Of a stretch of DNA of 64,000 nt, positions 1 through 64,000 are shown piece after piece. A model generated the notes under the pieces. It did no database searches. It was given only the letters and a program-made list of their open reading frames with translations, and was not told the DNA's origin. Positions within the stretch are counted from its first letter, which is position 1. The number at the start of each line of letters is the position of its first letter. The stretch lies in contig NC_019867.2 in NCBI RefSeq assembly GCF_002234675.1, positions 28,819,166 through 28,883,165 of the forward strand, given 5' to 3'. Source of the stretch: Oryzias latipes. Lineage: Eukaryota > Chordata > Actinopteri > Beloniformes > Adrianichthyidae. Made by a program: the position numbers and the translations under genes.

Positions 1-179
1 TTTTTATCAAACTCATTACAGAAATGTTGAAATGCATAGATTAAAAAGACAGAAAAACAAACAAACAAAAAAGTCACTTAAATCACATTTGCTTAATTAA
101 ATACACTGATCATTAACTAAATTCAAGTAGAGCTTGATTTATTGCTTGAAAAGGAGTCAAAAGAAGCAAATTTATTTAA

Positions 180-232
180 CCCTTGTGCTGTCCTATGACC
201 CCACCCTTACATTGGCGTGTTCTCCCTACCAT
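180..232 (+). mobile_element. piggyBac-type MITE, left-end fragment (unit 1)
   Basis: CCCTTGTGCTGTCC follows a TTAA at 176-179, and the match to the full MITE at 868-1072 ends at CTCCCTACCAT. Only the left quarter remains. Confidence 0.7.
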
Positions 233-867
233 AAATGCTAAAACAATAAACTAATTCAACTATGATCTAAGTTTCTTGCATCTTTTTGTCTAGTTTGTTC
301 ATTAATTAATGTTTTGAATATTTGTTCTTTGTACCACAATATCACCATGAGAAACCTCAATATGACTTCACAGTAAAGAAAACAGTTCTTTGTGTTTATT
401 TTGGGTAAAGATAGAGAGAGTTTATAAGCCGGATCTTCTTGTTCGCTAAATATCCAAAATCATAGAAGTCTGTGGAGCCCAGAATCACTGTTCTCACTGT
501 TGTCGAGTGGAGGGCCTCAGTTTATTAATGATAATCTCATATAATATAATCAGCTGCTTTAAATGTGGGTACTATTATTTCCAGTCATTGATAGATAAAT
601 GATGACTGAACAACCAAGAGACGTGCATTGGGTAAGACTTAATGAGCCTGTCTTACAAAAAGGAGTTCCTCTACTCTGGATAAGAGTGGCAACTTTGAGG
701 TCTGTTAACCAAAAATAATCCAAAGAGAGAGAGTGAAGCAAACAAGAGCAAATGCACGCAACAAATTCTCTAAGGCAGACAAAACACTTGCTCCCTTTCT
801 ACTTCTCTGACCAGACACAATTAACATATTTTAATGTACTGGTATAATCATTTTGATTTACGATTAA

Positions 868-1072
868 CCCTTGTGCTATCTTAGATGACCCACCCTTACT
901 TTGACGTGTTCTCCCTACCATGACAAAGGTGGATAAAGGTGGAAAGATTTCATATAGACTATGGACACCAGTGAAGATCAAGAAATCATTGAAGAAAAAA
1001 GGTTCAGAGCACTGTCTAGTGGGTCTAGATGACCCCACTTCCAATAGTAAAGTGCCTAGGATAGCACAAGGA
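868..1072 (+). mobile_element. piggyBac-type MITE (unit 1)
   Basis: Starts CCCTTGTGCTATC next to TTAA (864-867) and ends CCTAGGATAGCACAAGG, which is the inverted terminal repeat. The right TTAA has decayed to TTAC. A CCC terminus with a TTAA target is typical of piggyBac. The element has no coding capacity. Confidence 0.8.
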
Positions 1073-1391
1073 TTACATCAAGTGATAGGCATACCTTACC
1101 AGGAGGTGGCCTCAGGGTAGACTTAGGACACACAGGAGTGATTCTGTCTCTGCTGGATGAAATATCGGATTTCCATAGGATCAGAATTCCTTTTATTGTC
1201 ATTGTTGCACAAGAAGCTTGTGACACAACGAAAGTCTCTGTGCTCTCCAGCTGTTTAAAAAATGATAAAAGTCAGGTTGACTATAGAATAAATATTAAAT
1301 ATAGAACTAAAAAGTTAAGAACAGAAAAAATGTAAAGTAAAAAAACATACATTTATAGATAAAACATGTGTTGCACATAAACATTATCTCA

Positions 1392-1563
1392 CTTCCATAC
1401 TTCCTGAGGTCACCAGCAGCTTCCTTTCCAGGTTGTTCCTCCTGAGTTTTCTTAGGAAGCAGAGATGCTGGGCCTTCTCCACTGCCGCTGTGGTGTTTTC
1501 AGTCCAGGAGAGATCCTCAGTGATCTGCACGCCCAGGTAGCTAAAAGAGTGAACCCTCTCCAC
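1392..1563 (-). mobile_element. LINE reverse-transcriptase C-terminal fragment (unit 1)
   Basis: Read on the minus strand, this encodes VHSFSYLGVQITEDLSW followed by AEKAQ-type and FLRKLRRNNL-type motifs. That is the region after the polymerase core in fish L2/CR1-like non-LTR retrotransposons. It is a short uncoupled fragment with no start or upstream RT core. Confidence 0.7.
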
Positions 1564-2296
1564 GCATGTCTATTGATGTACAGTGGGAGTCTGAAACTAT
1601 ACGTGATCAGACCCAACTTCTGATCATGTGATCAGATCAGGACATCTGTAGTCGCTGCACTAACCTCTTTGTGTTCATTTGTGTGCAGGTCCAAGGACAT
1701 TACTTTAGAAGGGCTTTCTCAAAAAAACGGTTTGGTTGTTTCTGAGATTGGAGCCATTTCTGTTTCACAGGGATGCAGTGACCTCAACTCTTTGGGTTTT
1801 TAGCAAAACAACCTCAACTTGTTGAGAACCACCAATGATTGTTTTCATGTTAAATTTGAGTTTTCTTACAGTTCAACCCTCCTCCTTTATCCGGGCTTGG
1901 GACCGGCAGAGTTCTTGTAAAAAGACACTCTGGCGGAGTTACTTTTTTTGTGTGGGAAGCCGGAGCACCCGGAGAAAAACCCACTAATGAATGGAAGAGC
2001 TCGCTAATTTAAAACTATCATGTGTTTGCAGTTTTTTTACATCATTTTTTTTTTTTGCCTTGTTTGGATTAGTCTAATTTTTTTTATTTTATTTTATTTG
2101 GGTAGTGAAAACAGTCAATCATGAAAAATAGAACATCAAGATGTTTACAAACTCATATTTTCTTTTTAACATCACAACCTAACATAAACAGGCAGCAGTT
2201 TCAAAAATAAAATAATAATAAAAAAAAGAAAGAAAAAAAAAAGAAAGAAAATCACCAATCAACCTTCATCACCAGCGACAAAAGGCTATAACAGGT

Positions 2297-2298
2297 TT

Positions 2299-2369
<71 letters not shown>

Positions 2370-2371
2370 TT
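2297..2371. repeat. (TTTA)n microsatellite (unit 1)
   Basis: Uninterrupted TTTA tract of about 75 bp. The equivalent tracts are about 69 bp at 19807-19875 and about 60 bp at 35564-35623. A nearby A/G-rich stretch also varies in length among units. Confidence 0.95.
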
Positions 2372-2879
2372 AACATTTCACCAGAACAGAGTTCAATCCC
2401 AACAAAGATTAGTTTTATCCAGAACTGGTTGCCAGACTTTTTGGGATTAGTCTAATTTTTAGCTGACCTGTCACTATAATACAGAAGTACAATGTACTAT
2501 GTCGACGAGCTCATTTCCATTCTGTTAATAATATAGTCATTAATTTATTTTTTTAAGTTTATCTATCTTTTACTAATATTAAAGTACATTGTACTGTCAG
2601 TGACTTTATTCCCATTCTTTATATACACAGTTTTTTTCTATTTCCTATACTATTCTACTTTTAAACATTTTAATTACTAATACTAAAGTACATTCTACTA
2701 TTTCTGGCATCGTATCATGATGCTGTAACATCATCACTTCCTTCTGGGGATCAAAGTCCTATTTATTTCTACAGTATCTGTTTATACAGTAACTTGAACA
2801 CACATGGCCATTGGCTGAGGAGTTGATTCTAGAATTTACTTGAACCAAAAAACAAAAAAAAACAAAAAAAAAACAAAAT

Positions 2880-4028
2880 TTACTTGAGCCAAGGGTGAAG
2901 CAGAATCTGTTCCAGACTGGGGCGCCTTCTTGGGTTTTGGATGAAGCATTGCTTCATAAAGTCTTTGCAGTCTTTGGAAAGGTTTTGCCTGAGTTGGAGC
3001 TTTTTCTCCATGAGTTTAGTTGAACTGAAGTTTTTGTTGTGGAGGCATTCAAACAGGACAATTCCCAGCTGCCACACTGTTGTGGGTCTAGCGCTGTACG
3101 TGTGTTCATACCACCATTCTGGAGGGGCGTGAATCTCTGTTCCATAAAAGGTGGTGTATTCTGAATGTGACTCTGTGAAGCAGCTGACTCCAAAGTCAAT
3201 TAAACGGACTTGTGGGGCGCCTGAACTCATGTCTATCAAGATGTTTTCCACTTTGATGTCTCGGTGGAAAATCTTTTTGTCCTGAAGGGAAATGGCTGCT
3301 TTTACTAGTTGTTTCAGGATCATCTTGGCTTCTTTTTCTCCAAACCAATCTCTACACTCTTGAACGTAAGTCTGAAGATCCACGGCTGGCATTGGTCTCT
3401 CCAAAACTAAGATCAGCTCATGTGGCAGCACATACCAGTCTAGCAAGGCGATTGGTGCTCTGCTGCCAGCGGAGTGTGATGTTCCGCTCCTGAGCTTCAG
3501 CATCACAGCCACTTCCCCAGATATCTCTCTTCCCTTTTCATCCACGTGTTTGCAGTACTGGTATTTATTGGGGACGTGTTTGATGGCAACGTCCAAATGA
3601 TCTGATTTGCGATAGCCAGCAAACACAGATCCGCAACCTCCTTCACCGAGTGGATGCAGTTCTACATATTTAGCCTCAAATCTAAGCTTTGGGTTGTCTT
3701 CTTCAGCTGGGTTTCCTCTGAATCTTTTGTCCAGCGGTTGTTCCAGATAGCTTGCTTTTCTCTTTCTGTTATGGTCAGGAATATAGAATGCAGATTCATC
3801 CTTTAGGGAAGGAAACTCAAGGTCCCTTCTTTTCTTTGTCGGTGTTGCAGATTCTTTGTCATACTCAGAGATTTTCCTTTTGGCGCATCTTTGCTTGAGT
3901 TTAGCTTCATCATGAAATTGAACAATGACTTTTAGTGGGTCACTGTGAAATGGAGGATTTTGATGTTTGCTTCCAAGGAAAGCGACTTTCCTAAGAAAAC
4001 TGCCCTGATTTTGAAACATGGTTTTCAA
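2880..4028 (-). CDS. PIM-like serine/threonine protein kinase, copy 1
   Basis: A 382-residue single-exon protein predicted to phosphorylate Ser/Thr. The first ~115 residues are an extension with two basic clusters (KKRR at 65-68, RKRK at 88-91) that could be nuclear-localisation signals. The kinase domain follows: Gly loop GEGGCGSV near 128-135, ATP-lysine K150 in VAIKHV, hinge ERPMP at 210-214, HRDIKVEN with catalytic D257, DFG at 278-280, and APPE near 301-304. The proline in an ERPxP hinge is a PIM-family hallmark. Vertebrate PIM1-3 genes are split by introns and this frame is not, so a retrogene origin is likely (inference). All catalytic residues are present. A TGACATCA/X-box module lies 130-320 bp upstream. 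The exact substrate is unknown; fish genomes carry large PIM-like families. Confidence 0.9.
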   Translation of the reverse strand: MKTMFQNQGSFLRKVAFLGSKHQNPPFHSDPLKVIVQFHDEAKLKQRCAKRKISEYDKESATPTKKRRDLEFPSLKDESAFYIPDHNRKRKASYLEQPLDKRFRGNPAEEDNPKLRFEAKYVELHPLGEGGCGSVFAGYRKSDHLDVAIKHVPNKYQYCKHVDEKGREISGEVAVMLKLRSGTSHSAGSRAPIALLDWYVLPHELILVLERPMPAVDLQTYVQECRDWFGEKEAKMILKQLVKAAISLQDKKIFHRDIKVENILIDMSSGAPQVRLIDFGVSCFTESHSEYTTFYGTEIHAPPEWWYEHTYSARPTTVWQLGIVLFECLHNKNFSSTKLMEKKLQLRQNLSKDCKDFMKQCFIQNPRRRPSLEQILLHPWLK

Positions 4029-4159
4029 AAAGCTTTAACACTGAGAAGAGAAGAATTTCAGTCTTTAAAAAGACTACGAAGGTCTTCCTCTTTCAGTGAA
4101 GGCTCAGGGGAGTCAACCTGACTTGGGTTAGCACGTGTATAAGTGGATTAGGTTGGCAG

Positions 4160-4344
4160 TGACATCATAAAGCAGTTGGTGACATCAGGTTGGCATTGTC
4201 ATCAATGATGTCATAAAGCAGTAGGTGACATCAATGTGTCTTGACTTGGGGCTATATGTCGTGTTGCCTAGCAACATGACTGTAAGGCATTATTAAAGGG
4301 TCTTTATGATGCCCTAGAATCATTATGTCATGTTGCTAGGCAAC
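4160..4344 (-). promoter_or_regulatory. X-box pair and CRE-like octamers upstream of kinase copy 1
   Basis: GTTGCCTAGCAAC at 4263-4275 and its exact reverse complement at 4332-4344 both match the RFX-factor X-box consensus (GTNRCC-N-RGYAAC). Each is followed, outward along its own strand, by ATGAC. Nearer the kinase start are four TGACATCA octamers, three direct (4160, 4180, 4226) and one inverted (4206), spaced 20, 26 and 20 bp. TGACATCA differs by one base from the CRE TGACGTCA. The motifs are seen directly; binding and promoter function are inferred. Confidence 0.55.
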
Positions 4345-4764
4345 AGAGCTTTTTTCTTAGGACAGAATAGGAAAGATACAACCAGTTACACAATTCATCG
4401 GTGTACCTTTAAACAAATTAACAAACCTAATTTACATAAGAAAAATTGAAAGTAATGAAGACACAATTTTATATGAGATTTGAATTATTACATATAAAAA
4501 TGTGTAATTACATGATGTTACAAAACCCTTTAACTAACATGAATAACAAACCCTAATATTATATGAAAACAATAAGTTTGCTCCTGGGGAAAAAGTGATT
4601 TTTTTTTAACTCCACCCAAATACCTGCAAATGAAAAAAAAACCTTCATGACATCATTAAATCTGCTAATGGGAACAGTTTTGAAATATGGTTTGCTTTTG
4701 AACTGGGAGTCATTAAAAAATGAAAAATGAAACTCTGCCATTGGGAATTATTAGTTATTTTTGC

Positions 4765-5060
4765 AGCTCAGACTTCCCTCCTCCTTCCGCCCACTTCTTC
4801 CAGCACCTCTGGGGAGACCCCAGGGTGTTCTTAGGTCAGCCGACAGACATAGTCTCTTCAGCGTGACCTTGGTCTTCCCTGGGACCTCCACCCAGTGGAA
4901 CATGGGTGGAACAATCCCCAGCGAGAAGTCCAAGAGGCGTCTGGACCAGATGCTTGAGTCACCTCAACAGGCTCCTCTTGACGTGGAGGACCAGTGGCTC
5001 TACTCCGAGGTCTCTCCAGGTGACCGAGCTTCTCACCCAATCTCTGAAGGAGGACCTGGA
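4765..5060 (-). mobile_element. LINE 3'-region remnant (unit 1)
   Basis: Sequence such as CCTCTTGACGTGGAGGACCA followed by GGCTCTACTCCGAGGTCTC is a familiar dispersed segment of fish non-LTR retrotransposons, and the full-length family has an RT frame. Here it is short and has no credible protein. Equivalent copies are at about 22257-22552 and 38007-38302. Strand is tentative. Confidence 0.55.
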
Positions 5061-5643
5061 AAACTCCCATCCAGCCAGCTTCTTCACCAAAGAACCAAAG
5101 GTAGGACCCCTTCTTGGACCACATGAATCACATGTTATTTCTCAACTAAAATATATTCTAACATCCAACTGTGTTCTTTTTGAAACTCAATCAGGTTTCA
5201 GGGCCACAGTGCAATCACAGCTGCAGTGTCTGCAACAAATGACATCATCAGTGCCTTGGCCACAAACCTGCTCTACTGTGTGTCTCCTCTGCTTTCCCCT
5301 TTTCTGATCAGGTGCTGATATAGTGAAGAAAAGCTTTGGAAGTTTCTCTTTGTTGTGGAGAACTCAGCATTTCAGCTGTTTAGCATCAGTAGAAAACCTT
5401 TTCCCTGCTGGAATTCAGCTGCTCAGATCTGCTGCTAATCCCAGAAATGTTGACATGAGGAACCATTTCAAGGGAAATAAAGAGGCTTTCCTACAAAATC
5501 AAATCTAGAACTAAGAAGAAATTGTCTGTTAAACTAAAACTTCTTTAGATTTTGTATAAAGTTTATTAAAACACAACAACTATTGACTAGAATGAACAAA
5601 AAAAGAATGAAATAGTTTAAATATTGAAGTTTCTGAAAGTGAA

Positions 5644-6313
5644 TCAGGAGTTTGTCTTCATCATTCTTTTGGCTGTTGGTGCAGCATCCGTACTTTTAGC
5701 ACTTCTCTTAAAGTTCTGCTGTCCATGCTGCTTTTTTCTTTCTGCCAGTATTGATTTGAGGTTCTTGACCCACTTTGTGTTCGTACTGTTCATGGTCGGG
5801 GGCGGTACGGGTTTTCTCTTGGGGTGTGGGGTGTTTGAAGGTCTCTTTGAAGAACTGGGTCCATCACATCTTCCTGCAGGATTTCCTTTGTGTTGTCTCT
5901 TTAGAACAAGCTTGTCTTGGTCTTTCAGCTTCTCGTAGGTCCAGAAGTCCTCCTTGTGTGATGAAGAACACTGAGTTGGAGGAGAGGCAGAGGAAGCAGT
6001 GGAGAAACGTCTTGGAGGAGAGTCTGAATCTGAGGAGAAACTCAAACCACCCGTAGGTGTTCTTTGGAACAGGGTTGATGTTTGGAGAGGATGGAGCATA
6101 GAGATACTTCTGAGGAGGAGAGTCTGAGTCTGAAGAGGAGCTCAGTCCAAACTCTGGAACCGGGCCAGTTGGTGTCTTTGGAACAGAGTTGATGGTCTCC
6201 TCTGGGTTCTCTGATGTTCCAGGAATTAGAATTCTTCTCACAACAAGTATTGGATCGTCAGGATCGCTTGGGTTGGGAAGCAAAAGAGATTTCCAAGTGT
6301 AGTGCTGCTCTGT
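5644..6313 (-). pseudogene. Ser/Pro-rich open exon, module A (unit 1), frameshifted
   Basis: The minus-strand exon follows an acceptor (ttatgttcag at about 6314). It begins TEQHYTWKSLLLPNPSDPDD and then runs into Ser/Pro-rich text including TPTGPVPEFGLSSSSDSDSPP. A related TPTGG...SFSSDSDSPP segment follows in a different frame, so an internal duplication is out of register with the first half. The second frame continues to a basic C terminus (KRKPVPPP, AERKKQHGQQNFKR) and stops at 5644. The same break is in unit 2. I do not recognise the family. It could be a separate gene or lost 5' exons of the kinase transcript. Confidence 0.4.
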
Positions 6314-6503
6314 CTGAACATAAAGAAAACATTTATTTCAGTATTTCACTAGAAATGAAAACCTGTTTGTTTAAAGATTATCTACTGAATTCTGATTAAA
6401 ACACAACAACAATTGACTAGGATGAATAAAAAAAGAATAAAATAGTTTAAATATTGATCTTCCTGAAAATTAATCAGAAGTTCGAAGAGTAAAGTTAATC
6501 TTT

Positions 6504-6926
6504 TTAGCTTTTGGTGCAGCTGAAAGACCTTGAGGAGAAAGAGAAGGAGCATTTATGGGAACGTACCAAGCTTGTACTGGAGCTCAGCTGAACATTTGAG
6601 GAGGTCTTTGGAGACCTGTGTGACGAACTGGGTCCATCACATCTTCCTACACGATGTCCTGTGAAGTCCTCCTTGTTTGATGAAGAACACTGAGTTGGAG
6701 GAGAGGCAGAGGAGGCAGTGGAGAGACTTCTTGGAGGAGAGTCTGAAGAGGAGCTCAGTCCAAACTCTGGAACTGGGCCAGTCGGTGTCTTTGGAACAGA
6801 GTTGATGGTCTCCTCTGGGTTCTCTGATGTTCCAGGAATTGGAATTCTTCTCACAACAAGTCTTGGATTGTCAGGATCGCTCGGGTTTGGAAGAAAAAGA
6901 GATTTCCAAGTGTAGCGCTGCTCTGT
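6504..6926 (-). CDS. Ser/Pro-rich open exon, module B (unit 1)
   Basis: Second copy of module A, starting after an identical acceptor context at about 6927. It stays open from TEQRYTWKSLFLPNPSDPDN through RRIPIPGTSENPEETINSVP and a Ser/Pro-rich tail (SLSTASSASPPTQCSSSNKE) to a stop at 6504, about 140 codons. It has no known domain, no membrane segment and no obvious start codon at the exon head, so it is probably an internal or terminal exon. It is unrecognised. Confidence 0.4.
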   Translation of the reverse strand, partial: TEQRYTWKSLFLPNPSDPDNPRLVVRRIPIPGTSENPEETINSVPKTPTGPVPEFGLSSSSDSPPRSLSTASSASPPTQCSSSNKEDFTGHRVGRCDGPSSSHRSPKTSSNVQLSSSTSLVRSHKCSFSFSSRSFSCTKS

Positions 6927-7489
6927 CTGAACATAAAGAATACATTTATTTCAGTATTTCTCTAAAATACTGAATACTGTAATAAAATACTGTATCTGAC
7001 ACTTGTGTCGGTGTGAGTGCACGTGTGCGTGCACGTGTGAGGTGAACTGGTGTTGCCAGCATTCCTCTGAGCACTGGGAGCTTGTTGGACTAGTGGTTGA
7101 CCAGACTTTCTCTATTTTGATGGATTTCTTTGAAGAAACTGAAAGGGGAAGTGATGAGGGAACCACTGAACTCAGTCTCCCAGAGTTCTTTGCTGCAGTG
7201 AGCCTGTAGATTTTGTGCTGTTTGGAAACTTCTGCAGCATCTGCTACAGTAAGTTCACCTGTATTTTTGTGGAGTGGTTGCAGGTTTAATGTGGTTTTAT
7301 GATGAATAATTCTCAGTCAGAACATATGGTAGACTATGATTTTACTAGTTTTTGTTCATGGAGGATTCAGGACCTTTTTCTGTATGATTTTATTTCCAGT
7401 TCCTCCTCCTCTTCATTCATTTTCACCTTTTATCAGATTAAAAAATGTCTGAATCTTTTCTTGTAACCCTTTAAAACCCAAATTCAGGA

Positions 7490-7663
7490 GAGGAGGAGAA
7501 GGTTTAGTTTCTCCTGTTGGGAGGGTGCAGATTCACACCCTGGATTGTGTAACAAACACAAAGTTGATGAGAACCTATCTGGGAAACTGTTTATCTGAGT
7601 TGTGCAGTGATTCCACAGAAGAGGGTGGAATAGTGATGAAACCTTGGGGTTGGGTCCAAAAAC
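7490..7663. repeat. Short intra-unit repeat, copy a
   Basis: About 170 bp resembling 9815-9975 (shared text includes AACACAAAGTTGATGAGAAC and GTGATTCCACAGAAGA). The same pair recurs in unit 2 at about 24982-25155 and 27307-27467. No coding signal. Confidence 0.7.
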
Positions 7664-7762
7664 ATGCTTCAGGGTTAATTAGTGATTCTAAATTGTCTCT
7701 GCTTGTAAACATGAGTGTTGTTGTTTGTGTGGCCCTGCAATGGATTAGTGAACTATCCAAAG

Positions 7763-7855
7763 TGAACTTCGGCTTCAGCCAACAGTGGCTGGGATAGGCT
7801 CCAGCAACCCTGTGACCCTAAAAGAGAATAAGTGTGTTTGGACAATGGATGGATA
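7763..7855. repeat. Fish dispersed-repeat tail
   Basis: The text GTGGCTGGGATAGGCTCCAG, followed by CAACCCTGTGACCC and ending ATGGATGGATAG, is the common tail of a fish retroelement. Unit 2 has it at about 25255-25347. The rest of 6950-10200 in this unit holds no gene that I can support. Confidence 0.6.
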
Positions 7856-9814
7856 GACTGGGGGGTGAGGTGGGGGGACTTAGATAAACTCTGTTTTACT
7901 GTAGTGAAACAACATTTTTATTCATTTTAGATTTAACTTGAGTTTACAGAGGAAAAAACAGAAATAAAAATCTCAAAGTACTTTAGGTTCTTTTTGTTGT
8001 TTAGTTCAAATGTAGGTTACGTTGGTTAAATGGATCTGCAAAATGATTTAATGTCGATTTAATGTGACCTGACCTTTCTACCCTAGAACTTTACACAGTA
8101 ACCAGTCATGGTGAGGCAGCTTACCAAGATTAGAAGCAAACAAAAAGCAGCTTTAAATTAAAATGTAAGATTTTTAAATCTAACTTCTTGTCACAGTCTT
8201 GTGATCATTTTAGTATTTTGTCACTTACACCTGAACTCTCTTCATTCTCTGATCTGATCTCAGTAGGTTGTCCTGTCATCTACTGATTACCGTTGGTGTT
8301 TTCATTGCTAGAACTTCCTGTCAAATCAGGCTAGCTAAAGTTCTGCTCTTCTGGACTCCACATCTGAAGAAGATGACAACTCCATCCAGCTGAGATGGAG
8401 ACTTCTTAACCAAAGAACCAACAGTAGGACAACGTCTTGGTCCTCAGAATAAAGGGTTGAGTCTGACTTTCACTTCTTCCTACCCTCTTCTGTGGAAGAA
8501 CTGTGTGGAAATAGACCTCTCCTTTGTTATCTCACAGCCCAGGTGACACATTTTATGAGCTTGACACTTTCTCAGGTTTTCTCTTATCAACTTTACCTTT
8601 ATTGATCAATCCAGAGTGTGACTTGTCATCCTCCCACATGGATGAACCAAACCCTTTTCCTGCCAGCAGCAGCCTTACTCAGGTTTCCACAGAATTACCA
8701 GCCGGGGCCCCAAGGCTGGACTTTGCTGCAGCGGTTGTGATGAAGATGAGCTGAAGAGTTGAACTTCAGGCAAAAGATTATTAGAGGTAATGAAACTTCT
8801 GTAACTGTAACCCAGAACCTCTCCCAGTTCTTTATGTCTTCTGCACATAGATATATTGAGGTCTCCCTTCAAAACGTCCATCTACTGACCCCTTTCACCA
8901 CATGACCAGCTGCACTGAATGATCATTCAGTGAACTCTGGAGGCTGAGCAGGTATGGCAAGCCATGAAGACCATAAAAGCCCCTAGATCCTGACATATAT
9001 GCATGGATGCAAACGTCCCTGTGTATAGTATGCTTTGTGCAGGAGTCTGCGTTTCCTTTTAGTTTTGTTTTGACAGTTTCTATATCAATACTTTGGATGC
9101 AGTGCGTTGAAGCAAACAATCTAAGAAGAAAGTGACAAGCTGCAAATTAGGTAAGCAGCTATGGTGAATGCAGACCCTAATACTAAATCTAGGTTTTGAT
9201 TCCTGTTTGGACCAGGACTGATACGAGGATGAGCCCTCATGTGGCAGTGACAGGTGTGTGGTTTTGTACAACCAGCTGTCAGGAACTGGTGGTGTTGGAC
9301 CCAAAATGCCTCCTGAACCAGGCTTGGTGGCAGAACCTTAAACATTTCTCAAATAAACTGAATCCTGAGCAAAACTCTGGAGAAGCTGACAAAGCAGATG
9401 ACCTGACAATGACAAACTGAAAACCAGACACTCAAACACACTGAGGACCTGGAGTGACTGACAGTAGACTAATCAGAACAGAACATGACCAACAATGTCA
9501 CTGAAACACTAAAGTAGAGTGGACAACCATCGAAGTACCCCTCTCCAAAAGGAAACATTCCAGATAATCTTTCAAACTACAACATTTGGACGGAGAAGAC
9601 CTTATGGAACAAAAGAGCAAAAACAGAAAAAGTTTGACTCAGACAAATTCTAAAGTATTTTCATACATTCTAAAGTATTTTCATACATTCTTGTCAAAAG
9701 AACTGTGAGACTGATGGTGAGGTTTCACGTTTTCCCGACTATATTTCTTCTCGTCAGCAGAGGGTTGACGTTGGTGCTTCCCTGCAGCCTAATGGAAGCT
9801 GGTTCTGTAGAGAA

Positions 9815-9975
9815 GATGGTTTGGTTTCTCCTTTTGGGAGGCTGCAGATTGAAACACTGGATTGAGTAACAAACACAAAGTTGATGAGAACATATCTGGG
9901 AAATTATCAACCTGAGTTGTGTAGTGATTCCACAGAAGAAGGTGGAGTAGTGATGAACACTTGGGGTTGGGTCCA
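9815..9975. repeat. Short intra-unit repeat, copy b
   Basis: Partner of 7490-7663. A further short match links about 9971-10005 with about 8877-8910 (CTGACCCCTTT...ACATGAC). Confidence 0.65.
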
Positions 9976-10210
9976 CCTGCTGACCCCTTTTACTACATGA
10001 CAGTCCATATGTGTGAATGACTGAGAGGCAGTTATCCAGTATGAAAATCATTTTGTCTTCAAAAACTGCTCCATCCATGAGTTCCAGGCACCTGTAGGAA
10101 TCTTTAAAGGTCACTTTCAGGACATGATGAAGCCACTGAAGCTTCAGAGTCCACAGTCATCACATTCATGAGGAAACAAGCATTAAAGTGCAACCATCAA
10201 TGACAGCTGA

Positions 10211-10400
10211 TTGTTTCCTTTTTCTGAAGAACCTCACACGCTGAAGCTGTTTAAACATGTTGAAAGTTTCATCATCAGAAGCATGTGCTGCGCGTCACAG
10301 AACATGCCCACAACACTGCCTTTAAAAGAGCGAAGCCTCTGTGAGGAGCTGTATCTGCAGAGCAGTTCTTCAGAGGACGTTATTGGTTTGATGCTCAGAG
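10211..10400 (+). promoter_or_regulatory. Probable non-coding first exon/leader of lipoxygenase copy 1
   Basis: A strong donor (CTCAGAG|GTGAGT) ends at 10400, and an acceptor (CCTGTCAG) lies about 20 bp before the lipoxygenase ATG at 10509. This suggests a spliced 5' leader. It holds an open frame starting ATGTGCTGCGCG that does not join the lipoxygenase frame; unit 2 has ATC at that codon. The 5' limit is arbitrary. Confidence 0.35.
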
Positions 10401-10508
10401 GTGAGTCCTGCTTTTTGAAAACCTGAAACATAGCAACAGAAGTGTCTTATTGATCTGCTTCTGGTTTGGTTCTTGAAGCCTGTCAGGAATCTTTTGCTGA
10501 AAGACAAA

Positions 10509-13500
10509 ATGACCGTGGAGTACCAAGTGACCGTTTCTACCGAGGACGTGGCCTTTGCTGGGACCATAGATGACGTGTACATCACCCTGGTGGGCCAGGA
10601 TGGCAGCAGTGAACAAGTGAAGCTGGATAAAAGCAAGTCTGCTTTCCACAGAGGAGATGTAAGTAGAAAGCATCGGTTTGTGTGTTTAAGAGCGCCCCCT
10701 GTTGCTGCACTGCTGTCAAAGTCTGCAGCAGAGGTTGTGTTTCTGCAGGAGGCAGAAAAAAGGAAGATCTGAGATGGTGATGAACGTGTTTTCTCTCAAA
10801 TCCAGGAGTCCACGTTCACTGTGACCTGCTCTGAAGACCTGGGACAGCTGCTGGAGATCCAGCTTGAAAAATGGGGATGGATCATCATCAAAGACAGTTG
10901 GCTTCCTGCAAAGGTGGAGGTGGAGTCTCCTGATGGAAAAGTCTACAGTTTTCCCATCTACCACTGGTTAACAGACAGCAAGAAGCACTTCTTCAGGGAG
11001 GGGGCAGGTCTGTTCCTCTCACATGCACTTTGCTGTCCACATGCTGTCCTCCAGAATGATCTGACCTGCTTCTGGGCTTTTCCTCTCTCCTCTCAGCTGT
11101 GCTGGACTTTCAGGAGACGAATCCTCAGATGATCAAGACGAGGAAGAATGAGCTGAAGAATCAGAAGAATCTCTACAGGTCAGAGTTCAGATCTTTAAAG
11201 ATGTTCTTTATGGTGATGCTCCATCATGATCTCAGCTCTGATGAAAGGAGCCACAGCTCCTCCCTCTGTTCACTGCATAGAAATACACTGAGCAGCTGAT
11301 CAATCAGATCAGGGTTTTAGATGAAGCCATCTTTGTTGTTGGACGTGTCCAGGTCCCTCTGGGATCAGGACTGCTCACAGCTGGCTGACCTTCCTCTGCT
11401 CTCTACTGTTCTGTTCTGCTCAGGTGGGCCGTTTACAAAGAGGGAATACCACTCTGCATGGAGGCAGATACCCTGAAGTCTCTGCCCCCGGATGACCGCT
11501 ACCCCTACACAAGAGAACTGGAGTTTAACTTCACAGCAGTGGCAGCGTAGGTGTCTGCTTCCTGATGGTGTGACATGTCAGAGTGACTTTGAGCTCAGGA
11601 AGTGACTGTAATGTTCTCACCCTGCAGGCTGGGAAAGCTGGGTTTGGAGGCGTGGTCTAATTGTATAGACAAGTGGAACAGCATGAGGGACATTGAACAG
11701 CTGTACGAGTGTCATGTGACCTCCATGTCAGGTACTCTCATTGATTCTTACAGAAAAAGAAATCCTTCCAAATACCATCAAAAATGTTACAGAGATGATC
11801 AGTGTAGTTTTTATGCAGATGGAGAGAATATTTGTGACAGAAAGACGCTCTTTCCAGAAACCACAGCTCTAGAGGGTCACTGTGGTGGACTGAGCAGTAG
11901 AAGGCAAGGACAGCAAACAATTTAATCAAAAATATTGAAATTCATTTTTCAAAAAGTGTAAATGGGCAAAAATGGGCCCTTAAAAGAGGTCAAAGCAACA
12001 AAGTTAACTCAAGCGTTTAAATGTAACAGAGGACAACTGAACAAACAAACCAACACAATTTAACTGATCTACCTAATTGCAAACACAAGGGAACATATAT
12101 AGTGGCTGATCAAACCAACTAGACACACAAGGGGGAACTTAAAAAGACTAAGACAAAATACAGAGAACAAACTAAACTAAAGTCCATCCTATAGTAAATT
12201 AACATACACAAATAAATGAAAATAAAGATCATCAAAATAGAAACTACAGTAAAGAAACACAGAAAGAGTTCCTTGTCCACTGGGTGATGGTTCAGTCCAA
12301 TTAGCTGCCTGCTGAACATAAGGCCTCTGCTGACTGGCATGCATTCTTGTGTCAGGCCTGACTTGATTGTTCCAGCAGCAGATGGCAGCAGCAGCAAGAA
12401 TGGTCCCCTCAGCACTGGTAACTCAAAGCATAACATCAAATTAATAAAGCAAATTATAATAAAGTCAACTGAAACATGTTAATAAATTTCATGATCAAAT
12501 GTGTGTTATTTTTGAAAAAGAAATCTAAAAGTATATGCAAACAAATAAAGTGAACAGATATATGTAGGGTGTGGTGCAGGAGGTTACTGCCCTGATGGTG
12601 TGGCAGCATAGGCAGCCATCACAGTCACACTTCAATACAGATCATTTCTAGTAACAAAAATCTGGTCAAGAAAGATGAATCCCTCCTTGAAACTGTTTGG
12701 AACTAGATAGGTAGGATACAGTTGATAAAAGTTGATACCCTTGATAAAAAGCTTGACAAATTTACAAAAAGAAAACTTCTGACATATATCCTTCAGCGTG
12801 GCAAATCCTACGTAATTTCTAAAACAAACAAAAAACGTATTAAACATATTTTCTGTATTTCAGTTGTTTGACGGGTTTTAAAACCTGAAATGTCTTTGCA
12901 GTGACTAACACTGTGTTCATAAAAGAGGACTTGTAGCTACAGAGCCTGTCCTGATCACATTAGAGGATTGTTTTCACCCAAAATAAGACAATATTCAATT
13001 TTTTAAAGATTTCACTAAATTTTAACAGGTTTGTTTTTGGAGAACGCCTTTTAAAAACAGATTTGTTTTGTCAGATTACGCCATGAAGCACTGGAGGGAG
13101 GACGCCTTCTTTGGCTACCAGTTTCTAAATGGAGTGAACCCGATGATGATCCAACGCTGTAAAACTCTCCCATCAAAGTTTCCTGTCCCCTTGGACATGA
13201 ACGTCAGCAAGTCTCAGCTCACTCTGCGGACTGAAATGATGGTAACAAGCTCCTGACACGCAGCAGACAGATTCTTCTCTGGTTTCCACATGAACGTGGT
13301 GCTAAAATCAACCCCTGTGAGTAACAGCGTCATCTTTCTCCCCATTCACAACAGAAAGGAAACATCTTTCTGTGCGACTACAACATTCTGGATGGGGTGG
13401 AAACAAACACCATCAATGGGAGGAAGCAGTTTCTAGCACCTCCGTTGGTCCTGCTCCACAAGAATGAAGATGATGAGATGATGCCTATTGCCATTCAGGT

Positions 13501-16500
13501 GAACAGAAACTTCAGGAAGGTTTTCCTCAGAAAAAGACATTTGTATTATTTCAACAAAAAGCTACAAGAACATGGCAGTTGGAGAAGAAGGAAGACTGGA
13601 GTCAGACATCTTTGTTGTTCTCTGACAGGACCAGGAGGCAGATCCTCCATGGATTTAATCATCACTTGACACTTGTTGATTTCTCTGCAGCTAAAACAGG
13701 AACCAGGAGAGGACAACCCCATCTTCTTCCCCACGGATTCAGAGTATGACTGGCTGTTGGCCAAGACGTATGTGAAGAGCGCAGACTCCAACCTGCATGA
13801 GCTCAACTATCACCTGCTGCGCACTCACCTGCTGGCTGAGGTGTTTGCGGTTTCTCTGCAGCGCAACCTTCCCAGAGTTCACCCTGTCTTCAAGGTACCT
13901 GAAGCTGATCCGTCACCATGTTGATGTACTCTTTCTGGATCTTCATAACTTTTCCTGTCTCCATTTCAGCTCCTCATCCGTCACACACGCTACACCCTGC
14001 AGATCAATGTCTTGGCTCGAAACTCGCTTATCTCAGAGAGTGGAACTATTACCCTGGTGAGTGAACTGCAGAAGATTTCTTCAGCATTTGTGGGTCATCT
14101 GAAGTCTCTAACTTTGCTTTAATTGCCTGTTTAGTACACAGCATCTGGTGGAAAGGGCATGCTGACCCTCTTGGACAGGAGTGTCTCCTCCATGAGCTAC
14201 AGATCCCTCTGCATACCTGATGACATCATTGATCGCGGCCTGGAAGATGTGCCCAACTTCTACTACAGGGACGATGGGCTGAAGCTGTGGAACATCATGC
14301 AAAGGTTGGTAGTTTCCATAACTAATGAAACATTTAGAAGCTGGGTTTAACATAAATAATGTTCAGAATCCTTTCAGGGCTGAAGTGACAAAAGAGAAAG
14401 TGCAGAATTCTGTTACTGCTGGGTCATTTTCTCGATGGGAAAATAGATTATGAGTTTGTAAAAGTTTGAATCATTAATTTATCCAATCATTCAACAACTT
14501 CCAAGACATGTTGGATTATATGGAAAGCCAAGAAGGTTCTAGAATGGATTAATTATCCAAAACCGGCAGAAACCACACCCACCACCAAGAACTAAATCAC
14601 TAACTAACCTATAGGACAGGGGTGTCAAACTCATTTTCACCGAGGGCCACATCAGTATAACGGCTGTCTTCAAAGGGCCAGATATAACTTATACATGTAA
14701 CTAAATGTAATGAAAAATAAACATAACTACTCCCTAATGTTAAATAACTGATTTTTTATTTACTATAACTTTTTAAAGTGACAATTACAGTTGCATAGAA
14801 AACATAGGTTTGCTTGTTTCTCTAGCATAAATCCTTTAGATATGAATAAATACACACAATTTTTATTCTAAGAAATTTAAAAGTATTATACATAAAATGA
14901 CAAGGCGGGCCACATTTGGCCCGTGGGCCTTGAGTTTGACACATGCTGTAGGACAGGGGTCGGGAACCTAAGGCTCGCGAGCCATATATGGCTCTTTTGA
15001 TGGTCACATGTGGCTCTCAGACAAATCTTTAATTCAAATTTTTTTTCTTCATTAGACCAGTCCTTCTCGTGCGCGATGCGATGTCAGAGGCGCGCAGTAG
15101 TAGCGGTGCTTAGAGAGACAAATCTGCGCCAGCACTAGTATAAGTTTAAAATTGTCTATTAATTCACAGAGTTTGTACCACCCGGAAACCTGTGAATTGC
15201 CGTGCCTAAAACTGCGCGCTCCCGTCTCTGAGAAAGAGCGCGCAGTTGCGGGGACGGGATGTGTGAGGGAGAAAGCAGAGGGTGGGGCTGAGGTGTTGTG
15301 GGGACAGGCAGCAGGTGAATCGCGCAGGGATTGTAAAAACGTAAAACCCACTGCCTGTCACTCACTGCAGCGTGTGAGTGTGTGTTTGGCTCCCCGTCTG
15401 CATGTGAGCAGTCTGTCTCACATCTACAAAACATTCATACCAACCTAAGATCACGATTAAAGTCTCAACGCCTGCATGAAGCAGAAACTCACCACGTAAA
15501 CCAGACTAGACCATCAGCAAAACTACCACGAGAAATACTCATCATTTATTAGAAACAGCATAACAATGGTATTAAAAAGAATCCACAGACTTATTGTACT
15601 TTAAAAAGGTTGAAATTACATCAAATGCACACATTCATTTGTATTTTAGTTTTAAACATATTGTCGCGGACTGAGTTGGATGGCTGTTGGGCCGCGTTAA
15701 AAGTTCTGGAGTTCATTGAACGCGTCAAGCAGAGATCTGATTGGCTCTCAGTTCTGTCGCTCAGCCTGTTGTTAGGTAATTTGGACCAATGGGGTTCAGC
15801 TATGGGCCGAATAAGGGAAACGGGAGGGCTGCAGCGGGAGCAGGGGAATATAAAGTTGGGAGACGCGCTCTCGTCTCGTCTCGGCGGGAGAGATTCAGGA
15901 GTTGCTGAATTAATTGTTCGGCGTTTGTTGCGGTCTGCAGTAATCGGAATAAAGAACCTTAAAAGAGGTTAAGTCTCCGTGCCTCAGTGTGGGAAAGGGA
16001 CACTACATTATTGTATGGCTCTTTCGAAATTACATTTCAAAATATGTGGCGTTTATGGCTCTCTTGGCCAAAAAGGTTCCCGACCCCTGCTGTAGGAGAA
16101 GCGGCAAACCTCATGAAGAGGCATTACGATTGGGATTAGAATATTCAAACAATGACAAAACACAATATACTGGACTCAAACTTCAGGTGGAAATGCATGT
16201 TGTTGACAGTTTGTGTTCTTCTCCAAGGTTTGTTCACGGCATCCTCAGCTTCTACTACAAGACCGACTGCATGGTCCAGAATGATGCTGAGCTGCAGAAC
16301 TGGATCCAGGAGATCTTTGAAAATGGCTTTCTGAGACGCAGTGAGACTGGTGGGTGGATTTTATGAAGTTGGAGATAAATACATTCCATCAGTTAATGGT
16401 TGATCTGATCTTAACCGCTGTAAGTGAAAACGTTTTTCCTCCTAATCCTCAGGAATCCCACAGAAGTTCACCACTGTGGCTGAGCTGGTCAAGTTTGTTA

Positions 16501-17280
16501 CCATGGTGATGTTCACCTGCTCTGCACAGCATGCCGCTGTTAACACTGGACAGGTGAGTCTTCATCATTCAAAAGAGATCCTGGTTTCTATGTGTGAGAG
16601 ATTTCTTGAAAATAAGGAGGAAATCTTCGACTGAAATCATCAGAGCTTTACTTTCTTATGAAGTTTACCTGATGTCCATCCTTTTCTTTAAAGTATCTGA
16701 GGCATATTTTTTTTTACCAATAATCCTCTTGGCCTCTGATTCAAATGCTACTTTTACTGCAGTATGACCTTTACGGCTGGATGCCCAATGGCCCCTCCAC
16801 CATGCAGGAACCCCCTCCAACCCATAAGGGTAAAGCAGATGAAGCCAGCTTCCTGTCCACTCTACCAGACGTTCAGACTACAGTACACATTTTGGCTACC
16901 GTCTGGCTGCTCAGTATGCAGTCCTCTGACGCGGTAAGAGAACAGGGGTTTTGATGCCATCTTAATTCTCTGAACCCTGATCACTTCAATCGTTGTTACC
17001 ATGGTGACACTCCAGAACCACCATGCACTGCAGGGAAGACCCAGTTTTCTTCCTGCTTTTGATAGAAATGTGTGACTGAAAATGTCTGTGTTCTCCACAG
17101 CGATACCTTCATGATTTTGTGGAGGAGCATTTCACCGAGGACTTTCCAAAGTACAAGGTCACCACGTTCCAACGAGATCTCATTAAGCTCAGTGAAGACA
17201 TCAAGTGCAGAAATGAAAATCTGAAGTTGCCGTACACCTTTCTGGACCCAAAGTTGGTGGAGAACAGTGTAGCCATTTGA
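10509..17280 (+). CDS. Animal lipoxygenase (ALOXE3/ALOX15B/ALOX5-like), complete
   Basis: Fourteen coding exons with GT/AG borders and consistent phase: 10509-10658, 10806-11007, 11097-11178, 11424-11546, 11628-11731, 13075-13241, 13355-13498, 13691-13894, 13970-14056, 14135-14304, 16228-16349, 16453-16553, 16763-16933, 17101-17280. They total 2007 nt, 668 aa. Residues 1 to about 115 form the PLAT/C2-like domain and the rest the catalytic domain. Iron ligands H365 and H370 (HLLRTH), H545 and N549 (HAAVN) and the C-terminal I668 are all present. The enzyme should dioxygenate polyunsaturated fatty acids. A408 in NVLARNS is the Coffa position, where Ala predicts S-type products. The C terminus ([17 protein letters not shown]) and HFTED favour the ALOXE3/12B/15B side over ALOX5, but the exact orthologue is uncertain. 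Intron 10 holds two hAT elements. Confidence 0.92.
11904..12632. mobile_element. Unclassified interspersed element in lipoxygenase intron 5 (unit 1)
   Basis: Runs from GCAAGGACAGCAAACAATTT to GGCAGCCATCACAGTCACAC. A diverged second copy outside the array spans 53128-55043, sharing segments such as CAATTAGCTGCCTGCTGAA and TCTGCTGACTGGCATGC. No protein or terminal repeat is recognised. The unit 2 copy is at 29396-30124. Confidence 0.6.
14617..14945. mobile_element. hAT-type MITE (unit 1)
   Basis: Starts CAGGGGTGTCAAACTCATTT and ends GCCTTGAGTTTGACACATG, a CAGGGGTGTCAAACTC-type terminal inverted repeat with a decayed right tip. The target duplication is CTATAGGA (14609-14616) on the left and CTGTAGGA (14946-14953) on the right, 8 bp with one mismatch. 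The unit 2 copy is at 32116-32444. Confidence 0.85.
14954..16089. mobile_element. hAT-type nonautonomous element, 1136 bp, unit 1 only
   Basis: Terminal inverted repeats are AGGTTCCCGACCCCTG on the right and its complement CAGGGGTCGGGAACCT on the left. Perfect 8-bp duplications CTGTAGGA lie at 14946-14953 and 16090-16097. It has no transposase frame. It contains a GC-rich hairpin (CTGCGCGCTC at 15212 and its complement near 15236-15245) and an LTR-like block at 15662-16007. Unit 2 has the empty site with a single CTGTAGGA (32445-32452), so the insertion is specific to unit 1. Confidence 0.92.
15662..16007 (+). other. LTR-like block inside the hAT element
   Basis: The block begins TGTCGCGGACTGAG and ends near GGGACACTACA. 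It contains TATAAAG at about 15849 and AATAAAG near 15950, in the order expected of a promoter and polyadenylation site in a solo LTR. I could not identify a clean target duplication, so this remains a resemblance. Confidence 0.3.
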
Positions 17281-17463
17281 ACCCTCAGAAACCTGTTGGT
17301 TTCCACAAATGGAAATTTCTTCAATTAGGACTTAGAAACTAAAGTTGCCTCTTTTCTTTTTCATAGGTCTTTGCACATCCACACATTCCTAATATTAAGA
17401 ACATAGATAACCATATTGATTTGATATGATTTATTGATTTATTTCAAGCATTGTAGTCAAAGC

Positions 17464-17469
17464 AATAAA
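17464..17469 (+). terminator. Polyadenylation signal of lipoxygenase copy 1
   Basis: AATAAA about 185 bp past the TGA, close to the unit junction. Confidence 0.7.
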
Positions 17470-17659
17470 GAATTTACACATTTTTATCAAACTCATTACA
17501 GAAATGTTGAAATGCATAGATTAAAAAGACAGAAAAACAAACAAACAAAAAAGTCACTTAAATCACATTTGCTTAATTAAATACACTGATCATTAACTAA
17601 ATTCAAGTAGAGCTTGATTTATTGCTTGAAAAGGAGTCAAAAGAAGCAAATTTATTTAA

Positions 17660-17712
17660 CCCTTGTGCTGTCCTATGACCCCACCCTTACATTGGCGTGT
17701 TCTCCCTACCAT
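17660..17712 (+). mobile_element. piggyBac-type MITE, left-end fragment (unit 2)
   Basis: Duplicate of 180-232, next to TTAA at 17656-17659. Confidence 0.7.
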
Positions 17713-18367
17713 AAATGCTAAAACAATAAACTAATTCAACTATGATCTAAGTTTCTCGCATCTTTTTGTCTAGTTTGTTCATTAATTAATGTTTTGAATA
17801 TTTGTTCTTTGTACCACAATATCACCATGAGAAACCTCAGTATGACTTCACAGTAAAGAAAACAGTTCTTTGTGTTTATTTTGGGTAAAGATAGAGAGAG
17901 TTTATAAGCCGGATCTTCTTGTTCGCTAAATATCCAAAATCATAGAAGTCTGTGGAGCCCAGAATCACTGTTCTCACTGTTGTCGAGTGGAGGGCCTCAG
18001 TTTATTAATGATAATCTCATATAATATAATCAGCTGCTTTAAATGTGGGTACTATTATTTCCAGTCATTGATAGATAAATGATGACTGAACAACCAAGAG
18101 ACGTGCATTGGGTAAGACTTAATGAGCCTGTCTTACAAAAAGGAGTTCCTCTACTCTGGATAAGAGTAGCAACTTTGAGGTCTGTTATCCAAAAATAATC
18201 CAAAGAGAGAGAGTGAAGCAAACTAGAGCAAATGCACGCAACAAATTCTCTAAGGCAGACAAAACACTTAAGGTAGAAAGGGATCACTTGCTCCCTTTCT
18301 ACTTCTCTGACCAGACACAATTAACATATTTTAATGTACTGGTATAATCATTTTGATTTACGATTAA

Positions 18368-18572
18368 CCCTTGAGCTATCTTAGATGACCCACCCTTACT
18401 TTGACGTGTTCTCCCTACCATGACAGAGGTGGATAAAGGTGGAAAGATTTCATATAGACTATGGACACCAGTGAAGATCAAGAAATCATTGAAGAAAAAA
18501 GGTTCAGAGCACTTTCTAGTGGGTCTAGATGACCCCACTTCCAATAGTAAAGTGCCTAGGATAGCACAAGGA
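18368..18572 (+). mobile_element. piggyBac-type MITE (unit 2)
   Basis: Duplicate of 868-1072. It has left TTAA at 18364-18367, and the left tip reads CCCTTGAGC rather than CCCTTGTGC. Confidence 0.8.
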
Positions 18573-18892
18573 TTACATCAAGTGATAGGCATACCTAACC
18601 AGGAGGTGGCCTCAGGGTAGACTTAGGACACACAGGAGTGATTCTGTCTCTGCTGGATGAAATATCGGATTTCAACAGGATCAGAATTCCTTTTATTGTC
18701 ATTGTTGCACAAGAAGCTTGTGACACAACGAAAGTCTCTGTGCTCTCCAGCTGTTTAAAGAATGATAAAAGTCAGGTTGACTATAGAATAAATATTAAAT
18801 ATAGAACTAAAAAGTTAAGAACAGAAAAAATGTAAAGTAAAAAAAACATACATTTATAGATAAATCATGTGTTGCACATAAACATTATCTCA

Positions 18893-19064
18893 CTTCCATA
18901 CTTCCTGAGGTCACCAGCAGCTTCCTTTCCAGGTTGTTCCTCCTGAGTTTTCTTAGGAAGCAGAGATGCTGGGCCTTCTCCACTGCCGCTGTGGTGTTTT
19001 CAGTCCAGGAGAGATCCTCAGTGATCTGCACGCCCAGGTAGCTAAAAGAGTGAACCCTCTCCAC
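18893..19064 (-). mobile_element. LINE reverse-transcriptase fragment (unit 2)
   Basis: Duplicate of 1392-1563, with the same minus-strand SYLGVQITEDLSW text. Confidence 0.7.
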
Positions 19065-19806
19065 GCATGTCTATTGATGTACAGTGGGAGTCTGAAACTA
19101 TACGTGATCAGACCCAACTTCTGATCATGTGATCAGATCAGGACATCTGTAGTCGCTGCACTAACCTCTTCGTGTTCATTTGTGTGCAGGTCCAAGGACA
19201 TTACTTTAGAAGGGCTTTCTCAAAAAAACGGTTTGGTTGTTTCTGAGATTGGAGCCATTTCTGTTTCACAGGGATGCAGTGACCTCAACTCTTTGGGTTT
19301 TTAGCAAAACAACCTCAACTTGTTGAGAACCACCAATGATTGTTTTCATGTTAAATTTCAGTTTTCTTACAGTTCAACCCTCCTCCTTTATCCGGGCTTG
19401 GGACCGGCAGAGTTCTTGTAGAAAGACACTCTGGCGGAGTTACTTTTTTTGTGTGGGAAGCCGGAGCACCCGGAGAAAAACCCACTAATGAATGGAAGAG
19501 CTCGCTAATTTAAAACTATCATGTGTTTGCAGTTTTTTTACATCATTTTTTTTTTGCCTTGTTTGGATTAGTCTAATTTTTTTTATTTTATTTTATTTGG
19601 GTAGTGAAAACAGTCAATCATGAAAAATAGAACATCAAGATGTTTACAAACTCATATTTTCTTTTTAACATCACAACCTAACATAAACAGGCAGCAGTTT
19701 CAAAAATAAAATAATAATAAAAAAAAGAAAGAAAAAAAAAAGAAAGAAAAAAAGAAAGAAAATCACCAATCAACCTTCATCACCAGCGACAAAAGGCTAT
19801 AACAGG

Positions 19807-19809
19807 TTT

Positions 19810-19872
<63 letters not shown>

Positions 19873-19875
19873 TTA
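19807..19875. repeat. (TTTA)n microsatellite (unit 2)
   Basis: About 69 bp of uninterrupted TTTA, shorter than in unit 1. Confidence 0.95.
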
Positions 19876-20371
19876 ACATTTCACCAGAACAGAGTTCAAT
19901 CCCAACAAAGATTAGTTTTATCCAGAACTGGTTGCCAGACTTTTTGGGATTAGTCTAATTTTTAGCTGACCTGTCACTATAATACAGAAGTACAATGTAC
20001 CATGTCGACGAGCTCATTTCCATTCTGTTAATAATATAGTAATTAATTTATTTTTTTAAGTTTATCTATCTTTTACTAATATTAAAGTACATTGTACTGT
20101 CAGTGACTTTATTCCCATTCTTTATATACACAGTTTTTTTCTATTTTCTATACTATTCTACTTTTAAACATTTTAATTACTAATACTAAAGTACATTCTA
20201 CTATTTCTGGCATCTTATCATGATGCTGTAACATCATCACCTCCTTCTGGGGATCAAAGTCCTATTTATTTCTACAGTATCTGTTTATACAGTAACTTGA
20301 ACACACATGGCCATTGGCTGAGGAGTTGATTCTAGAATTTACTTGAACCAAAAAACAAAAAAAAACAAAAT

Positions 20372-21520
20372 TTACTTGAGCCAAGGGTGAAGCAGAATCT
20401 GTTCCAGACTGGGGCGCCTTCTTGGGTTTTGGATGAAGCATTGCTTCATAAAGTCTTTGCAGTCTTTGGAAAGGTTTTGCCTGAGTTGGAGCTTTTTCTC
20501 CATGAGTTTAGTTGAATTGAAACGTTTGTTGTGGAGGCATTCAAACAGGACAATTCCCAGCTGCCACACTGTTGTGGGTCTAGCGCTGTACGTGTGTTCA
20601 TACCACCATTCTGGAGGGGCGTGAATCTCTGTTCCATAAAAGGTGGTGTATTCTGAATGTGACTCTGTGAAGCAGCTGACTCCAAAGTCAATTAAACGGA
20701 CTTGTGGGGCGCCTGAACTCATGTCTATCAAGATGTTTTCCACTTTGATGTCTCGGTGGAAAATCTTTTTGTCCTGAAGGGAAATGGCTGCTTTTATTAG
20801 TTGTTTCAGGATCATCTTGGCTTCTTTTTCTCCAAACCAATCTCTACACTCTTGAACGTAAGTCTGAAGATCCACGGCTGGCATTGGTCTCTCCAAAACT
20901 AAGATCAGCTCATGTGGCAGCACATACCAGTCTAGCAAGGCGATTGGTGCTCTGCTGCCAGCGGAGTGTGATGTTCCGCTCCTGAGCTTCAGCATCACAG
21001 CCACTTCCCCAGATATCTCTCTTCCCTTTTCATCCACGTGTTTGCAGTACTGGTATTTATTGGGGACGTGTTTGATGGCAACGTCCAAATGATCTGATTT
21101 GCGATAGCCAGCAAACACAGATCCGCAACCTCCTTCACCGAGTGGATGCAGTTCTACATATTTAGCCTCAAATCTAAGCTTTGGGTTGTCTTCTTCTGCT
21201 GGGTTTCCTCTGAATCTTTTGTCCAGCGGTTGTTCCAGATAGCTTGCTTTTCTCTTTCTGTTATGGTCAGGAATATAGAATGCAGATTCATCCTTTAGGG
21301 AAGGAAACTCAAGGTCCCTTCTTTTCTTTGTCGGTGTTGCAGATTCTTTGTCATAGTCAGAGATTTTCCTTTTGCCGCATCTTTGCTTGACTTTAGCATC
21401 ATCTTGAAATTGAACAATGACTTTTAGTGGGTCACTGTGAAATGGAGGATTTTGATGTTTGCTTCCAAGGAAAGCGACTTTCCTAAGAAAACTGCCCTGA
21501 TTTTGAAACATGGTTTTCAA
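20372..21520 (-). CDS. PIM-like serine/threonine protein kinase, copy 2
   Basis: Intact 382-residue paralogue of copy 1 with the same layout: basic N-terminal extension, Gly loop, K150, ERPMP hinge, HRD D257, DFG 278-280. By direct comparison it differs from copy 1 at eight residues. Five are in the N-terminal extension (H39Q, E41D, L44V, A49G, E55D), plus V242I and two in HNKRFNSTK versus HNKNFSSTK. None touches a catalytic residue. Changes cluster outside the kinase core, which fits a protein still under constraint, though recent duplication alone could also explain the similarity. It has the same upstream X-box/CRE-like block at 21652-21836. Confidence 0.9.
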   Translation of the reverse strand: MKTMFQNQGSFLRKVAFLGSKHQNPPFHSDPLKVIVQFQDDAKVKQRCGKRKISDYDKESATPTKKRRDLEFPSLKDESAFYIPDHNRKRKASYLEQPLDKRFRGNPAEEDNPKLRFEAKYVELHPLGEGGCGSVFAGYRKSDHLDVAIKHVPNKYQYCKHVDEKGREISGEVAVMLKLRSGTSHSAGSRAPIALLDWYVLPHELILVLERPMPAVDLQTYVQECRDWFGEKEAKMILKQLIKAAISLQDKKIFHRDIKVENILIDMSSGAPQVRLIDFGVSCFTESHSEYTTFYGTEIHAPPEWWYEHTYSARPTTVWQLGIVLFECLHNKRFNSTKLMEKKLQLRQNLSKDCKDFMKQCFIQNPRRRPSLEQILLHPWLK

Positions 21521-21651
21521 AAAGCTTTAACACTGAGAAGAGAAGAATATCAGTCTTTAAAAAGACTACGAAGGTCTTCCTCTTTCAGTGAAGGCTCAGG
21601 GGAGTCAACCTGACTTGGGTTAGCACGTGTATAAGTGGATTAGGTTGGCAG

Positions 21652-21836
21652 TGACATCATAAAGCAGTTGGTGACATCAGGTTGGCATTGTCATCAATGA
21701 TGTCATAAAGCAGTAGGTGACATCAATGTGTCTTGACTTGGGGCTATATGTCGTGTTGCCTAGCAACATGACTGTAAGGCATTATTAAAGGGTCTTTATG
21801 ATGCCCTAGAATCATTATGTCATGTTGCTAGGCAAC
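21652..21836 (-). promoter_or_regulatory. X-box pair and CRE-like octamers upstream of kinase copy 2
   Basis: X-boxes at 21755-21767 and 21824-21836 in inverted orientation, with the four TGACATCA-type octamers unchanged from unit 1. Confidence 0.55.
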
Positions 21837-22256
21837 AGAGCTTTTTTCTTAGGACAGAATAGGAAAGATACAACCAGTTACACAATTCATCGGTGTACCT
21901 TTAAACAAATTAACAAACCTAATTTACATAAGAAAAATTGAAAGTAATGAAGACACAATTTTATATGAGATTTGAATTATTACATATAAAAATGTGTAAT
22001 TACATGATGTTACAAAACCCTTTAACTAACATGAATAACAAACCCTAATATTATATGAAAACAATAAGTTTGCTCCTGGGGAAAAAGTGATTTTTTTTTA
22101 ACTCCACCCAAATACCTGCAAATGAAAAAAAAACCTTCATGACATCATTAAATCTGCTAATGGGAACAGTTTTGAAATATGGTTTGCTTTTGAACTGGGA
22201 GTCATTAAAAAATGAAAAATGAAACTCTGCCATTGGGAATTATTAGTTATTTTTGC

Positions 22257-22552
22257 AGCTCAGACTTCCCTCCTCCTTCCGCCCACTTCTTCCAGCACCT
22301 CTGGGGAGACCCCAGGGTGTTCTTAGGTCAGCCGACAGACATAGTCTCTTCAGCGTGACCTTGGTCTTCCCTGGGACCTCCACCCAGTGGAACATGCGTG
22401 GAACAATCCCCAGCGAGAAGTCCAAGAGGCGTCTGGACCAGATGCTTGAGTCACCTCAACAGGCTCCTCTTGACGTGGAGGACCAGTGGCTCTACTCCGA
22501 GGTCTCTCCAGGTGACCGAGCTTCTCACCCAATCTCTGAAGGAGGACCTGGA
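22257..22552 (-). mobile_element. LINE 3'-region remnant (unit 2)
   Basis: Duplicate of 4765-5060; no credible protein. Confidence 0.55.
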
Positions 22553-23135
22553 AAACTCCCATCCAGCCAGCTTCTTAACCAAAGAACCAAAGGTAGGACC
22601 CCTTCTTGGACCACATGAATCACATGTTAATTCTCAACTAAAATATATTCTAACATCCAACTGTGTTCTTTTTGAAACTCAATCAGGTTTCAGGGCCACA
22701 GTGCAATCACAGCTGCAGTGTCTGCAACAAATGACATCATCAGTGCCTTGGCCACAAACCTGCTCTACTGTGTGTCTCCTCTGCTTTCCCCTTTTCTGAT
22801 CAGGTGCTGATATAGTGAAGAAAAGCTTTGGAAGTTTCTCTTTGTTGTGGAGAACTCAGCATTTCAGCTGTTTAGCATCAGTAGAAAACATTTTCCCTGT
22901 TGGAATTCAGCTGCTCAGATCTGCTGCTAATCCCAGAAATGTTGACATGAGGAACCATTTCAAGGGAAATAAAGAGGCTTTCCTACAAAATCAAATCTAC
23001 AACTAAGAAGAAATTGTCTGTCAAACTAAAACTTCTTTAGATTTTGTATAAAGTTTATTAAAACACAACAACTATTGACTAGAATGAACAAAAAAAGAAT
23101 GAAATAGTTTAAATATTGAAGTTTCTGAAAATGAA

Positions 23136-23805
23136 TCAGGAGTTTGTCTTCATCATTCTTTTGGCTGTTGGTGCAGCATCCGTACTTTTAGCACACCTCT
23201 TAAAGTTCTGCTGTCCATGCTGCTTTTTTCTTTCTGCCAGTATTGATTTGAGGTTCTTGACCCACTTTGTGTTCGTACTGTTCATGGTCGGGGGCGGTAC
23301 GGGTTTTCTCTTGGGGTGTGGGATGTTTGAAGGTCTCTTTGAAGAACTGGGTCCATCACATCTTCCTGCAGGATTTCCTTTGTGCTGTCTCTTTAGAACA
23401 AGCTTGTCTTGGTCTTTCAGCTTCTCGTAGGTCCAGAAGTCCTCCTTGTGTGATGAAGAACACTGAGTTGGAGGAGAGGCGGAGGAAGCAGTGGAGAAAC
23501 GTCTTGGAGGAGTGTCTGAATCTGAGGAGAAACTCAAACCACCCGTAGGTGTTCTTTGGAACAGGGTTGATGTTTGGAGAGGATGGAGCATAGAGATACT
23601 TCTGAGGAGGAGAGTCTGAGTCTGAAGAGGAGCTCAGTCCAAACTCTGGAACCGGGCCAGTTGGTGTCTTTGGAACAGAGTTGATGGTCTCCTCTGGGTT
23701 CTCTGATGTTCCAGGAATTAGAATTCTTCTCACAACAAGTATTGGATCGTCAGGATCGCTCGGGTTGGGAAGCAAAAGAGATTTCCAAGTGTAGTGCTGC
23801 TCTGT
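23136..23805 (-). pseudogene. Ser/Pro-rich open exon, module A (unit 2), frameshifted
   Basis: Same structure as 5644-6313, including the shift of frame between the two TPTG-type segments, so the break predates the duplication of the unit or has spread by conversion. A few codons differ (for example SDSDTPPRR). Confidence 0.4.
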
Positions 23806-23995
23806 CTGAACATAAAGAAAACATTTATTTCAGTATTTCACTAGAAATGAAAACCTGTTTGTTTAAAGATTATCTACTGAATTCTGATTAAAACACAACA
23901 ACAATTGACTAGGATGAATAAAAAAAGAATAAAATAGTTTAAATATTGATCTTCCTGAAAATTAATCAGAAGTTCGAAGAGTAAAGTTAATCTTT

Positions 23996-24418
23996 TTAGC
24001 TTTTGGTGCAGCTGAAAGACCTTGAGGAGAAAGAGAAGGAGCATTTATGGGAACGTACCAAGCTTGTACTGGAGCTCAGCTGAACATTTGAGGAGGTCTT
24101 TGGAGACCTGCGTGACGAACTGGGTCCATCACATCTTCCTACACGATGTCCTGTGAAGTCCTCCTTGTTTGATGAAGAACACTGAGTTGGAGGAGAGGCA
24201 GAGGAGGCAGTGGAGAGACTTCTTGGAGGAGAGTCTGAAGAGGAGCTCAGTCCAAACTCTGGAACTGGGCCAGTCGGTGTCTTTGGAACAGAGTTGATGG
24301 TCTCCTCTGGGTTCTCTGATGTTCCAGGAATTGGAATTCTTCTCACAACAAGTCTTGGATTGTCAGGATCGCTCGGGTTTGGAAGAAAAAGAGATTTCCA
24401 AGTGTAGCGCTGCTCTGT
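23996..24418 (-). CDS. Ser/Pro-rich open exon, module B (unit 2)
   Basis: Near-identical to 6504-6926, open from the acceptor to the stop. One visible change is GPSSSRRSPKTSS in place of GPSSSHRSPKTSS. Family unrecognised. Confidence 0.4.
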   Translation of the reverse strand, partial: TEQRYTWKSLFLPNPSDPDNPRLVVRRIPIPGTSENPEETINSVPKTPTGPVPEFGLSSSSDSPPRSLSTASSASPPTQCSSSNKEDFTGHRVGRCDGPSSSRRSPKTSSNVQLSSSTSLVRSHKCSFSFSSRSFSCTKS

Positions 24419-27400
24419 CTGAACATAAAGAATACATTTATTTCAGTATTTCTCTAAAATACTGAATACTGTAATAAAATACTGTATCTGACACTTGTGT
24501 CGGTGTGAGTGCACGTGTGCGTGCACGTGTGAGGTGAACTGGTGTTGCCAGCATTCCTCTGAGCACTGGGAGCTTGTTGGACTAGTGGTTGACCAGACTT
24601 TCTCTATTTTGATGGATTTCTTTGAAGAAACTGAAAGGGGAAGTGATGAGGGAACCACTGAACTCAGTCTCCCAGAGTTCTTTGCTGCAGTGAGCCTGTG
24701 GATTTTGTGCTGTTTGGAAACTTCTGCAGCATCTGCTACAGTAAGTTCACCTGTATTTTTGTGGAGTGGTTGCAGGTTTAATGTGGTTTTATGATGAATA
24801 ATTCTCAGTCAGAACATATGGTAGACTATGATTTTACTAGTTTTTGTTCATGGAGGATTCAGGACCTTTTTCTGTATGATTTTATTTCCAGTTCCTCCTC
24901 CTCTTCATTCATTTTCACCTTTTATCAGATTAAAAAATGTCTGAATCTTTTCTTGTAACCCTTTAAAACCCAAATTCAGGAGAGGAGGAGAAGGTTTAGT
25001 TTCTCCTGTTGGGAGGGTGCAGATTCACACCCTGGATTGTGTAACAAACACAAAGTTGATGAGAACCTATCTGGGAAATTGTTTATCTGAGTTGTGCAGT
25101 GATTCCACAGAAGAGGGTGGAATAGTGATGAAACCTTGGGGTTGGGTCCAAAAACATGCTTCAGGGTTAATTAGTGATTCTAAATTGTCTCTGCTTGTAA
25201 ACATGAGTGTTGTTGTTTGTGTGGCCCTGCAATGGATTAGTGAACTATCCAAAGTGAACTTCGGCTTCAGCCAACAGTGGCTGGGATAGGCTCCAGCAAC
25301 CCTGTGACCCTAAAAGAGAATAAGTGTGTTTGGACAATGGATGGATAGACTGGGGGGTGAGGTGGGGGGACTTAGATAAACTCTGTTTTACTGTAGTGAA
25401 ACAACATTTTTATTCATTTTAGATTTAACTTGAGTTTACAGAGGAAAAAACAGAAATAAAAATCTCAAAGTACTTTAGGTTCTTTTTGTTGTTTAGTTCA
25501 AATGTAGGTTACGTTGGTTAAATGGATCTGCAAAATGATTTAATGTCGATTTAATGTGACCTGACCTTTCTACCCTAGAACTTTACACAGTAACCAGTCA
25601 TGGTGAGGCAGCTTACCAAGATTAGAAGCAAACAAAAAGCAGCTTTAAATTAAAATGTAAGATTTTTAAATCTAACTTTTTGTCACAGTCTTGTGATCAT
25701 TTTAGTATTTTGTCACTTACACCTGAACTCTCTTCATTCTCTGATCTGATCTCAGTAGGTTGTCCTGTCATCTACTGATTACCGTTGGTGTTTTCATTGC
25801 TAGAACTTCCTGTCAAATCAGGCTAGCTAAAGTTCTGCTCTTCTGGACTCCACATCTGAAGAAGATGACAACTCCATCCAGCTGAGATGGAGACTTCTTA
25901 ACCAAAGAACCAACAGTAGGACAACGTCTTGGTCCTCAGAATAAAGGGTTGAGTCTGACTTTCACTTCTTCCTACCCTCTTCTGTGGAAGAACTGTGTGG
26001 AAATAGACCTCTCCTTTGTTATCTCACAGCCCAGGTGACACATTTTATGAGCTTGACACTTTCTCAGGTTTTCTCTTATCAACTTTACCTTTATTGATCA
26101 ATCCAGAGTGTGACTTGTCATCCTCCCACATGGATGAACCAAACCCTTTTCCTGCCAGCAGCAGCCTTACTCAGGTTTCCACAGAATTACCAGCCGGGGC
26201 CCCAAGGCTGGACTTTGCTGCAGCGGTTGTGATGAAGATGAGCTGAAGAGTTGAACTTCAGGCAAAAGATTATTAGAGGTAATGAAACTTCTGTAACTGT
26301 AACCCAGAACCTCTCCCAGTTCTTTATGTCTTCTGCACATAGATATATTGAGGTCTCCCTTCAAAACGTCCATCTACTGACCCCTTTCACCACATGACCA
26401 GCTGCACTGAATGATCATTCAGTGAACTCTGGAGGCTGAGCAGGTATGGCAAGCCATGAAGACCATAAAAGCCCCTAGATCCTGACATATATGCATGGAT
26501 GCAAACGTCCCTGTGTATAGTATGCTTTGTGCAGGAGTCTGCGTTTCCTTTTAGTTTTGTTTTGACAGTTTCTATATCAATACTTTGGATGCAGTGCGTT
26601 GAAGCAAACAATCTAAGAAGAAAGTGACAAGCTGCAAATTAGGTAAGCAGCTATGGTGAATGCAGACCCTAATACTAAATCTAGGTTTTGATTCCTGTTT
26701 GGACCAGGACTGATACGAGGATGAGCCCTCATGTGGCAGTGACAGGTGTGTGGTTTTGTACAACCAGCTGTCAGGAACTGGTGGTGTTGGACCCAAAATG
26801 CCTCCTGCACCAGGCTTGGTGGCAGAACCTTAAACATTTCTCAAATAAACTGAATCCTGAGCAAAACTCTGGAGAAGCTGACAAAGCAGATGACCTGACA
26901 ATGACAAACTGAAAACCAGACACTCAAACACACTGAGGACCTGGAGTGACTGACAGTAGACTAATCAGAACAGAACATGACCAACAATGTCACTGAAACA
27001 CTAAAGTAGAGTGGACAACCATCACAGTACCCCTCTCCAAAAGGAAACATTCCAGATAATCTTTCAAACTACAACATTTGGACGGAGAAGACCTTATGGA
27101 ACAAAAGAGCAAAAACAGAAAAAGTTTGACTCAGACAAATTCTAAAGTATTTTCATACATTCTAAAGTATTTTCATACATTCTTGTCAAAAGAACTGTGA
27201 GACTGATGGCGAGGTTTCACGTTTTCCCGACTATATTTCTTCTCGTCAGCAGAGGGTTGACGTTGGTGCTTCCCTGCAGCCTAATGGAAGCTGGTTCTGT
27301 AGAGAAGACGGTTTGGTTTCTCCTTTTGGGAGGCTGCAGATTGAAACACTGGATTGAGTAACAAACACAAAGTTGATGAGAACATATCTGGGAAATTATC

Positions 27401-29395
27401 AACCTGAGTTGTGTAGTGATTCCACAGAAGAAGGTGGAGTAGTGATGAACACTTGGGGTTGGGTCCACCTGCTGACCCCTTTTACTACATGACAGTCCAT
27501 ATGTGTGAATGACTGAGAGGCTGTTATCCAGTATGAAAATCATTTTGTCTTCAAAAACTGCTCCATCCATGAGTTCCAGGCACCTGTAAGAATCTTTAAA
27601 GGTCACTTTCAGGACATGATGAAGCCACTGAAGCTTCAGAGTCCACAGTCATCACATTCATGAGGAAACAAGCATTAAAGTGCAACAATCAATGACAGCT
27701 GATTGTTTCCTTTTTCTGAAGAACCTCACACGCTGAAGCTGTTTAAACATGTTGAAAGTTTCATCATCAGAAGCATCTGCTGCGCGTCACAGAACATGCC
27801 CACAACACTGCCTTTAAAAGAGCGAAGCCTCTGTGAGGAGCTGTATCTGCAGAGCAGTTCTTCAGAGGACGTTCTTGGTTTGATGCTCAGAGGTGAGACC
27901 TGCTTTTTGAAAACCTGAAACATAGCAACAGAAGTGTCTTATTGATCTGCTTCTGGTTTGGTTCTTGAAGCCTGTCAGGAATCTTTTGCTGAAAGACAAA
28001 ATGACCGTGGAGTACCAAGTGACCGTTTCTACCGAGGACGTGGCCTTTGCTGGGACCATAGATGACGTGTACATCACCCTGGTGGGCCAGGATGGCAGCA
28101 GTGAACAAGTGAAGCTGGATAAAAGCAAGTCTGCCTTCCATAAAGGAGATGTAAGTAGAAAGCATTGGTTTGTGTGTTTAAGAGCGCCCCCTGTTGCTGC
28201 ACTGCTGTCAAAGTCTGCAGCAGAGGTTGTGTTTCTGCAGGAGGCAGAACAAAGGAAGATCTGAGATGGTGATGAATGAGTTTTCTCTCAAATCCAGGAG
28301 TCCACGTTCACTGTGACCTGCTCTGAAGACCTGGGACAGCTGCTGGAGATCCAGCTTGAAAAATGGGGATGGATCATCATCAAAGACAGTTGGCTCCCTG
28401 CAAAGGTGGAGGTGGAGTCTCCTGATGGAAAAGTCTATAGTTTTCCCATCTACCACTGGTTAACAGACAGCAAGAAGCACTTCTTCAGGGAGGGGGCAGG
28501 TCTGTTCCTCTCACATGCACTTTGCTGTCCACATTCTGTCCTCCAGAATGATCTGACCTGCTTCTGGGCTTTTCCTCTCTCCTCTCAGCTGTGCTGGACT
28601 TCCAGGAGACGAATCCTCAGATGATCAAGACGAGGAAGAATGAGCTGAAGAATCAGAAGAATCTCTACAGGTCAGAGTTCAGATCTTTAAAGATGTTCTT
28701 TATGGTGATGCTCCATCATGATCTCAGCTCTGATGAAAGGAGCCACAGCTCCTCCCTCTGTTCACTGCATAGAAATACACTGAGCAGCTGATCAATCAGA
28801 TCAGGGTTTTAGATGAAGCCATCTTTGTTGTTGGATGTGTCCAGGTCCCTCTGGGATCAGGACTGCTCACAGCTGGCTGACCTTCCTCTGCTCTCTACTG
28901 TTCTGTTCTGCTCAGGTGGGCCGTTTACAAAGAGGGAATACCACTCTGCATGGAGGCAGATACCCTGAAGTCTCTGCCCCCGGATGACCGCTACCCCTAC
29001 ACAAGAGAACTGGAGTTTAACTTCACAGCAGTGGCAGCGTAGGTGTCTGCTTCCTGATGGTGTGACATGTCAGAGTGACTTTGAGCTCAGGAAGTGACTG
29101 TAATGTTCTCACCCTGCAGGCTGGGAAAGCTGGGTTTGGAGGCGTGGTCTAATTGTATAGACAAGTGGAACAGCATGAGGGACATTGAACAGCTGTACGA
29201 GTGTCATGTGACCTCCATGTCAGGTACTCTCATTGATTCTTACAGAAAAAGAAATCCTTCCAAATACCATCAAAAATGTTACAGAGATGAACAGTGTAGT
29301 TTTTATGCAGATGGAGAGAATATTTGTGACAGAAAGACGCTCTTTCCAGAAACCACAGCTCTAGAGGGTCACTGTGGTGGACTGAGCAGTAGAAG

Positions 29396-30124
29396 GCAAG
29401 GACAGCAAACAATTTAATCAAAAATATTGAAATTCATTTTTCAAAAAGTGTAAATGGGCAAAAATGGGCCCTTAAAAGAGGTCAAAGCAACAAAGTTAAC
29501 TCAAGCGTTTAAATGTAACAGAGGACAACTGAACAAACAAACCAACACAATTTAACTGATCTACCTAATTGCAAACACAAGGGAACATATATAGTGGCTG
29601 ATCAAACCAACTAGACACACAAGGGGGAACTTAAAAAGACTAAGACAAAATACAGAGAACAAACTAAACTAAAGTCCATCCTATAGTAAATTAACATACA
29701 CAAATAAATGAAAATAAAGATCATCAAAATAGAAACTACAGTAAAGAAACACAGAAAGAGTTCCTTGTCCACTGGGTGATGGTTCAGTCCAATTAGCTGC
29801 CTGCTGAACATAAGGCCTCTGCTGACTGGCATGCATTGTTGTGTCAGGCCTGACTTGATTGTTCCAGCAGCAGATGGCAGCAGCAGCAAGAATGGTCCCC
29901 TCAGCACTGGTAACTCAAAGCATAACATCAAATTAATAAAGCAAATTATAATAAAGTCAACTGAAACATGTTAATAAATTTCATGATCAAATGTGTGTTA
30001 TTTTTGAAAAAGAAATCTAAAAGTATATGCAAACAAATAAAGTGAACAGATATATGTAGGGTGTGGTGCAGGAGGTTACTGCCCTGATGGTGTGGCAGCA
30101 TAGGCAGCCATCACAGTCACACTT
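29396..30124. mobile_element. Unclassified interspersed element in lipoxygenase intron 5 (unit 2)
   Basis: Duplicate of 11904-12632. Confidence 0.6.
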
Positions 30125-32115
30125 CAATACAGATCATTTCTAGTAACAAAAATCTGGTCAAAAAAGATGAATCCCTCCTTGAAACTGTTTGGAACTAGAT
30201 AGGTAGGATACAGTTGATAAAAGTTGATACCCTTGATAAAAAGCTTGACAAATTTACAAAAAGAAAACTTCTGACATATATCCTTCAGCGTGGCAAATCC
30301 TACGTAATTTCTAAAACAAAAAAACAAACAAAAAACTTATTAAACATATTTTCTGTATTTCCGTTGTTTGACGGGTTTTAAAACCTGAAATGTCTTTGCA
30401 GTGACTAACACTGTGTTCATAAAAGAGGACTTGTAGCTACAGAGCCTGTCCTGATCACATTAGAGGATTGTTTTCACCCAAAATAAGACAATATTCTATT
30501 TTTTAAAGATTTCACTAAATTTTAACAGGATGGTTTTTGGAGAACGCCTTTTAAAAACAGATTTGTTTTGTCAGATTACGCCATGAAGCACTGGAGGGAG
30601 GACGCCTTCTTTGGCTACCAGTTTCTAAATGGAGTGAACCCGATGATGATCCAACGCTGTAAAACTCTCCCATCAAAGTTTCCTGTCCCCTTGGACATGA
30701 ACGTCAGCAAGTCTCAGCTCACTCTGCGGACTGAAATGATGGTAACAAGCTCCTGACACGCAGCAGACAGATTCTTCTCTGGTTTCCACATGAACGTGGT
30801 GCTAAAATCAACCCCTGAGGGTAACAGCGTCATCTTTCTCCCCATTCACAACAGAAAGGAAACATCTTTCTGTGCGACTACAACATTCTGGATGGGGTGG
30901 AAACAAACACCATCAATGGGAGGAAGCAGTTTCTAGCAGCTCCGTTGGTCCTGCTCCACAAGAATGAAGATGATGAGATGATGCCCATTGCCATTCAGGT
31001 GAGTAGAAGCTTCAGGAAGGTTTCCTCAGAAAAAGACATTTGTATTATTTCAACAAAAAGCTACAAGAACATGGCAGTTGGAGAAGAAGGAAGACTGGAG
31101 TCAGACATCTTTGTTGTTCTCTGACAGGACCAGGAGTCAGATCCTCCATGGATTTAATCATCACATGACACTTGTTGATTTCTCTGCAGCTAAAACAGGA
31201 ACCAGGAGAGGACAACCCCATCTTCTTCCCCACGGATTCAGAGTATGACTGGCTGTTGGCAAAGACGTATGTGAAGAGCGCAGACTCCAACCTGCATGAG
31301 CTCAACTATCACCTGCTGCGCACTCACCTGCTGGCTGAGGTGTTTGCGGTTTCTCTGCAGCGCAACCTTCCCAGAGTTCACCCTGTTTACAAGGTACCTG
31401 AAGCTGATCCGTCACCATGTTGATGTACTCTTTCTGGATCTTCATAACTTTTCCTGTCTCCATTTCAGCTCCTCATCCATCACACACGCTACACCCTGCA
31501 GATCAATGTCTTGGCTCGAAACTCGCTTATCTCAGAGAGTGGAACTATTACCCTGGTGAGTGAACTTCAGAAGATTTCTTCAGCATTTGTGGGTCATCTG
31601 AAGTCTCTAACTTTGCTTTAATTGCCTGTTTAGTACACAGCATCTGGTGGAAAGGGCATGCTGACCCTCTTGGACAGGAGTGTCTCCTCCATGAGCTACA
31701 GATCCCTCTGCATACCTGATGACATCATTGATCGCGGCCTGGAAGATGTGCCCAACTTCTACTACAGGGACGATGGGCTGAAGCTGTGGAACATCATGCA
31801 AAGGTTGGTAGTTTCCATAACTAATGAAACATTTAGAAGCTGGGTTTAACATAAATAATGTTTAGAATCCCTTCAGGGCTGAAGTGACAAAAGAGAAAGT
31901 GCAGAATTCTGTTACTGCTGGGTCATTTTCTCGATGGGAAAATAGATTATGAGTTTGTAAAAGTTTGAATCATTAATTTATCCAATCATTCAACAACTTC
32001 CAAGACATGTTGGATTATATGGAAAGCCAAGAAGGTTCTAGAATGGATTAATTATCCAAAACCGGCAGAAACCACACCCACCACCAAGAAATAAATCACT
32101 AACTAACCTATAGGA

Positions 32116-32444
32116 CAGGGGTGTCAAACTCATTTTCACCGAGGGCCACATCAGTATAACGGCTGTCTTCAAAGGGCCAGATATAACTTATACATGTAAC
32201 TAAATGTAATGAAAAATAAACATAACTACTCCCTAATGTTAAATAACTGATTTTTTATTTACTATAACTTTTTAAAGTGACAATTACAGTTGCATAGAAA
32301 ACATAGGTTTGCTTGTTTCTCTAGCATAAATCCTTTAGATATGAATAAATACACACAATTTTTATTCTAAGAAATTTAAAAGTATTATACATAAAATGAC
32401 AAGGCGGGCCACATTTGGCCCGTGGGCCTTGAGTTTGACACATG
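32116..32444. mobile_element. hAT-type MITE (unit 2)
   Basis: Duplicate of 14617-14945 with flanks CTATAGGA (32108-32115) and CTGTAGGA (32445-32452). The second hAT insertion seen in unit 1 is absent here. Confidence 0.85.
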
Positions 32445-33221
32445 CTGTAGGAGAAGCGGCAAACCTCATGAAGAGGCATTACGATTGGGATTAGAAAATT
32501 CAAATAATGACAAAACACAATATACTGGACTCAAACTTCAGGTGGAAATGCATGTTGTTGACAGTTTGTGTTCTTCTCCAAGGTTTGTTCACGGCATCCT
32601 CAGCTTCTACTACAAGACCGACTGCATGGTCCAGAATGATGCTGAGCTGCAGAACTGGATCCAGGAGATCTTTGAAAATGGCTTTCTGAGATGCAATGAG
32701 ACTGGTGGGTGGATCTTACGAAGTTGGAGATAAATACATTCCATCAGTTAATGGTTGATCTGATCTTAACCGCTGTAAGTGAAAACGTTTTCCCTCCTAA
32801 TCCTCAGGAATCCCACAGAAGTTCACCACTGTGGCTGAGCTGGTCAAGTTTGTTACCATGGTGATGTTCACCTGCTCTGCACAGCATGCCGCTGTTAACA
32901 CTGGACAGGTGAGTCTTCATCATTCAAAAGAGATCCTGGTTTCTATGTGTGAGAGATTTCTTGAAAATAAGGAGGAAATCTTAGACTGAAATCATCAGAG
33001 CTTTACTTTCTTATGAAGTTTACCTGATAGCCATTTGAACCCTCAGAAACCTGTTGGTTTCCACAAATGGAAATTTCTTCAATTAGGACTTAGAAACTAA
33101 AGTTGCCTCTTTTCTTTTTCATAGGTCTTTGCACATCCACACATTCCTAATATTAAGAACATAGATAACCATATTGATTTGATATGATTTATTGATTTAT
33201 TTCAAGCATTGTAGTCAAAGC

Positions 33222-33227
33222 AATAAA
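33222..33227 (+). terminator. Retained polyadenylation signal, lipoxygenase copy 2
   Basis: AATAAA kept downstream of the deletion, so truncated transcripts could still be polyadenylated. Confidence 0.6.
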
Positions 33228-33417
33228 GAATTTACACATTTTTATCAAACTCATTACAGAAATATTGAAATGCATAGATTAAAAAGACAGAAAAACAAAC
33301 AAACAAAAAAGTCACTTAAATCACATTTGCTTAATTAAATACACTGATCATTAACTAAATTCAAGTAGAGCTTGATTTATTGCTTGAAAAGGAGTCAAAA
33401 GAAGCAAATTTATTTAA

Positions 33418-33470
33418 CCCTTGTGCTGTCCTATGACCCCACCCTTACATTGGCGTGTTCTCCCTACCAT
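33418..33470 (+). mobile_element. piggyBac-type MITE, left-end fragment (unit 3)
   Basis: Duplicate of 180-232. Confidence 0.7.
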
Positions 33471-34125
33471 AAATGCTAAAACAATAAACTAATTCAACTA
33501 TGATCTAAGTTTCTTGCATCTTTTTGTCTAGTTTGTTGATTAATTAATGTTTTGAATATTTGTTCTTTGTACCACAATATCACCATGAGAAACCTCAATA
33601 TGACTTCACAGTAAAGAAAACAGTTCTTTGTGTTTATTTTGGGTAAAGATAGAGAGAGTTTATAAGCCGGATCTTCTTGTTCGCTAAATATCCAAAATCA
33701 TGGAAGTCTGTGGAGCCCAGAATCACTGTTCTCACTGTTGTCGAGTGGAGGGCCTTAGTTTATTAATGATAATCTCATATAATATAATCAGCTGCTTTAA
33801 ATGTGGGTACTATTCTTTCCAGTCATTGATAGATAAATGATGACTGAACAACCAAGAGACGTGCATTGGGTAAGACTTAATGAGCTTGTCTTACAAAAAG
33901 GAGTTCCTCTACTCTGGATAAGAGTAGCAACTTTGAGGTCTGTTATCCAAAAATAATCCAAAGAGAGAGAGTGAAGCAAACTAGAGCAAATGCACGCAAC
34001 AAATTCTCTAAGGCAGACAAAACACTTAAGGTAGAAAGGGATCACTTGCTCCCTTTCTACTTCTCTGACCAGACACAATTAACATATTTTAATGTACTGG
34101 TATAATCATTTTGATTTACGATTAA

Positions 34126-34328
34126 CCCTTGAGCTATCTTAGATGACCCACCCTTACTTTGACGTGTTCTCCCTACCATGACAGAGGTGGATAAAGGTGG
34201 AAAGATTTCATATAGACTATGGACACCAGTGAAGATCACAAATCATTGAAGAAAAAAATTTCAGAGCACTGTCTAGTGGGTCTAGATGACCCCACTCCCA
34301 ATGTTAAAGTGCCTAGGATAGCACAAGG
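34126..34328 (+). mobile_element. piggyBac-type MITE (unit 3)
   Basis: Duplicate of 868-1072 with small internal differences (ATCACAAATCATTG, CTCCCAATGTTAAAG) that match the family copies at 51401 and 63211 better than units 1 and 2 do. Confidence 0.8.
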
Positions 34329-34648
34329 ATTACATCAAGTGATAGGCATACCTAACCAGGAGGTGGCCTCAGGGTAGACTTAGGACACACAGGAGTGATT
34401 CTGTCTCTGCTGGATGAAATATCGGATTTCAACAGGATCAGAATTCCTTTTATTGTCATTGTTGCACAAGAAGCTTGTGACACAACGAAAGTCTCTGTGC
34501 TCTCCAGCTGTTTAAAGAATGATAAAAGTCAGGTTGACAATAGAATAAATATTAAATATAGAACTAAAAAGTTAAGAACAGAAAAAATGTAAAGTAAAAA
34601 AACATACATTTATAGATAAAACATGTGTTGCACACAAACATTATCTCA

Positions 34649-34820
34649 CTTCCATACTTCCTGAGGTCACCAGCAGCTTCCTTTCCAGGTTGTTCCTCCT
34701 GAGTTTTCTTAGGAAGCAGAGATGCTGGGCCTTCTCCACTGCCGCTGTGGTGTTTTCAGTCCAGGAGAGATCCTCAGTGATCTGCACGCCCAGGTAGCTA
34801 AAAGAGTGAACCCTCTCCAC
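34649..34820 (-). mobile_element. LINE reverse-transcriptase fragment (unit 3)
   Basis: Duplicate of 1392-1563. Confidence 0.7.
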
Positions 34821-35563
34821 GCATGTCTATTGATGTACAGTGGGAGTCTGAAACTATACGTGATCAGACCCAACTTCTGATCATGTGATCAGATCAGGAC
34901 ATCTGTAGTCGCTGCACTAACCTCTTTGTGTTCATTTGTGTGCAGGTCCAAGGACATTACTTTAGAAGGGCTTTCTGAAAAAAACAGTTTGGTTGTTTCT
35001 GAGATTGGAGCCATTTCTGTTTCACAGGGATGCAGTGACCTCAACTCTTTGGGTTTTTAGCAAAACAACCTCAACTTGTTGAGAACCACCAATGATTGTT
35101 TTCATGTTAAATTTCAGTTTTCTTACAGTTCAACCCTCCTCCTTTATCCGGGCTTGGGACCGGCAGAGTTCTTGTAAAAAGACACTCTGGCGGAGTTACT
35201 TTTTTTGTGTGGGAAGCCGGAGCACCCGGAGAAAAACCCACTAATGAATGGAAGAGCTCGCTAATTTAAAACTATCATATGTTTGCAGTTTTTTTACATC
35301 ATTTTTTTTTTTGCCTTGTTTGGATTAGTCTAATTTTTTTTATTTTATTTTATTTGGGTAGTGAAAACAGTCAATCATGAAAAATAGAACATCAAGATGT
35401 TTACAAACTCATATTTTCTTTTTAACATCACAACCTAACATAAACAGGCAGCAGTTTCAAAAATTAAATAATAATAAAAAAAGAAAGAAAAAAAAAAGAA
35501 AGAAAAAAAGGAAAAAAAATCACCAATCAACCTTCATCACCAGCGACAAAAGGCTATAACAGG

Positions 35564-35566
35564 TTT

Positions 35567-35621
<55 letters not shown>

Positions 35622-35623
35622 TT
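35564..35623. repeat. (TTTA)n microsatellite (unit 3)
   Basis: About 60 bp, the shortest of the three. Confidence 0.95.
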
Positions 35624-36121
35624 AACATTTCACCAGAACAGAGTTCAATCCCAACAAAGATTAGTTTTATCCAGAACTGGTTGCCAGACCTTTTGGGATT
35701 AGTCTAATTTTTAGCTGACCTGTCACTATAATACAGAAGTACAATGTACTATGTCGTCGAGCTCATTTCCATTCTGTTAATAATATAGTCATTCATTTAT
35801 TTTTTTAAGTTTATCTATCTTTTACTAAGATTAAAGTACATTGTACTGTCAGTGACTTTCTTCCCATTCTTTATATACAACAGTTTTTTTCTATTTCCTA
35901 TACTATTCTACTTTTAAACATTTTAATTACTAATACTAAAGTACATTCTACTATTTCTGGCATCTTATCATGATGCTGTAACATCATCACCTCCTTCTGG
36001 GGATCAAAGTCCTATTTATTTCTACAGTATCTGTTTATACAGTAACTTGAACACACATGGCCATTGGCTGAGGAGTTGATTCTAGAATTTACTTGAACCA
36101 AAAAACAAAAAAAAACAAAAT

Positions 36122-37270
36122 TTACTTGAGCCAAGGGTGAAGCAGAATCTGTTCCAGACTGGGGCGCCTTCTTGGGTTTTGGATGAAGCATTGCTTCATA
36201 AAGTCTTTGCAGTCTTTGGAAAGGTTTTGCCTGAGTTGGAGCTTTTTCTCCATGAGTTTAGTTGAATTGAAACGTTTGTTGTGGAGGCATTCAAACAGGA
36301 CAATTCCCAGCTGCCACACTGTTGTGGGTCTAGCGCTGTACGTGTGTTCATACCACCATTCTGGAGGGGCGTGAATCTCTGTTCCATAAAAGGTGGTGTA
36401 TTCTGAATGTGACTCTGTGAAGCAGCTGACTCCAAAGTCAATTAAACGGACTTGTGGGGCGCCTGAACTCATGTCTATCAAGATGTTTTCCACTTTGATG
36501 TCTCGGTGGAAAATCTTTTTGTCCTGAAGGGAAATGGCTGCTTTTATTAGTTGTTTCAGGATCATCTTGGCTTCTTTTTCTCCAAAGGAATTTCTACTCT
36601 CTTGAACGTAAGTCTGAAGATCCACGGCTGGCATTGGTCTCTCCAAAACTAAGATCAGCTCATGTGGCAGCACATACCAGTCTATCAAGGCGATTGGTGC
36701 TCTGCTGCCAGCGGAGTGTGATGTTCCGCTCCTGAGTTTCAGCATCACAGCTACTTCCCCAGATATCTCTCTTCCCTTTTCATCCACGTGTTTGCAGTAC
36801 TGGTATTTATTGGGGACGTGTTTGATGGCAACGTCCAAATGATCTGATTTGCGATAGCCAGCAAACACAGATCCGCAACCTCCTTCACCGAGTGGATGCA
36901 GTTCTACATATTTAGCCTCAAATCTAAGCTTTGGGTTGTCTTCTTCAGCTGGGTTTCCTCTGAATCTTTTGTCCAGCGGTTGTTCCAGATAGCTTGCTTT
37001 TCTCTTTCTGTTATGGTCAGGAATATAGAATGCAGATTCATCCTTTAGGGAAGGAAACTCAAGGTCCCTTCTTTTCTTTGTCGGTGTTGCAGATTCTTTG
37101 TCATAGTCAGAGATTTTCCTTTTGGCGCATCTTTGCTTGACTTTAGCATCATCTTGAAATTGAACAATGACTTTTAGTGGGTCACTGTGAAATGGAGGAT
37201 TTTGATGTTTGCTTCCAAGGAAAGCGACTTTCCTAAGAAAACTGCCCTGATTTTGAAACATGGTTTTCAA
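36122..37270 (-). CDS. PIM-like serine/threonine protein kinase, copy 3
   Basis: Intact 382-residue paralogue. It differs from copy 2 at five residues (49 is Ala as in copy 1, L196I, C225S, D227N, W228S) and from copy 1 at eleven. The 225-228 cluster (ESRNSFGE versus ECRDWFGE) lies just after the ERPMP hinge, in the region of helix D where substrate and inhibitor contacts are often made in kinases. All catalytic motifs are intact. It has the same upstream X-box/CRE-like block and is the last complete gene before the array breakpoint at about 39363. Confidence 0.9.
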   Translation of the reverse strand: MKTMFQNQGSFLRKVAFLGSKHQNPPFHSDPLKVIVQFQDDAKVKQRCAKRKISDYDKESATPTKKRRDLEFPSLKDESAFYIPDHNRKRKASYLEQPLDKRFRGNPAEEDNPKLRFEAKYVELHPLGEGGCGSVFAGYRKSDHLDVAIKHVPNKYQYCKHVDEKGREISGEVAVMLKLRSGTSHSAGSRAPIALIDWYVLPHELILVLERPMPAVDLQTYVQESRNSFGEKEAKMILKQLIKAAISLQDKKIFHRDIKVENILIDMSSGAPQVRLIDFGVSCFTESHSEYTTFYGTEIHAPPEWWYEHTYSARPTTVWQLGIVLFECLHNKRFNSTKLMEKKLQLRQNLSKDCKDFMKQCFIQNPRRRPSLEQILLHPWLK

Positions 37271-37401
37271 AAAGCTTTAACACTGAGAAGAGAAGAATAT
37301 CAGTCTTTAAAAAGACTACGAAGGTCTTCCTCTTTCAGTGAAGGCTCAGGGGAGTCAACCTGACTTGGGTTAGCACGTGTATAAGTGGATTAGGTTGGCA
37401 G

Positions 37402-37586
37402 TGACATCATAAAGCAGTTGGTGACATCAGGTTGGCATAGTCATCAATGATGTCATAAAGCAGTAGGTGACATCAATGTGTCTTGACTTGGGGCTATATG
37501 TCGTGTTGCCTAGCAACATGACTGTAAGGCATTATTAAAGGGCCTTTATGATGCCCTAGAATCATTATGTCATGTTGCTAGGCAAC
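37402..37586 (-). promoter_or_regulatory. X-box pair and CRE-like octamers upstream of kinase copy 3
   Basis: X-boxes at 37505-37517 and 37574-37586, with all four TGACATCA-type octamers retained. Confidence 0.55.
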
Positions 37587-38006
37587 AGAGCTTTTTTTTT
37601 AGGACAGAATAGGAAAGATACAACCAGTTACACAATTCATCGGTGTACCTTTAAACAAATTAACAAACCTAATTTACATAAGAAAAATTGAAAGTAATGA
37701 AGACACAATTTTATATGAGATTTGAATTATTACATATAAAAATGTGTAATTACATGACGTTACAAAACCCTTTAACTAACATGAATAACAAACCCTAATA
37801 TTATGTGAAAACAATAAGTTTGCTCCTGGGGAAAAAGTGATTTTTTTTTAACTCCACCCAAATACCTGCAAATGAAAAAAAAACCTTCATGACATCATTA
37901 AATCTGCTAATGGGAACAGTTTTGAAATATGGTTTGCTTTTGAACTGGGAGTCATTAAAAAATGAAAAATGAAACTCTGCCATTGGGAATTATTAGTTAT
38001 TTTTGC

Positions 38007-38302
38007 AGCTCAGACTTCCCTCCTCCTTCCGCCCACTTCTTCCAGCACCTCTGGGGAGACCCCAGGGTGTTCTTAGGTCAGCCGACAGACATAGTCTCTT
38101 CAGCGTGACCTTGGTCTTCCCTGGGACCTCCACCCAGTGGAACATGCGTGGAACAATCCCCAGCGAGAAGTCCAAGAGGCGTCTGGACCAGATGCTTGAG
38201 TCACCTCAACAGGCTCCTCTTGACGTGGAGGACCAGTGGCTCTACTCCGAGGTCTCTCCAGGTGACCGAGCTTCTCACCCAATCTCTGAAGGAGGACCTG
38301 GA
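38007..38302 (-). mobile_element. LINE 3'-region remnant (unit 3)
   Basis: Duplicate of 4765-5060. Confidence 0.55.
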
Positions 38303-38970
38303 AAACTCCCATCCAGCCAGCTTCTTAACCAAAGAACCAAAGGTAGGACCCCTTCTTGGTCCACATGAATCACATGTTAATTCTCAACTAAAATATATTC
38401 TAACATCCAACTGTGTTCTTTTTGAAACTCAATCAGGTTTCAGGGCCACAGTGCAATCACAGCTGCAGTGTCTGCAACAAATGACATCATCAGTGCCTTG
38501 GCCACAAACCTGCTCTACTGTGTGTCTCCTCTGCTTTCCCCTTTTCTGATCAGGTGCTGATATAGTGAAGAAAAGCTTTGTAAGTTTCTCTCTGTTGTGG
38601 AGAACTCAGCATTTCAGCTGTTTAGCATCAGTAGAAAACCTTTTCCCTGCTGGAATTCAGCTGCTCAGACCTGCTGCTAATCCCAGAAATGTTGACATGA
38701 GGAACCATTTCAAGGGAAATAAAGAGGCTTTCCTACAAAATCAAATCTAGAACTAAGAAGAAATTGTCTGTTAAACTAAAACTTCTTTAGATGTTGTATA
38801 AAGTTTATTAAAGCACAACAACAACGGTTGGCTAGGATGAACAAAAAATAATATAATAGTTAAAATATTGAAGTTTCTGAAAAATAATCAAGAGTTTGTG
38901 ACGGTGACGTTTTTATTGTGTCTGTTTTTGGTGCAGCTGAACGACCTTGAGAAGAAAAAGAGAAGGAGCA

Positions 38971-39345
38971 TTAATGGGAACGTACCAAGCTTGTACTGGA
39001 GCTCAGCTGAACATTTGAGGAGGTCTTTGGAGACCTGTGTGACGAACTGGGTCCATCACATCTTCCTACAGGATTTCCTGTGAAGTCCTCCTTGTTTGAT
39101 GAAGAACACTGAGTTGGAGGAGAGGCAGAGGAGGCAGTGGAGAGACTTCTTGGAGGAGAGTCTGAAGAGGAGCTCAGTCCAAACTTTGGAACCGGGCCAG
39201 TCGGTGTCTTTGGAACAGAGTTGATGGTCTCCTCTGGGTTCTCTGATGTTCCAGGAATTGGAATTCTCCTCACAGCAAGTATTGGATTGTCAGGATCGCT
39301 CGGGTTGGGAAGCAAAAGAGATTTCCAAGTGTAGCGCTGCTCTGT
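38971..39345 (-). CDS. Ser/Pro-rich open exon, single module (unit 3)
   Basis: After the same acceptor context (about 39346), a frame of about 124 codons runs to a stop at 38971. It contains LPNPSDPDNPILAVRRIPIP and a Ser/Pro-rich tail like module B. The sequence downstream of it (38810-38970) joins text equivalent to the start of module A directly to the end of module B, so unit 3 has one module where units 1 and 2 have two. The array breakpoint lies about 18 bp upstream of the exon, so any preceding exon is gone or elsewhere. Confidence 0.4.
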   Translation of the reverse strand, partial: TEQRYTWKSLLLPNPSDPDNPILAVRRIPIPGTSENPEETINSVPKTPTGPVPKFGLSSSSDSPPRSLSTASSASPPTQCSSSNKEDFTGNPVGRCDGPSSSHRSPKTSSNVQLSSSTSLVRSH

Positions 39346-39363
39346 CTGAACATAAAGAATACA

Positions 39364-40099
39364 TCACTGTTGTCACTTCCTGGTGTCTGTGCAATCATGG
39401 ATCATACAATTTTTTATATACGGGGTGGAATCGTTGTGTTCTACGGGGTTGAGGCGTTACTCAGGGACAAAACAACAATTATTTTACTAACAACTTAATA
39501 TTAATATTAAAACATAAAAATCATTGCCATCCAAGAAGTATCAACATTTTTTTTGGTTCATGTAAAAATTATTGACTTTTTATGATAAAATTGGTTGGTA
39601 TTTGCAATGTAAACTTTTATTTAATTCATGACAAGATTGATGGTGTTGTTCGAAAACAAATATTTCTAAATAAAACACACAACTTAAATATCTTTTTTAA
39701 AGAAGTATTTAAATTTGCCTTTTATTGTATATATTAAGCTGTTTGAATATAAAGCTTGATGACCAGTTATATTAAACACAGGAGCTTGAAGCAACTGTTC
39801 CATTTTCGTGGAAGGACTCAGGAACATTTGGCTTCTCCACACATTTTCTGCTTTCTTTGGTAGAAATGTTGACATCTGAAGTCCCAAAACTTTAGTCATT
39901 CATTTACCTTTTGGCACCTTTGTTTCATTAAAACTTCCTTTGGGCAGTTAAATCCAGAAATAGATTTCTAATCTGTCAAGAAACTTAGATGGAAAAAGAC
40001 AAAACATCTTTAGTGTGTGTGCTTTCATGCTGTAAAGCTTCGCAGTATTGTTTTTTTTTAATACAATTTACATTTAAAGTAATGCCCATTTAAATAAAG
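39364..40099. other. Unique AT-rich spacer
   Basis: Starts at the array breakpoint. I see no gene, repeat family or terminal repeat in it. Confidence 0.6.
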
Positions 40100-40344
40100 A
40101 GAAGTCTGACTAGAGAGAGGCTGTCGGGGCGCGTGCATGCGTGCGTGTCTCGCGCATGCAAATCTGTCAATCAGCGTCACCGCGTTCAGGTGTGCAGCTT
40201 CAAGCAGATCCCGGAAGTCCCGCTCGCCGCTGATTTGACCCGTTTGTCCGCTTCATTCCGGGATTCAGACGTGGGGAAGAGGAGCTGCCGCTGAGGTGAA
40301 GCTGTGAGACGAACGTTGAGCTCGTGCGATGAAGAGGAGGACAG
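40100..40344 (+). promoter_or_regulatory. CpG-rich promoter and probable first exon of RNF copy A
   Basis: GC- and CpG-rich against AT-rich surroundings (GGGGCGCGTGCATGCGTGCG and CTCGCGCATGCAAATC, the latter with an octamer-like ATGCAAAT). It ends in a strong donor, GAGGACAG|GTGAGAG, at 40344. The nearest downstream acceptor with gene support is 46772 of the RING gene. Joining them makes a tiny upstream frame (ATGAAGAGGAGGACAG then a stop). The transcript link is inferred. Confidence 0.45.
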
Positions 40345-41749
40345 GTGAGAGCAAAGGAGTCTACGCGCGCCCCCATCAATCATCTGTACTACACTAAGAC
40401 ACGCGCCTTAGGTGTAAATATGAGCATTAGTTAAATAAAGGAATTTTCACTGAGAGGAATTAAGAGTGCGCATGTCTGGAAAAACCCTGCAGCCACAAAA
40501 GGCTGAAGAGTTTTTCTAAGAATGAAATAAATGCTAACCAAGTGGTTTAAGTCTATAAGGAGGACTGGCTTCACCTGTGCTGATGTTATATTTTGTGGTA
40601 GTTTGCATAGTTCAAACCTCTTTCACACGCACGCGCGCACATTAACACGTGCATATGATTATAGAAAATATTAATGTCAGTATTTTTCCTCCTGCAAATC
40701 CCCTTCTGCTGGCTGTACTCTCCCATTCAAAGTTCTAGCTGTCTGTTCTTTTATAGAGGCAAAGCGCAGTCAAAGTGGAAGTTAACATTTCTTCTTTTCT
40801 GTCAGATTCCGAATATTAAGAACCCCCCCCACCCCCAACTCTGAAATTAGGCTAAATCTCAAGATTTTTAAGTATTTATTCTGAGAGCGTTGTGAGAATT
40901 AAAAAATTTAACTTGTTTTTCTAATTTTTTGAAAAACTTTTTTTTTATAGATATGATTCTGCCATTCTTTTTAGACAAAATTATTATTTTTTTAAAGTGT
41001 GTACTGAGACATAACTTCTGCTGAACGGCAGGAGCCCATCAGAAATGTGAGTTGTGGGGTGTGTTGGTTTGTGTGGAGCAGGGGGTCTACGACCTTCACC
41101 CCTCAAAGAGCCATTTGGATCAGTTTCCCACTGGAAGCTGCAACACCCTTTGGAAAGGCTGCTGTTTCCAGTGAACAGCATCATTTCACTGGTTTTTAAC
41201 GGTACAGCATGAACTGTCTTCAGAGAAGGTCCTGGCTCGTATGATGCCCTGGGTGAAACAAAACGTCATTTATTTTATGGTATTCTTAAGCATGAAACTA
41301 ATCCTTTGTTTTATGGGAAGCCAGTGTAAGTTTTGGAGAGTAGGTGTGAAAAAAAAAAATTGGTGAGCAATTTTGGAGCTTAGATCCAGATTCCAGCTCA
41401 GACCAGGAAACAAAGATGTTCGTGGATCTGTTTGTCTGTAAGTGGATGCATCAGAATGGAGGGGAGCAGGAAGCTTGTGGCCCCTCAGCTGTAACTACAA
41501 GCTTTATTTTAATGACATTTTTTTTTGCATGCCCTGATTCACCACAATTTGAACAAAGAAATCCTCAAATGCAGTTTAAGTCTTATGTGCCTCAAAAAAA
41601 TGCCCCAAGGACATGTTAAACACACATTTTTCATTTGGGTGGTTCTTTAAAGTGAGCGGCAGCTCCTCTTCCTCACGTCTGAATCCCATAATGAAGCGGA
41701 CAATAAATAAAGGATGACGGGTTTCATCCATCATTCTTTCATCTGGATC

Positions 41750-42430
41750 TCAGTGATCAGCTGATGCAATTTCTCCATACAGGGGCACAAACTTTGGTTG
41801 GTGGTGTTTCAGGAAGTGATGGAACCAGCTGCTGCTCACTGTGAAATATTCTTTTGCAGCTGACGGGCTGGTGCGCTCTTCACCTCCACTCCCCTTCTCA
41901 GAAATTCCCGCAGCACCTCCTAGGGATGCAAGAGTCTCTTGCAAGCGTCCTGAGTTGTCTGAGTTTTTGTGATGAAGTGGAGGAGTCACATGACTTTTAC
42001 CAAGACAACGGGCGCAACCAGCAAGCAATATGGCAGTCGATGTGTGTTTCTTCATCAAAATACTCTGGTGCTCGGCTGCAGTTGTCAGGGACAAACTGCA
42101 TGACAGTGTTGATGTTTCTCTTTGCCCGTTCTTCCTCCCAGGAAATTTCCATAGCTCTTCGCCATCCTGGTCTACATTCATCCAAACACCAACGCCGCCA
42201 CAGCGACTGAGCACATCAACTGCTTTAATCAAACTACAGCCGTTATCTCCAAATGCCCCCAGGCTCATCATAGGGGATGTTAATCAACCATCCTGCTGCC
42301 TCCAGCACACACCAGTCATTAGGGGAGGTCATCAGAAGCTTCAGCTGACTGAGGAAAGCATCCAAGCCTCCAAAGGCTGTTTGAATCAAACTGACTTGTA
42401 GCAGGGGGGGGGTTGTTTTGCGCCAATGGT
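41750..42430 (-). pseudogene. Decayed coding sequence, possibly Tigger/pogo-like
   Basis: On the minus strand, protein-like text is spread over at least two frames. It ends in SSWFHHFLKHHQPKF followed by GEIASADH, which resembles the CENPB-type HTH (W-F-x-R-F-K and GEAASAD) of Tigger/jerky transposases. Upstream text (AFGGLDAFLSQLKLL) is unrecognised. Frames are broken, so it is not a working gene. Confidence 0.3.
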
Positions 42431-44680
42431 CCCACCCACAACTGAGTATTTCTTTATTCAAATTGTTCTGAATCAAGAGCTGGAAAAAGATGGTATAAAT
42501 TACGCCGAAAATAAGCCGGGCGCACCACAGCTCCCTACTTCCCTTGAGGGGGGTGTTTGCTCTACGCCACCTGCCCCAAACTATACAGTGAATTTCTGAT
42601 TTTAGCTACTGTCTCTCTGGAGAAACTGTCATAGAAAACACAGGTTTTTTGGTTTGGGCTTACATCAACATAATCATAATCAAAGGACCACTGGAAACGA
42701 TTTGAAAATGGATCTAAAGATGATCAGCAGTAGGACTCCAATGAGCAGCTGGACATGGGTTTCATCACATATGTCCATAGTTCTATCAAAATCTGTCTAT
42801 CTTTCCAAATGACCAGCCTTGATCACCAAAGCACAAATATAAATTCTCAACAAGAACAGGATTTTCTTTATCGGCTCAGAATCTGAATTCAGAGAAGATG
42901 ACACTGACCTTAAACTGCAAAGCTGCAGTGGACAACTGAGGCAGAAAAACGAGAGGCTTAAAACCCCGGTAATACAGCTGCCAGCAGCCCAGAGTCATTC
43001 AGGTAGACGGTAGCAGCACCACATCCTTTCTTGATGACCAACATCTTTTTAGACTCGGACAACACCATCCAACTCCAGGAGATGTGAAGCCCTGTAAATC
43101 TTTCAAAATGTGAATATGCAATCATATTCTACCTCTAACTCCTTCAGAATAGTCTTTTCTCTTTTATAGTCTTTTGTTCTTGAATGTTTTGCTCTGGTTT
43201 TGCTCCTTTACATCACCTGCTGCTCTGTGCTATTTAAATTGTCTCCAGGGGACTATTATTTCTTTGAAGTGAATTGAACAGTTTATCTCTAGGATGTGTC
43301 ATTCTGGATCTGTGATGAGACATGAAGACTTCTGGAAATCACTGAGTGTTTTCTCTGCATGTAACGTGATGGAGCTCAGAGCTCCTCTTAAACAACAAAC
43401 AGCCCTGCGTGAGTGGAGGCATTGACCATTGTTTTGCAGAAAGCACAAAGGGACACTGAGCTGTATGGAAAAACTTGGTTGAACTCCTTTGAAATAATTT
43501 CATATGAACCGGTTTACATAACCCCAAGCCTTTAAATGCAAGGCTGTAGTTGGTCGTATTTTGGTGCATCAGGAGTCTGTAAAGTTAAACATTTAATTGG
43601 CTCAAAAGCTTTTTAAAGAGTGGACTCTGAAGCTGATTTGATGAGCTTTAGGGGTTTGTAGTGTGTGTGTGTTGCAGAAGCTGTCAAATTTTAGCAAACT
43701 GTTCCTGCAGTAGAGCAGAATTTGCATCATATTTTCCTGCGTAAATACAACGGCTGATGCAAATGTCTGAGCTGATGCTCTTAGTAGATTATGAAATGTA
43801 TTCAGATGATTACCGAGAAGCTTGACAGTGTCCATTTGTGAGCACACCTGTTGATGTGGAAAATGCGTTGATCTGGCTATCATTTACCTTATGGTCTACA
43901 AATAGAAACACCAGATTGCTGGATGTGAGTTCTGTTGAACGCCCAAAACTGTTTGGACGCTGCATGAAGCTCTCTGGGTTTCAGCTCTAAGCGGCTTCGT
44001 CTACATCAGTTGTTTTTCACTTTTAAGGCTGGAAAAACCAACTTTGAATGGTTGTTCTGTAAACGTAAGTGTCATTTTCTCTTTTTCAAACAGCTTTTGA
44101 AATTGCCTAGATTCTCTTTACTGAACAGTTTGATGTGAAATTATTATTATTTATTTTTTTTAGAAGTTACTTTTATAAGTATTTAGTGTATGCGGGGTCG
44201 GTGGGAAAGGTGGGCTAGATTTTTATTATAATATTGACTTTTTGTCTTAAATGTTGGAGCATTGGTTTGCGCAAGGCATGTAAAGCGCTTTTTTATAGTT
44301 TGATTTGATTCAGAACCTAACATGTTCAAAATGCTCCTAATCAATCAGGTTTAATCTCAAAGATCCAGAATTTATTCTAATTCTTCAAAGGTTTCCACTA
44401 ATATTTTTGAAGCTCTTGTTTGGCGTTAAGCTGATTTGACACATTTCCTGGTAAAGTTATTGCATTTGATGGTTTTCAGAGGACCTTATTGCGTTTCTGT
44501 GACATTTCCATTTAGTAAAGATGCAATGTTGTTTTATTCCAGGAGATATTTTTAGAACTAGACTTAAAAATTTGGGCATTTTTACGATATAAAAATATGT
44601 TTATAAAAAAGTTTAAATGGAAAGATGACTTGGAGATATTGATGCTTTTATCAAACTGAAGCTTACCATGTGACAGAGAA
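42431..44680. other. Probable intron 1 of RNF copy A
   Basis: No gene seen. From about 43520 the sequence is repeated at 58020 onward (shared: CATCAGGAGTCTGTAAAGTT), marking the left edge of the RNF duplication. Confidence 0.5.
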
Positions 44681-44689
44681 TCGACGAGG

Positions 44690-45570
44690 CTTTTGCCAGT
44701 GAATTGAAGGTAGCTGCACTAAAATCAATTACTTGCAGGCATGTTGGACTCCAGCAGGGATGCCCTTTGTCACCGGGTCTGTTCATAGTTTTTATGGACA
44801 GAATTTCTAGGCGCAGCCAGGGGCTGGAGGGGGGCTGGTTTGGGGGCCACAGGTTTCCTCTCTGCCCTTTGCAGATTATGTTGTCCTGTTGGCTCAATCG
44901 AACCAGGACCTCCAGCGGGCTTTGGGGTGGTTTGCGGCACAGTGTCAAGCGGTTGGGATGAGGGTCTGCGCCGCTAAATCTGAGGCCATGGTTCTCGACA
45001 GAAGAAAGGTCCACCTCTCGGTGGGTGGAGGAGTTTAAATATCTTGGGGTCTTGTTCACAAGTGAGCGAAGAGCCGCGCGTAAGATTTACAGGAGGATCT
45101 GGCCCTGTACCTTTCCCCTTGTGACCGGTACAGGGACAGGTACAAGAGAGAGTTGAGCCAGAAAGCAAAGCTCTCAATTTACCAGTCAATCTTCCTTCAA
45201 ATACTCACGTATGGCCATGAGCTCTGGGTCATGACCGAAAGAACAGGGTCCCGAATACAAGCGGCTGAAATGAGCTTCCTCCGTAGGGTGGCTGGGGGCT
45301 CCCTTAGAGATGGGGTGAAAAGCTCTGGTTACCTGCGGAGAGAGCTTGGAGTAGAACTGCTTCTCCTCCACATTCAGAAGAGCCAGTTACAGTGGCTCAG
45401 GCATCTAGTCAAGATGCATCCTGGACGGCCGCCTCCCTCTGGAGGTGTTCCGGGCATGTCCTACTGGAAGGAGGCCCCGGGGAAGACCTAGGACTTTCTG
45501 GAGAGACTACACCTCTCAGCTGGCCTGCGAACGCCTCAGGGTCCCCCCAGAGGAGCTGTAGGGAGAGGCC
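44690..45570 (+). mobile_element. LINE reverse-transcriptase 3' fragment
   Basis: Several plus-strand frames encode non-LTR retrotransposon ORF2 text: QQGCPLSPGLF, then a shifted frame with IYQSIFLQILTYGHELWVMT, FLRRVAGGSLRDGVKSSG and RRELGVELLLLH, followed by WLRHLVKMHPGR. Frameshifts and stops show that it is dead. The RNF copy B flank lacks it. Confidence 0.85.
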
Positions 45571-46796
45571 AGCTTTTTATTTTACTTATTTTATTTTTAC
45601 TTTTTTACTTTTTATTACACTAATGTTTTAAACTTGATTCACTATGTATTATCATCTCAAAATTATATCACATTTGAAGAAAGCACAACCGAGACTATTG
45701 TCTCGTAACATTCCTTCAGCATCCTCCCCTTTCATCTTTGTGTGTGCTGGTGTATGTGCTCTGGGAAATGTCTGTGATAACCTCAGAGAGATCTGACACT
45801 TGAAGCTCTCTGACCTTCGAACATCTAGCCTGCAACAACCTGTGGGTGGGTTTTTCACACCACTGTCCATCGGGTGATCTTCTGAATATGCAAATGCAGG
45901 GTTTATATACCAAACCCATTTTCCAGTTTCCTTTGTTCGGAATTTGATGCAGCAACCCTGTTCATCTGTCTGTAACCCTTCGTACAAATTTGTGCCTCTT
46001 GTTTGGAGTGAAACTTCACTGAAGCTAAGTTTTGTCTCTGAGTCATTATTCATTCATTTCTGTGTGCAGGAAACTGATGGAACGAACCAACCTAATTTAC
46101 CTATCTCACAGTCCTGTTTAGAATCTCCAGTTTCCGCACAAGTATGATTTCTTGATTGTGGTTGGTTAATTACATTTTCATATAAAGAGGCACAACTAGA
46201 CGAGACAAACCAACTACAGCAAGCTAACTGGGAAAAAAGTGTGAAAAATTGACAAATCAACAACAATTAATTCAATTCAATTTAACGTTACTAAAATAGT
46301 TAAAGGAATGTCAGGCCGAATGGTTTTCCCTCACACATTTCCACCTCACTAAATGTCTCTTTGTCAAAAGTTTGGACATCCCTGCACTAAAGGAAACATG
46401 GTGTAAAGATTTCAAAGCAGCTTTCTTGTTTCTGTGACAAGCATTCATTTGAAAGGTTTCTGCAACAGTAAAAGAAAACATGTTTGCAGAAGTTGTGACA
46501 TAACATGCAAACGAAGGACTAAAGTCAGTTTTCATGGTTGTAAACGTTATTGTGTTTGTGCAGAAAAACATCTATGCTGTTGATGAAATGCTGTTTCCAG
46601 TTATTAGTATTTGAGATGAGGAAATCTGATTTTCTGGAGATTCGTTTGTTTTCCAGCTGCTCAAACATCAGAAGTGAACACAGCATCATAAAGTAGACAG
46701 AAGAGTAATGCCTTAGTCCAAAATCAGCGTCTACTGAGTCGTGTTGACGAGCTTCTTTCTTTCTTCCCACAGACTAACATTGAATGCAGAATTGTG

Positions 46797-46847
46797 ATGC
46801 TTCAGTTTGACCTCCACCTGATGCCTGAGGCTCCTTCTCACTGCTGA
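46797..46847 (+). promoter_or_regulatory. Upstream ORF in RNF copy A leader
   Basis: A 16-codon frame (MLQFDLHLMPEAPSHC) in the 5' leader, after an acceptor at 46772 (TTCTTCCCACAG) and before the main ATG at 46902. The same frame, with one residue changed, is kept in copy B. Confidence 0.45.
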
Positions 46848-46901
46848 AAGTTTGGCACCATCTTCACTTGTTTGTCCCCTCAGAGTTCCAGCTCCTCCCT
46901 C

Positions 46902-48319
46902 ATGAATCCTTACTCGGAAACAAACCAGGACTTTTCTCGAAGTGAGGACAAAGATGCTCTGAGCTCAATTTGCTGTTCAATTCCTGATTCCAACCCGTCG
47001 GTGCCCACTTCTCCTCTCCCCCAAATCTACACGGGTGAATCTTTTCCCCCAGCTTCACAGCGTCTGTCAGTCTCAGACCTGACCTGGCTGGACCAAAATG
47101 TCCAACCTCCGAGTTCATCTTTGCCCCTTCCAGCATTCACTCCTGCATCTACTCCTTCATGGGGTCTGACCCAGGACTCCCGGTCTCCTCCCATAGCAAA
47201 CCCTTACTTCTCTTTTGACGACAACCCGCCCCACAAAGTCTCTGTGGATGTCCAGACTCCAGACCTGCACCCCTCTCCTCTCCCGTCTCAGTTCTCCGAG
47301 GAGTGTCCGGATCTGGAGTGCTCGATCTGCTTCAGCCAGTTCAACAACGTCTTCCGTTGCCCAAAGATGCTCCACTGCAAGCACACTTTCTGCCTGGAGT
47401 GCCTGGCACGCATCAACGTCAAGTCTGCAGAGCCCAATGCGATTCAGTGCCCGCTGTGCCGCGGACTCACGACCCTGCCAACCCTGGGCCTCCCAAAACT
47501 GGCCACGGACTCGGACGTGCTGTCCTACCTGCCAGCCGCCATGCAGAGGGTTTACAGCATCCGCTTCATCCGGAACAAAGGCAAGCTGCAGGTCAAGAGG
47601 TGAGATTCAACACTCTGGTGGGATCTGTAAATCTGCAAGCAGACTTCTTTTGCCTTTTCAAAGTAGTCTTGATAATGCTGTACAGAAGTTTTAAAAATGT
47701 TCAGGATTTTTTAATTATTTCATTCTAAAACTGATGTAAGATCAGTTCAAATGCATCATAGCTGCTGGGTTGTAAGGGATCAGTCCAAAAAAAAAAACCT
47801 GGGCTGATGCTATAAACATTTTTTTTTTAAATTGTTTTTATGTCCTCCAGCTTTTATTTACTTTAACTCCAAGATGAACTAAAACAAGTCTGGACCAAAA
47901 CAGGAAAAGAAATTGACAGAAGAGTAGAAAGAGGCCTGAGGCTTATTTTATTCTACTTTACCATTAAAAGTAAAACTGCAAATAAACCGGAAATGAACAA
48001 ATTACATTTTTTTATTAATTTTATTGCCCTGTCAGTTTTTTTCTTGTATGAACTGACGGCTGTTCTCCTGTTCAGGGCAACTGAAAGATCCCGGCAGAGG
48101 AGTCGCGCTTCGGTGATGTCTCTGGGCCCAACCAACCGCACGCTGAACGTAGGACTTCCCAGCTCAACCACGCAGGGCGGCGAGGCCCACAACATGGATG
48201 GAATGGTGCTGTGGATGACGGGACGGCCGGCGTGTCGAGCCTTCCTTATGAGCTGTGTGGTGATCACTGTCCTTGTTCTCACAGCCGCTATCATTTACCT
48301 TTTGTCCTACAAAAAGTAA
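46902..48319 (+). CDS. RING-finger, C-terminally anchored E3 ligase (RNF183/RNF223-like), copy A
   Basis: Two coding exons, 46902-47599 (within an exon starting about 46773) and 48076-48319, encode 313 aa. Residues 1-135 are Ser/Pro-rich and disordered. A C3HC4 RING follows with C140, C143, C159, H161, C164, C167, C183 and C186. A single membrane segment (about 289-309, FLMSCVVITVLVLTAAIIYL) ends at YKK. This matches the small RING proteins anchored by a C-terminal helix (RNF183, RNF186, RNF223 and relatives), which ubiquitinate substrates at ER/lysosomal membranes. ATG 46902 is the first in frame after the acceptor. Polyadenylation signals lie near 49408 and 49478. Which family member it is remains uncertain. 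Confidence 0.9.
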
Positions 48320-49407
48320 CACCATGTTTCACATTCACCTGTTGGATCTTTTTCCGTAGCTTTTACACCCATAAATTCTAGAGACTTGTTTTTTTTCTAA
48401 GCCGCTGTGATGAGAACCTTAAGAAATGGTGGAAGAAAAAATTTCGTTTAAAAAGATTTTATGATAAATAAGTGCCAGACTCCCTACAGATGTTGTGGCT
48501 GAACAGGATCTGTAGGCAGCAAAGGGGAACAAAAGTCAAACAGGACTGTCGGCATGAAAAAGGGATCATTGATTCTGTGAGGAAGTGATGCATGAGCCGA
48601 AGCCATGAAACCAGGCTGCAGGTCAGTGTGTTGCTGAAGGGGAACAAGCAGCAGCTCGCTCTTTGATTTCTGCTCTGATACAATGACGCTCAGGTTTTCA
48701 TTTTTGTGTACAGGTTGTTGAACTGGCCAACAGTCAGACCCTTCCTCCTCTAAGCACTTTAAATCGTAGTTTTTAAACTTGTTACTACTATGTTGGAGCT
48801 GCAGCACTGTTCTTCTAAACAAATGCTGACGGCTCCATGGAAATGAGCCGGGCTGCAGCAGGTCTGCTGCCTGGTTCGGAGAGGGGAGCGGTCTTCTGTG
48901 GAGACGGGTACAAAAAGTTCAGTTTACCTGCTAAGGTCTGGTTTTATTCACGTTTGCAGCATGTTACATTAGTATGGAGTGAACTGGGTTAATGTGGTCC
49001 CAGCAGTTTCTAGGTTTTTTCTTCTGAACATCGTCTCTTGTTTATAGAGCAGTTTGTCAGTGAGGCCAACACTGGACTGAAGAAACAACAACTGTATAGA
49101 TTCACAGAGAGGGGAATCTGGCCTTATGCCTCTGCTGCCTCTGCCTGCAAACATCTGCTTTAGTTTGGTCAGAAAGCGTTGTAGCATCAGATGATCATGA
49201 TCCTCTCTTTAGACTCCGAAGGACTGAGACAAGTTTTCCATAAAAGAAATGTTTGTAAATCAAGACTGAATCCCGAAGCAGCTTTTTGTCCTAAAACCTA
49301 GTGTGTCAGTTTGGCTTCAGCATCCAGTTTAGTTTGACTCTACGCTGAAGCCCTTTGTCTTTGTTCTGTGTCTTTTAGGCTTCTCCCTGTTTTACTTTGC
49401 AATGTAA

Positions 49408-49413
49408 AATAAA
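49408..49413 (+). terminator. Candidate polyadenylation signal, RNF copy A
   Basis: AATAAA, with another at 49478-49483, about 1.1 kb after the stop. Confidence 0.45.
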
Positions 49414-49904
49414 TGACTTTTATGTATTTATAACAATTTTAAGCAAATGTTGCACCTTTTCATATGTATTAAACTTAAATAAATTTCTACGAGAATCCAA
49501 TCTTTTGTTTCTTATTACAAAAAGTAAAGTTTTCAGATTTGACTTTGATATCTGCACCCTTAGACGTGCAGAGATTACTGGTGTGGCGTGACCTTTCAGG
49601 GGAGGACTGCAGATATGTTACCTGTACAGCGACAAAACTGAAATCTGCAGCTTTGACCCTCCTGTTTGGGTCAAATCTAAACTGATTTACAACTTAAAAC
49701 ACTCATAAATGCTGTTTCATCTCTGACTGCCTCTATTATTTAATATCAATGAACTTGAGCATAAGTGATGAGCGTTTTTTCCTTGAATTTGGAGTGTATT
49801 AATTAGCCTTGTTGCGTTCTTGGTCAAAAGTGGCCGCCATAGGAAATGAAGGAATATCCAGTCTTTGGAGGTCATTTACACAAAACATCCCGCCAACTCA
49901 CTCA

Positions 49905-50075
49905 CTTACTTTTATCCATCTATCCATCCATCCATCCGTTGTCTAAACCTGTTCTATCCCGTTTGGGGTCATGGGGTTGCTGGGACCTGTCCTGGTTTCT
50001 GTTGGGCGAAGGCGGGATGCACCCTGGACAGGTAGCCAGCCTGCTAATCACTCCCACACAGGGATTAGTGACACT
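49905..50075. repeat. Fish dispersed retroelement tail
   Basis: A CATC-rich run followed by GTTTGGGGTCATGGGGTTGC, then GGGCGAAGGCGGGATGCACC and CTGGACAGGT. The same family is at about 62890-63005. Between 50075 and 51100 I see only a (CA)n tract near 50520-50548 and AT-rich sequence. Confidence 0.65.
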
Positions 50076-51119
50076 TGGGTGACATAATTCATGGGTTCAC
50101 TCAGGTGTCTGTTAGGTGAACCTTTCTCTTTCTCAGGTCATCCACACCTTTCAGACTCATTGACATCATCTTCACACAGATCCCACATATATAGTAGTCA
50201 ATTCCCAGTGTTTTCTGTTTAATGAATGATTCAAGTCCAAGACGTAAATAAAAAAACATAAGATGAAGAAAAAAACCCAGTTTTTGCTTCCTCAACGTGA
50301 AGGAAGGTCAGCTCTTGATACAGTAATTGCAAAAAAACATTTTCATGGTTAACACTTCAACTTTTTTCTGCCTTTATGATGAGCTTCATCCAGTCTGGGT
50401 CTTTGGGTAAGACCATTTGTGCTACCGTCTATGAAGCCACAAGGAGTCTCTAGTCTGGGTCCCTCTGTACCGGTCCCCAGCCCCCATGAGAATAAGTGAA
50501 AGCTGATTCGCTGTGCCCACTCACACACACACAAACACACACACACGCTGCTCTGAGCTGCATCAGCATATCCAGCCTCCGCTTCTTTCCTGGCACTGTT
50601 GGCTTCTGGGAATGTGATCCTCTAAAATGAGTTCACTGAGGACGTGCACGACGGAAAAATTAAATGATGTATTTCTAGCAATCATGCAGACCAGATGATG
50701 CCCTAAAAAGTTTAATCAGAAAAGTGAAGATGGAATTACTTTTGAAATGTGGTTTTGTTTTGATGACAACTTTGTTCTTTTTAAGGAAAATCTAAAAAAT
50801 GTTTCTTTTCTTTTTTTGATGGTTCAGGCTGACCTGCTAACCTTTTTCCATTTATGCCAATTGTTTTTTTCAGTCTTCAATGTAAAGAAAAATAATCTAG
50901 CAGCACATTTAAACCAGTTAAAAAATCTTTGTTTTAATAAATGTAAAAGTAAGCAATTTAAAAACAATTTAAACAAGTTAAATAATTTAAACGTTTGTCC
51001 ATTTAACCTTAAAATAACTACTAATCAATTGGACTTTAAAGAAGAGATGTTGAAATACAGAGGAATTGTATGTCACCTTTGAAGGCATTGCCATAATTTA
51101 ATATTTATAATAATTTCAT

Positions 51120-51260
51120 AAACACTGTACAATACTGTACTAAACTATACTACACCACATTCCACTATTTAACAATATACGTATACTGCCCCACACTAAA
51201 CTATACTATGCTATACTAGACTAAACTATACGACTCGACACGACACAACACGAAACTTTC
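51120..51260. repeat. Degenerate ACTAT/ACACGA low-complexity tract
   Basis: Repeated ACTAAACTATAC, CTATACTA, GACACGACAC and similar words without a fixed unit, giving a drifting pentamer-like pattern. Confidence 0.6.
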
Positions 51261-51400
51261 TAAACTGAGAACATTGATTCTAAGCGTTTTTTATGCTGAT
51301 GATACCTAGTTTATTAAAAAGTTTGCTGGTGAAGTATTTGGTGGTTTTTACCCCCAGATTCATTTAGGAGTCTGTGTATCAGACAAAAACTACCCTTTAA

Positions 51401-51530
51401 CCCTTGTTCTATCTTAGGTGACCCCCCCTTACATTGACGTGTTCTCCCTACCATGACAAAGGTGGATAAAGGTGGAAAGATTTCATGTAATCCATGGACA
51501 CCAGTGAAGATCACAAATCATTGAAGAAAA
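51401..51530 (+). mobile_element. piggyBac-type MITE, right end missing
   Basis: Starts CCCTTGTTCTATCTTAG after TTAA (51397-51400) and matches the family up to ATCATTGAAGAAAA, then stops. Confidence 0.75.
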
Positions 51531-51967
51531 TGAACCTGCATGCCTAGATTTCTGCAGTACTGTTTTGTTACCAGGAGGGTGCAATCTTGTCTTTGCTAAC
51601 TAGCAGTTTTGCAGCCGTCTGTCTCTGCTACTTAGTCACTGCAGGCATACAGACACAAAATAACTTGCATTTTTACTCAAAATGAGCTGAGAAAAAGAAA
51701 GCATTCAACCCAAAAATTATTAAACAATACAAAATTCTATATTATTTAGTTTTTCCTAAATATTTAGTGCTGTAAAAGAATTTCTGCTGCATTTCTGTGC
51801 TTATGACACACCACTGTTGTTCTGTGCATTCATAAAAATGGAACGAGTTAAATGAATGAAGCAGATGCTGGCTCTGAACGGGAAGCAGCTGCAGGCTGCA
51901 GCTTTGTTTGGATACATTTTTTTAGTCATTTAACTTGATTTGTATAACTCCCTCATTGTGTTTGCAG

Positions 51968-52200
51968 GTTCGAAGGAAGCCTCTCCTAAAGCCTTTGCAC
52001 AAAAAAAGCTCCCCTAGAATTTGCTATGGCCAAAGCTGAAAAAGAGGAGGATTACTGGGACTCAATACCCTGGAGTGATGAGACAAAGATGTCAGTTTTT
52101 GGAACTTATGGTTTTAAAAGTATATGGCGTCTCAAAGGTTTGGATTTCAAAGAAAAATGCGTGGTGCCTACAGTAAAACATGGTGGTGGTCATGAGCCGG
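51968..52200 (+). pseudogene. Tc1-like transposase fragment
   Basis: A plus-strand frame contains DYWDSIPWSDETKMSVFGT followed by KEKCVVPTVKHGGG, the classic Tc1/mariner catalytic-core text around the second Asp. The rest of the transposase is absent and terminal repeats are not seen. Confidence 0.85.
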
Positions 52201-53127
52201 ACCAGTCTAAATCTGCCGTTAAAGCGTCTGTTGGGATTAAATCTGCTCCCACAGTTTACTTGGTGTTTGGACACCTGCATCCGTGAGAAGTTTGTTGATG
52301 GTAATTGAGCTGCAAGGTTTCTTAGATGGGGTGAAGAAAGGACAGGAGCAAGCTGGGTTGGAGGCAAACACCTCATTGAATCTGCAGATTTCTGATTTAA
52401 TTAGGAATGAATTCCACTTATAAATCTGTTTTTACATTTCAGGGACTCATCCATGATCCTCTGTGATCATTTGCCGGTAACACCTTGGCTTTGAGTATAA
52501 TGTGGAATTTGCAAGAGCTGCTGAGTCAGGAATCTTTACCCAGAGTAAGGATGTAAGTTGATGTTGCCATGGTAATCTGCAGTAGAGACCCCAGCAAATA
52601 TTTTTCCCTAACTTGCAACCAGTGGAGCTCAACTTCTCTGTACTGCTCCAAAGTTCCCTTTTTTTTCAGATGTCAAAGTAGGAAAGAACAGATATTATAA
52701 TAATTCTGAATTGATATAAACCCTTTTTAAAACCATTATTAATAAAATATTGAAACAATTCAAAGAAATAATTAATACTTAAATCTAAATGTGACACCTG
52801 GATACATTATAATACAAAACAATTTAAAGGTTTAGATTTGATTAGTTGTGTTGCTATGATGATGTATTTGAAACTGGTTAATAGAAAACCTACAGATAAT
52901 AAATAAACTGTTTTACTATTATTTGCCTAACACACATAGTCACAGGAACAAACTACTTAGGTTCATAGCTGTCAAGAAGGAACAGCCCACATGTAAAAAT
53001 AATTATCCAGGTGTTTCATATATCATGCTGAAGGGAATTAAGCCAAATTCATCTAGGATGTTAAATAAAAAATAAAAAAAAGAGTTTGATGAGCAGATGT
53101 TTATAGACACAGACCGAGCAGAATAAT
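52201..53127. other. AT-rich spacer
   Basis: Nothing recognised on either strand. Confidence 0.5.
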
Positions 53128-55043
53128 GCAAGGACAGCAAGTAAATTTATCAAAAAACGTTTACATTTATTTTTCAAAATGTGTAGTTGGACAATGATGG
53201 GACCTTCAAAGAGGTCAAAGTAACAAAAGTAACTCAGGTTTTATAGCTTCAGCTTAACAGAGGACAACTGAACAGACAAACAAACTAATTTAAACTGACC
53301 TACTGGATTGAAAACTCAAGGGAACCTATATAATGGCTGATCAGACCAACAAGACACACAAGGGGGAACTTAAAATGACTAAGGGGCTGGGGTTGTTCTC
53401 CTGGGGCGGGGCCCAACGTTGGGCCCTACTGGCGCGGTGGGGGGCTGCTCTCCTGGTTGGGCTGGAGCTTGTACTCTCTGTCCCCCAGTGTCTCCCCGCT
53501 CTCTGGCTTTGGGGGCCCCTCAGGCGGTCCTGCTGGCCCTGGCCTGGGTGGCGGATGTGCTGCCGTGCGGTTGTCGTGCGTGCGCGTGTGTGTGTGTTTG
53601 TGGGGGGTTGTTGGGAGGGTCCTGGCTGCTGCTGCTGCTGCCGTGGCGGGGGTCATGGTGTGGGGATGACTGGGCACTCTCCCTCCTTTTTTTTACATTC
53701 CATCATCCACTTTAGAAGAACATAAAGATCCACTCGAGAACAGGTGCTATCTCACCTCTTAACAAATAGTTTGAGTGATTAAATGAAATATTTCACATGG
53801 GTCGGTCCGAATGCACAAGTATACGTGTGAACATCAGTTGTATGGTGTACATGTTGACGTATTTTGTATGTGGGCATTTTTGGAACCCACAGGTATGTTT
53901 GTGGCATTTCGGTGTGTGGACAGGTCCCACCCCCTTTTGGATTTATAGTACTTATAAACCTGACTGTAATGATTTTAAACATCCAGCAACTTGTTGCCCT
54001 TATGCTGCTTTACGGTTCTACCCCCCCCCCCCCCCTCCTCTTTAATCACCCTCCTACCCCACCGGGCATCCCTCTTTCTTCTTTTCTCCTTTATTTTTTC
54101 GTCCGGTCCAACAAAAAACTGTTACAGATATGAGTAAGATGAATAAAGTTTAGCCTAAATTACAAAAAGGGGTTTATTTAAATATACACCTAGTGTGTCA
54201 CATGTTTCATAACCCCTATTGTAACAGTAAAATCTGTCCAACACAAGAGGCTTTCAGCTTTCATAAGTCTGCTCAGCTGTTGGACAGGACAAGTTAAAAA
54301 AAATAATAATAAAATGACTAAGATACAATAGAGCAAAAAAAAAAAAATGATGTCCATCCTGCGGTAAATTAACATACACAAATGAATTAAACTGAGGAAC
54401 ATCAAAATAGAAACTAAAGTAAAGCAATACAAAAAGAGTTTCTTCTCCCCCCAGCGATGTTTCAGTCCAATTAGCTGCCTGCTGAATATAAAGCCTCTGC
54501 TGACTGGCATGCTTCCTTGTGTTAGGCTCCAAGTGGAACAGGGACATCTTGGCATACAAGGAGCATTTGAAATCAAAGATTGAAAAACAGGCGCATGATA
54601 TCTGATGCATCACTCCCGACTCTTCTCCTGGACACGCCGTCAAAGGACGAGCGGTAAACGCCCAAGTCGAACAGAAACAGTCTTATGCATCTTCATGGAC
54701 TTGTCTCTAGTACGTGTTCTGTATTCTCAGTTTGACATTCGGTCTATCCTGCTCTCTGATTGGCTGATTCTCCTGGAGCATCTTTATTTTTGAATGCATT
54801 CCGTTGTGTTGTCCTAAAAGACAACAAGACAAAGCATAGCGTTAAATGAATGAAGCAAATTATAATAAAGTAAACCGAAATGTGTTAATAAATGTGTGTT
54901 CAACCAAACATGTGTTTATGTTATGTTTGCAAAATAAGACATCTTCAAAAGTTTATGCAAAATGTGGAGTGAACAATTAAATGTAAGGTGTGGTGCAGGA
55001 AGTTACTGCCCTGATGGGGTGGCAGCGTAGGCCGCCATCACAC
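53128..55043. mobile_element. Second copy of the lipoxygenase-intron element, interrupted
   Basis: Outer parts (53128-53383 and 54323-55043) match 11904-12632. The middle is a LINE insertion at 53384-54310. Confidence 0.65.
53384..54310 (+). mobile_element. 5'-truncated LINE with 12-bp target duplication
   Basis: AAAATGACTAAG occurs at 53372-53383 and again at 54311-54322, directly after an (A/TAA)-rich tail, as expected of target-primed reverse transcription. The GC-rich left part (CTGGGGTTGTTCTCCTGGGG) and the ATGCACAAGTATACGTGTGA region are common in fish genomes. A fragment of the same right-hand sequence is at about 55540-55760. Confidence 0.7.
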
Positions 55044-55539
55044 ACAGAAATTGCCAAAGAACAAACATTGTCTTAGTGAAACCGTGATAAAAGTCAGTGT
55101 GAGTCCATGCCTGGTCATTTTTGACTCTTATACCATTACATTGAGTCAGTCCTGTGGTGTTTATTCTATAAACGGGTGTGACATGCAGAAACATGCATAC
55201 GTTCTTTCAGTGGTATGATTTCAGGATCAGGAAACTCTGTCATTTCAGCTCTAAGTAAGCAGTTTCATGAGGGGCAGACGGTGTGAGGGCCAGTGTGCTA
55301 CGCTCTGTCCTTTTGCACATTTCCATGCATGTTCACTAAACCCACATTTAATCAGCATGAATGACTTCTCCGTGGCAATGACTTCTGTTTTGTCATGCAT
55401 CACACAGAGTGTGTCATAACACCCCTTCACTGCTATTCTTGCAGATTTATATGCGCCTGTTACGGCGCTCATCCCCCAGTTTTTTGTAAACACTCCACAG
55501 TGGATGAGCAGCAAAAAGTGCAATTCTCATCCCTCCCTT

Positions 55540-55760
55540 CTTTCCTCTTCTTCTTTTCCGTCCAGTCCTACAAAACAGGGAGACAAATGTAACCAATCTG
55601 AATGAAGTTTTGCCTAAATTACAAGAGGGGTTTATACAAATATACACCTGGTGTGTTAGAAGATCCAGAACCCCCCGTTGTAACAGGAAAATATGTCCAA
55701 CACAAGCGGCCTTCAGCTCTTCTCTGTGTGCTCAGCGGTTGACCAGGAAATGTTAGAAAA
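55540..55760 (+). repeat. Fragment of the same LINE 3' region
   Basis: Shares GCCTAAATTACAA, GGGGTTTAT and AAATATACACCT with 54060-54270, in the same orientation. Confidence 0.6.
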
Positions 55761-55995
55761 ATGGAAAAAAAAGGAGATTCTTTCCTCTTCAAACAGAAAT
55801 CCTAGACATATCATTTATTTGTATTATTCCGGTCCCTCTGTGCAACCCAACCCCATCTTTTAGTTGCAAATTTGATGCAAACCAGGAGGGAAATCTTCCT
55901 TTTCCTCGAAAGATCAGGGGAGGCGGTTGCAGAAGGGAACAATTTGACGTTTAACAATGTGTGTGCATGGTTGTTGTGTGTCTCCACCGTTGCAG

Positions 55996-56133
55996 TGACA
56001 TGGCGACCCGCTTCCTGCCTGCAATGATGTCTGTGGTTGTTGATGATCTCACCTTCACTGTGGAACAGAAGCCTCCCAATGAAGAGAGGAGCTTGCTAAC
56101 GTACCCCACAGGCCTGCCAGATGCATTTAGCAG
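55996..56133 (+). other. Candidate isolated exon, unrecognised
   Basis: An acceptor (CACCGTTGCAG) and a donor-like CAG|GTTTGT bracket an open frame from ATG 56000 that reads MATRFLPAMMSVVVDDLTFT and continues to LPDAFSR, about 45 codons. I recognise no family. It could be the first coding exon of a gene, a remnant, or chance. Confidence 0.2.
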
Positions 56134-56508
56134 GTTTGTTAGGAGGAAGTGTTGAAAAGCTCATTTTGACTCTTTAGAATCAGAAACAAGTGGAGATGGA
56201 CCCATATTTTGTTTGTTTGTTTGTTCTTCATGGTTCGATACCAATTTATGTTGGTCAAAAAGGCTGATAACCAATATTTGGAACCAATTTGCATTAAAAG
56301 TTAGCATACTGGCAATAAAAATTCAGAATGATACAAACACCTATAATTAACTTAATTATATTTAAAAAAAACAAGTAAGTAAAAAGCAAATAAATATCTC
56401 CTTGGAGTGCAGGATCAGGAGCATTTTTTACATAACCAGTTTCCTGAAAATCTCGAATGTAAAAAAGTAAAAATTTATTAACATAAGTTACTGTACTTTA
56501 AACACTAT

Positions 56509-56640
56509 ATAGTGGGGCAAAAAGTATTTAGTCAGCCAATTATGCAAGTTTTCCCACTTAAAAAGATGAAAGAGGGCAGTAATTTTCATCATAGGTATAG
56601 ACTTTTCGATTTTTGCAAAAAAGATAATGATGATATCAAA
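56509..56640 (+). mobile_element. Tc1/mariner-type element, left-end remnant
   Basis: AGTGGGGCAAAAAGTATTTA, then GTCAGCCAATTATGCAAG and TTTTCATCATAGGTA, is a well-known end sequence of a fish Tc1/mariner-type family. The matching right part is at about 57640-58000. Confidence 0.6.
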
Positions 56641-57639
56641 TCAACCATAATAAAGTATTTTCAAAATGGTTTGTCCATCCTCCTTCCTTCAATAGTCTAG
56701 GCAGGGTCCAGGTCCTACTGGAAGGTGATGGTTTGATTGTCAGCAGAGTCACTGCATTCGGAGGTTGAATTTTCTCCCTGTGCATGTGTGGCTTTTGAAT
56801 GATGTGAAATTTAAAAAATGATATCCTGAGGCTGTAATGTTTGATAATCTGCTGTATTTATTGAGCTATGGTAGCAAATCGATTTCAGCATTGTGGGATC
56901 AAAAATGGTTCTACTCTAGTCTATTCTAAACAACCACAGCTATAAGCTTATAACAGCAGTCTGGGGCCCTTTTGGACTTTTTAGTTCTACTTAACAATTT
57001 ATTTATACATTTTTGCCAACAGATCAAAGCCCATTAATAGGTGAATTCACTAAGATTTTGATGCATCTGCTTGTAGACGACTAGATCCACGTACGTCTTT
57101 GTTTTCCTTGTCCAAGCCTGAGTCTGGCTCCAAACTGCAAGGTTGGATAGGATGCAATTTTGATGGCTACTTTTGTTGCACCGGTAAAGTTAGGTTGGGG
57201 GTGTGAGGGGCTGCAAGCTACTGGGAGTCTAAATAAATGTTTTTCAGGCAGTGGGGGTGGTCCTAAACTTATGAACTCTTGCCACTCTGCAGAAACTATT
57301 TACAAGAAAACAAAACCGTTTTTAAAATTTTGGCTAAAAACATAATAATAATCATAATTAAAAGACCACTGGGAATTATTTGAAAATAGATCACATGATG
57401 ATCAGAGTGAACCTTTACAGTGTTGTTGCAGCTAAACAAAGCATCTCAACTGTAACAGCTTCCTGTTGTTTCATTAAAAAAGTCACATTTAGCTAAAGTT
57501 CATGGCAGAGATTCCTGACATCACTTGTTCATAAACGGAAAGTAGATTTAAAACCAAAATGACTTGGAGCACAGCAGAAAATGAAGGGATGGACTCCCAA
57601 AGGTATAGCAAAGTGATTTTGCTTTCTTTTCTTGCAGAC

Positions 57640-58000
57640 TTGGAGAACATCTCTTCTCAGTTGGCATCTTCTAAAGCTCAGATAGTTGTGCAGCATTAGG
57701 TTCCCTCTGAGGATTTGATGGTACGTGGCTCCGCCCATCCTCCCATCCACACGGTGAAGTAACCCTGTGCAAGTTTCCTTGTGCAGTTCCACAATCCCAT
57801 CCTTTAAATCCACTGAAAGCTCTTTAGTCTTTCCATGTTGGAGAGTTTGGAGCCGGATTCTGTGGACAGGTGTCTTTTCTACAGGTGACTAGTTCATACA
57901 GGTGTCTTCAATTCAGGTGACAGGTTGATTAGGAGAGTCTACTAGTCTGTGTGAACCAGAACTCTCAATGGTTATTAGGGGATCAAATGCTTATTTTCCT
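57640..58000. mobile_element. Tc1/mariner-type element, right-part remnant
   Basis: Contains GTCTTTCCATGTTGGAGAG, TGTGGACAGGTGTCTTTT and GGGGATCAAATGCTTATTTT, the sub-terminal sequence of the same family. Between 56640 and 57640 no gene is seen. Confidence 0.55.
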
Positions 58001-59171
58001 TATGCAACAGGTTTACAGAACCTGAAGCTTTCAAATGGAAGGCTGCAGTTGGTCGTATTTTTGTGCATCAGGAGTCTGTAAAGTTAAATGTTTAATTGGC
58101 TCAAAAGCTTTTCAAAGAGTGGACTCTGAAGCGGAATGATTGATGAGCTTTGGGTGTTTGAAGCGTTTGTTGGTGAAACTGTCAAATTTCACCAAACTGT
58201 TCCTGCAGCAGAGCAGAATTTGCATCATATTTTCCTGCATAAATATAACGGCTGAGCCACTTCATCTCCATCAGTTGTTTCTTTTTTAAGGCTGGAAAAA
58301 CAATCTTTAAGGTGAAAATATTGAAGTTGATCAGCATGGTTGTTCTGTAAATGTAAGTGTGGTTTTCTCCTTTTCAAAGCGCTTTAGAAATTGCCTAGAT
58401 TCTGTTTACTGAACAGTTTGATGTGAAATTAAATTTAAACTTACTTTTATAAGTATTCATTGTGTGTGGGTTCGGTGGGAAAGGTGGGCTAGGTTTTTAT
58501 TATAATGTTTATGTTTTTTTTGTTTTAAATGTTAAAGGGCTTTGACTTGCGCAAAGCATGAGAAACACTTTTTTTATAAATAAAATTTGATTTGATTCAG
58601 AACCTAGCATGTTCAAAATGCTCCTAATCAATCTGGTTTAATCTCAAATATCCAGAATTTATTCTGATCCTTCAAAGTGGTTATCATTGATGGTTCACAA
58701 GGTTTCCACTGGTATTTTTGAAGCATTTTTGAAATTTGTCATAAGTTTGGACATCCCTGCACTAAAGGAAACATGGTGTAAATTTTTCAAAGCAGCTTTC
58801 TTGTTTCTGTGACATGCATTCATTTGAAAGGTTTTTGTAACAGTAAAAGAAAACATGTTTGCAGAAGTTGTGACATAACATACAAACGAAGGCTTAATGT
58901 CAGTTTTCATGGTTGCAGACCTTATTGTGTTTATGCCAAAAAACATCTATGCTGTTGATGAAATGCTGTTTCCAGTTATTAGTATTTGAGATGAGGAAAT
59001 GGGATTTTCTGGAGATTCATTTGTTTTCCAGCTGCTCAAACATCAGAAGTGAACACAGCATCATAAAGTAGACAGAAAAGTGATGCCTTAGTCCAAAATC
59101 AGCTTCTACTGAGTCGTGTTGATGAGCTTCTTTCTTTCCTCCCACAGACTAACATTGAATGCAGAATTGTG

Positions 59172-59222
59172 ATGCTTCAGTTTGACCTCTACCTGATGCC
59201 TGAGGCTCCTTCTCACTGCTGA
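59172..59222 (+). promoter_or_regulatory. Upstream ORF in RNF copy B leader
   Basis: A 16-codon frame MLQFDLYLMPEAPSHC after the acceptor at 59147, one residue different from copy A. Confidence 0.4.
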
Positions 59223-59276
59223 AAGTTTGGCACCATCTTCACTTGTTTGTCCCCTCAGAGTTCCAGCTCCTCCCTC

Positions 59277-60345
59277 ATGTTCGAAATAGATGATGATTAT
59301 GATGATGACTGTTTTTCACCTGAGTACGATGATGATCTGAACACAGATTTCTATTCATCTTCTCCTTATCAACAGTATGAGCCCCAGTATCAGCCCCAGT
59401 ATCAGCCCCAGTATCAGCCCCAGTATGATCCCCAGTATGATCCCCAGTATGAGCCCTCGCCGGACCAAAATGTCCAACCTCCGAGTTCATCTTTGCCCCT
59501 TCCAGGATTCACTCCTATACAATTGGATCCGAACCAGGACTCATACTCTTCTCAGGACGACCCGCCCGGCTCTGATGATGGCCAGACTTCAGAACAGGCC
59601 ACGGACTCTGATGCACCGACCAAGCGGCCGGCCGGCAGGCGGAGGAACCCCAACAACCGCGTCATCCAAAACAAAGGCAAACCGCAGGTCAAGAGGTGAG
59701 GCTTTTCAAAGTGGTCTTGATAATACTGACCAGAAGTTTTTGCCATTTCCGACTTTTACTTCTCCTTTATGCTAACATTTTTTGTGTTATTTAACTCTAA
59801 AACTGATGTAAGATCAGTTCAAATGTATAATGACACCCGGGTTGTTTTTGTCCTCCAGCTTTTGTTTACTTTAATTCCAAGATGCACTAAAACAAGAGTC
59901 TGGACCAAAACAGGAAAATAAATGATCAGGAAGTAAAAAGAGGCCTACGGCTTATTTTAGTTTTCTACTTTAGAATCAAAAGTAGAACTGCAAATAAACC
60001 AGAAATTAACAAAAAAAAATTTTTTGTTAGTTTTATTAGTTTTGTTGCCCTGTCTTTTTTTTTAAATGTATGATTCTTCTGAACTGACGGCTCGTTCTCC
60101 TGTTCAGGGCCGCTGAACGTTCCTGGCAGCAGGGTCCCACTTATGTGACTGCTATTGGCCCAGCCTACCACACACAGAACGTAGGAATTCCCAGCTCAAC
60201 GACGCAAGCTGGCGAGGCACATAGCACGGACAGAATAGTGCTGTGGCTGACGCGCCGCCCAGCAGGACGAGCCTTCCTCATGAGCTGTGTGGTGATCACT
60301 GTCATTGTTGTCACACTTGCTATAATTTTTGCTACCAAAGGTTAG
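59277..60345 (+). CDS. RING-less paralogue of the RNF copy A protein, copy B
   Basis: Two exons, 59277-59695 and 60108-60345, in the same phase-2 junction as copy A, encode 218 aa. The N terminus is acidic (MFEIDDDYDDDCFSPEYDDD), followed by seven QYxP repeats and then DQNVQPPSSSLPLPGFTP shared with copy A. The entire RING (copy A residues 136-190) is absent. A linker NKGKPQVKR, the second exon and a membrane segment (about 196-215) are shared. No stop or frameshift occurs, so it may encode a membrane protein without ligase activity. It lacks the upstream CpG-rich first exon of copy A, so its promoter is unknown. Confidence 0.7.
59373..59456 (+). repeat. Seven 12-bp coding repeats (QYEP/QYQP/QYDP)
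   Basis: CAGTATNANCCC units in the order E, Q, Q, Q, D, D, E at the variable codon. They lie inside RNF copy B where copy A has unrelated sequence. Confidence 0.95.
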
Positions 60346-60588
60346 TGAAGATAAATTTGGTTTAAAATGATTTTATGATAAATGAGTGCCAGACTACCTA
60401 CAGATGTGGCTGAACAGGATCTGTAGGCAGCAAAGGGGAACAGAAGTCAAACAGAACTGTCAGCATGAAAAAGGGATCATTGATTCTGTGAGGAAGTGAT
60501 GCATGAGCCGAAGCCATGAAACCAGGCTGCAGCTCAGTGTGTTGCTGAATGGGAACAAACAGCAGCTCGCTCTTGGATTTCTGCTCTG

Positions 60589-61045
60589 TGTTACGGCTGT
60601 GGCCGTAATATTGTTTTGTTTGTACTTTTGGAGCGGTTTTCTGTCTCCTTTTTTTCTTTTTCTTCGTTGCAATCGGAGGTTCCGTCTTTCCTTCTCTTCC
60701 CCTCCTATATTTTTTTTCATATCGGAGCCCAAGTTATTCTGAGACCCTGATTGGCTGGGTACGTCCAGCTCGGGTTTAAATACTGACACATCATCTGTTG
60801 GAACCCCCCCCCCCCCTCCATCTGGCAGCAGAAGAGCTTTACATTGATTGATATTGTTTGAGGCTTTGGTCCTTGTATTTTGGTGGTTTTTGTGTGGTTG
60901 GTGAGTTTTTTTTCCTGTAAAACCTTCCCAGCCAGGTTTCAGCCTGGGCTTGTTCGTGAGAGTTTTTGAGTTGTTGGAGTATTTATTTTGTTCCTTTTAC
61001 CTTTATATTACAAACTTTTACAAGCACATAGACATGGGTGTAACA
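60589..61045 (+). mobile_element. LTR of a Ty3/gypsy-type retrotransposon
   Basis: Starts TGTTAC and ends GTAACA, 457 bp. It sits right after the point (CTGCTCTG) where copy A continues uninterrupted with ATACAATG at 48679. A TTTAAATA-type TATA candidate lies near 60773. The right LTR is not in the window's remnant. Confidence 0.75.
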
Positions 61046-61050
61046 TAAAT

Positions 61051-61068
61051 TGGGGGCTTTTCCGGGAT
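61051..61068 (+). other. tRNA-Pro-like primer binding site
   Basis: TGGGGGCTTTTCCGGGAT, five bases after the LTR. It differs at two positions from the standard tRNA-Pro complement used by many retroelements. Confidence 0.65.
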
Positions 61069-61214
61069 TTAACCTGTTTTTTTTGTGTGTGTGTGTGACA
61101 TTTGGAAGCTAATTTACTTCATATTTTAATATTTGGCTTTGGGTTTTGCTTATTTGTTTGTCTAACTTTTTTTTGCAGTTTGGTTGGACAGTTTTATTGT
61201 GAGAGTAAATGATA

Positions 61215-61786
61215 ATGGCTTTTGACTTAAATGATTGTATTCTGGCTCCATGTTTTGAGAAGTTCGATGTGTGCACCAAAGCTGACCTACTAACAGTTGT
61301 CCGTCACTGGGATTTTTACATAACCTGTAACTGTCGTAAACAGGAGAGAAGGGACATTTGTTTAGGCAGTTGGTGAAACAGGGTGTGGTCCTGCAAATGT
61401 GTCCCTGTTGCCTCCTGTCGCTGCTACACAGCAGTTTGATGTAAGTAAGCACATTGCACTCGTTTCAGCCTTAAGAGAAACTGAAGTTGATTCATATTTT
61501 AATGCGTTTCAGCGCTTCCCTGCTACTTTGAGATGGCCAAAGTGTGTAGAGTTTGCTGTTAACAGTAAAAAACTCATGGGAAAAGCACAAGAGGTGTGCT
61601 CCACATTATCAATAAACTAAAACCACTGGTTCCGGAAGCTTACCGCCAGAAATTTCGTGCCTGCAGAAAAGCTGTCAACCAAATGCAGTTTGATTGTGAG
61701 AAAAGCGTTCTGTTTGACAGGTGGTGCGCTGCATGCAAGGCAGATGACTTTGCTCAACTTCATGAATTAGTTTTACTTGAGTAGTT
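61215..61786 (+). pseudogene. Decayed gag-like region of the LTR element
   Basis: Starts at an ATG about 150 bp after the primer site. Text typical of fish gypsy-type gag (FDVSKHIALV, VDSYFNAFQRF, then LVPEAYRQKFR) is spread over at least three frames. There is a stop near 61374, and a frame change with loss of sequence near 61610. No pol is present. The element is inactive. Confidence 0.7.
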
Positions 61787-62889
61787 TCAGTCCTGCCTCC
61801 ATGCAGGGGCGGTTTTGACACAAATGGCGCCCTAGGTGAGCCACACCAGTAGCACCCCTCTGTACCCCCCAATTACGACCCAGAAATGTACAATTGCTTA
61901 TTATGGTTTACTTTATTGTTCAAATATGGAATATGGCAAAGTGGAATTAGAGGCTTGTATTCTTACAGCTTATAGGACTGTTATAAAAAATACTAAAGGT
62001 AACAATAAGTCTTACAAGGATAACATCATACATGTTTGCTTGAAGTTTCAAATGACCTCCATTATCAGATAAAAAAAAAACTATATACAAGTAGTGCAAT
62101 TTAAAGCTTGAAACCCATTGAGATGACTATTGCTGTAATATTGGGCGATATAAATAAAACTGAATTAAAATGAATTGAAAATTCTTGCTGCTTACATTAT
62201 GAACTTGGTCGAGTTCATTTAGTTTAGTTTAGTTTCTCTTAATAGAAACTAAAAATGTGCCCATCTTGCCTTAATACAGGTAAAGTCTTCTATCAAATCC
62301 TCATATGTTAGTTCCTCAGCTATGGTGTGGTTTATGCTTATAACTGCCAAACCAGAGAGCCGATCTTGAGCCTTGGATGAACTTAGGAACATTTTGATAA
62401 GCTTAAGCTTTTTTATCCGTACAGCTAATATTTTAAGTTTTCATGCAGTAGATATTATGTGGGCTTTTGTCATGTGAGGTGATCAAAGAACTGGCCTGCT
62501 TCCAGTCATTACATCCAGGGTTTGTTAAACTAATTTTCTTTTTAGAGATAAAGTTTGCATCAAAAAACACAAGAGCCTAATATTTTTTTCCAAGTACACC
62601 AACCATGTTCTTTTCATCTATTCTTCACCAACTAAAGTTTATTTTTTGAAGTACTGGTGATGGAAAAACAAATGTGGATGGCATCTCAATCGGTCCTCTG
62701 GAAACCAGATGTGTTCAATTCCTGTCAACATGGGTAAGGGCCAGTTAGCTGGGTCAGTTCTTTATCCACTGAAGCAACGGTAATGGATGGGGATTTTTTT
62801 GTGTTTGTAATCTTAAAAAAAAGGCACATATATTGTGAATAAATAAGTGTTTGTGGAATTTGTTGAAGCATTATGGATTGTCATTCATT

Positions 62890-63005
62890 TATTCATCTTC
62901 TTCTGTTTGTTCCCTTTCGGGGTCAAGGGGGTTCCGGAGCCTGTCCCGGCCACTTGTGGGCGAAGGCAGGGGACGCCCTGGACAGGTCGCCAGTCTATCG
63001 CAGGG
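62890..63005. repeat. Fish dispersed retroelement tail
   Basis: CCCTTTCGGGGTCAAGGGGG, GTGGGCGAAGGCAGGGGACG and CTGGACAGGTCGCCAGTC; same family as 49905-50075. Confidence 0.7.
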
Positions 63006-63171
63006 TTGGATTGTCATTCAATTTATGAAATTATGTACACACTGTGACTAGGAAAATATGTACCATATCTACAACACTAGTAATTTAAAATGATGTGCAA
63101 ACCCGTTGTTTCTTGCTGATGTGGATAAGATCCAAATAGGCCTTCAGTCTCTTTGAAAATGTTTGGTTCTG

Positions 63172-63189
63172 CCTAGGATAGCACAAGGG
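63172..63189 (+). mobile_element. Solo right tip of a piggyBac-type MITE
   Basis: CCTAGGATAGCACAAGGG followed by TTAA (63190-63193); the left part is missing. Confidence 0.65.
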
Positions 63190-63210
63190 TTAATTGGCTG
63201 AATTTAACCA

Positions 63211-63416
63211 CCCTTGTGCTATTTTAGATGACCCCCACTCTTACATTGACGTGTTCTCCCTTCCATGACAAAGGTGGATAAAGGTGGAAAGATTTCATGT
63301 AATCCATGGACACCAGTGAAGATCACAAATCATTGAAGAAAAAAGTTTTAACGCACTGACTAGTGGGTCTAAATGACACAACTCCCAATGTTGAAGTGCC
63401 TAGGATAGCACAAGGG
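63211..63416 (+). mobile_element. piggyBac-type MITE, best preserved right end
   Basis: CCCTTGTGCTATTTTAG to CCTAGGATAGCACAAGGG, followed by TTAA at 63417-63420. Three bases (CCA) separate the left tip from the nearest TTAA. Confidence 0.85.
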
Positions 63417-63601
63417 TTAATGCACAAATTGAGTTTGGATTAACTAAACGTTTATATTAGAGGTTGACAAAAGCCTTAGCCTAACTCTTCAAATAGTATT
63501 GTGCGTGTTTAGTAAAGTTGTCTAAGGTTTACACATTGACATTAACTGTGTTCAATATCATACCTTTGTCCTTTTCACGTTATGTCGCCCACGATATAGG
63601 C

Positions 63602-63773
63602 CAGAGGTGGGCACTGAGGCCCGCATTCCTGCATGTTTTCCAGCATACCCTGCTCTGGCATGTTCTAATTGGCTGGACAAACCTGAACCAGGTAATCAGC
63701 CATGAGTAGGGCAAGACTATCTGAAAATCATGCAGACACACCGGCCCTCAAGGCCTGGAATTGCCCACCCCTG
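63602..63773. mobile_element. Short hAT MITE with perfect 8-bp duplication
   Basis: Tips CAGAGGTGGGCA and TGCCCACCCCTG; ATATAGGC is duplicated at 63594-63601 and 63774-63781. Confidence 0.9.
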
Positions 63774-64000
63774 ATATAGGCGACCGGCCATATCAAAAAC
63801 CGCCACTGCCTCCATAAGAGGACTGTCGTTTATTTGAAATAATGAATGCATTAAACTCTGTCAAAGTGTTGGAGCATCAGATGATCATGATCCTATCTTT
63901 AGACTATGAAGGAGTGAGACAAAAGTTTACCACAAAAGAAATGTCGTTTGTAAATCAAGACTGAATCCCGAAGCAGCTTTTTGTCCTAAAACCTAGTGTG

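Follow-up and report, generated by a model that had tools for sequence, protein, structure and literature searches.

RFX factors bind X-boxes with the palindromic consensus GTNRCC-N(0-3)-RGYAAC, and full palindromic X-boxes near the gene are a feature of ciliary promoters. In fish, genes of the first zygotic wave tend to be short, intron-poor and multicopy. SXY modules place a CREB-type X2 site directly after X1 and an S box about 16 bp from X. In mouse testis, according to the excerpted text of PMC4498915, RFX2 sites cluster near transcription start sites (TSS), and the genes under RFX2 and those under CREM form largely separate sets, which counts against a simple pairing of RFX2 with CREM; the same excerpt reports that RFX5 and RFX7 do not dimerise. 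In SXY modules, the Y box is located 20-22 bp from the X box (excerpt of PMC4374748). Variants of the CRE are also functional: TGATGTCA is a lower-affinity CRE (excerpt of PMC1796609), and c-JUN acts on its reverse complement, TGACATCA, in the c-JUN promoter itself (excerpt of PMC7319343). In flounder gonads, expanded pim-like genes are male-biased and overlap piRNA clusters, and they have been proposed to be pseudogenes that serve as a source of piRNAs (excerpt of PMC12562241).

Here, we report the analysis of a 64,000-nucleotide stretch of the medaka genome (C9:28819166-28883165, hereafter the window), in which X-box palindromes and CRE-like octamers are found upstream of intronless PIM-like kinase genes, together with searches of 734 Mb of genomic sequence on 25 contigs. 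The palindromes and octamers look like real promoter elements on comparative sequence grounds, and the octamer extends to several unrelated families of multicopy single-frame genes.

Putative promoter segments of the kinase units in the window

The window contains three tandem units, offset by 17.5 and 15.8 kb and 97.5-98.9% identical, with a fourth just beyond its edge at C9:28805712. Each of the three carries one intronless minus-strand ORF (2880-4019, 20372-21511 and 36122-37261 in units 1, 2 and 3, respectively), which in unit 1 encodes 379 aa from the ATG. The window ORF encodes a protein kinase (Pfam Pkinase, 1.4e-43) whose nearest relative of solved structure is PIM-2 (7.5e-50), and a kinase domain closest to PIM with both HRD and DFG present places it in the PIM family.

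The two 13-bp palindromes GTTGCCTAGCAAC that had been predicted upstream of the unit 1 kinase are present, in opposite orientation with 56 bp between them and with ATGAC after each in its own sense. The gene-proximal copy (4263-4275, plus strand), found by motif scan, also occurs in diverged copies of the segment; the gene-distal one occupies 4332-4344 on the minus strand. Together with the ATGAC flanks, the pair forms a 19-bp perfect inverted repeat spanning 4262-4345 (arms 4262-4280 and 4327-4345). A bZIP-like half TGACATAA (4323-4330, minus strand) is located 1 bp from the distal X-box. The four predicted TGACATCA octamers are likewise in place, at 4160-4167, 4180-4187 and 4226-4233 on the plus strand and 4206-4213 on the minus strand, and their near-regular spacing reflects a degenerate tandem duplication of 46 bp whose two copies carry all four (4157-4233, repeat family D1, 87%). 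A possible TATA-like core, CTTATACACGTGC (4131-4143, minus strand), picked by eye at a place with no TATAWA match, aligns, also by eye, opposite CTTATAGAGGTGC in the C9 copies and GATATATAGAGGTAC in the C1 copies. All these elements belong to a promoter block (4109-4403, minus strand) with homologous stretches on C9, C18 and C21.

A chance cluster of sites is rejected by window shuffles and by the genome counts given below. With up to two mismatches allowed, six X-box matches were found in the window, all of them exact, against a mean of 1.10 in shuffled windows, and TGACATCA occurs 22 times where 4.11 are expected; neither count was reached in any of 100 shuffles. The six X-boxes include those of unit 2 (21755-21767, plus; 21824-21836, minus) and unit 3 (37505-37517, plus; 37574-37586, minus), which are accompanied by four octamers each, in 21652-21725 (starts at 21652, 21672, 21698 and 21718) and 37402-37475 (37402, 37422, 37448 and 37468).

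Compared with unit 1, the 185-bp segments at 21652-21836 and 37402-37586 show 0 and 2 differences, respectively, none in the named sites. These sites are thus unchanged in the three units, as the original prediction had it, and this identity is weak evidence of conservation because the units are recent duplicates: the chance that the approximately 68 site bases would stay unchanged by luck is roughly 0.18-0.47. With so few changes expected, conservation across the window units was dropped as an argument, and the real support for the sites comes from older, diverged paralogues elsewhere in the genome.

The window contains other recurring sequences as well. At their 5' ends, an ORF with a RING finger (46848-47603) and one rich in repeats (59223-59699) have 545 bp in common (46360-46904 and 58735-59279; 95% identity), beyond which the ORFs diverge. 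Several ORFs of 148-165 aa, all on the minus strand, are repeated between the units along with shared segments (5644-6950 and 23136-24442); two of these were scanned against Pfam, with no match.

X-box palindromes in the genome

The kinase search identified 11 family loci on C9, nine on C1 and one on C21, small fragments such as C9:29697527 and C22:19505870 being excluded from these 21. The C1 paralogues are 58-65% identical to the window kinases at the protein level, and HRD and DFG are both present in all 14 intact frames tested. These 14 frames were used to estimate dN/dS, with pairs that include w1 or C1_19632 reported. Relative to w1, five C9 copies have ratios of 0.28-0.48 and six C1 copies have ratios of 0.40-0.45; one C1 pair gives 0.76, and the values for w1-w2 (1.18) and w1-w3 (0.94) are near 1, on too few changes to tell. 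Judged by their sequences, the intact kinase copies look constrained and functional.

At one of the 21 loci, the sequence 5' of the kinase is unreadable. Among the other 20, 19 loci, on three chromosomes, carry the RFX-type palindrome GTTGCNNNGCAAC no more than 400 bp upstream of the match start; the exception, C9:29671752, is a kinase with stop codons. The promoters of these 19 loci combine one to three full X-boxes with one to four TGACATCA octamers within 400 bp, and the number, spacing and orientation of the X-boxes differ between copies. On C1, the X-boxes lie in 61-bp tandem units, most with a TGACATCA, and one to three X-boxes are intact in each promoter. The window copies fit the RFX consensus exactly, and most of the C1 variants fit as well, matching GTTGCCNRGCAAC with centres CAA, CTG and CAG; a few units have an arm broken by one base (GTTGCCTGGCAGC in two promoters, GTTTCCTAGCAAC in one).

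Two loci have unusual arrangements. At C1:19692358 (region 19690858-19694955), the single X-box is the centre of a 47-bp palindrome that has bZIP-like sequence to either side. On C9 (29842551-29846072), a kinase locus with a frameshift has two intact X-boxes about 1.2 kb apart, as if by an insertion; the distal X-box of this split block (C9:29844051) is displaced by the insertion.

Genome-wide, the single 13-mer occurs 273 times, so that it is the pairs and composites, rather than lone X-boxes, that distinguish these genes. The 18-mer consisting of the X-box and ATGAC is found 27 times and is confined to C9, C18 and C21. Pairs of GTTGCNNNGCAAC with a gap of 27-57 bp number 20 in 734 Mb (six at four C1 kinase loci, nine on C9, one on C21 and four on C18), and all of them belong to two families, the PIM-like kinases (16 pairs) and an unrelated intronless coiled-coil family (four pairs). 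The composite of an X-box, A and TGAYRTMA occurs 19 times, of which 18 are in kinase promoter blocks, including one in the displaced half of the split block; the last is in an orphan partial block of the kinase-family type at C9:30654672. Patterns read backward as a control gave no 18-mers, no pairs and no composites. Because this control contains CpG and is therefore rarer than a fair one, the argument is carried by the restriction to two gene families and not by the zero.

A general PIM-gene promoter is rejected. The exact 13-mer, taken at 100 of its 273 places, does not come closer than 70 kb to any of 20 other kinase hits (contigs C1, C3 and C5-C9), a hand-picked sample of canonical PIM genes, multi-exon PIM-like genes and a few weaker hits. 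The X-box thus goes with the intronless subfamily rather than with PIM genes generally, so that absence of the pair from other PIM-like genes, which the original prediction had named as evidence against itself, was found in part. The assignment to kinases alone, on the other hand, was too narrow, given that four coiled-coil genes carry the pair and TGACATCA arrays mark further families.

The palindromes are preserved while the surrounding bases of the block drift, as judged from aligned sequences. Eight of 16 aligned sequences were compared, after removal of near-identical copies, another two from C18, C9_29671 (which has no block) and C9_29844 (whose block is split). Among the eight diverged blocks, 23 of 26 palindrome columns are invariant, including 13 of 13 in the distal X-box, vs 41 of 179 in the rest of the block (Fisher test, 1.2e-10), and when C21 is excluded the counts become 26 of 26 vs 47 of 179 (7e-14), both p-values being indicative because relatedness and column dependence are ignored. 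The C21 exceptions change the centre TAG to CTA and retain a full X-box. The ATGAC flanks are less constant (three of five and four of five columns). Overall, the X-boxes are near the gene, in terms of the ORF or match start rather than the TSS, and are better kept than their neighbours.

Octamer arrays of multicopy single-frame families

The four block copies on C18 are 78-79% identical and lie upstream of, and in the same sense as, single-frame ORFs of 334-361 aa that are coiled-coil by appearance; two of these ORFs, compared with Pfam, gave nothing above the cut-off. At least 13 genes, on C18, C1 and C2, make up this family. X-boxes are present in the four C18 members only, and 12 of the 13 have four to eight copies of TGACATCA within 700 bp upstream (L074 has none), which makes the octamer the wider feature. 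In a scan of 15 of the 33 readable promoters, L074 not among them, TATAWA is plain on C1 close to the start (-71 to -91) and is found neither in the C9 kinase copies nor in most coiled-coil promoters.

On C18, C21 and at two places on C9, the far end of the block (approximately 4403) is followed by sequence that matches the unit from position 1237-1243 onward, an impression being that the short frames of this fragment resemble the tail of a LINE reverse transcriptase. On these three contigs the fragment, which corresponds to 1237-2082 of the window, starts from nearly the same point. The junctions suggest that the block and the LINE-like fragment moved together; such joint movement, by duplication or retroposition, is a possible route by which the block came to be shared between families. 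The C1 kinase promoters were not matched when the block was used as a DNA query.

Over 600 bp of each of the 33 readable promoters of the two families, kinase and coiled-coil, no other 8-mer is as frequent as TGACATCA, with 127 copies in 32 of the 33; the best one-off variant has 21 copies and the canonical CRE, TGACGTCA, one, a preference that holds within this set. The sites are thus TG/CA variants and not canonical CREs. Decay of canonical CREs is rejected as the whole story, as exact copies of TGACATCA are repeated, with TGACGTCA almost missing beside them; methylation-driven loss of the CpG form may have contributed. Of 60 spacings between adjacent octamers, measured in 16 promoters (many of them related copies), 18 are exactly 10 or 20 bp, which hints at octamers on one face of the helix.

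Arrays of the form TGATGTCA-TGACATCA-TGATGTCA occur 149 times genome-wide vs four in the control, overlapping hits being counted, and many of these arrays are themselves repetitive. The 100 array hits on C1-C15 merge into 55 clusters. Four array loci were chosen by hand with no knowledge of the genes beside them, and at all four an ORF of 306 aa or more begins 104-185 bp from the array. None of the four encoded proteins reaches a Pfam cut-off; three of them, used as queries, identified multicopy single-frame families on C7, C12, C13, C14 and elsewhere. Altogether, 32 of the 55 listed clusters lie on the 5' side of an ORF from one of five families, at a distance of 94-345 bp (four clusters for the kinases, two for coiled-coil family A, 11 for B, eight for C and seven for D), a fraction that partly follows from the hand choice because families B, C and D were found via the picked loci; the neighbours of the remaining 23 were not seen. 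When both sides of the 55 listed clusters were inspected, none was solely on the 3' side of such an ORF within 2 kb. The array clusters at family ORFs are on C1, C7, C9, C12, C13 and C14. The strict three-site array is absent from some family members. BLASTP (E < 0.1) detected no similarity among the five families, save between two members of family C.

Candidate mechanism, alternatives and relation to known systems

We consider it rather probable that the segment is the proximal promoter of intronless multicopy PIM-like kinases, at which a dimeric RFX factor and a bZIP factor act on the adjacent core. Dimeric RFX factors of the RFX1-4 type, most likely RFX2, would bind the palindromes; a bZIP factor of the CREB/ATF/CREM or Jun/ATF type would bind the octamers as well as the half-site adjoining some of the X-boxes; and the two would jointly fire the core promoter. 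A dimerising RFX1-4-type factor is favoured over RFX5 because both half-sites are kept. RFX-type control, one part of the original prediction, is supported by the X-boxes at 19 of 20 loci and by their retention in diverged blocks. With less assurance, the male germ line may be the site of expression, where the octamer array might serve as a promoter code shared by a number of multicopy intronless genes; the male germ line is ranked first because RFX2 sites lie near gene starts in the mouse (excerpt of PMC4498915) and pim-like genes are male-biased in flounder (excerpt of PMC12562241). Several observations count against this mechanism: some C1 X-boxes are broken by one base, the number, spacing and orientation of X-boxes vary, TATAWA is inconsistent, and dN/dS is near 1 for w1-w2 and w1-w3 and 0.76 for one C1 pair.

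A wider reading, which is plausible and which we hold tentatively, is that TGACATCA arrays, many with 10- or 20-bp spacing, are a dedicated promoter code of medaka for multicopy single-frame genes, read by one bZIP factor in one cell type, with the RFX pair as a portable add-on. This code would cover the PIM-like kinases and at least four mutually unlike families, with the germ line as the likeliest cell type and the RFX pair in two of the families.

The alternative that survives best places the same code in the oocyte and early zygote, where a maternal bZIP-type factor would fire multicopy intronless genes during the short first cycles, with RFX added. By analogy, an early-embryo programme would suit multicopy intronless genes equally well: first-wave zygotic genes of fish have this character, and octamer arrays mark several multicopy single-frame families. 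We nonetheless regard it as unlikely, given the male bias of pim-like genes in flounder gonads (excerpt of PMC12562241); no study of such a programme was found in the literature searched.

It is quite unlikely that the segment is a promoter of multiciliated cells or sensory cilia, driven by RFX2/3 and FOXJ1, with the octamers secondary. Although near-gene full palindromic X-boxes are also of the ciliary type, TGACATCA is the more general element, present without X-boxes in related promoters, and lineage-specific multicopy intronless genes would be unlike the conserved ciliary set.

The inverted repeat could also be what remains of a small transposon or of a hairpin, with the octamers forming a minisatellite, both having spread through duplication and having no function. 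The 19-bp perfect inverted repeat, the location of the window octamers within a tandem duplication, the same LINE-like fragment beside the block on several chromosomes and the repetitive nature of numerous octamer arrays genome-wide all fit this account. Yet the C1 palindromes have another geometry, in promoters that the block DNA does not match, the palindrome columns are far more constrained than their neighbours, inspection of the block ends by eye revealed no target-site duplication, and 32 array clusters are 5' of family ORFs with none solely 3' within 2 kb. We judge such a relic improbable.

An SXY enhancer, at which RFX5/RFXAP/RFXANK, CREB and NF-Y would recruit CIITA or NLRC5 for interferon-type immune control, is highly improbable: the 19 composites with a bZIP half 1 bp from the X-box, all in blocks of the kinase family, speak for it, but CCAAT/ATTGG occurs 15-26 bp from only one of 45 X-boxes (the single copy C9_30533), against the 20-22 bp rule (excerpt of PMC4374748), both palindrome halves are conserved, and the X-boxes are arranged as inverted pairs or 61-bp tandem units. 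The Y-box test thus rejects the SXY module, and the immune-type part of the original prediction falls with it. What stands of the proposed likeness to X1-X2 is that, in many copies, one X-box has a bZIP-like half at a distance of 1 bp; this half is missing at most gene-proximal X-boxes and in C18.

The RFX and bZIP promoter that we favour bears on an open question, how multicopy intronless genes acquire and retain expression, which the octamer makes testable: an octamer common to unrelated families predicts that all of them depend on a single factor and share a single expression window, and its sharp definition allows new family members to be found from DNA alone. It also provides a lead on the site of action of the expanded PIM-like kinases of fish, which have been argued to be pseudogenes (excerpt of PMC12562241). 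The literature searched, with most subscription journals outside its scope, holds no report of the signature of paired palindromes and octamers; within it, searches for medaka pim genes and for TGACATCA with ATF2 returned nothing, those for pim-like expansion returned off-topic papers only, and those on medaka intronless testis kinases and medaka zygotic activation returned nothing useful.

The elements themselves are of known kinds; the arrangement common to unrelated intronless families appears to be new. The SXY module of MHC class I and II genes shares with some copies an X-box with a bZIP-like half 1 bp off, whereas here a Y box near the SXY distance is missing at all but one of 45 X-boxes, the palindrome is full and the X-boxes are repeated. 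Multicopy PIM-like kinases in a teleost are common to medaka and flounder, compared here by description and not by orthology; the excerpt of PMC12562241 describes male bias, overlap with piRNA clusters and a pseudogene proposal, whereas the intact medaka copies look constrained. As in promoters with TG/CA-variant CREs (TGATGTCA/TGACATCA), the exact variant octamer is close to the gene start, but up to eight octamers occur in one promoter, at 10- and 20-bp spacings and with TGACGTCA almost missing. The X-boxes themselves resemble those of RFX promoters (RFX1-4 dimers; RFX2 spermiogenesis targets), which likewise have full GTTGCC-N-RGCAAC sites, one to three per promoter and within 400 bp upstream; in medaka, the predicted sites form inverted pairs or 61-bp tandem units, are joined by TGACATCA and belong to multicopy intronless families.
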